From Amylibacter sp. (GTDB taxonomy: Bacteria; Pseudomonadota; Alphaproteobacteria; Rhodobacterales; Rhodobacteraceae), in NCBI GenBank assembly GCA_016764475.1, contig JAESRV010000037.1, positions 31,950-64,842 on the forward strand: DNA of 32,893 bases, written 5' to 3'. Both the position numbers and the translations under genes were made by a program. Under the pieces are notes generated by a model. The model was given only the letters and a program-made list of their open reading frames with translations. It did not search any database and had not been told where the DNA came from. Below, one piece after another: positions 1 through 32,893 of the stretch; the stretch's first letter is position 1, and each line of letters begins with the position of its first letter.

Positions 1-3000
1 GAAGGTGATGTCATGGTTTTTTGCATAAGGCTGGTTTGCGGCAACGGACGCATGGATCAACTCGGACAAGTCGATGTCTTCCATATGATAGGTCAATTTC
101 CCGGCTTCCATTTTTTCCCAATCAAGCAGGTCATTCACAAGAGCCGCCAATCGATTGACGTTGGTATAGGCCATATCGAGAAGGTCACGAGATTTTTGGG
201 GATTGCTGGCGACGGTTTCCATGCGCATAAGCCCGAGAGCACCCATGATCGACGTAAGCGGTGTTCGCAATTCGTGGCTAACGGTAGACACGAATTCTGA
301 CTTGGCTATTTCAACTTTTTTCTGCTCAGATATGTCCCGGTAAATCGAAAGGAAGCGGGGCTTTTCACCTTTTGGTTCAATCAGATGAAGCGAAATCTCA
401 AGCGGAGTTCCATTTCGATCCACAACCTCGTAGCTGGCCGACTTTGCATCACCATTGATCAGGGTTTTGCAATGTTCTTCAAGCTTGGTTTGCGCGGCCG
501 GAGAGATGTTGTCAAACGTTGCCTTGCCATGCCATTCACTCTTGTCCCAAGCAAAACGCTTGAGTGCGGATTTGTTGAGATACATGAATTTATAGGTTTC
601 TGGCCAGAACATGTAAGTTTCAGCGGCCATCAGATCAAGTGAGGCATCAAGCTGCCGGTATTTTTCATGCGTTGCCTCGCGGTCGGAAACGTCATAAATG
701 GTTACAAGGAAACGCGGTTTCTTTCCGCTGGGAGTCACATACCTGATATTGGTTTCCATCAGGCGCTCTTCGCCGTCTGGGTTTTCAACCCTGCGAATAA
801 AGGAGTGTAAACCTTTCTTACCCGACGAGGCCAGTTTCATAAGAGCATCACACTCGTCTTTCGGAAGGCCGCCTTCAATCTCGGACGGGGTTAACTGGAA
901 CAACTCCGTTTCGCGCATGCCAAGCCGCTGTTGTGCCGCCTTATTGGCAAAGAAGAACCTCTTGCTATCCGGCCAAAACAGATAAATCTCGTCATCTATA
1001 TTGTTGAGCGTATCACGAAGTTGGCTGGCCTCGTCTTCGGCGGCCTTCCGGCCCGAGACATCCGTTATCGTCCCGATGAACCGGGGGGGCAAATGGTCAG
1101 TTTTAATATACTGGATGGTGATTTCCGAAGCAACGGTTCCACCTTCGGGCAACTGTCTTCGCGTATCATAAAACAGTTTTGATCTGCGTCCGTCGATCAG
1201 CGATTCAAGACTTTTTCGAAACTGCTCCTCTTCTATCCCCGGCGTGATGTCCATCGGCGTTTTTTCCGAAATCTCGCTGGTACTCATGCCTATGATTTTC
1301 TGTGCGCGCTGGTTGGCATAAAAGAATTTCAGCGTATGTGGGTAGAACATATATACTTCATCTTGGACGAGTTCGAAAAACTCTTGCATGTTCAGTGCCG
1401 CCTGATCCTGTTTTGCTTGCGTAATATCCGTTCGAATCGACACAAATTTTTGCGGGCGGCCTTTATCGTCCATTTGCGGTATGATCGTCGTTTTCACCCA
1501 ATAAAAAGATCCGTCTTTCCGCCTATTCTGGATTTCACCACGCCAGACATTTCCAGACCATAATACGCGGTTCATCTCTGCGTAAAACTCTGGGCCATGT
1601 GCTCCTGATTTCAGAATCCGATGGTTTTGCCCAATCAACTCGTCCCGTGAATACCTGCTTATTTCGCAAAATTTTTCATTGACGTAAGTAATATTACCAT
1701 TGCTGTCAGCCATGCTGATGACCGCATGTTCGTCAAGTGCCGCGCGGGCAAAATCAAGGTCTCGTGCTTTGTATAAAAGCAGCTCTTTGGTTGTTTTGGA
1801 ATGTTTGTCCTGCCTCTTAACCACAATCAGCAACAACGCGATCAACCCGATGATACTAATGCTCAGAGCGGCAATCCAATATCTGTAATTCCATACGACA
1901 TCGCGAAAAGATGCCGCACCATAATTCTCGAATGGGGGCGCCTGAAGCAATTGCAAAAGAATATACACTGGATCGTAATTGAGTGCGGCTTGCCAGCCGA
2001 AATACCCGCCTTCCACGGCAGGGCGACTGGTTGGAGAGATTGTTTGCAATATGTGGAAAATTTTGGTGCCTAATAATCTAGGTGCACCAGGAAGTGCGGC
2101 AAAAGCCCATTCCGGATAGAGATCGGTGGAAAGCCGAAATGGGAAACCGGCAACTTTGCGCGGCGCAATAACGTGCAGTTTAGAGATATCAAGTATCCCT
2201 TGGGCATCCATTTTTTCCAGAACGCCGGTTCGAACCACACCAACGTCGACCGTTCCGGCCAGAACTGCAGAGACAACATTCCGTTGGTTTCCGCCCGCAA
2301 ATGTAAGTTCACCAAGGTATGTATTTGGCGTTAGGCTATGTTCAGCAAACTCTTCTTTTACCATTTGCCATCCCTCGAATCCATTAGGGGTAACAGCCAT
2401 GAGTGATTTCCCGCGCAAGTCTTGCAGCGATAAGATATCGGCGTTGGTATTCAAAGAGAAAATTACGGATCCAAAACGGTTGAGTGGCTTGCCTTGCCAA
2501 GCATTGGCCAGCGATGCAATTTTTTCGGCCCGTGATTTGACCTCTATACGCACAAATGTTGAGGGGTCGATAATGGCGTATTCGATTTTCCCGTTCTTGG
2601 CCGCCAAGACAATCGCTTCAGGGGTTTTGTAGGGAATTAGTTTGAATGAATAGCCGTCGATCTCTTTTGACAAAAAATCAGCCGTCGCCTGCCAACGTGC
2701 CATCGCGCTTGCCGGCCCCAAATAGGCGCGAACCCCAATGTTGATTTCTTTGGCAAGCGCAGTATCGGCAAAAACCAGTTGAAACAACAAAATGGGTGCA
2801 AGCAAGATTAATGCTAACGACCTTGGCTTTGGCCAAGCCCGGGGGTTGGCGAAATCACGACCATCGATAGCTGGTTCTTTATCAGGTCGCCCATGTTTTC
2901 TAAGCTTTTCTTCACTTGCCGCGATCCGGTTGTACTGACCTTTCTCACCTCTGCCGAAAAAATCCGTGTGAATTATGGATGTATTGCATCCATAACGCCT

Positions 3001-3018
3001 TAATGTTGTGCTGTTCAT
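1..3018 (-). CDS. Sensor histidine kinase with PhnD-like and four PAS domains (3' end outside window)
   Basis: The open frame runs from ATG 3018 through base 1 without a stop, so the C-terminus (HATPase and any receiver domain) is missing. Visible order: about 60 polar residues; a hydrophobic segment at 67-85; a periplasmic PhnD/ABC-substrate-binding-like domain at about 90-330 (starting EINIGVRAYLGP); a transmembrane helix at about 378-400; PAS domains at about 427-540, 545-660, 667-780 and 790-895; then a HisKA H-box (STVSHELRTPLT) with phosphoacceptor His915. PAS 2-4 share the pattern E-x-Y-[ML]-F-[YW]-P and look like internal duplications. It probably senses a small periplasmic ligand and phosphorylates a response regulator; ligand and partner cannot be inferred. 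The start is the only ATG before the first hydrophobic segment, after a weak AAGAGAG; the long polar N-terminus leaves the exact start uncertain. CtrA-like boxes lie about 100-135 bp upstream. Confidence 0.9.
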   Translation of the reverse strand, partial: MNSTTLRRYGCNTSIIHTDFFGRGEKGQYNRIAASEEKLRKHGRPDKEPAIDGRDFANPRAWPKPRSLALILLAPILLFQLVFADTALAKEINIGVRAYLGPASAMARWQATADFLSKEIDGYSFKLIPYKTPEAIVLAAKNGKIEYAIIDPSTFVRIEVKSRAEKIASLANAWQGKPLNRFGSVIFSLNTNADILSLQDLRGKSLMAVTPNGFEGWQMVKEEFAEHSLTPNTYLGELTFAGGNQRNVVSAVLAGTVDVGVVRTGVLEKMDAQGILDISKLHVIAPRKVAGFPFRLSTDLYPEWAFAALPGAPRLLGTKIFHILQTISPTSRPAVEGGYFGWQAALNYDPVYILLQLLQAPPFENYGAASFRDVVWNYRYWIAALSISIIGLIALLLIVVKRQDKHSKTTKELLLYKARDLDFARAALDEHAVISMADSNGNITYVNEKFCEISRYSRDELIGQNHRILKSGAHGPEFYAEMNRVLWSGNVWRGEIQNRRKDGSFYWVKTTIIPQMDDKGRPQKFVSIRTDITQAKQDQAALNMQEFFELVQDEVYMFYPHTLKFFYANQRAQKIIGMSTSEISEKTPMDITPGIEEEQFRKSLESLIDGRRSKLFYDTRRQLPEGGTVASEITIQYIKTDHLPPRFIGTITDVSGRKAAEDEASQLRDTLNNIDDEIYLFWPDSKRFFFANKAAQQRLGMRETELFQLTPSEIEGGLPKDECDALMKLASSGKKGLHSFIRRVENPDGEERLMETNIRYVTPSGKKPRFLVTIYDVSDREATHEKYRQLDASLDLMAAETYMFWPETYKFMYLNKSALKRFAWDKSEWHGKATFDNISPAAQTKLEEHCKTLINGDAKSASYEVVDRNGTPLEISLHLIEPKGEKPRFLSIYRDISEQKKVEIAKSEFVSTVSHELRTPLTSIMGALGLMRMETVASNPQKSRDLLDMAYTNVNRLAALVNDLLDWEKMEAGKLTYHMEDIDLSELIHASVAANQPYAKNHDITF

Positions 3019-3101
3019 TTTCTCTCTTGCTCTGTCGGCATTGCCTGCCAACTTTGTAACTACTCCGCATTCTTCGACGCGGTTGAAACCTCGGATCGCG
3101 C

Positions 3102-3107
3102 ATTATA
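3102..3107 (-). promoter_or_regulatory. Candidate -10 box for the sensor kinase
   Basis: On the minus strand this reads TATAAT, about 84 bp upstream of the kinase ATG. No convincing -35 hexamer lies 16-18 bp further upstream. Instead, the CtrA-like box at 3119-3133 occupies that position, as is known for CtrA-activated promoters. The promoter call is an inference from motif and spacing. Confidence 0.4.
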
Positions 3108-3112
3108 CGCTA

Positions 3113-3153
3113 TTAACCTTAAAGGTTGCCTAATAACCTTAAAGACTGCTTAA
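3113..3153. promoter_or_regulatory. CtrA-type box pair and direct repeat upstream of the sensor kinase
   Basis: A perfect TTAA-N7-TTAA lies at 3139-3153 (TTAAAGACTGCTTAA), and a one-mismatch copy TTAA-N7-CTAA lies at 3119-3133. The 11-mer TAACCTTAAAG occurs twice, at 3114 and 3134, exactly 20 bp or about two helical turns apart. The first copy is also part of the short palindrome AACCTTAAAGGTT at 3115-3127. TTAA-N7-TTAA is the established recognition sequence of the alphaproteobacterial response regulator CtrA. Regulation of the kinase by CtrA is inferred from the motif only. Confidence 0.55.
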
Positions 3154-3865
3154 AGATTGTGGTTATTTTATGGCGCCCAATTATATCCGCCATTTTTGCT
3201 GAAACCTGCGGCTCGATTTGTGCGCAATACTGGACAAAGTTTGCATACATATTTGGTCGGACCACGCCCTTACTACATACACATATCCACCGCCCACGTG
3301 TCTAATTATATTTGGTTATGCTTGGCTTTGGATTCTTCATCGTTCACGCAACATTCTGATGCGTCCATTTCTTACCATGAGCCGTGCGTAACTTTATGCG
3401 ATTTGCTTCGTCTGCCATCGCCTGCATTGAAACTTTGCCACGGGATGCCGGACGTAGAAAACATTGCGTAGACTATCACGGCTTTTGGATAATGCGCGCC
3501 CTTGAAATCAAGTGTCATGAATGGTTTCCTGCCTGTAGCTCTTTGCTAAAGCATATCCCACGATCCAGTCGACATGAAACCCTCCGTGAAATTTGCGACA
3601 GAACCTTTTTGCGCGGCTTACACGAGGGTGCATAGATTTTACCGTAATAGCATATCCCGACACGGCAATGCTTCCTGCGGTTCAATGGAAGTTACAAAAT
3701 GTCATGTGATTCAAGGCAGAAAACCCCGCCCGCCATGCTGATCAAGGTGCAGCGTTGGAAACACTGCTCACCACCGTGCCGCCGTAATTTATATTTGAGA
3801 ATTCAAAGCGACCTATCAATTCTTTTAGAAGCAGGACCCAACGCATTTTTTAGGAATACATTTCC

Positions 3866-4366
3866 TTAGCTGCGGGCAATATCTCTTTTGTAAAAGCTTA
3901 GGAACAGCACATCGGAAACACCTTCGAATTTTGGCTGCACCTCTAGGGTAATATCACGCGACAGTTTTTCAGTGTCGATGGATGCTCCGCGCAAATCACG
4001 ACCTTCGGCTGATATTTTTAACTCTGCAAAGATAGCATCGCGCAAACGAGACCCGTTTTCACCTAAGTTATAATACTCGGCATGGCCCAAATCTGAAACG
4101 GTTACACCCAAACTTGTCACGATATAGGTAACGCTGCGGGCTTTGTAGACCGGGATAATCATCTGGCCCAGCTTTACAACAAACGATTTTTGATCATCTG
4201 CCTGGTCTGCATCTTTTTGGGGGTCGTGCGTTTCATCTGCATTAGCAGGTTCAGCGGCTATATTAGCATCCTCATCTGAAGACGTGCTTAAATATCCCCC
4301 AATACCATACCCCATTGCCAGACAGACAATGGGTAGTATCACTAAAAGGCTTAATATTTTTTTCAT
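3866..4366 (-). CDS. FliL-like flagellar membrane protein (paralogue of FliL)
   Basis: 166 residues with one N-terminal membrane anchor (about residues 5-25), a low-complexity acidic linker (about 30-60) and a C-terminal domain of FliL size. FliL-like signs are the strand region VKLGQMIIPVYKARS, then RLRDAIFAELKIS, and a closing VSDVLFLSFYKRDI resembling the FliL ending with its IxxI/VxQ strand. FliL proteins sit at the basal body around the stator ring and modulate motor torque or stator stability; this assignment is from layout and weak motif similarity, not strong identity. It is the last gene of the flgF-flgG-flgA-flgH operon, 86 bp after flgH, and a hairpin lies directly before its start codon. 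A clear FliL is also encoded at 32251, so this would be a second family member. It could instead be an unrelated basal-body protein. Confidence 0.55.
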   Translation of the reverse strand: MKKILSLLVILPIVCLAMGYGIGGYLSTSSDEDANIAAEPANADETHDPQKDADQADDQKSFVVKLGQMIIPVYKARSVTYIVTSLGVTVSDLGHAEYYNLGENGSRLRDAIFAELKISAEGRDLRGASIDTEKLSRDITLEVQPKFEGVSDVLFLSFYKRDIARS

Positions 4367-4370
4367 CGCA

Positions 4371-4405
4371 CCATAACCACTGCATTACATTCATAGCGGT
4401 TATGG
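4371..4405 (-). promoter_or_regulatory. Hairpin before the FliL-like gene
   Basis: A perfect 8-bp inverted repeat, CCATAACC (4371-4378) and GGTTATGG (4398-4405), is separated by 19 nt. On the minus-strand transcript its 3' arm ends about 4 nt before the ATG at 4366 and covers the only purine-rich ribosome-binding candidate (GGTTATGGTG). It could limit translation of the last operon gene or act as a processing or attenuation site. There is no following T-run on the minus strand, so it is not an ordinary intrinsic terminator. Confidence 0.45.
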
Positions 4406-4452
4406 CCTTGGAATATGGCCTAATTTATACGGCAATAAGGTATAATTAAGCG

Positions 4453-5208
4453 TTAATATGGCAGGATAATGTCAGCAATAGTGCCGCCATAATTGGTTCT
4501 TTGGGTGCGTGAAAGCTGCCCGCGACCGCCATAAATAATCCGTGCCTCGGCAACTTTATCGTAGGCAATCGTGTTATTCATATCAATATCTTGCGGTCTG
4601 ATAATGCCGGCAATACGCAGCTCGCGTAATTCGTTATTTACCTTAACTTCCTGGCGCCCGGCAATCACCAAACTACCATTTGGCAGCTCCTGAATCACCA
4701 TCGCTGCAATTTTAAGCTTGATGGTTTCGTCGCGTGCAATTGTACCGCTGCCATTGGTCTTGGTTGTTGATGACAGGTCGGCAATATCCCCGCTTGGGAA
4801 TTGTTCTGTCGAGACACCGGGCAGAATTTCATCGAGTTTATTTTCATAGCCGAACAGGATTGGCTTGCCGAATGTGCTAGCACCGCCGCGCGATGTTTTA
4901 GAAGCGTTATTGAAGCTTGCCTTATCGTTGATCTCAATATTGACAGTCAAAATATCGCCAATTGTTGTCGCGCGTTGATCTGCAAAAAAGCCCGAGGTGC
5001 CCTGATCCCACAAAGAGGCCGCTTCGGCGCGGTATGGGGCCCGCACGGGTTGCAGCGGCGGCATCGGTACTTGCACGTGGATTTCACTGGTATCTATTTT
5101 CAAATCCGACAGCTGCGGGTTACGGTCTTTAAAGGCTTGGCTGCCACATCCAGCTGCGGAAATTGCAACCAAGACCAGGATTAATTTATTAAAGCTTCGT
5201 TTTGTCAT
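4453..5208 (-). CDS. flgH: Flagellar L-ring protein FlgH
   Basis: 251 residues, the usual FlgH size. It is an outer-membrane lipoprotein that forms the L ring, the bushing through which the rod crosses the outer membrane. The N-terminus is a lipoprotein signal ending AISAAGC with the lipidated Cys at residue 21. The family core is clear: SLWDQGTSGFFADQRA, then GDILTVNIEINDKA, and a C-terminal LRELRIAGIIRPQDID followed by ARIIYGGRGQL. Its ATG overlaps the flgA stop codon (ATGA), so it is translationally coupled to flgA in the flgF-flgG-flgA-flgH operon. Confidence 0.97.
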   Translation of the reverse strand: MTKRSFNKLILVLVAISAAGCGSQAFKDRNPQLSDLKIDTSEIHVQVPMPPLQPVRAPYRAEAASLWDQGTSGFFADQRATTIGDILTVNIEINDKASFNNASKTSRGGASTFGKPILFGYENKLDEILPGVSTEQFPSGDIADLSSTTKTNGSGTIARDETIKLKIAAMVIQELPNGSLVIAGRQEVKVNNELRELRIAGIIRPQDIDMNNTIAYDKVAEARIIYGGRGQLSRTQRTNYGGTIADIILPY

Positions 5209-5867
5209 CGGATAATTTCCACTAACCCTTCGTCGGTCGCAATTGCCATCACGGTCTTGTTTCCAATAAGATTTACGATCTTTATTTCCTGCCCGCGATA
5301 AGCATCCGAAAGAGCACGCCCTGGTGCCGTAACCTTCAAGATGCCATCCACATACTGGATTTCCACAATATCCCCACGATCAATGATGCGTTGGTTCATA
5401 ATTGATTGCGTCATGATGGGGCGGCCCTTTGCCAGCAACCGCCGCACCTGTTTACCAATGACATCCTTGGCTTTTATCACCGCATAAGCACCAACCCGTG
5501 AATAGGGCAGGCGCTGGATCATGATGTCTTGTTTGGCAATAATTGCGTCGGGCAACATACGGGTGACAGGGACGGGGACTTGTACGGTCAAAACCGCCAA
5601 GCCCGCGACACGCCGCACAATGCCGTCTTGGGTGATAATGTTCGCGGCAAATTGACTGGTGTTGGTATCCATCCAAAATGCAGAGATCGCCAAGGCTTCT
5701 TCTACTGTTGCCGTTTGAAATATGATATTGAAGTCACCAGTGTCAGGCAGGGTGACACCATAGGTTTCGGCGGCTTTTTCCTGAATTAAAACGTTAAGTT
5801 TTTCTGCATTTCCCGTAGTGGGGAAGGCTAGACACGCCAAGAATATGCTGAGTAAAAGCTTTTTCAT
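5205..5867 (-). CDS. flgA: Flagellar P-ring assembly chaperone FlgA
   Basis: 220 residues with a cleavable signal peptide (about 1-21, ending TTGNA) and a C-terminal SAF domain from about residue 95 to the end (VTRMLPDAIIAKQDIMIQRLP through the terminal TDEGLVEIIR). FlgA is the periplasmic chaperone for P-ring subunit FlgI. No flgI is found next to it or elsewhere in the window, so its client is presumably encoded elsewhere. The gene lies directly after flgG with a 1-bp gap and overlaps flgH by 4 bp, indicating one transcript. Confidence 0.95.
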   Translation of the reverse strand: MKKLLLSIFLACLAFPTTGNAEKLNVLIQEKAAETYGVTLPDTGDFNIIFQTATVEEALAISAFWMDTNTSQFAANIITQDGIVRRVAGLAVLTVQVPVPVTRMLPDAIIAKQDIMIQRLPYSRVGAYAVIKAKDVIGKQVRRLLAKGRPIMTQSIMNQRIIDRGDIVEIQYVDGILKVTAPGRALSDAYRGQEIKIVNLIGNKTVMAIATDEGLVEIIR

Positions 5868-5868
5868 G

Positions 5869-6654
5869 TTACTTAATCTGATTGGCCGTTGACATCATTT
5901 GGTCAGCGGTTTCGATTGTTTTAGAGTTCATCTCATATGCCCGCTGCGCAGAAATCAGGGCGGTTATTTGCTGAATGATATTTACGTTAGAGTTCTCTAA
6001 AAACCCTTGACGGATAATACCAATACCCGGATCGCCCGGATTAGATTGAAGCGGGTCACCTGAAGCGACCGTTGCCTGTAGCATGTTGTCACCCAAGGCC
6101 CTAAGGCCTGCATTATTGGTGAACGTGGTCAGGCTAATCTGGCCCAGCTCTACCGGATCAGGATCGCTTTCCACAAAGGCTGACACCACCCCTTGGTTAC
6201 TTATTTCAATCTTTGTTGTGTTTTCCGGGATTGTAATGCCAGGGGCCAGTTCATAGCCTTGAAAGTTCACAAGCGTACCTTCGGCAGAAAGTTGAAAGGC
6301 ACCATCACGGGTATAAGCCAAACTGCCGTCAGGTAAGTTAATCGTAAAGTAGCCTTGCCCATCTATCGCCATATCAAGCTGGTTTTCAGTAGCCAGCAAA
6401 CCGCCTTGGGTATTCAATCGTACTGTACCTGCGGTTTGAACCCCCAAACCCACATCAACACCTGTCGGGCGTGACGTTCCTTGGTCTGATGTCACCGCAC
6501 CTTCACGCTTGACCGTTTCATAAATCAAATCCTGAAAAGCGGCCCGGCTGCTTTTAAAGCCAGTGGTATTCGCGTTTGCAATATTATTCGAAATAACATC
6601 CACGTTCATTTGCTGAGCCAGCATTCCGGTTGCGGCAATTCCAAGAGCTTTCAT
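5869..6654 (-). CDS. flgG: Flagellar distal rod protein FlgG
   Basis: 261 residues, the normal length. The N-terminal rod/hook signature is IAATGMLAQQMNVDVISNNI followed by ANANTTGFKSSRAAFQDLIY. The central FlgG segment includes QGTSRPTGVDVGLGV and LDMAIDGQGYF. The C-terminal signature is GFLENSNVNIIQQITALISA then QRAYEMNSKTIETADQMM. FlgG builds the distal rod between MS ring and hook. It follows flgF by 26 bp and is followed at once by flgA. Confidence 0.98.
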   Translation of the reverse strand: MKALGIAATGMLAQQMNVDVISNNIANANTTGFKSSRAAFQDLIYETVKREGAVTSDQGTSRPTGVDVGLGVQTAGTVRLNTQGGLLATENQLDMAIDGQGYFTINLPDGSLAYTRDGAFQLSAEGTLVNFQGYELAPGITIPENTTKIEISNQGVVSAFVESDPDPVELGQISLTTFTNNAGLRALGDNMLQATVASGDPLQSNPGDPGIGIIRQGFLENSNVNIIQQITALISAQRAYEMNSKTIETADQMMSTANQIK

Positions 6655-6680
6655 TTTATCTTCCTTATATATGTGCCAAA

Positions 6681-7424
6681 TTACACTGGGCGGCCAATTT
6701 TTTGTAAAGTCTTGCGGCGCAAATCATCTTCGCCATCCATAAGCTTGTTGGATCGTTCATAGGCACGTTGCATATCTATAAGCCGTGTCATTTCAAGAAC
6801 CGGCTGGACATTACTGCTTTCAATGGCGCCTTGTAAAACCTGTGTTGTGGTATCAATAGTTGCCTCTATCTTACCTTTGCTACTTTCAGGCGGCATAAGC
6901 CTTCCTGCGCCGATACGTTCAAAAGACTGAAGTTGGGGCAATGCGAAAATCCCGATCTTGGCGATGTTTCCATTGCCGTCAGCCGAGATTGTGCCATCTT
7001 TTGAAATCACTGCGATTGCGGCCGTATCCGGTGGAAAGGTAATATCACCACCACCATCATCCAAAACACGGTCACCATTAAGCGTGACAAGATTTCCCTG
7101 CGTATCAACATTGAAGCGGCCATCACGGCCATATACAACTTGACCTTCGGCTGTACGGTATGAAAACCAGCCCTTTCCTTGCAGGGCGACATCAAGTTTG
7201 TTGCCTGTAAAGGTAACAGCCCCCTGCTTTTCATCAAGGAAAGACGCTTTACTGACAACAAATTCGGTTTCATTATCACCTTGACCGACAAGTAAAGCAT
7301 CAAAGGTCAAACGTTCACCTTTGAAACCCGCAGTGTTGGCATTGGCTATATTATTTGCAGTCATTGTCAGCTCACGTGCAAGTGCAGAGGTAAGAGATAG
7401 TGATACAAACATAGAATTACTCAT
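6681..7424 (-). CDS. flgF: Flagellar proximal rod protein FlgF
   Basis: 247 residues of the rod/hook superfamily. The N-terminus MSNSMFVSLSLTSALARELT leads into the signature NNIANANTAGFKGERLTFDA. The central region has LDVALQGKGWFSYRTAEGQV, typical of FlgF, and the C-terminus has SSNVQPVLEMTRLIDMQRAY. It is shorter and more divergent from FlgE than FlgG, and its position before flgG supports FlgF. It is the first gene of the minus-strand operon and diverges from the secreted helical-repeat gene at 7528 across about 100 AT-rich bp. Confidence 0.95.
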   Translation of the reverse strand: MSNSMFVSLSLTSALARELTMTANNIANANTAGFKGERLTFDALLVGQGDNETEFVVSKASFLDEKQGAVTFTGNKLDVALQGKGWFSYRTAEGQVVYGRDGRFNVDTQGNLVTLNGDRVLDDGGGDITFPPDTAAIAVISKDGTISADGNGNIAKIGIFALPQLQSFERIGAGRLMPPESSKGKIEATIDTTTQVLQGAIESSNVQPVLEMTRLIDMQRAYERSNKLMDGEDDLRRKTLQKIGRPV

Positions 7425-7527
7425 GGCTTTCTTTCATCGCTGCAAACCTATCTACGAATAATTTATTATATTCTTGCATATTTATCCTTTAATTTTAGAA
7501 TAAAGCAAGTATAAATTCAAAAATAAC
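7425..7527. promoter_or_regulatory. AT-rich divergent promoter region, flgF / secreted repeat protein
   Basis: A plus-strand TATAAA at 7510-7515 lies only about 12 bp before the ATG at 7528, and a minus-strand TATAAT lies near 7465-7472 for flgF. A degenerate CtrA-like box (TTAA-N7-ATAA) is at 7489-7503. None has a good -35 partner. The elements are motif matches in AT-rich DNA and should be taken as weak. Confidence 0.3.
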
Positions 7528-9441
7528 ATGAATAGGTGTTCTTTGCGGCGTTATAGGTTCATATATATAGCTACTTTATGTTGTGCTGTTTTTGCGCCCA
7601 ATTCTTTGATCGCAGAAACGGTTTCACATGGGGGGGAAGATGCGGCAGCGGCTGCGCACACTGACGTACGTGATGAAAAACCTGAAGCTGTTGCGCTGGT
7701 TGCAGATAACCCCCAGCCATCAAGCCTTGCCCTGCCATCTGATCTGGATCTTTCCAAGGTCACAAATGTGGGGTTTTTAAAGCTACGGCGCGATCTGATT
7801 GATGCGGTACATGAAAGCGCAACGGGTCTATCTTCATCCCAAGAAACCACCGACACAATTCTTAGCTTGGCCGAACTTTATCTGGCACACGCAATGGCTG
7901 TAGAGGGCCAGTCGATTGTAATTGAGCTTGAAGACAGGGATCTAACCGAAAAACAAAAGGCACGCACAGCGGCACTGGCGATTGCGGTGCATATCTTTGA
8001 TCCATGGGATATGGCATTGTCGGAAGCAAGCATATTGCTGCTAGAGGGCGCAGATAAATGGCCCAAACATGCTTTGTTCCGGTCGCTTTACTATGCAAAA
8101 AAAGGCACCCCCGAAAAAGCCCGGCCATTCTTGACGGAAGCCGTGAAAGATATTCAGGCATTTCCAGAGCCGATCAAAGAAATGGCACTACCAGACCTTT
8201 TGAACACGGCTATTGACCTTGGCGAATGGGAAGCCGCCCGCACGTTGGCCGCATTTTTTGTGGAAACTCCGCGTCTGAATAAAGGTAGTGCATATCACTA
8301 CCTTTTGGGACGCACTGCTAAAAACGGGCGTGATTATTTGGTTGCCTTTGATCATTTTGTAGAAGCCACAAAAGGATTGGATCAGTGGTCACAGCTTGCC
8401 AGCCTGTCTTTGGTAAAGATGGGGTTGGCAACAAAAACGCTGACCCCAGCAGATGCACGCACACTGTTGGAGCAAATCCGTTTTGCCTGGCGTGGCAACG
8501 CTTTATCTTCTGAGGTGTTAAAGCTTTTAGTCAAAACCGAACTATCCCTCAATGATATACCCGCAGCGTTAGAAGTGCTTGGCGAGATCATCTACATTAA
8601 TGATGATGCGGATGCGGTCAAAGCCGCAAAAGAACAGTCAAATGTGCTGTTAAATTTATATTATGAAGACGGTGCCTCTGGTAAAATATCGCTTAGCAAA
8701 TTTATGAATGGTCATAAGCGCATTACCCAAGATTATAGGTTTCAAGAAGGTTATGACCTGTTTTCTGAAAGATTTGCCGACCGGTTCTTTGCCATTGGTG
8801 CCTCTAACGAGGCGGCGTTTGAGTATGAAACAACCTATAACTATCTTTCTGTAGCGCAAGATTTGGGTTTATTCGAAGTAACGTCAGAACGGTTGGATAA
8901 ATTACATCTGAAACAAGTGGCAGCCCTTATGCGTGGTGGGCAGTATGACCTTGCAGAGCCGATATTAACGTTGGGCCCTGAAAGCACTGCCCCCGAAATA
9001 CTGGATCAATTTACGTTCTTAAAAGCAGAGGTTTTCACCCGAACCGGCAAGTTGCAATCTATTCTTGAAACCCAAGCGCACAAACCTTCCATTGATTACC
9101 TGCGGATTAAAGCCCACGCTTATTTTTCAATGGAAAACTGGCAGAATGCGGCAAAAACTTACTATATTATATGGCAGCGCATGGGCAATGATACTTTGTT
9201 TACCGATACGTTGAATTTATTTCTTTCAGCCTATCGCAACAATGACAGCCAGTTGACCATAAAGTTGGCAAAAGCATTTCCAGACTTAACAAAAATACCG
9301 CAATGGCAACAAATTGCAGATTGGCTGGTTGAAGACCGAAGTGCGACAAGTGTTTTGCAAAAAGACACTATTACAACGGGTATTTCCGATGCATCGCGGG
9401 TTTTGGATGTGATGGAAACCATAAATACATCCTCACAATGA
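7528..9441 (+). CDS. Secreted helical-repeat (TPR-like) protein of unknown function
   Basis: 637 residues. An N-terminal signal peptide (basic RRYR followed by a hydrophobic stretch to about residue 29, likely cut after SLIA) predicts a periplasmic location. After an Ala-rich linker the rest is alpha-helical with degenerate TPR-like repeats, for example YHYLLGRTAKNGRDYLVAFD and IKAHAYFSMENWQNAAKTYY, where small residues recur at repeat positions. I recognise no catalytic motif. It sits between the rod genes and flgE-flgK-flgL on the plus strand, 108 bp before flgE, so a role in periplasmic assembly or motor function is plausible, as with other periplasmic repeat scaffolds; this is inference from context. 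There is no clear ribosome-binding site before the ATG and a -10-like TATAAA is very close, so translation may be leaderless or the start may be internal. Confidence 0.85.
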   Translation: MNRCSLRRYRFIYIATLCCAVFAPNSLIAETVSHGGEDAAAAAHTDVRDEKPEAVALVADNPQPSSLALPSDLDLSKVTNVGFLKLRRDLIDAVHESATGLSSSQETTDTILSLAELYLAHAMAVEGQSIVIELEDRDLTEKQKARTAALAIAVHIFDPWDMALSEASILLLEGADKWPKHALFRSLYYAKKGTPEKARPFLTEAVKDIQAFPEPIKEMALPDLLNTAIDLGEWEAARTLAAFFVETPRLNKGSAYHYLLGRTAKNGRDYLVAFDHFVEATKGLDQWSQLASLSLVKMGLATKTLTPADARTLLEQIRFAWRGNALSSEVLKLLVKTELSLNDIPAALEVLGEIIYINDDADAVKAAKEQSNVLLNLYYEDGASGKISLSKFMNGHKRITQDYRFQEGYDLFSERFADRFFAIGASNEAAFEYETTYNYLSVAQDLGLFEVTSERLDKLHLKQVAALMRGGQYDLAEPILTLGPESTAPEILDQFTFLKAEVFTRTGKLQSILETQAHKPSIDYLRIKAHAYFSMENWQNAAKTYYIIWQRMGNDTLFTDTLNLFLSAYRNNDSQLTIKLAKAFPDLTKIPQWQQIADWLVEDRSATSVLQKDTITTGISDASRVLDVMETINTSSQ

Positions 9442-9478
9442 CAAAAAAATTATATTTTTTATCATAAATACGGAAACG

Positions 9479-9530
9479 TTAATAAAACTTAAACATCTGC
9501 TGACCATCTATCATTACAAGACTTGTATAA
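9479..9530 (+). promoter_or_regulatory. Possible flgE promoter region
   Basis: Upstream of flgE are TTAA-N6-TTAA at 9479-9492 (one base short of the CtrA spacing) and a -10-like TATAAA at about 9524-9529, followed by the ribosome-binding site AAGGA before ATG 9550. No good -35 is visible. Promoter identity is uncertain. Confidence 0.25.
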
Positions 9531-9549
9531 AATAAAAAGGACATGAAAC

Positions 9550-10854
9550 ATGAGCATATCCAACGCAATGCAAACAGGCGTTAGCGGGTTACTTGCCAAC
9601 TCTACTGCAATCAGCAGCGTTTCTGACAATATCGCGAATGCAAATACGGTTGGGTACCGCCGCAGCTTTGCCCAAATGGTAACATCAACTTCTGGAAACT
9701 TCGGAAGTGCGTCTAGCAACAGCGTACGGGCGGTTTCAATTCTGGATATGTCCGAAGGTTCAAATCTTAATAATACCGGATCGGCAACGGATTTGGCTAT
9801 TTCAGGTCAAGGCTTCTTTGTTGTATCAAGAAGCCCGAACGACCCAAATGTTGGCAATTACGTTCTGACCCGTGCAGGGTCTTTCTTACCTGATGCAAAC
9901 GGTGATCTGGTCAATGCCGCAGGATATTATCTGGCAGGATATGCATATGGCGACGATGGCTCTTTGGGGTCTATTGATCAAAATAGTTTTACGGATTTAA
10001 CCACTGTAAACGTCAACACTGGACTATCGACAGGGGCTGCAAGCGCACAGATGTCAGTTGCAGGTAACTTACCGTCGCAAGAAACTGGCGTTGGAGCCCC
10101 TGGTGATCCATTCACATCCTCGGCTGAGTTCTTTTCACCGCTTGGGCAGGCAGACCGGTTACAGTTTTCTTGGCAGCCCACAAGTACCGCGAACCAATGG
10201 GATCTGACTTTTTCAGACTCCTCAGGCAACGCATATGGCAATGTCACAGTTGATTTCAACGATAGTGGCGCGAACGCAGGATCGCCGGCCCTATATTCTG
10301 GTGCCACAAACACAGCAACTGCACCTGCAGCTTTTGCCTTTGATGTATCAACCGGGATTGTCACATTGACGATCGACAATGGCACAACCCCACAAGTGGT
10401 TAATGTCAGTATAGGCGCACCAAATACATTTGATGGCATGACCCAATTTGCCGGGGATTACACATCGCTAGACGTAATCACCGATGGTTCTGCATCAGGT
10501 AATCTGTTGGGAACAGAATTTGATGAAAACGGGAATATCTTCGGGATCTATGATAACGGCAACCGTGAGCCGCTTTTTAACGTACCGTTGGCAAGTGTAG
10601 CCAATCCAGTGGGGCTTGTTGCTGGTGATGGCAATATTTTCCAACTCAGCAGAGCATCGGGAGTAGCCCAGCTGGGTGCTGCAGGAACCGGCTCCGTTGG
10701 TAATATCACAGCCGGTGTTCTGGAAAACTCTAACGTGGAGATTGCCCAGGAACTGACCGATCTGATCCGTATTCAGCGGGCCTATTCATCTAACGCCAAA
10801 ATTATCACCACCGTGGATGAGATGCTGGATGAGACCACACGCCTGAAACGTTAA
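9550..10854 (+). CDS. flgE: Flagellar hook protein FlgE
   Basis: 434 residues. The N-terminal signature MSISNAMQTGVSGLLANSTA leads to DNIANANTVGYRRSFAQM, and the C-terminus has GVLENSNVEIAQELTDLIRI followed by QRAYSSNAKIITTVDEML. The long Gly/Ser/Thr/Asn-rich middle is typical of the surface-exposed hook domains. FlgE polymerises into the hook, the universal joint outside the outer membrane. The start follows AAGGA by 8 nt. flgK begins 23 bp downstream, so flgE-flgK-flgL form one transcript. Confidence 0.97.
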   Translation: MSISNAMQTGVSGLLANSTAISSVSDNIANANTVGYRRSFAQMVTSTSGNFGSASSNSVRAVSILDMSEGSNLNNTGSATDLAISGQGFFVVSRSPNDPNVGNYVLTRAGSFLPDANGDLVNAAGYYLAGYAYGDDGSLGSIDQNSFTDLTTVNVNTGLSTGAASAQMSVAGNLPSQETGVGAPGDPFTSSAEFFSPLGQADRLQFSWQPTSTANQWDLTFSDSSGNAYGNVTVDFNDSGANAGSPALYSGATNTATAPAAFAFDVSTGIVTLTIDNGTTPQVVNVSIGAPNTFDGMTQFAGDYTSLDVITDGSASGNLLGTEFDENGNIFGIYDNGNREPLFNVPLASVANPVGLVAGDGNIFQLSRASGVAQLGAAGTGSVGNITAGVLENSNVEIAQELTDLIRIQRAYSSNAKIITTVDEMLDETTRLKR

Positions 10855-10877
10855 TCTGATGAATAAGGAGTAGCCTT

Positions 10878-12290
10878 GTGGGTATTTCAAGCGCGTTCAA
10901 TAGCAGCGTCAGTGGGTTGGCAACCACATCAAGGTGGGCTGATCTTACGGCTGGAAATATAGCAAACGCCAGCAATGAAGGTTATGTCAGAAAAAATCTG
11001 GTTACCCAAAGCTCTGTCACAGGGGGGGTTTTTGTTACTGGCATCAGCCGTGAGGTGGATAGCAATCTGGATCGTATGTTCAGGTTCGAAATTGCAGGTG
11101 TGGCGCGCCAAGAAGTAATTGCCAACGAATTAGATGGATATTCGTTTCAGTTGGGTAACCCCAGCGACACACTTTCCATGTCTGGCCAGCTGTCACAGTT
11201 TTATGCGGGGTTTGGTCTTTTAAGCAATTCGCCTGGCGATGTTTCATTACAAAATAACGTACTGGCAACGGCAAAAGGTCTGACCCGTAGTTTGAATGAA
11301 GCCTCCAACAGCTTGGCACAGACCCGTACAAATGTTTCTGCGGGCATTCAAAATGACGTCAGTACAGTGAATAACCGATTAAATACGATCGCAAGTTTGA
11401 ATGCCCAGATCATGCTGGAAAGCGCCCCCACCGAACGCCGGGCAATTTTGCAAGACGAACGTGCGGCTGAAATGGACGCACTTTCCCAGCTGATGAACAT
11501 CAATGTGTCGCAAGATACTGATGGCAATCTGAATATTAGCACCGGCGGCGGTACCCAGTTGGTTGATCGCAATGCCGCTTTCGAAATTGCCTATGATCCA
11601 GGGCTTAAAACGCTAAGTGTCGGCGGCGTTGACATCATACCTGGCAGGGTTGGTGCGCGTGGGTTTAGCGAAGGGCGGCTTGCAGGGCGATTTGAATTAT
11701 TAAACGATGCTTTACCCCAAATGCAATTACAACTGGATGAGCTTGCCCGCGCCTTAATCCAGGGGTTTGAGGCCACGGATGCATCTTTGGCACCAGGGCA
11801 AGCTGGGCTGTTTACCGACTTGGGGGCCGCTTATAACCCATTACAACTTGATGGGTTGGCCGGGCGGCTATCTGTCAATACAGCGGTTGACCCTAACACA
11901 GGGGGGGCACTTTGGCGCCTAAGGGATGGTATTGGCGCAGTTGCACAAGGCCCAGCTAGCGACAGCACCCAGACAATCAGTTTTTTGACAGTGTTTGAAA
12001 CAGCCCAAAGCTTTGACCCGCAAGCGGGGCTAGGCAGCACCGCAGAGCTGATGAATTACGTGTCCGGGATGGTTACAGACCAAAAACTTGTGCAGGTACA
12101 GGCACAGGAAAAACTACGCGAATTGGGTGGTAGGGCAGAGGCGGTAGGCGCTGCACGTCAAAGTGTTCAGGGGGTGAACTTGGATACAGAACTGCAAAAG
12201 CTGACGTTGATTGAACAAAGCTTTGCCGCGAATGCACAAGTCATACAATCTTTGACACAGATGATAGATTCATTATTGGCCGCAGTGTGA
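10878..12290 (+). CDS. flgK: Flagellar hook-associated protein 1 (FlgK)
   Basis: 470 residues starting at GTG 10878, preceded by a strong ribosome-binding site TAAGGAG (10864-10870) 7 nt upstream. The N-terminal rod/hook-type motif is SSVSGLATTSRWADLTAGNI followed by ANASNEGYVRK; the C-terminus has NLDTELQKLTLIEQSFAANA and ends in IQSLTQMIDSLL, the helical zipper of the axial family. FlgK forms the first hook-filament junction ring. It is shorter than enterobacterial FlgK (about 550 residues), as is common in this lineage. It lies between flgE and flgL. Confidence 0.95.
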   Translation: MGISSAFNSSVSGLATTSRWADLTAGNIANASNEGYVRKNLVTQSSVTGGVFVTGISREVDSNLDRMFRFEIAGVARQEVIANELDGYSFQLGNPSDTLSMSGQLSQFYAGFGLLSNSPGDVSLQNNVLATAKGLTRSLNEASNSLAQTRTNVSAGIQNDVSTVNNRLNTIASLNAQIMLESAPTERRAILQDERAAEMDALSQLMNINVSQDTDGNLNISTGGGTQLVDRNAAFEIAYDPGLKTLSVGGVDIIPGRVGARGFSEGRLAGRFELLNDALPQMQLQLDELARALIQGFEATDASLAPGQAGLFTDLGAAYNPLQLDGLAGRLSVNTAVDPNTGGALWRLRDGIGAVAQGPASDSTQTISFLTVFETAQSFDPQAGLGSTAELMNYVSGMVTDQKLVQVQAQEKLRELGGRAEAVGAARQSVQGVNLDTELQKLTLIEQSFAANAQVIQSLTQMIDSLLAAV

Positions 12291-12303
12291 GGGAATATTT
12301 AAA

Positions 12304-13386
12304 ATGATCGGAACATTACGCGCAAGTGCGACTTATAATTTGCTGACCGCCCGGAGCAGCCAAATCGAGGATGTGCAAAGCCGCCTAAATCAAGCCTCAT
12401 TAGAAGTTGCAACCGGCTTGAAAGCCGATGTTTACAAATCACTTGGTTATGGGGCCTCTGAAGCGCTTGCCTTACGTGCCCAGCTTAATCGTAATGATGG
12501 TTACATTACATCCAATAATCTACTGTCCAGTAAGTTGGATGTCACTGCCCAAACCCTAAGCGGAATACGCGATGTTGCCCAAGGCTTTTTGAATATCGCT
12601 ATTCTGAACAAGGATGCGCCCACAGCCAGCGCACAAGATTTGCAAGCCGCCGCCATCACCGCGTTAGAACAATTGACCGCGCAAATGAACGCCACCTATC
12701 AAAGCAGTGCGTTATTTTCTGGCATTGATAGCGATAAAAGGCCGTTACAGAAATGGGAGGAAGTGAATACAACGACAGGATCGTCCCCCAGTGATGTTTT
12801 GGCAAGTGTGGTTGGCGCGGGCATTACCAATCTGGCAGATGCAACGTTAAAGGTTGATGCGATAGTGGATATATATGCCAGTGCTGATCTGGCCTTGCCC
12901 AATCGTAATTTTGAAGCGACATTCTATAACGGCTCTCCGCTTTTAGACTCTGGTGGCCTAGACACGCCCCGCCTGCAAGCACAGATAGATAAAAACACAA
13001 CCCTGTCTTACGGGGTGCAGGCCAATGACCCGGCCTTTACCGATATATTGCGCGGGCTGGCGATGATTGCATCAACCGATGTCAGCACTATTTCTGATGG
13101 TCAGGCCTATGCGGCTTGGATGTCCAGTGCGGTAAATGCGTTAAGCAACGGGGTGAACGGTATGATTAGGGTTGAGGCGGATTTGGGTGCGCAGCAACAA
13201 CAGTTAGAAGAAAAAATAGGCGCACAGCAAAATATGGCGGATATTTTCAATGCACGCGTGAACAAGCTGGAAGGTGTCGATTTATTTGAAGCTTCAAATC
13301 GCGTGTTACAGTTGGAAAACCAACTTCAGGCCACCTATACCATGACCGCCCGGCTGGCCAGATTAACTTTTTTGGATTTTATTTAA
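12304..13386 (+). CDS. flgL: Flagellar hook-associated protein 3 (FlgL)
   Basis: 360 residues with flagellin-like ends: N-terminal LLTARSSQIEDVQSRLNQAS and C-terminal ASNRVLQLENQLQATYTMTA, closing with hydrophobic LARLTFLDFI. FlgL makes the second junction layer on which the flagellin filament is laid. It starts 13 bp after flgK. Its last 24 bp overlap the 3' end of the convergent coiled-coil gene at 13363. Confidence 0.95.
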   Translation: MIGTLRASATYNLLTARSSQIEDVQSRLNQASLEVATGLKADVYKSLGYGASEALALRAQLNRNDGYITSNNLLSSKLDVTAQTLSGIRDVAQGFLNIAILNKDAPTASAQDLQAAAITALEQLTAQMNATYQSSALFSGIDSDKRPLQKWEEVNTTTGSSPSDVLASVVGAGITNLADATLKVDAIVDIYASADLALPNRNFEATFYNGSPLLDSGGLDTPRLQAQIDKNTTLSYGVQANDPAFTDILRGLAMIASTDVSTISDGQAYAAWMSSAVNALSNGVNGMIRVEADLGAQQQQLEEKIGAQQNMADIFNARVNKLEGVDLFEASNRVLQLENQLQATYTMTARLARLTFLDFI

Positions 13387-13824
13387 GGCTCGTTTTTTTG
13401 CACGTTGTTTTTGCGTCCAACGCCATAAGACAGTTTCTTCTATTTCCGCATTTTCACGGGCGTCGTGCTTACGGCGCATTTGTGCACTTAACGAAATGTG
13501 GATGATATCAAAGGTTTTATATTGCTGAAACTTATCGCTGACCCGGTTTTCCATCGTGGTAATATTGGGTTTAAGTTGCACCATTTTTTCTGCGATCAAG
13601 CCGATCTCAACTTTTGCCGCTGGCACAAACTGCTGCATATATGGTGTGAAATTCGCGTCATATGCGGGGGTCTTAAAGCTAAGACCATCGGCCAGCACCT
13701 GCCGTTGTCGTTCAAGCTGCACCATGCGGTGACGCAGCTCACCCAGTTCGCGGGCATCTTTTTCCATTTCGTATTTTTTAAGACGCTTAAGAAGGTCGAT
13801 GGCTGAAAGACGGCGGCGATCCAT
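13363..13824 (-). CDS. FliJ-like coiled-coil protein
   Basis: 153 residues, highly charged and almost entirely helical, with a heptad-rich N-terminal half (LKKYEMEKDARELGELRHRM and VQLERQRQVLADG) and a basic C-terminus (WRWTQKQRAKKRALNKIQ). Size, charge and coiled-coil character fit FliJ, the export-apparatus stalk/chaperone that links FliI to FlhA, but the family is poorly conserved and I cannot confirm it. It is the third gene of a motA-led minus-strand operon, one base after the acidic exported protein. In many bacteria fliJ follows fliI; here fliI is elsewhere, which weakens the case. Its tail overlaps flgL by 24 bp in antisense orientation. Confidence 0.55.
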   Translation of the reverse strand: MDRRRLSAIDLLKRLKKYEMEKDARELGELRHRMVQLERQRQVLADGLSFKTPAYDANFTPYMQQFVPAAKVEIGLIAEKMVQLKPNITTMENRVSDKFQQYKTFDIIHISLSAQMRRKHDARENAEIEETVLWRWTQKQRAKKRALNKIQKS

Positions 13825-13825
13825 A

Positions 13826-14176
13826 TTAATGGCTTGTCTTTTTGGCAGGCTCTGCGCTTTCTTCCGGCGCCACCCCCATAAGCACCATCAGTTCTTTGCG
13901 CATCCGATCAAGAATATCGGCAGGTAAAGGGTTGCGGGTGGTCGGGCTGGTGATCTTGATGATCACGGCTGCATCATCTGCCTCAACGTCTTCTTCAGAT
14001 GTTAAGGCTTCTTCAGTAGGGTCTGTTTCAGATGTTAAGGCAAACTGGGTCGGATCGTCTGCCTTAGCGTCTTCTTTATTGGGGCCTGTTTCCGATGCTA
14101 AGGCAAGCTGGGCCATTAGCAAAAAAAGGCCGGTAAAGAGCCCGCAAACAACACTGCGCTTTATGCCCGTGATCAT
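13826..14176 (-). CDS. Small exported acidic protein, unknown function
   Basis: 116 residues. An N-terminal signal peptide (basic GIKRS, hydrophobic core, likely cut after LALA) predicts export to the periplasm. The mature part is strongly acidic and contains an imperfect internal repeat (ALASETGPN, ALTSETDPT, ALTSEEDVE), then a more conserved-looking tail with PLPADILDRMRKELMVLMGV. The ATG overlaps the motA stop (ATGA), so it is translationally coupled to MotA, in the place where motB is often found. It has no transmembrane helix, peptidoglycan-binding domain or plug, so it is not MotB. It could be a stator or motor accessory; that is inferred from context. Confidence 0.75.
   Translation of the reverse strand: MITGIKRSVVCGLFTGLFLLMAQLALASETGPNKEDAKADDPTQFALTSETDPTEEALTSEEDVEADDAAVIIKITSPTTRNPLPADILDRMRKELMVLMGVAPEESAEPAKKTSH
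13990..14120 (-). repeat. Short imperfect direct repeats in the acidic protein gene
   Basis: Three imperfect DNA copies around the core TTCAGATGTTAAGGC / TTTCCGATGCTAAGGC lie between about 13990 and 14110, the latter two followed by AAACTGGG / AAGCTGGG. They encode the acidic repeat units and suggest expansion by slippage or duplication. This part of the protein probably tolerates length change. Confidence 0.6.
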
Positions 14177-15042
14177 GCGGCCGTTGCCAATGCTTTTTGC
14201 GCCTCTTCGACTTCGTAGAAGTTGGGTTGCATGCTGGTAGGAATGTTTGCACGACCCATTTCAACACACACACTGGGGGGATAATCAGCTACCATGGCCA
14301 CGAATATATCACGGATAATTGTGTAAAAAGCACCGTCTTCATCAACGATCTGCCCCAAACGCCCGGCAATCGGTGCGACCATACAATAAGCCAGAAACAC
14401 GCCCAGGAATGTGCCCACAAGTGCACCACCGATCATACCGCCCAGAATTTCCGGCGGTTGATCAATCGAGCCCATGGTTTTGATAACCCCCAAAACCGCC
14501 GCAACAATCCCAATCGCAGGCAGGCCATCGGCCATAACGGTTAAAGCACCAACTGGCCCCATAGCCTCATGATGATGTTTTTTAATCTTACGGTTAATGA
14601 TGTCTTCGGTTTCATATTTGTCATCAAACTGCATCGCTAACATACGAAAACTGTCAGTGATCAATTCGGGCGCAAAGTGATCTGCCAGAATTTTAGGGTA
14701 ACGCTGGAAAATAGCACTTTCTTTTGGGTTTTCGATGTGATCATCCAACCCCAGAATGCCATCGGTTTTATAAACCTTGGTCAATTCATACATCAGACTA
14801 AGCAGATCACCATAATCTGCCGTTTTCCATTTCGGGCCTTTAATCACAGTCATAACCCCTTTACCCGACCCTTTCACAACAGCAAATGAATTGGCGACAA
14901 CAAGTGAACCAATAGAGGCCCCGCCGATCATCATACCTTCATAGGGCAAGGCGTGCAGCACTACGGCCATACTGCCACCTGACAAAACAAACCCGCCAAA
15001 GACCAGCCCGAAAACCATTAAAAGCCCAATTACAAAGTTCAT
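14173..15042 (-). CDS. motA: Flagellar motor stator protein MotA
   Basis: 289 residues with the four membrane segments of MotA: about 3-22, 35-53, 170-192 and 203-225. The conserved prolines are present: Pro175 in DGLPAIGIVAAVLG and Pro224 in MVAPIA, equivalent to Pro173 and Pro222 of E. coli MotA, which couple ion flow to torque. The large cytoplasmic loop (about 60-165) carries the charged patch that meets FliG. MotA needs MotB for an ion channel, but no motB follows; the two genes behind it are an exported acidic protein and a coiled-coil protein. Separate motA and motB loci are known in alphaproteobacteria. A good promoter lies upstream (TTGACT and TATACT, minus strand). Confidence 0.97.
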   Translation of the reverse strand: MNFVIGLLMVFGLVFGGFVLSGGSMAVVLHALPYEGMMIGGASIGSLVVANSFAVVKGSGKGVMTVIKGPKWKTADYGDLLSLMYELTKVYKTDGILGLDDHIENPKESAIFQRYPKILADHFAPELITDSFRMLAMQFDDKYETEDIINRKIKKHHHEAMGPVGALTVMADGLPAIGIVAAVLGVIKTMGSIDQPPEILGGMIGGALVGTFLGVFLAYCMVAPIAGRLGQIVDEDGAFYTIIRDIFVAMVADYPPSVCVEMGRANIPTSMQPNFYEVEEAQKALATAA

Positions 15043-15093
15043 CAGCGTCCATCCGTCAAGAATTAAAAATATAGGTCACATTGCTCGTAAATT

Positions 15094-15121
15094 AGTATAA
15101 GTATAATTGACAAGTAGTCAA
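15094..15121 (-). promoter_or_regulatory. motA promoter (-35/-10)
   Basis: On the minus strand, TTGACT (15121-15116) and TATACT (15099-15094) are separated by 16 bp, a good match to the housekeeping promoter consensus. It lies about 50 bp upstream of the motA ATG at 15042. Its -35 overlaps the -35 of the opposing promoter inside a small palindrome, TTGACaagtaGTCAA (15107-15121). Confidence 0.55.
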
Positions 15122-15154
15122 AGGTAAATAAGAATAGGGTAATATCTATTCTTA
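15107..15154 (+). promoter_or_regulatory. Divergent promoter and palindromic operator for the glycosylation cassette
   Basis: On the plus strand TTGACA (15107-15112) is followed after 17 bp by a weaker -10-like AAGAAT (15130-15135). That -10 lies inside a perfect 9-bp inverted repeat, TAAGAATAG (15129-15137) and CTATTCTTA (15146-15154), 8 bp apart, ending 18 bp before ATG 15173. A palindrome over the -10/start region is a typical repressor site, though it could also form a hairpin in the mRNA leader. The arms are exact in the sequence; the regulatory role is inferred. Confidence 0.45.
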
Positions 15155-15172
15155 CTCTAAATAGGATTAACC

Positions 15173-16087
15173 ATGAATAGCTTGAAAGCTTTTGTATACT
15201 TTGCAGAATATGAAGTTGTAAAAGACATGATGCCCGACTGGCCATCAGAAATCAGATTGGCCTTGGGCTTGCACGCAAACGGAAAGTGCGAACTGGTTGT
15301 GTTTCATCACAATGAGGGTAGCCAGATAATCAAAAGAATGGCCCGCATCCTAAAGCTTCCTGTTGGCAATTTTGGCGTGGTACCCGAAAGACATGGTTAT
15401 CCAACAAAAATCATACGCTTTTCTGATCAGCAGCTGCTTTTGAAGCTGGTCACAGAAAAAGATGCTTTGTGCGAAACCGCTTCAGATTATGCCATAAATT
15501 ATCGGTTTGCCGAAGAAGAAGGCTTTGACCCGCTTCATTTCACCAGCCTTGGGCATAAAGACAAAAAACCTGTCAGAATTAACCAACCCAAAGACAGTGC
15601 GTTGGTTGTACCTTTTGCATCACGACGCAGTCAGACCAAAATGGATAAGGCTGCCACCCCGCAAGAGATTTACTATAAAGGCCGCTTTGCTGAACTGGCA
15701 CTGATCGAAATGCGTGGCGAATATATACGTGTTACGCTGAATCCAGACTTGGCCACCCCTGATCTAGCCGTCATCAAGGCAACAAAGGTTGGGCAAAGAA
15801 ACGGGCAGAACCAATTTATACTTGAACGTTCCCTGCTTGCGGAATGGAAATCTGGCAACGCTGCTATCATTGAAATTCCAACCCAGAAGTTATCCGGCAG
15901 ATTATCACCTAATTACTTTAAACACCCATATATTGAAGCGGTAATCATTGTGCCCAATGGTATTTTTGTGACTTATAATTTAAAAATTAAATACCCTGAT
16001 ACGGGCTCTAAATCGGTAAGCTATCCTTTCCATGAAAATGCGATACGGGGGTTAACCTTTGCGGATAACCAAAAGATATATAAATGA
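15173..16087 (+). CDS. Unknown 304-residue protein, first gene of glycosylation cassette
   Basis: 304 residues with no signal peptide or membrane helix, so probably cytoplasmic. I do not recognise the family. The N-terminal part (about 1-110) looks like a mixed alpha/beta domain; a polar linker (about 125-165) leads to a second, beta-rich region (about 170-300). No nucleotide-binding or catalytic motif stands out. Its TGA overlaps the ATG of the glycosyltransferase/methyltransferase gene (ATGA), so the two are translationally coupled and probably act together. Possible roles are acceptor recognition, a cofactor or a regulator of modification. A palindromic operator candidate lies just upstream, and TTAACC directly precedes the ATG. 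Confidence 0.85.
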   Translation: MNSLKAFVYFAEYEVVKDMMPDWPSEIRLALGLHANGKCELVVFHHNEGSQIIKRMARILKLPVGNFGVVPERHGYPTKIIRFSDQQLLLKLVTEKDALCETASDYAINYRFAEEEGFDPLHFTSLGHKDKKPVRINQPKDSALVVPFASRRSQTKMDKAATPQEIYYKGRFAELALIEMRGEYIRVTLNPDLATPDLAVIKATKVGQRNGQNQFILERSLLAEWKSGNAAIIEIPTQKLSGRLSPNYFKHPYIEAVIIVPNGIFVTYNLKIKYPDTGSKSVSYPFHENAIRGLTFADNQKIYK

Positions 16088-17424
16088 AATGCGCCATCAT
16101 AACATCGGTTGGGCCAGGGCACGAACAGCTGTTGGAAAACAGTTGCCGCCCATCTGTGATCGCGGCGGAAAACTACAGTGTCGGGCCATTTAATACGATC
16201 CGGCATATTGTGATGGATGATACCAAAGGCCTTTATGGCCGTTCAAAACGGCGCAATGAAGCGGTGCAGCAAGCGGTTGCTGAAGGCTATGAGTGGCTGT
16301 TTTTTCTGGATGCGGATGACGTGATGACCCCAAATGCTTTTGATCGGTTTGGGCATTGTCTGGGCGCAGAGCCCGCATTGGATGTGGTTTGGGGTTTGAT
16401 CTGTGAATTTGATGGCGATGAGGAACCTCAATTACGCCCGAATCAGGTAGAAAACCTGAACAATCGCAAAGAATTTTTGGCGGTAGAGCCGTTTCTGTCA
16501 ATACAAATAGGGGCTTTTATGCGCACCAAATGTGTGGCGCGGTTTGGCTTTGATGAGGCTATGGATACGGGTGAAGACTTCAAACTTTATTATCAGCTAT
16601 GGGAAAATTATCAGTGCGCCAAACGCCCCGAAATATTTTTTATCAATCGCCGAGGCGCCCATAGTACAGGCCCCCGTGCGGCCACAGGCGAAGATTGGCG
16701 TATCAGTGTATCGGCGCAATGGGCCGAACAGCTGGCAAAAAACCCGATTTGGGCACGTGTTTCTTCGGCTGGAAATGATGTGAAAATGCTGATCAATAAT
16801 CCAAATGATCTAATTCAGCGGGCGCATCTGAACGGGTATTTTTTTGAAGCAGATTCTTTGGAAAAACTACACGCACTGATTAAAAACCCCGCCCCGCATA
16901 TTTTGGAAGTGGGGGCCAATATTGGCAATCACGTGGTTTGGTATGCCCAAAACCTGAATGCGGCGCGAATTTACCCGGTAGAGCCAAACCCCTCGGCCTT
17001 GAATATTTTACGGGAAAATATTTCCACCAATAAGCTTGATGACCGCATTGATACACGCGGAATGGGGTTTGGTGCTGGGAAAAGCTCTGGGCGGTTTCGG
17101 GTCGAGACCGATGATATTAACAATCTGGGGGCAACGCGGCTGGTGGCAGATGACAGAGGTGAAATTGAAACCCAGACATTGGATATGCTTATGGGTGACG
17201 ATAAAGTTGATTTTATCAAAATAGATGCCGAGGGAATGGAACTTGATGTGTTGGAAGGTGCCGCCGCTTTGATAGCCCGCGATAAGCCAGTGATCTGGGT
17301 TGAAGTATTGCGCCAGAACCAAATGGGGTTTGCCCAGAACTGGTGTCGAAATGCTGGTTACCAAATAGTTGACAGCACGGCTTATGTGAACACAATAGAT
17401 TACTTTGCAATACCGAGGGATTGA
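16084..17424 (+). CDS. Bifunctional glycosyltransferase - FkbM-family methyltransferase
   Basis: 446 residues with two fused enzymes. Residues 1 to about 225 are a GT-A fold, family-2-like glycosyltransferase: the metal/nucleotide-sugar motif is LDADD (Asp76, Asp78, Asp79), and TGEDFKLY at 162-169 supplies the acidic pair expected near the acceptor site. Residues about 255-446 are an FkbM-type SAM-dependent methyltransferase: SAM loop EVGANIGNH at 275-283, acidic Glu300 in YPVEPNP, and the FkbM signature DFIKIDAEGMELDVLEGA at 376-393. It would add a sugar and O-methylate it. No membrane anchor is present, so the acceptor is probably a cytoplasmic protein or nucleotide-linked glycan; given the location, a flagellar protein is the best guess. 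It overlaps the preceding gene by 4 bp, and the following start lies one base after its stop. Confidence 0.88.
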   Translation: MKCAIITSVGPGHEQLLENSCRPSVIAAENYSVGPFNTIRHIVMDDTKGLYGRSKRRNEAVQQAVAEGYEWLFFLDADDVMTPNAFDRFGHCLGAEPALDVVWGLICEFDGDEEPQLRPNQVENLNNRKEFLAVEPFLSIQIGAFMRTKCVARFGFDEAMDTGEDFKLYYQLWENYQCAKRPEIFFINRRGAHSTGPRAATGEDWRISVSAQWAEQLAKNPIWARVSSAGNDVKMLINNPNDLIQRAHLNGYFFEADSLEKLHALIKNPAPHILEVGANIGNHVVWYAQNLNAARIYPVEPNPSALNILRENISTNKLDDRIDTRGMGFGAGKSSGRFRVETDDINNLGATRLVADDRGEIETQTLDMLMGDDKVDFIKIDAEGMELDVLEGAAALIARDKPVIWVEVLRQNQMGFAQNWCRNAGYQIVDSTAYVNTIDYFAIPRD

Positions 17425-17425
17425 T

Positions 17426-19288
17426 ATGCAAACCATGAACCTATCGCGCACCGAACGCCGCCGCCGCTATGCAAAGACGGCAAAACTATATGGTATAAAG
17501 GGCGAAAACGGGCTGACGGTTCATCATGCCTATCAGGCATTGTTTGAAAAAGATCTGGAAAAAACCATGGCATTGATTGTGCCGATTTCACGGTCTGACC
17601 CAAAGAACAAACATCCTTGGATTATTCTGGGCGGGGCGGCACTAGAAAAGGTTGAGGGGGCCACTGCAAAAGTATTTTTTGAACAGGCCCGCGAGATTTC
17701 ACCAAAAGATCCGGTGATTTTAGGCGGTATAGCTAAGGCACATGTTCTGGAGGCCGAGGTTGAGCCTGCTGTGCAGATGATGGAAAAAGCCTTTGCTGCG
17801 GGGAATGTCGATAAGGGGTTAATAACCTTGTTTCTTGAACTGATGTCACGCATGGGCCGCAATTTGAAAGCCGTCGACATTGTAAGCCCGATTGTTAAAA
17901 AACTGAATGATGCAGCACTTTGTTTCAGGCTGGGATCATTGCTGACAGATGCGGATGAAACCAATGCGGCGGTGCCTTGGTTTGAGCGCGCCTTTCAACT
18001 TGACCCAAAACCCGAAGCCCATCAAATCGGCCGGTTGCGCGGTCTGCTTTATTCACGTCAATTTAAAGCGGTTGAAGTAGCGGCCCCTGAATTGTTGGAA
18101 ACGGTCGAAAACAAAGATGACGTGATGGTGCTATACCTGATGGCTTTGCGGCTGCTGGGTCAATACGATAAAACCGCCAAGCTGGTTGACAGTTTTGAGT
18201 TTACAGACCCGAAAGCCTTTGCGTTAGCGCGTGGATTAATGGCCAATGTCTATCAGGATCAGGAACAATGGGACCGTGTGGAACCGGCTTATGTAGAAGC
18301 CATGCATATCGCTGGCGAGCCTGGCAAGATTGCCAAAGCCCTAGGGGTTTATAAGTATCGTGAGCATGATTTTGTTGATGGGTTTCCCTATTATTCAGAC
18401 AGGTTTCCAGCACAAAACCGTAAAACCATCCCGTTACAAAATGCCGCCCCTGAAAATCTAGCGGGGCTGGAACGCATCCATCTTATGGGTGAGCAGGGCA
18501 TCGGCGATCAACTGGCTTTGTTAAGCTTACTGCGGATCGCACCAATTGATACGGAAAAGACCGAAGTGATTTATGTCAGCGACGCGCGGTTTGAACCTGT
18601 GTTGCAAGACAACGGGCTGAATATCAGTTTCATATCGCAAGATCAGTTTTTTAATGAGCCTAGAAATTTACAGGCAAATGAGCTGGTTTATCTGGGCGAC
18701 TTAAGCCAATATCTTGGGGCAAAACCGCTAACTGCAATTAACGGGGCTTATCTGAAGCCCAATGAAAAACGTCTGACACATCTGAAAAACAAGTACCAAA
18801 CCAAGGCAAACGGGCGGCCTATCATTGGGGTGGCTTGGAACAGTGCCAGCTTGATCGGGCATATGCGCTCACTACCCTTGATCGAGCTGCTTGCCTGCAT
18901 CAAGGAAGATGCGCTTGTGATCAATTTGCAATATAACGCCAGCCCCGAAGAGATTAGGGCGGCACAAATTATGCGGCCAGATCTAGAGATTTTTGTCGAC
19001 AAGGAAGTTGATCAAATGACCGATCTGAGCGGCTTTGCCGCACAGATCGCCGCCTTGGATCATGTGGTGACAATTGACAACACAACCGCACATTTCTGCG
19101 GTGCACTTGGTCACATTGATACCCATGTATTTATTCCGCTGGGGTCTGAATGCATGTGGTATTGGGGCAGAGCGGGTAAGGTTGATCCGTGGTATGGCAA
19201 CCTGAACCTGCACCGCCAAACAAAATTGCGCGATTGGGCTGGGCCAATTGATTCTGTTGCCCGCCATTTTGTATCTAAAGCCCCATAA
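17426..19288 (+). CDS. TPR-containing glycosyltransferase (GT41/GT9-like C-terminus)
   Basis: About 620 residues. The start is taken at ATG 17426, just after the upstream stop and about 6 nt behind CGAGGGA; an in-frame ATG at 17405 would overlap the upstream gene. The N-terminal half (to about residue 330) is helical with TPR-type repeats (NAAVPWFERAFQLDPKPEAH). The C-terminal half is a GT-B-like domain: HLMGEQGIGDQLALLSLL resembles the start of ADP-heptose/TPR-GT domains, and TIDNTTAHFCGALGHIDTHV followed by WYWGRAGKVDPWYGNLNLHR is the donor-binding end seen in TPR-linked transferases of bacterial flagellin-modification loci. Soluble TPR-GT proteins modify proteins in the cytoplasm. With the coupled GT-FkbM gene this suggests flagellar protein glycosylation; the target, possibly flagellin, is not encoded here. 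Confidence 0.85.
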   Translation: MQTMNLSRTERRRRYAKTAKLYGIKGENGLTVHHAYQALFEKDLEKTMALIVPISRSDPKNKHPWIILGGAALEKVEGATAKVFFEQAREISPKDPVILGGIAKAHVLEAEVEPAVQMMEKAFAAGNVDKGLITLFLELMSRMGRNLKAVDIVSPIVKKLNDAALCFRLGSLLTDADETNAAVPWFERAFQLDPKPEAHQIGRLRGLLYSRQFKAVEVAAPELLETVENKDDVMVLYLMALRLLGQYDKTAKLVDSFEFTDPKAFALARGLMANVYQDQEQWDRVEPAYVEAMHIAGEPGKIAKALGVYKYREHDFVDGFPYYSDRFPAQNRKTIPLQNAAPENLAGLERIHLMGEQGIGDQLALLSLLRIAPIDTEKTEVIYVSDARFEPVLQDNGLNISFISQDQFFNEPRNLQANELVYLGDLSQYLGAKPLTAINGAYLKPNEKRLTHLKNKYQTKANGRPIIGVAWNSASLIGHMRSLPLIELLACIKEDALVINLQYNASPEEIRAAQIMRPDLEIFVDKEVDQMTDLSGFAAQIAALDHVVTIDNTTAHFCGALGHIDTHVFIPLGSECMWYWGRAGKVDPWYGNLNLHRQTKLRDWAGPIDSVARHFVSKAP

Positions 19289-19324
19289 TTTATGTCAAAA
19301 GAACCATGATTGCGTCTAATTTGA

Positions 19325-19363
19325 ACACAATTCATTGAAATTAAAGGTTATTGTGTGGTTTTT
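19325..19363 (+). terminator. Weak intrinsic terminator candidate after the glycosylation cassette
   Basis: Arms ACACAAT (19325-19331) and ATTGTGT (19350-19356) form a 7-bp stem with an 18-nt loop, followed by GG and TTTTT (19359-19363). The stem is AT-rich and the loop is long, so termination may be weak. It lies 37 bp after the stop of the TPR glycosyltransferase gene. Confidence 0.35.
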
Positions 19364-19465
19364 ATCAACAAATTCGCACAAAACCATGCATTTACTTGAT
19401 TTGTATAATTATTTGTAAATAGATGAACCTGTATATAACGAGTTTTAACAAGTAGTAGGTTTATC

Positions 19466-19654
19466 ATGTATCTAGTATCCGTGCTAAGTATAGCACTATT
19501 CTCTTTCGGCATTTGTCTTTTTACCTTTGATTTAGCAAAGCGCAAAAAAGCATACGAAGATAAATGGCTTAATGACAACGTCTGGAAAGATGCTTCCGAG
19601 TGGGAAGCATATCAGACCAAACTAACATCATCCCATATTGATCTGTCTCTGTAA
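19466..19654 (+). CDS. Small single-pass membrane protein, unknown
   Basis: 62 residues. A hydrophobic helix at about 2-24 (SVLSIALFSFGICLFTFDLA) is followed by a short, charged, helical tail (KRKKAYEDKWLNDNVWKDAS and onward). The positive-inside rule puts the tail in the cytoplasm. The ribosome-binding site is weak (GTAGGT). It lies between the glycosylation cassette and fliI and ends 10 bp before the fliI stop on the other strand. The protein-like composition and clean fit between neighbours favour a real gene, but there is no family I recognise. Confidence 0.5.
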   Translation: MYLVSVLSIALFSFGICLFTFDLAKRKKAYEDKWLNDNVWKDASEWEAYQTKLTSSHIDLSL

Positions 19655-19664
19655 GTCATCCGCT

Positions 19665-21032
19665 TTAAGTTAGCTTTGGCTGTTGTGTGGGTAATTCAAT
19701 ATGGATCATCGCATCGCTAAGTAGTTTATACAGCTCGGCAAAGGATTGATCGGCGTTAACGCTTTGGTTTTTGCGTTGCGCCAGAAATTCCTCTGCAAGG
19801 TTGAAAAACTTGATTGCGGCATCAATATCTGGGTCAGTACCTGTCTTATAGGCCCCGATACGGATCAGTTCTTCCATATCGTTATAGGTCGCCAAAGCAC
19901 TGCGCGCCGCCTGAAGCACGGTGTATTCCGCTTCGGAATGGCAATTGGGTAACATCCGTGAAAGGCTTTTTTGAATATTCACAGCAGGATAACGGCCCTG
20001 TTCGGCAATGTGGCGATCCAGCACGATGTGACCATCCAGAATACCGCGTACCGCATCGGCAATCGGTTCATTCATATCATCACCATCAACCAAAACCGTG
20101 AAAAGGCCGGTAATATCGCCTGCGCCTTTCGGTCCCGGCCCTGCACGTTCCAACAATCTGGGCAATTCGGAAAACACGGTTGGCGGATAGCCTTTGGTTG
20201 TGGGCGGCTCACCCCCCGACAGACCAATTTCGCGTTGGGCCATGGCAAAACGGGTGATACTATCCAACAACAACAGCACCTGTTTACCCTGGTCACGAAA
20301 ATATTCAGCTATCGTCATGGCCATCCAAGCCGCCTGCCTGCGCATAAGCGGGGGTTCATCGCCTGTGGATACAACCAAAACAGTGCGCGCCATACCTTCT
20401 TGCCCTAAATCTTCTTGAATGAAGTCCTGCACTTCGCGGCCCCGTTCCCCGATCAGACCAGCCACGATCACATCGGCCTCACCATTACGCGCAAACATAG
20501 CCATCAAGGTTGATTTACCAACACCAGAGCCTGCAAATACACCCATTCTTTGACCACGGCAAAGCGGCGTAAAAATATCAACGGTTTTGATATTGGTCGC
20601 AAGCCTGTCACCAACCCGGCGCCGATCATATGCGGAAAGCGGGGGGGCTTTCAGGGATTGCGGTTTGGTGCCTTCAAAAAGCGGGCCTTTATTATCAAGT
20701 GGCTGCCCTAAAGCGTTCATCACCCGCCCCACCCAAGATGCGTCAGGTCTGATAACATTGCCCTGCGTGGTTAATTCTACAGGGTCACCAACAGCAACCC
20801 CATCCCAAGTTCCAAAAGGCAACACATGTGTGCCCAACGTATCTACCCCGACAACTTCGCCAAGTATTGAATTTGACCTGCCATGCACTAAACAACGTTG
20901 ACCGATGCCCATTGCGCGTTCCAAGCCTGAAACGGTTAAAGATAACCCGGTAACAGCACTTACTTCCCCAACTATCTTTGACGAATCAAGGTTTCTTGCA
21001 AACATTGATAATTCTGAAAACGGCTGATACAT
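19665..21032 (-). CDS. fliI: Flagellum-specific export ATPase FliI
   Basis: 455 residues, full length. It is the cytoplasmic ATPase of the flagellar type III export system, related to F1 beta. The P-loop AGSGVGKST lies at 167-175 with Lys173; the GERGRE motif at 195-200 carries catalytic Glu196; Walker B QVLLLLD ends at Asp257; the conserved SGGEPPTTKGYPPTVFSELP follows at about 272. It is alone on the minus strand, divergent from flgB across an 82-bp region with a perfect CtrA box; its ribosome-binding site is AGGA, 6 nt before the ATG. Its usual neighbours fliH and fliJ are not adjacent. Confidence 0.98.
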   Translation of the reverse strand: MYQPFSELSMFARNLDSSKIVGEVSAVTGLSLTVSGLERAMGIGQRCLVHGRSNSILGEVVGVDTLGTHVLPFGTWDGVAVGDPVELTTQGNVIRPDASWVGRVMNALGQPLDNKGPLFEGTKPQSLKAPPLSAYDRRRVGDRLATNIKTVDIFTPLCRGQRMGVFAGSGVGKSTLMAMFARNGEADVIVAGLIGERGREVQDFIQEDLGQEGMARTVLVVSTGDEPPLMRRQAAWMAMTIAEYFRDQGKQVLLLLDSITRFAMAQREIGLSGGEPPTTKGYPPTVFSELPRLLERAGPGPKGAGDITGLFTVLVDGDDMNEPIADAVRGILDGHIVLDRHIAEQGRYPAVNIQKSLSRMLPNCHSEAEYTVLQAARSALATYNDMEELIRIGAYKTGTDPDIDAAIKFFNLAEEFLAQRKNQSVNADQSFAELYKLLSDAMIHIELPTQQPKLT

Positions 21033-21065
21033 GTATTATCCTGTAGTAATCTTTATTAAATCATG

Positions 21066-21080
21066 TTAACCTTGTTTTAA
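21066..21080. promoter_or_regulatory. CtrA binding site between fliI and flgB
   Basis: The 15-mer TTAACCTTGTTTTAA is a perfect TTAA-N7-TTAA box and also has the extended G-TTAACC seen in many CtrA sites. It is almost centred between the divergent starts: 34 bp from fliI (21032) and 35 bp from flgB (21115), where it could overlap the -35 of both promoters. CtrA is the established master regulator of early flagellar genes in many alphaproteobacteria. Binding here is inferred from the motif. Confidence 0.7.
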
Positions 21081-21114
21081 TCAAAATGAAACCTAGAAAT
21101 CAAGGAAGTTAATC

Positions 21115-21510
21115 ATGGGTCTCGATTCAATATCTTTCTTCAAGAACGCATCACAACGTTTGCAATGGTTGGGCAATCGCCAAAAAGTAATCTCGGAAAA
21201 CGTCGCTAACAGCGACACGCCTGGTTATAAAGCAAAAGATGTGACGTCTTTTGCAAAGATGTTAGAGGGCACGCAAAAGACAGGTATTTTAACGACAAAC
21301 CCACGTCACATAGGCAGCTCTACAGATGTGCCCGGGGTGAAATCCGTAATTGATCAAGAGGCTTGGTCTGAAACAATAACCGGAAACACGGTCGTTTTAG
21401 AGCAGCAGACCATTAAGGCAAACGAAGTTGGCGAAAATTATCAACTTGCTGTGCAGCTGTATCGCAAAGGTCATGACCTGCTGGCGTTGGCTACCACCGG
21501 CATTAGATAA
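21115..21510 (+). CDS. flgB: Flagellar proximal rod protein FlgB
   Basis: 131 residues, the usual size. The signature RQKVISENVANSDTPGYKAK lies near residue 22, and the C-terminus has the expected helix (VVLEQQTIKANEVGENYQLA). FlgB forms the cell-proximal rod on the MS ring. It has a good ribosome-binding site, AAGGAAG, and is first in a long operon running to flhB, controlled from the shared region with the CtrA box. Confidence 0.96.
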   Translation: MGLDSISFFKNASQRLQWLGNRQKVISENVANSDTPGYKAKDVTSFAKMLEGTQKTGILTTNPRHIGSSTDVPGVKSVIDQEAWSETITGNTVVLEQQTIKANEVGENYQLAVQLYRKGHDLLALATTGIR

Positions 21511-21534
21511 TCCCTAGCTTGGAAAGGTGTTAAA

Positions 21535-21945
21535 GTGAATCCATTAAAATCCATATTATCCATCGCCGCCAGTGGAATGCGGGCGCAAAGCGAACGCTTG
21601 AAAGTTATTTCCGAAAACGTGGCGAACGTGAATTCACTTGGTTCTAATCCAAACGAAGACCCCTACCAGCGTAAAACAATTTCCTTTACAGAAATGGTCG
21701 ACAGAAAATCTGGGGCTTCAATGGTGGCGATCAAAGGCATTGGCCGCGATACAGCCAAGTTCACCACATTTTACGACCCAAGTCATCCGGCCTCTAATGA
21801 TAAGGGGTTTGTAAAAAATACCAATGTGAACACTTTGATTGAGATGGCAAATATGCGCGAAGCTTCGCGTAGTTATGAGGCCAACTTGAATATGTTTGAA
21901 GCGGGTCGCAGGATGCGCGCCCAAATCCTTGATCTGCTAAAGTAG
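21535..21945 (+). CDS. flgC: Flagellar proximal rod protein FlgC
   Basis: 136 residues starting with GTG 21535 behind AAAGGTG. The N-terminal signature SILSIAASGMRAQSERLKVI leads to SENVANVNSLGSNPNEDPYQ, then RKTISF, and the C-terminus reads VNTLIEMANMREASRSYEAN. FlgC assembles with FlgB, FlgF and FliE in the proximal rod. It follows flgB by 24 bp. Confidence 0.97.
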   Translation: MNPLKSILSIAASGMRAQSERLKVISENVANVNSLGSNPNEDPYQRKTISFTEMVDRKSGASMVAIKGIGRDTAKFTTFYDPSHPASNDKGFVKNTNVNTLIEMANMREASRSYEANLNMFEAGRRMRAQILDLLK

Positions 21946-21957
21946 GATTATGCCCTT

Positions 21958-22281
21958 ATGACAACCATTCCCTCTTTAATCTCATCTAGTGCCGTACAGG
22001 GCGCATACCGCAATTCAAAGGATTTGGTCGCGGATGCTGCCCAAAAAATTGACAAGCCCGAAACCAAAAGCTTTTCCGAGTTATTGCAAACAGCGGCAAC
22101 CGAGGCGATTACAAATGTGCACGAAGCCGAAGGTGTTATGCAAGCGGGCCTGCAGGGCAAACTGAATACACAGCAAATTGTTGAAGCGACGATGGCGCTT
22201 GAGTCTAGTGTCACGGTGGCGGTTTCTGTCCGCGATAAATTCGTCGCGGCATACCAAGAAATTTTACGTATGCCGATTTAA
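21958..22281 (+). CDS. fliE: Flagellar hook-basal body protein FliE
   Basis: 107 residues. The conserved FliE core is KSFSELLQTAATEAITNVHE followed by NTQQIVEATMALESSVTVAV and RDKFVAAYQEILRMPI at the C-terminus. FliE joins the MS ring/export gate to the rod and is among the first exported proteins. It lies between flgC and fliQ, the usual alphaproteobacterial order. Confidence 0.95.
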   Translation: MTTIPSLISSSAVQGAYRNSKDLVADAAQKIDKPETKSFSELLQTAATEAITNVHEAEGVMQAGLQGKLNTQQIVEATMALESSVTVAVSVRDKFVAAYQEILRMPI

Positions 22282-22287
22282 AATAAA

Positions 22288-22309
22288 CAGCGGGCCCAAA
22301 AAGCCGCTG
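22288..22309 (+). other. Small hairpin between fliE and fliQ
   Basis: CAGCGG (22288-22293) and CCGCTG (22304-22309) form a perfect 6-bp stem with a 10-nt A-rich loop in the 42-bp gap, followed by the fliQ ribosome-binding site. No T-run follows, so it is not a terminator; it may be an mRNA processing or stability element. Confidence 0.35.
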
Positions 22310-22323
22310 AAGGATACATAAAG

Positions 22324-22593
22324 ATGGATGCCACCGCAATTTATACAATTTTTTCAGAGATGCTTAAAACCGTATTGTTCGCATCCGGGCCTATTTTAAT
22401 ATTGGCGGTATCCATAGGGCTTGCCATCGCTTTCTTTCAGGCTTTGACCCAAATTCAAGAAATGACATTAACCTTTGTTCCGAAAATCATTGCAATTTTC
22501 ATTGGGCTACTGGTCTGGACCCCTTTTATGTATAAGCTTCTGAAAAAGCTTTCTGGCCAAGCCTTTGATCTTATTGCCAGTGGTGGGTTGTGA
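22324..22593 (+). CDS. fliQ: Flagellar export gate protein FliQ
   Basis: 89 residues with two membrane helices (about 17-38 and 50-72), the normal FliQ form. Typical sequence is PILILAVSIGLAIAFFQALT followed by QIQEMTLTFVPKIIAIFIGL. FliQ packs around the FliP-FliR core of the export gate. The stop overlaps the GTG start of the next gene (GTGA). Confidence 0.96.
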   Translation: MDATAIYTIFSEMLKTVLFASGPILILAVSIGLAIAFFQALTQIQEMTLTFVPKIIAIFIGLLVWTPFMYKLLKKLSGQAFDLIASGGL

Positions 22594-23432
22594 TTGTGCC
22601 CGGCTTTGTTCAAACTCTTGGCTTGGGCACTTGTATCTGGGCCTGCGCATTTGCCACAGCACAGGCTGGCTGGGGCGGGTTTTACACGGCATCACAGCCA
22701 ACAGTTGCAAAGCAAACAGAGCTGGCTTTACCAGTGCAAAGTGTCTGTGTTCGCGAAATATTGCAGGCCCAAACCCGTTATAGCATCCCCGATAATATCC
22801 TGCTGGGTATTGGGCTGCAAGAAGCGGGCACCAGAGTTAACAAACAACTGACCGTATGGCCTTGGGCGATCAATGCAGAAGGCAAGGGGCGGCTTCATAA
22901 CACCAAAGCCAGTGCGATAGTCTGGGTGGCACGGCAATTAGATGGCGGAATGCGGTCGATTGATATTGGCTGTATGCAGATCAATCTGCGCTGGCATCCA
23001 AATGCATTCACCAGCCTGACCGAGGGTTTTGACCCTAAGGTCAATGTGGATTATGCCGCGCGTCTTTTAATAATGCATTACAAAGAAACTGGAAACTGGC
23101 GCAAGGCAGCAGGGCGCTACCATTCAAAAACCCCAGAAAAACAACAGATATATCTAAAATCCCTGACACAGAATATTCGCGTTGCAAACGCCCAGATAAA
23201 TCAGTTCAGGGTTCTTGCCGGCCTGAAAGCAACAGCAATAAAGATAACAAAGCAAACGCAGGCCCCGCAGGCACAGCAACTTTCGGATAAATCCGAAAAG
23301 CGCAGTCACTGGACCGCCGCCTTAAGTTTGCAAGACAAATCTGGTGACCGTTACCGCAGTATTTACAGCCAAGCAGAGTTGCAGCCGATCTTGCCTAAAT
23401 TCAATCACATCGCTTCACGGAGAATACAATGA
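22590..23432 (+). CDS. Flagellar lytic transglycosylase (SltF-like)
   Basis: 280 residues from GTG 22590, overlapping the fliQ stop; a second in-frame GTG at 22596 is also possible. The N-terminus to about residue 26 is a signal peptide. An SLT/lysozyme-like domain follows at about 53-200: the candidate catalytic Glu78 in GIGLQEAG, then VWPWAINAEGKG, then SIDIGCMQINLRWHPNAF, and NWRKAAGRYHS. The C-terminal 80 residues are Gln/Lys-rich and disordered-looking. It should cleave peptidoglycan so the rod can pass; the alphaproteobacterial FlgJ lacks the muramidase domain, and SltF of Rhodobacter is the known precedent. Translational coupling to fliQ and to flhA (ATGA overlap at 23429) ties its synthesis to the export gate. 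Confidence 0.85.
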   Translation: MIVPGFVQTLGLGTCIWACAFATAQAGWGGFYTASQPTVAKQTELALPVQSVCVREILQAQTRYSIPDNILLGIGLQEAGTRVNKQLTVWPWAINAEGKGRLHNTKASAIVWVARQLDGGMRSIDIGCMQINLRWHPNAFTSLTEGFDPKVNVDYAARLLIMHYKETGNWRKAAGRYHSKTPEKQQIYLKSLTQNIRVANAQINQFRVLAGLKATAIKITKQTQAPQAQQLSDKSEKRSHWTAALSLQDKSGDRYRSIYSQAELQPILPKFNHIASRRIQ

Positions 23433-25531
23433 GCGCGTCCAATACAAATCAAAGCAGCGGTGACCGCTTGCTGGCGTTAAGCCTTTCCAACCGCGACGTA
23501 GGATTTGCGCTTGGCGTCATGATGATTTTGGCAATGCTATTCATACCTTTGCCCGCAGTGCTATTGGATTTTGGCCTGGCAATTTCCCTGTCGCTTTCCG
23601 CATTGATTTTAATGGTCGCTTTATGGATCCCGAAACCATTGGAATTCAATAGTTTTCCAACATTGCTGTTGATTATCACAATGCTGCGGCTGTCGCTGAA
23701 CGTCGCTTCAACACGGTTAATCCTAAGTGAAGGCCATACCGGAACAGATGCGGCGGGGGGCGTTATTGAAGGTTTCTCAAGATTTATTGTCGCGGGAAAC
23801 TTTGTCATCGGGATCGTGATCTTCGCCATTCTGGTGATTATCAACTTCATCGTGATCACCAAGGGCTCAACCCGTATTGCCGAAGTTTCAGCACGGTTCT
23901 CATTGGATGCCATGCCAGGCAAACAACTGGCAATCGATGCCGATCTGGGTGCGGGCATGATCGACGAAGAAGAAGCCCAGCGTCGGCGCAAGGAATTAGA
24001 AGATGAAAGCGGCTTTTTCGGTGCAATGGATGGTGCGTCTAAATTTGTGCGTGGCGATGCCATCGCAGGCATTATCATCACTGCAATAAACGCGGTTGGC
24101 GGCATTCTTATCGGTACGGTTCAACACAATCTAAGCTTATCTGAAGCGGCAAATGTTTACACGGTTTTAACCATCGGCGATGGGCTTGTCAGCCAGATAC
24201 CCGCTTTAATCGTGTCACTTGCAGCCGGTCTGATTGTCACAAAAGGCGGTACAGTCGGTGCCGCGAATGAAGCCATACTTGATCAGCTTAGCCGGTTCCC
24301 CAAGGCACTTTACATGGCCAGCGGGTTATTATTTGGCATCGGGTTGCTTCCCGGATTTCCCATGATGGTATTTGCGGCACTTGCAACATTGATGACTGGT
24401 TTGGGATATTTCGTGCAACGTAAAGCCAAAGAAAAAGAGTTGGATAAACTACGCGAAGAGGCCGATGACGAGCAGGCCAAGACCAGCCAATCCGATGATG
24501 ATATTCAAGAGGTCTTAAAGCTTGATAATTTGTGGATTGAGCTGGGCATGGATATTGTCCCCTTGGTTAACAGCCTTGAAGCAGCCCTTCCTGGCAAGAT
24601 AAAAAGCCTGCGAAAACTGTTCGCCAAGGATTACGGGTTTATATTACCATCGGTACGGATCAAGGATGAGCCAACATTACCCAGCAGCACTTACGCCATT
24701 CTGGTGCAAGGTGTTGAGGTTGCACGCGGTGAAGTACGGCCCACAATGATGATGGTGATCAATCCACCCGACGCGCCAATTTCTTTGCCAGGGGAACACA
24801 CCAAAGAGCCTGCGTTCGGGTTGGATGCAGTTTGGGTTACGGTAGAACACGGGCAACAAGCAGAGCGTGAAGGCTATACAGTTGTCGACCCTGAAAGTGT
24901 TATCACAACACATCTTACCAGTGTCATAAAAGAACATATGCCAGAACTGCTGACCTATGGCGCCACACGTTCGATGATTGATAACCTTGATCGGGAATAT
25001 CAAAAACTGGTTGCGGAAATCACCACCAGTTCACCTGCTATATTGGTACAACAAGTATTGCAGGCCCTGCTGACCGAACGCGTCTCTATCCGTAATTTCC
25101 CTTTGATTATCGAAGCTATTACCGAAGCCAGCCGCACCAGCACAAAGGTAGTGACAATTACCGAGTACGTGCGCTTAAAATTGGCCAACCAGATTTGCAA
25201 ATCTCTGGTGGATGAAAATACTGGTTTTATTTCCGTTATTACAATGTCGCAAAGTTGGGAAAAAGAATTCAAAGACGCGGTACGGGTTAACGGCGATGAG
25301 CGGAATTTCATCATGTCGCCACAACGCGCCCAGGACTTCATTTTGGCCGCGCGTAATAATATTCAGCAATTTGCAGAAAAAGATGAATGGCCCGCTTTGC
25401 TGGTTGCACCAGAAGTGCGCAGTTTTGTCTATTCCATGCTGGAACGCGCCAGCCCGCTAACCCAAATAATTTCACATAATGAGGTGCATCGCAAAGCAAC
25501 CTTACGTACAGTTTCCACGATAGGGAACTAA
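23429..25531 (+). CDS. flhA: Flagellar export gate protein FlhA
   Basis: 700 residues, full length. The N-terminal membrane half (to about residue 330) has about eight helices and includes the family signature LRLSLNVASTRLIL at 86-99 and the FHIPEP-loop sequence GAMDGASKFVRGDAIAG. The C-terminal half is the cytoplasmic domain that docks chaperone-substrate complexes and forms the nonameric ring. The ATG overlaps the transglycosylase stop, and fliR follows after 3 bp. Confidence 0.98.
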   Translation: MSASNTNQSSGDRLLALSLSNRDVGFALGVMMILAMLFIPLPAVLLDFGLAISLSLSALILMVALWIPKPLEFNSFPTLLLIITMLRLSLNVASTRLILSEGHTGTDAAGGVIEGFSRFIVAGNFVIGIVIFAILVIINFIVITKGSTRIAEVSARFSLDAMPGKQLAIDADLGAGMIDEEEAQRRRKELEDESGFFGAMDGASKFVRGDAIAGIIITAINAVGGILIGTVQHNLSLSEAANVYTVLTIGDGLVSQIPALIVSLAAGLIVTKGGTVGAANEAILDQLSRFPKALYMASGLLFGIGLLPGFPMMVFAALATLMTGLGYFVQRKAKEKELDKLREEADDEQAKTSQSDDDIQEVLKLDNLWIELGMDIVPLVNSLEAALPGKIKSLRKLFAKDYGFILPSVRIKDEPTLPSSTYAILVQGVEVARGEVRPTMMMVINPPDAPISLPGEHTKEPAFGLDAVWVTVEHGQQAEREGYTVVDPESVITTHLTSVIKEHMPELLTYGATRSMIDNLDREYQKLVAEITTSSPAILVQQVLQALLTERVSIRNFPLIIEAITEASRTSTKVVTITEYVRLKLANQICKSLVDENTGFISVITMSQSWEKEFKDAVRVNGDERNFIMSPQRAQDFILAARNNIQQFAEKDEWPALLVAPEVRSFVYSMLERASPLTQIISHNEVHRKATLRTVSTIGN

Positions 25532-25534
25532 CCT

Positions 25535-26290
25535 ATGGACCTGTCGGTTTATTTAACCTCACAAATGGCTGGCATTATCGTGGTTTTTTCCCGTATCGGC
25601 AGTGCCATGGTTTTCATGCCGGGCTTTGCAGAAACCCAAATATCTACGCGGTCCAGGCTGATGTTTGCCATTGTTTTAAGTATGGCGCTTTATGCCGCCA
25701 CGCCGATCGGCCCGTTGCAGTTTAATTCCTGGTTACAATTCGTACCCATTGTGGCCATTGAAATAACAATAGGGCTGTGGATCGGTTTGACTGCACGCAT
25801 CATCATGACAGCCCTGCAATTCGCAGGTTATCAAATTGGTCTAGTGTCTGGCCTTGCCAATGTTTTTGCACCAAACATGAACACCTTCCAAGGTGCCACA
25901 GTCATTGCATCTGCCCTTTTGATGCTTCAACTTACCTTGATTTTCGCCACAAATTTACACCACGTGATTATACGCGCTCTGTTGATGAGCTATGAAGTTT
26001 TTCCCCCAGGGCAAATCATGCTTGGGGATTTGGCTGCACAAATCATTAAAGCGGCCGACAAAAGCCTATATATCGGGCTAAGTCTGACCGCGCCGTTTTA
26101 CGTGATGGGCATGATTATGAATGCAGGGCTGGCGCTGGCCAACCGCATGATGCCGTCACTACCTGTTTTCTTTGTCGCCGGGCCCATTCTTATCGGGGCG
26201 GGGCTGTATATTCTTGGAATATCTGGGCCATATATGGTGCGCGGTTTTCAAGAGGCTTTTACCAATTGGCTCGGCACTTTATCATTTTAG
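25535..26290 (+). CDS. fliR: Flagellar export gate protein FliR
   Basis: 251 residues, hydrophobic throughout with about six membrane segments. FliR-like features are the start SQMAGIIVVFSRIGSAMVFM followed by PGFAETQISTRSRLMFAIVL, and GLVSGLANVFAPNMN. FliR is part of the FliPQR export channel. It lies 3 bp after flhA and 9 bp before flhB. Confidence 0.95.
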   Translation: MDLSVYLTSQMAGIIVVFSRIGSAMVFMPGFAETQISTRSRLMFAIVLSMALYAATPIGPLQFNSWLQFVPIVAIEITIGLWIGLTARIIMTALQFAGYQIGLVSGLANVFAPNMNTFQGATVIASALLMLQLTLIFATNLHHVIIRALLMSYEVFPPGQIMLGDLAAQIIKAADKSLYIGLSLTAPFYVMGMIMNAGLALANRMMPSLPVFFVAGPILIGAGLYILGISGPYMVRGFQEAFTNWLGTLSF

Positions 26291-26299
26291 GATTCATCG

Positions 26300-27433
26300 A
26301 TGGCAGACGAAGAAGAAGACAAAGACAACAAAAACGAAGAACCAACCGAGCAGAAACTGCGAAAGGCGCGGGAAAAAGGTGACGTTCCCAGTTCGCAAGA
26401 AGCGGGCAATATGACGGTTGTATCTTCATTGCTTGTCGTTGTTATTTTTATTTTACCACAGGTGGCCCCTGATTTTGTACAATCCAGCAAAACATTTATA
26501 GAGCTTGCGGGGAAAAGCAGTGTTGCAAGTGGCAACGCTGTTTTAAATGACACTGGCATTGCAATGCTATCAATAATAAAATCCCTTTCTTTAGGGGTGG
26601 CGCCTATTTTTGCGACAATGCTTATTGCCGCATTTATGGGCATTATGTTTCAGGGTGAAACCGTTGTGGCGGTGGACCGTATCGTGCCCAAAATATCAAA
26701 AATATCTTTGCTTGGTGGAATTAAAAAAATGTTCTCGGTCGACAGGCTGGTGGATTTTTTAAAGAACGTCACAAAGGTGCTGGTTATTGCCGCGATTGCA
26801 TTTGTGGTTGCCAGAGACGCCGTTTCCGGTGTTTGGAGAACCCAAGGCTTTGTGCCTGAAACCTTATTGCCCTACATTAGTCATGCCGCTTCACGTTTGC
26901 TAATCAGCGCGGCAATTTTTCTGGTGCCGATTGCGATTTTTGACATTATCTGGAAACGCATGCAATGGATAAAAAAGCAACGCATGAGCATTCAAGATAT
27001 CAAGAATGAACATAAAGATTCAGAAGGTGACCCAAAGATAAAAGCGCGGCGCAGGGAAATTGGCCGCAAGCGCGCACAGCAACGCATTGCAAGTGCTGTG
27101 CCGACCGCAGACGTTATCATCACCAACCCAACCCATTATGCGGTGGCACTTAAATATCAAATGGGTGTGGATGCCGCCCCGATCTGTGTCGCCAAAGGCG
27201 CTGATCTAATGGCCGCACAAATTCGGCTTCTGGCCAATGACAACGAAATTCCTATCATTGAGAATAAACCGTTGGCGCGCGCATTACATGCAGGGGTTGA
27301 GGTTGATCAACAAGTGCCGGTGGAACATTGGCAGGTGGTTGCAGAAATTATCGGCTATGTTATGGATCTGCGCCGCAATGTCCGCCGCAAACCACCAACG
27401 GGGTCAACCTTGCGCTACCATGATGAGATATAA
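26300..27433 (+). CDS. flhB: Flagellar export switch protein FlhB
   Basis: 377 residues. The charged N-terminus EEPTEQKLRKAREKGDVPSS is typical, four membrane helices span about 35-220, and the cytoplasmic domain holds the self-cleavage motif NPTH at 276-279 within TADVIITNPTHYAVALKY. Cleavage between Asn and Pro switches export from rod/hook to filament substrates. It is the last gene of the flgB operon and its stop lies only 4 bp from the stop of fliG on the other strand. Confidence 0.98.
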   Translation: MADEEEDKDNKNEEPTEQKLRKAREKGDVPSSQEAGNMTVVSSLLVVVIFILPQVAPDFVQSSKTFIELAGKSSVASGNAVLNDTGIAMLSIIKSLSLGVAPIFATMLIAAFMGIMFQGETVVAVDRIVPKISKISLLGGIKKMFSVDRLVDFLKNVTKVLVIAAIAFVVARDAVSGVWRTQGFVPETLLPYISHAASRLLISAAIFLVPIAIFDIIWKRMQWIKKQRMSIQDIKNEHKDSEGDPKIKARRREIGRKRAQQRIASAVPTADVIITNPTHYAVALKYQMGVDAAPICVAKGADLMAAQIRLLANDNEIPIIENKPLARALHAGVEVDQQVPVEHWQVVAEIIGYVMDLRRNVRRKPPTGSTLRYHDEI

Positions 27434-27437
27434 AGGC

Positions 27438-28508
27438 CTATTCGGTGATGATGTCGTCATCTTCCTCTTCGCCATCAGAAGGTAGCTCGATCACGCCTTC
27501 ATCAACTAGTATTTTCGTCTGCTCAACAATCAACATCTGCGCATCACGTGCATCACGCCCGCGCACCGCACCCATAGAATTCATTTCATCCAACAGCATA
27601 TCGCGGCTTCTTGAAGGCAAAGCATTCAAGAAATGATCGCGTAATTCTTTACTGGCCCCGCGCAATGCAAGCGGCAGTGTATTGCCCTGAACGCCTCTGG
27701 TAATTTTTGCCAAATCTTGTGCTGAAAGGTTAATCATATCGTCAAATGTAAACATCTTCTTCTTGATGCCATCAAAAGTTTCAGAAAGGTTTTTCTGTAA
27801 CCCAGTTGCAATCTTTTCAAATAAATCTGACTGTAAATGGTTAAAAATACTGGCCATATGTTCTTGCATTTCAGTTTCTTTTGAATGGCTGACGTCGTTT
27901 ATAATTTCGGTTTGCAAAGTCTCTTCTATTTGTTCCATGATAAAACCTGGAACAGTTTCCATACTGATCATCCGCTCAATAACGTCTTGCATAACCTCTG
28001 GTGAAAGTAATGGTATAACCTTGGCTGCAATTGCCGGGCTTAATTTTGAAATGATCGCGGCTGCGGTTTGTTCATGCTCGTTCATCAGATATTCAGCGAT
28101 TACGGTTTCACTCTGCGCGTTGAAACGTGTCCATAGATCACGTTCCTTAATCGGGCCCCTTATCTTATTCAGAACCTCTTGAATTTGATCTTCCGGTAAA
28201 AACTCACGTAACATATTTTCTGCAATCGAAAGAGAGCCGGTCAGCCCGCTATCTTTAGCAAACAGTTCGGCAAATTCCAGTATAACCGCCTCTATTTCTT
28301 CGGCCGAAATAGCACCCAAACCTGACATTGCTGCCGTGATGTGCTGAATTTCTTCCGAAGAAAGTTTCTTCATCAGTTCCGCACCACGTTTTTCGCCAAG
28401 GCACAAAAAAACCACAGCGGCTTTTTCTGTGCCTTTGAATTTTTTCCACCGTGACGCACCAGAAGCGGCGGCAGGTAAATTCGATTGTGCAAGCGTTGTC
28501 GACGACAT
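27438..28508 (-). CDS. fliG: Flagellar motor switch protein FliG
   Basis: 356 residues with N, middle and C domains: EKAAVVFLCLGEKRGAELMK (from residue 28), the middle motif EHEQ at 144-147 where EHPQ is usual, then MFTFDDM at 252-258 and the torque helix region (about 279-325). The torque-helix charges are kept: Arg283, Arg300, Asp307, Glu308 and Arg316 correspond to K264, R281, D288, D289 and R297 of E. coli. The C-terminus ends in a long acidic tail (GEEEDDDIITE). FliG links the MS ring, C ring and stator. It is last in the fliF-fliH-fliN-fliP-fliG operon, after a 38-bp gap. Confidence 0.96.
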   Translation of the reverse strand: MSSTTLAQSNLPAAASGASRWKKFKGTEKAAVVFLCLGEKRGAELMKKLSSEEIQHITAAMSGLGAISAEEIEAVILEFAELFAKDSGLTGSLSIAENMLREFLPEDQIQEVLNKIRGPIKERDLWTRFNAQSETVIAEYLMNEHEQTAAAIISKLSPAIAAKVIPLLSPEVMQDVIERMISMETVPGFIMEQIEETLQTEIINDVSHSKETEMQEHMASIFNHLQSDLFEKIATGLQKNLSETFDGIKKKMFTFDDMINLSAQDLAKITRGVQGNTLPLALRGASKELRDHFLNALPSRSRDMLLDEMNSMGAVRGRDARDAQMLIVEQTKILVDEGVIELPSDGEEEDDDIITE

Positions 28509-28546
28509 TTTCGTTGGTTATCCTTTATTTTCGCAAAACTTAAGTG

Positions 28547-29416
28547 TCATATCCCGGTTCCCGCATATGGAACGTAACTTTCCATCAAACTACCGGCAAG
28601 CATGTACCAGCCATCAATCAAAACAAAGAAAATCACCTTGAACGGTAACGAGATTAGAACCGGCGGCATCATCATCATGCCAGCCGCCATCAAGACAGAT
28701 GCAACAATCAGATCAATCGCAACAAATGGCAGGTAGATCAAGAACCCGATGTAAAAAGCATGGCGTAATTCCGAAATCATAAAGGCTGGAACCAGTTCCC
28801 GCCAACCGACATCATCTACAGTTTGCGGGTTTTTCAGCGTTGCGGTTTCAGTATTACTGTTACGCGCGGCAATATCGCGGAAAAGTTCAATATCAACGGG
28901 CCGTGTATTGGCATACATAAACAACTTAAATGGCTCTGCCACGCGTGGAAAAGCTTGCGTCTCAGTGATGGAATTGTTCAGCAAAGGCTGTATTCCATCA
29001 GACCATGCATCTTCAAAAACCGGTTGCATGACAAAGAATGTCATAAATAACGCCATGCTTGAAAGCACGATATTTGGCGGGGTTTGGTTTAACCCCAATG
29101 CTGAACGCAAAACAGAAAACACGATAATAAACCGCGTGAAACTGGTCATCACAACCAATAGGCCCGGTGCAATACTTAAGACTGTCATCAAGGCGATAAG
29201 TTGTATGATATTGCCACTAAGCGATGCCCGCTCATCTGACCCTTCGGGTGCATCGCTTAAAACACCAGACAATGATTGCAGAAAATCGCCGCCCGCATCT
29301 TGGGAAAACGCTGTGGAAGGCACCATAAAACTTATGGCTAAAACCAAACACACCAATGCTGCCAACCTTGTGCAGGAAAAGAGGTTAAAGTCTAATCGCG
29401 CTAGCTTCATCATCAA
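28547..29416 (-). CDS. fliP: Flagellar export gate protein FliP
   Basis: 289 residues. A signal peptide (to about residue 38) precedes about four membrane segments. Family motifs are VMTSFTRFIIVFSVLRSALG, LNQTPPNIVLSSMALFMTFF, and the C-terminal GMMMMPPVLISLPFKVIFFV. FliP, with FliQ and FliR, forms the export pore. The ATG overlaps the fliN stop by 4 bp. fliO, often next to fliP, is absent. Confidence 0.97.
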   Translation of the reverse strand: MMMKLARLDFNLFSCTRLAALVCLVLAISFMVPSTAFSQDAGGDFLQSLSGVLSDAPEGSDERASLSGNIIQLIALMTVLSIAPGLLVVMTSFTRFIIVFSVLRSALGLNQTPPNIVLSSMALFMTFFVMQPVFEDAWSDGIQPLLNNSITETQAFPRVAEPFKLFMYANTRPVDIELFRDIAARNSNTETATLKNPQTVDDVGWRELVPAFMISELRHAFYIGFLIYLPFVAIDLIVASVLMAAGMMMMPPVLISLPFKVIFFVLIDGWYMLAGSLMESYVPYAGTGI

Positions 29417-29832
29417 CTTTCAAGAATATAGTCTTTGACTATTTCCGTTAAAGAAATGCCAATGCGGTTATCACCGACCTTTATCAGGTCGCCACGCGCC
29501 ACCAGACTTTGGTTGATAATAATGTCAACTGGTTCACCGATTTTTTTGTCCAACTCGATAACCGAGCCACGGCTTAATGTTAGTAAATCAGAAATTGGCA
29601 TTCTGCTGTAACCCAGAACAATCTGAATATTCATGCCAACATTCAACATCGCATCAATGCTTTTACCAACTCTGGCCCCCTCTGCAGGTGGCTCTGTGGT
29701 TTCAAGTGCTGGCACAGCTTGGTCAGGTTCAATTTCAGGAAGAATGCCCTCCATTTTCAACTCTTTGTCGGGGGGCGTATTATCTGTCGGGGGGATCACA
29801 TCTTCAGACACTGGCTTCACTTCCATTTGCAA
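29413..29832 (-). CDS. fliN: Flagellar motor switch protein FliN
   Basis: 139 residues. About 55 acidic, Pro-rich residues precede a SpoA domain (NVGMNIQIVLGYSRMPISDL, then RGSVIELDKKIGEPVDIIIN). FliN forms the base of the C ring and helps dock FliH-FliI. It overlaps fliH by 29 bp; Met3 at 29826 is an alternative start that would reduce the overlap. A probable fliM lies apart, at the far end of the window. Confidence 0.95.
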   Translation of the reverse strand: MQMEVKPVSEDVIPPTDNTPPDKELKMEGILPEIEPDQAVPALETTEPPAEGARVGKSIDAMLNVGMNIQIVLGYSRMPISDLLTLSRGSVIELDKKIGEPVDIIINQSLVARGDLIKVGDNRIGISLTEIVKDYILES

Positions 29833-30478
29833 TAGGGTTTAAGTTGGTTGCTTGGGTCGCTTTCAACGCGGTTAAAATACGCTCACAGACCATTTTAAAA
29901 TTGTATTCCATAAAGCCGTTTTTCCATTCAATATGGGTGGCCCCATCTATCAGTTTTGGGTCTGCTAGCAATTTGATCTGATCTGTCAGACCCAACTCTT
30001 GCGCAGCTTGTTCAATAAGCGGTTCCAACTGCGGCAATACGGTTTCTGAAACCGCAATGTTTATATAAGGGCTATCAAGGGCCATTCGCATGGTTTTCTT
30101 GATCTGGTTAACTGCCCGTTCCTGCGACTGGCTGTGTAAAAGATACGGGAAAACCTGCTCACATATAGATAAGCTAAAATCCAGAACCTGCGCCTCCAAA
30201 GCATCATTATGGCTGTCTGATTTTTCAAAGATATGGCCCAAATGATCTTTGATGGATTGCACTGCATTGATGTGATTTTGATCTGCTTCTTGGCGAAACT
30301 GTTCCAAAGCTTCACTGCGGCCTGCCGCTAACCCTGCTTGATAAGCTTCTTCTTTTGCGGCCTCAATACGCGCCTCTAACTCTTCTGGTGTCGGATGCGA
30401 ACACGTACACTCGTTTGCATCTTTCCCGGTTTCCCGGTCAAGTTCATCATCAAAATTACGGCGGAATATCAACGTCAT
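29804..30478 (-). CDS. fliH: Flagellar export ATPase regulator FliH
   Basis: 224 residues. The N-terminal helical part has a short GxxxG-type run (EAYQAGLAAGRSEALEQF) typical of FliH; the C-terminal domain (about 95-210) resembles the V-type ATPase E subunit. FliH binds FliI and tethers it to the C ring. A Cys-containing segment (NECTCSHP) near residue 22 is unusual. It starts 2 bp after the fliF stop and is followed by the overlapping fliN. Family identity is supported by both repeat type and position. Confidence 0.85.
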   Translation of the reverse strand: MTLIFRRNFDDELDRETGKDANECTCSHPTPEELEARIEAAKEEAYQAGLAAGRSEALEQFRQEADQNHINAVQSIKDHLGHIFEKSDSHNDALEAQVLDFSLSICEQVFPYLLHSQSQERAVNQIKKTMRMALDSPYINIAVSETVLPQLEPLIEQAAQELGLTDQIKLLADPKLIDGATHIEWKNGFMEYNFKMVCERILTALKATQATNLNPIANGSEASV

Positions 30479-30480
30479 TT

Positions 30481-32109
30481 CTATGCTCTTTCAGCCAGCC
30501 AGTGATTGATAATCTTCATGGATTCGTCAGGTTCCTGCTCAACAATATTGGTAAATGCACTTATTCTTTGGCGTTCCAGACTGCCATTTCCAGAGATCAA
30601 TGGTGGAAGCATGGCGGCATTATCTGTAGATTCGGCAATCATCGGGGTTGCCCTTGAATTATTTGCATCCGGCAATTGAACAGCCTCATCCGCACTTAAA
30701 AGTGTTGCATCAGTTAATTTTGGCGCCTCTAACATCAGGCGCAACGTTGGGCGCACGCCCAGCATCAAAACCGCCGCAATCAGGCCAAGTGCAAAAAGGC
30801 CCCGCAAAATAGACGCCAGATTTTCTGAAAGCATTTGCCCAAAGGAAATACCAACAGGCTCGATAAGGCCAGCACCACGATCTACAAACTGCAAACTATC
30901 GATCGATATGCTATCGCCACGTTTAAGATCAATACCCGCCGCAGACTCGATTAAACGTCGCAGACGATCAAGTTCATCCTGACTGCGATTTTCATATGTA
31001 ACATCGCCATTTTCGGCCACTGTGCGCACGCCATTGATCAAAACTGCAACAGATATACGTTCAATTTCACCAGCTTCGCGCACTGTCTCTGTGTTGGATG
31101 ATCCAATTTCGTAATTGACCACCTCTCTGATAAGCGCGCTTTCACTGGAAGAAGCACTACCACCCGTGTTGCCACCCAAAGCATCAGGCAGATTATTTGC
31201 AACATCAACAGTACCACCACCGGGAGGCGCGCCATCGCTACTGGTTTCTTCACTGGATTCTGTAGATCTGACCACTTGTTGATCAGGGTCAAAGCTCTTT
31301 GCCCTAGTAACGCGCCGTTCATGGTTCAGCGAAACCGCAACTTGAACCCGGGCATTCCCGGCACCAACGCGGGCGGTCAAAATATCGGCAATATTATCCA
31401 CAAGACGATTTTCAATACCAACCTTAACGGTTTCCAGCGTTATATCCTTTGCGCCAGACTTACTATCACCCAATATCATCTCACCGTTTGATGATATTAC
31501 AACCACCTTATCCTGTTCCATTTCCGGAACGGCCGCTGCAACCAAAGCCCGAATAGACAATGCTTGACGGCGCGATAACGATGCATTGGTACGACTGCGC
31601 ACAATCACAGATGCGCTTGGGGCCGGTTTGGTTCTGGAAAATGCTTCACGTTCTGGTAATACCAAATGCACCCGCGCGGCTTCTACCGTGTTAAGCGATT
31701 GGATGGAGCGTGCCAGTTCACCTTCAAGCGCACGAAGCCGATTGATTTTTTGCATGAAACCGTTCATGCCCAAGCCACTAGACTGGTCAAATAATTCCCA
31801 GCCAGGCGTGCCTTCGCTTGGCAGGCCTTTATCGGCCAAAGCCATCCGCGCACGGGGGATTTGATTTTGCGCAACATTGATGGTTGACCCAGCCTCGGAA
31901 AGCTTAACCTTGAAGCCTGCTTGCTCAAGCGTATTCACAAGCTGGCTGGCCGTTGCCGCTGACAGGCCATTATACAATGGCACAAAGGTTGGCGATATGG
32001 CCGTGCCGACCCCAAACACCAAAGCAAAGACCATTCCCAGCCCAATACTTCCCAAAGCCAAAAGGCGCGTGCGCCCTAATGATGCAAGATTGTCAAAAAT
32101 ATCTTTCAA
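30481..32109 (-). CDS. fliF: Flagellar MS-ring protein FliF
   Basis: About 542 residues with membrane helices near each end (ALGSIGLGMVFALVFGVGTA, and LRGLFALGLIAAVLMLGV at about 410-430), periplasmic ring-building domains between (ALADKGLPSEGTPGWELFDQ, VHLVLPEREAFSR) and a FliG-binding tail ending INHWLAERA. FliF makes the MS ring, the base on which the flagellum is built. I prefer TTG 32109, 5 nt behind AGAAGGTG, giving an N-terminus MKDIFDNLASLGRTRL that suits the family; ATG 32172 gives 21 extra hydrophobic residues with no ribosome-binding site. ATG 32151 is another option. First gene of its operon, divergent from fliL. Confidence 0.96.
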   Translation of the reverse strand: MKDIFDNLASLGRTRLLALGSIGLGMVFALVFGVGTAISPTFVPLYNGLSAATASQLVNTLEQAGFKVKLSEAGSTINVAQNQIPRARMALADKGLPSEGTPGWELFDQSSGLGMNGFMQKINRLRALEGELARSIQSLNTVEAARVHLVLPEREAFSRTKPAPSASVIVRSRTNASLSRRQALSIRALVAAAVPEMEQDKVVVISSNGEMILGDSKSGAKDITLETVKVGIENRLVDNIADILTARVGAGNARVQVAVSLNHERRVTRAKSFDPDQQVVRSTESSEETSSDGAPPGGGTVDVANNLPDALGGNTGGSASSSESALIREVVNYEIGSSNTETVREAGEIERISVAVLINGVRTVAENGDVTYENRSQDELDRLRRLIESAAGIDLKRGDSISIDSLQFVDRGAGLIEPVGISFGQMLSENLASILRGLFALGLIAAVLMLGVRPTLRLMLEAPKLTDATLLSADEAVQLPDANNSRATPMIAESTDNAAMLPPLISGNGSLERQRISAFTNIVEQEPDESMKIINHWLAERA

Positions 32110-32250
32110 TTGAACACCTTCTAAGACAGTAGTAAGAATAAATAACCCCATTAATCCTTTAAAGGCAAGCATTGAATTATATTATACTTGCTTAATCATA
32201 AATAATTATCCATATTATATATGTTATTTATGATCTTTTGCAGGTAATCT
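32110..32250. promoter_or_regulatory. Divergent fliF/fliL promoter region
   Basis: An AT-rich gap of about 140 bp. On the minus strand TATAAT lies at about 32185-32180, only about 8 bp from ATG 32172; a transcript from it would start near that codon, which favours the downstream TTG as fliF start. No perfect CtrA box is present, only TTAA elements with wrong spacing (for example TTAA at 32151 and 32159, and at 32192). The fliL ribosome-binding site is a weak CAGGTAA. Confidence 0.35.
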
Positions 32251-32823
32251 ATGGCTAAAACAAAAACAGAAGTGGCAACAACCGATGAATCTGAAAAGAA
32301 ACCATCGCGAAAATGGCCTATTTTGGTTCTGGCCATTGTCCTAAGCTTGTCTGCTGCTGCAGGCGGATTAGTGGTTTCTTTGGGCACAGACGGGGTCATG
32401 GCTTTGATCAACGGATCAAAAAAGGACACTGAACTTGCCAGTGGCGATCAAGCAGCAGATCATGGGGCAAACCCCGAAGAAGATGATAACGGTTCAAACG
32501 CAGATTTGACCGTTGACCCAATGAAAGAGATTATAGTGAACATCACGTCCATTAGCGTAACAGGGCGCAGAACCACCCGTTTTCTGAAGCTTAACCTTGC
32601 GCTTGTCTTTGATGAAAACATCGAAGGGGCCGCACATATATCAGAACGCAAAATCTACATCCGTGATGCTTTTCAGAACTATCTGCGTCAATTAACCGAA
32701 CGCGACCTAAGTGGCACCATTGGTGTGGTGCGATTAAAATCAGAGCTTTTACGGCGGGTACGCGCCGTTACAGAAAGCGAAGCCCCCAAAGAGGTGCTTA
32801 TTTCCGATATCATTGTGCAATAA
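32251..32823 (+). CDS. fliL: Flagellar basal body-associated protein FliL
   Basis: 190 residues. A cytoplasmic N-terminus is followed by one membrane helix (about 24-46), an acidic linker (60-90) and a periplasmic FliL domain (VDPMKEIIVNITS, FLKLNLALVFD, ERKIYIRDAFQNYLRQLTER, and the ending EVLISDIIVQ). FliL surrounds and stabilises the stator units. It is the first gene of the divergent operon and is followed 15 bp later by a probable fliM. It shares layout with the small protein at 3866. Confidence 0.93.
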   Translation: MAKTKTEVATTDESEKKPSRKWPILVLAIVLSLSAAAGGLVVSLGTDGVMALINGSKKDTELASGDQAADHGANPEEDDNGSNADLTVDPMKEIIVNITSISVTGRRTTRFLKLNLALVFDENIEGAAHISERKIYIRDAFQNYLRQLTERDLSGTIGVVRLKSELLRRVRAVTESEAPKEVLISDIIVQ

Positions 32824-32838
32824 AGTAGACCGATAATC

Positions 32839-32893
32839 ATGACTGAAACCGCTCAAACAATACCAGACAAAAATCTTTCGGCGATGCCCATCG
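32839..32893 (+). CDS. fliM: Start of probable FliM (truncated by window end)
   Basis: Only the first 18 codons are present (MTETAQTIPDKNLSAMPI), beginning 15 bp after the fliL stop. The peptide is too short to identify. The gene name is inferred from the common fliL-fliM order and from the absence of fliM elsewhere in the window. Confidence 0.45.
   Translation, partial: MTETAQTIPDKNLSAMPI

Follow-up and report, generated by a model that had tools for sequence, protein, structure and literature searches.

What do the three genes that stand between motA and fliI in the flagellar cluster of this Amylibacter genome do, do they form one glycosylation system, and which protein would such a system decorate? 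A preliminary description of the locus read them as a three-gene cassette that puts an O-methylated glycan on a flagellar subunit (flagellin, hook or junction protein) before export. The window, by which we mean the whole 32,893-nucleotide stretch of DNA that was analysed, comes from a draft genome of 3.04 Mb in 145 contigs, and domain searches place a flagellar cluster in it. Its features that matter here are the following (P1, P2 and P3 are ORF1, ORF2 and ORF3, respectively):

14173..15042, minus strand: motA of the fla2 type (PF20560, PF01618), divergent from P1
15173..16087, plus strand: P1, 304 aa, a fla2-specific flagellar protein
16084..17424, plus strand: P2, 446 aa, a GT-A-like glycosyltransferase fused to an FkbM methyltransferase
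16207..16440, plus strand: stretch of P2 matched by PF00535 (residues 42–119), including LDADD
16906..17364, plus strand: FkbM domain of P2 (residues 275–427; PF05050, E 1.2e-16)
17426..19288, plus strand: P3, with a TPR half (residues ~1–330) and a glycosyltransferase-like half (~345–620)
19665..21032, minus strand: fliI (PF00006, PF18269), the downstream neighbour in this genome

The gene arrangement first described agrees with these coordinates: motA and fliI flank three plus-strand ORFs, the first two of which (P1 and P2) share 4 bp (ATGA), and a 1-bp gap separates the P2 stop from the ATG of P3 at 17426 (an in-frame TTG is present at 17405). P1, P2 and P3 are the only long plus-strand ORFs in this interval, and no sugar-biosynthesis genes were found between motA and fliI. 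The start codon of P1 lies partly within TTAACCAT (15167–15174), presumably a CtrA half-site.

The three motifs that had been ascribed to a single chain, LDADD, EVGANIGNH and DFIKIDAEGMELDVLEGA, are all located in P2. The FkbM half of the proposed fusion is well over the curated cut-offs (PF05050, 61.7 vs 22.7 bits; TIGR01444, 87.6 vs 37.7 bits), whereas the GT-A half of the window protein, taken alone, does not reach its cut-off (PF00535, 21.0 vs 23.3 bits); a PF00535 match at E ≤ 0.01 is nevertheless found in 7/7 P2 proteins scanned, and LDADD is conserved in all 31 aligned P2 proteins. The window genome has five FkbM matches in total, with two more close together at contig C98:3777-6902.

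P3 had been described as a TPR-guided glycosyltransferase, and its TPRs are clear (TPR_19 in 27/27 P3 proteins), but its C-terminal half is tied weakly to glycosyltransferase family 9: PF01075 matches one of the 27 proteins, the match to RfaC is far under cut-off (E 0.0028), and the plasmid protein H30, annotated as a TPR glycosyltransferase, is 31% identical to P3 over residues 284–612. A PDB search found no sequence relative of this half. So weak a glycosyltransferase signal favours a reading in which P3 is a TPR flagellin-binding factor with no active glycosyltransferase and either P2 alone or neither protein is catalytic. We think this unlikely, as residues of the catalytic half, for example the DNTTAH stretch at 551–556 of the window P3, are nearly invariant across the 27 P3 proteins and the 31%-identical relative carries its TPR glycosyltransferase annotation.

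How widely does the arrangement occur? A P3 profile scan, in which 77 loci were kept from the best 80 of 267 relatives, found near full-length P3 at 30 loci (L104–L133) with 38–84% identity; next in rank are the L134 fragment at the end of a contig (47%) and, after it, matches at ≤32%. The names of the 30 loci are, we assume, those of Rhodobacterales genera or Rhodobacteraceae, except for one named only Alphaproteobacteria. Among these best 80 of 267 relatives, motA, P1 and P3 are adjacent in 30/30 full-length P3 loci and P2 is present in 29/30, so the P1-P2-P3 arrangement beside motA is not due to chance. Where P2 is present, it overlaps P1 by 4 bp in 21/29 loci, and it is separated from P3 by 1 bp in 13/29 or overlaps it by 4 bp in 9/29 (together 22/29); two annotated cases are those of Salipiger abyssi pPABY5 and Salipiger sp. 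CCB-MM3. Full-length P2 and P3 are found in five of the 14 fla2-type (P1-bearing) genomes of a 149-genome sample of the order, and no full-length P3 was found outside the motA-adjacent site in that sample. In a search of 385 genomes of the class, the window's own match scored 1002 bits and the next best 235 bits. The searches found neither P1 nor P2 in the three other sampled genomes of the window's genus, which gave P3-like matches that were no more than partial and no MotA at E 1e-60; they are therefore uninformative on the module.

P2 and P3 are an added module of the fla2-type cluster, tied to flagellar genes. Polysaccharide loci often contain FkbM and GT2-like domains, and the two enzymes might on that account make an LPS or capsule sugar and lie in the flagellar cluster by accident. 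The preliminary description had itself raised the question of whether homologues sit with LPS or capsule genes; instead, all 30 full-length P3 loci (among the best 80 of 267 relatives) adjoin motA and none was found elsewhere in the order sample, which makes such an origin highly improbable. The fragment L134:5-544 lies on a contig that also has flgA, flgG and flgH, and L134 is probably a further module carrier. On another alphaproteobacterial contig (L145:2521-15889) several P3-like TPR transferase matches follow one another, with a fliI-like gene nearby.

P1 belongs to the core of the fla2-type flagellar cluster, and the P2-P3 module probably joined the operon of this gene. A search of the 149 order genomes with the window MotA gave 14 genomes at 61–100% identity and, well apart from them, a second class at ≤54%, and the 14/149 genomes in which P1 was found are these same 14. 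In 13/13 of the other P1-bearing order genomes, P1 stands next to motA and is divergent from it. On Marinovum algicola pMaD5, named as the fla2 reference in the available part of PMC12363192, it occupies the same place by motA and is annotated as hypothetical; the window has the same combination of a fla2-type MotA and a divergent P1, and we assign its cluster to the fla2 type on that basis. This type differs from the Fla2 system of Cereibacter sphaeroides, whose gene order (in the available part of PMC10954123) to our own reading looks like that of the fla1 type of PMC12363192.

Because P1 is also present where P2 and P3 are absent (9/14 P1-bearing order genomes have no full-length P2/P3, and module-free plasmid clusters carry P1 as well), we place it outside the glycosylation set; thus, of the cassette originally proposed, the linkage of P2 with P3 beside motA holds and the membership of P1 does not. 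It might be argued from the presence of P1 at 30/30 module loci (among the best 80 of 267 relatives) and from its frequent overlap with P2 (above) that all three genes are one system in which P1 serves the glycosylation enzymes as adaptor or acceptor, but P1 occurs in 14/14 fla2-type clusters of the order sample, of which nine lack full-length P2/P3, and in plasmid clusters that have no module, which makes this quite unlikely. No Pfam or NCBIfam family was recognized among 19 P1 members scanned, only isolated weak matches being found, and an AlphaFold2 model of P1 (pLDDT 75, pTM 0.45) has confident folded parts at residues ~1–125 and 172–267. Many P1 relatives have a C-terminal hydrophobic and probably membrane-spanning segment, as judged by eye and from hydropathy, which is seemingly missing from the P1 of the window and of L104–L107; the module-free clusters L094, L096 and L101 have the N-terminal part of P1 only. 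Elsewhere in the window, positions 7528–9441 (upstream of flgE) encode a 637-aa protein without a Pfam match, relatives of which occupy the corresponding position in other fla2 clusters; it may work on the motor side in the periplasm, as MotK or MotC do.

If P2 and P3 act on a flagellar subunit, which one is it? The window flagellin aligns end to end with the solved 273-residue flagellins FljL, FljM and FljN, which we take to be Caulobacter proteins, and we compared flagellins within the same genomes by the length of their central region (residues 118–205 of the window FliC). With a cut-off that was chosen after the first 40 flagellins had been inspected, this region is 85–87 residues long in 37/37 flagellins of the intact-module class, 0/7 of the degenerate class (P2 decayed or lost) and 0/17 module-free flagellins, with near misses of 83, 84 and 88 residues among the last. 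An earlier count gave 26/26 for intact-module genomes, 0/4 where P2 is decayed or lost and 0/14 for module-free flagellins. Flagellins added after the cut-off was chosen, first four new ones and two near-duplicates and then 11 more of intact genomes, all agreed with it; four rather than six are taken as new because the two of L102 match L089 (central lengths, identical MotA rows). The counts include close relatives (L125/L128 and L117/L132 are near copies) and two degenerate-class flagellins on contigs other than the module's (L296, L303), take L108, L122, L126 and L127 as genomes G078, G023, G020 and G100, respectively, and leave out a 274-aa ORF that failed the filter (L302, module-free genome G138), the genome of L118 and the flagellins of L101 and L211. 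No flagellin was found in the genome of L105.

When the comparison is paired on supported branches of the tree, 4/4 contrasts point the way expected (p = 0.125; six are available on the best tree), and Ser/Thr richness, at 1.3/4 tree-aware pairs, does not hold up. Six FliC positions, Thr122, Thr123, Thr142, Ser154, Thr157 and Thr159, are Ser or Thr in 37/37 intact-class flagellins and less often elsewhere, and are putative glycosylation sites as candidates only. FlgE (428–436 aa), FlgK (468–473 aa) and FlgL (345–361 aa), compared in 13 intact, 4 degenerate and 8 module-free clusters (20 fetched regions and five from annotation or the window), show little variation in length over all classes. 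In the degenerate class FlgL is a little shorter (345–353 vs 354–360 aa), which counts against a pure flagellin effect.

These lengths make flagellin the best-supported candidate target of P2-P3, as FlgE, FlgK and FlgL do not covary with the module likewise; since they vary so little between classes, a hook or junction protein is disfavoured, and only the flagellin part of the target suggested at the outset is supported by the comparison. The flagellin pattern could instead reflect shared ancestry, the real target being another flagellar or motor-side protein (FlgE, FlgK, FlgL, P1 or a component of the stator). Such a target would fit the facts that the module's neighbours are P1 and motA rather than fliC, that the tree-aware support for flagellin is limited to the four contrasts above, and that FlgL is slightly shorter where the module is degenerate. 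Nonetheless, FlgE and FlgK lengths do not track the module, P1 occurs with and without it, and FlmG, the known TPR-guided enzyme, acts on flagellin (available part of PMC7591256), and we regard a target other than flagellin as rather unlikely.

The history of the module can be followed on a 47-row MotA tree, in which 32 rows have the module and 15 do not. The module label needs seven changes on this tree, at least five of them forced by well-supported branches; shuffled labels average 12.8. The tree, which is rooted at its midpoint and leaves room for horizontal moves, is compatible with a single gain above a Sulfitobacter-like branch and with six losses. Even strains named Alloyangia pacifica differ, the module being present in DSM 26894 (L123) and absent from YSBP01 and T6124 (L123 vs L209 and L212). 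P1 of YSBP01 is shortened and ends at a TAG, and the sequence that follows is that found after the P3 stop in L123 and L124; this is consistent with a deletion, which is not proven because the TAG overlaps the stop of a convergent regulator gene.

P2 is missing from L124 and decayed in L123, L100 and L130, where its glycosyltransferase part is still 0.59–0.60 identical to that of the window while the identity of its methyltransferase (FkbM) part is 0.39, 0.45 and 0.24, respectively; in six other P2 relatives checked the methyltransferase part is similar to the glycosyltransferase part or higher. P3 persists in the genomes with decayed P2, and thus P2 is not required for P3 retention. Distances between P3 proteins follow those between the MotA proteins (Spearman 0.60, with 0/999 permutations as high), as do P1 distances (Spearman 0.86). 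P3 diverged faster in the lineages with decayed or lost P2: its identity to L109 is 0.46–0.47 for L123 and L124 vs 0.59–0.60 for L115 and L133 at an equal MotA identity of 0.87. In these lineages the TPR half of P3 changed more than the other half, as would be expected were the TPR half to read the flagellin, although relaxed selection could also explain it.

We lean, though not strongly, towards the view that P2 and P3 work together in the cytoplasm as an O-glycosylation module specifically for the fla2-type flagellin, with an FlmG-like action and another sugar. The TPR half of P3 would bind flagellin, and its C-terminal glycosyltransferase would add a first sugar to Ser/Thr of the flagellin central region before export; the GT-A domain of P2 would then attach a further sugar, and its FkbM domain would O-methylate the glycan. 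Here the enzyme activities, the order of the steps (including their placement before export), the O-methylated glycan, the sugar and the sites are all inferred. The donor sugar is probably one other than a nonulosonic acid: NeuB (PF03102) was absent from 5/5 module genomes searched, with a positive Caulobacter control, and the sugar should therefore differ from pseudaminic acid. Absence of NeuB does not mark the module, because 8/9 module-free genomes searched also lack it.

A more tentative possibility, which we put forward with some doubt, is that this nonulosonic-acid-free route, in which a TPR transferase and a glycosyltransferase/O-methyltransferase make a methyl-capped glycan, co-evolves with the flagellin itself like a lock, in several separate lineages. 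The methyl-capped glycan, on a fixed-length central hairpin of a minimal flagellin, would replace the missing outer domain, and decay of the methyltransferase would free the central region for changes in length.

P1, as a core flagellar gene of the fla2 type, is thereby set apart from the glycan enzymes, and the locus offers a naturally replicated test of the role of a flagellin glycan, since close relatives have a full module, a decayed methyltransferase or none, and their flagellins differ according to module state. If the proposed mechanism is true, TPR-guided glycosylation of flagellin would come in a second kind, which uses a different sugar and occurs in marine bacteria.

How does the module compare with known systems? 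As described in the available part of PMC7591256, Caulobacter FlmG has 596 residues, a TPR half that binds flagellins and a GT-B half that glycosylates them with pseudaminic acid as donor. P3 resembles it in its length of ~600 residues, N-terminal TPRs, C-terminal transferase-like half and flagellar role, a likeness drawn from that description rather than from alignment, and the flagellins of module genomes are similarly short. Unlike FlmG, P3 has a GT/FkbM partner and is encoded within the fla cluster, and FlmG requires pseudaminic acid (NeuB), which the 5/5 module genomes searched lack; because this pseudaminate (NeuB) hallmark was not found, we do not file P3 as an FlmG member, and P2-P3 would at most work like FlmG. 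The flagellin glycosylation islands of Enterobacteriaceae and Geobacillus, as far as the available parts of PMC4875605 and PMC5109656 describe them, also hold glycosyltransferases with FkbM or other methyltransferases, some fused, inside the flagellar locus. They contain sugar-biosynthesis genes as well, whereas the motA–fliI interval has none, and the Enterobacteriaceae islands lie between fliC and fliA, whereas P2-P3 is beside motA, ~25 kb from fliC. The fla2 cluster of Marinovum algicola pMaD5 has the same gene families and P1 next to motA but no P2 or P3 by motA/P1; the main text of PMC12363192, on the fla2-type cluster, has no word starting with "glycos", and our literature searches found no paper on the P2-P3 module. 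The best reading of these sequence comparisons is that P2-P3 is a compact, putatively two-enzyme variant of flagellin glycosylation set beside motA.
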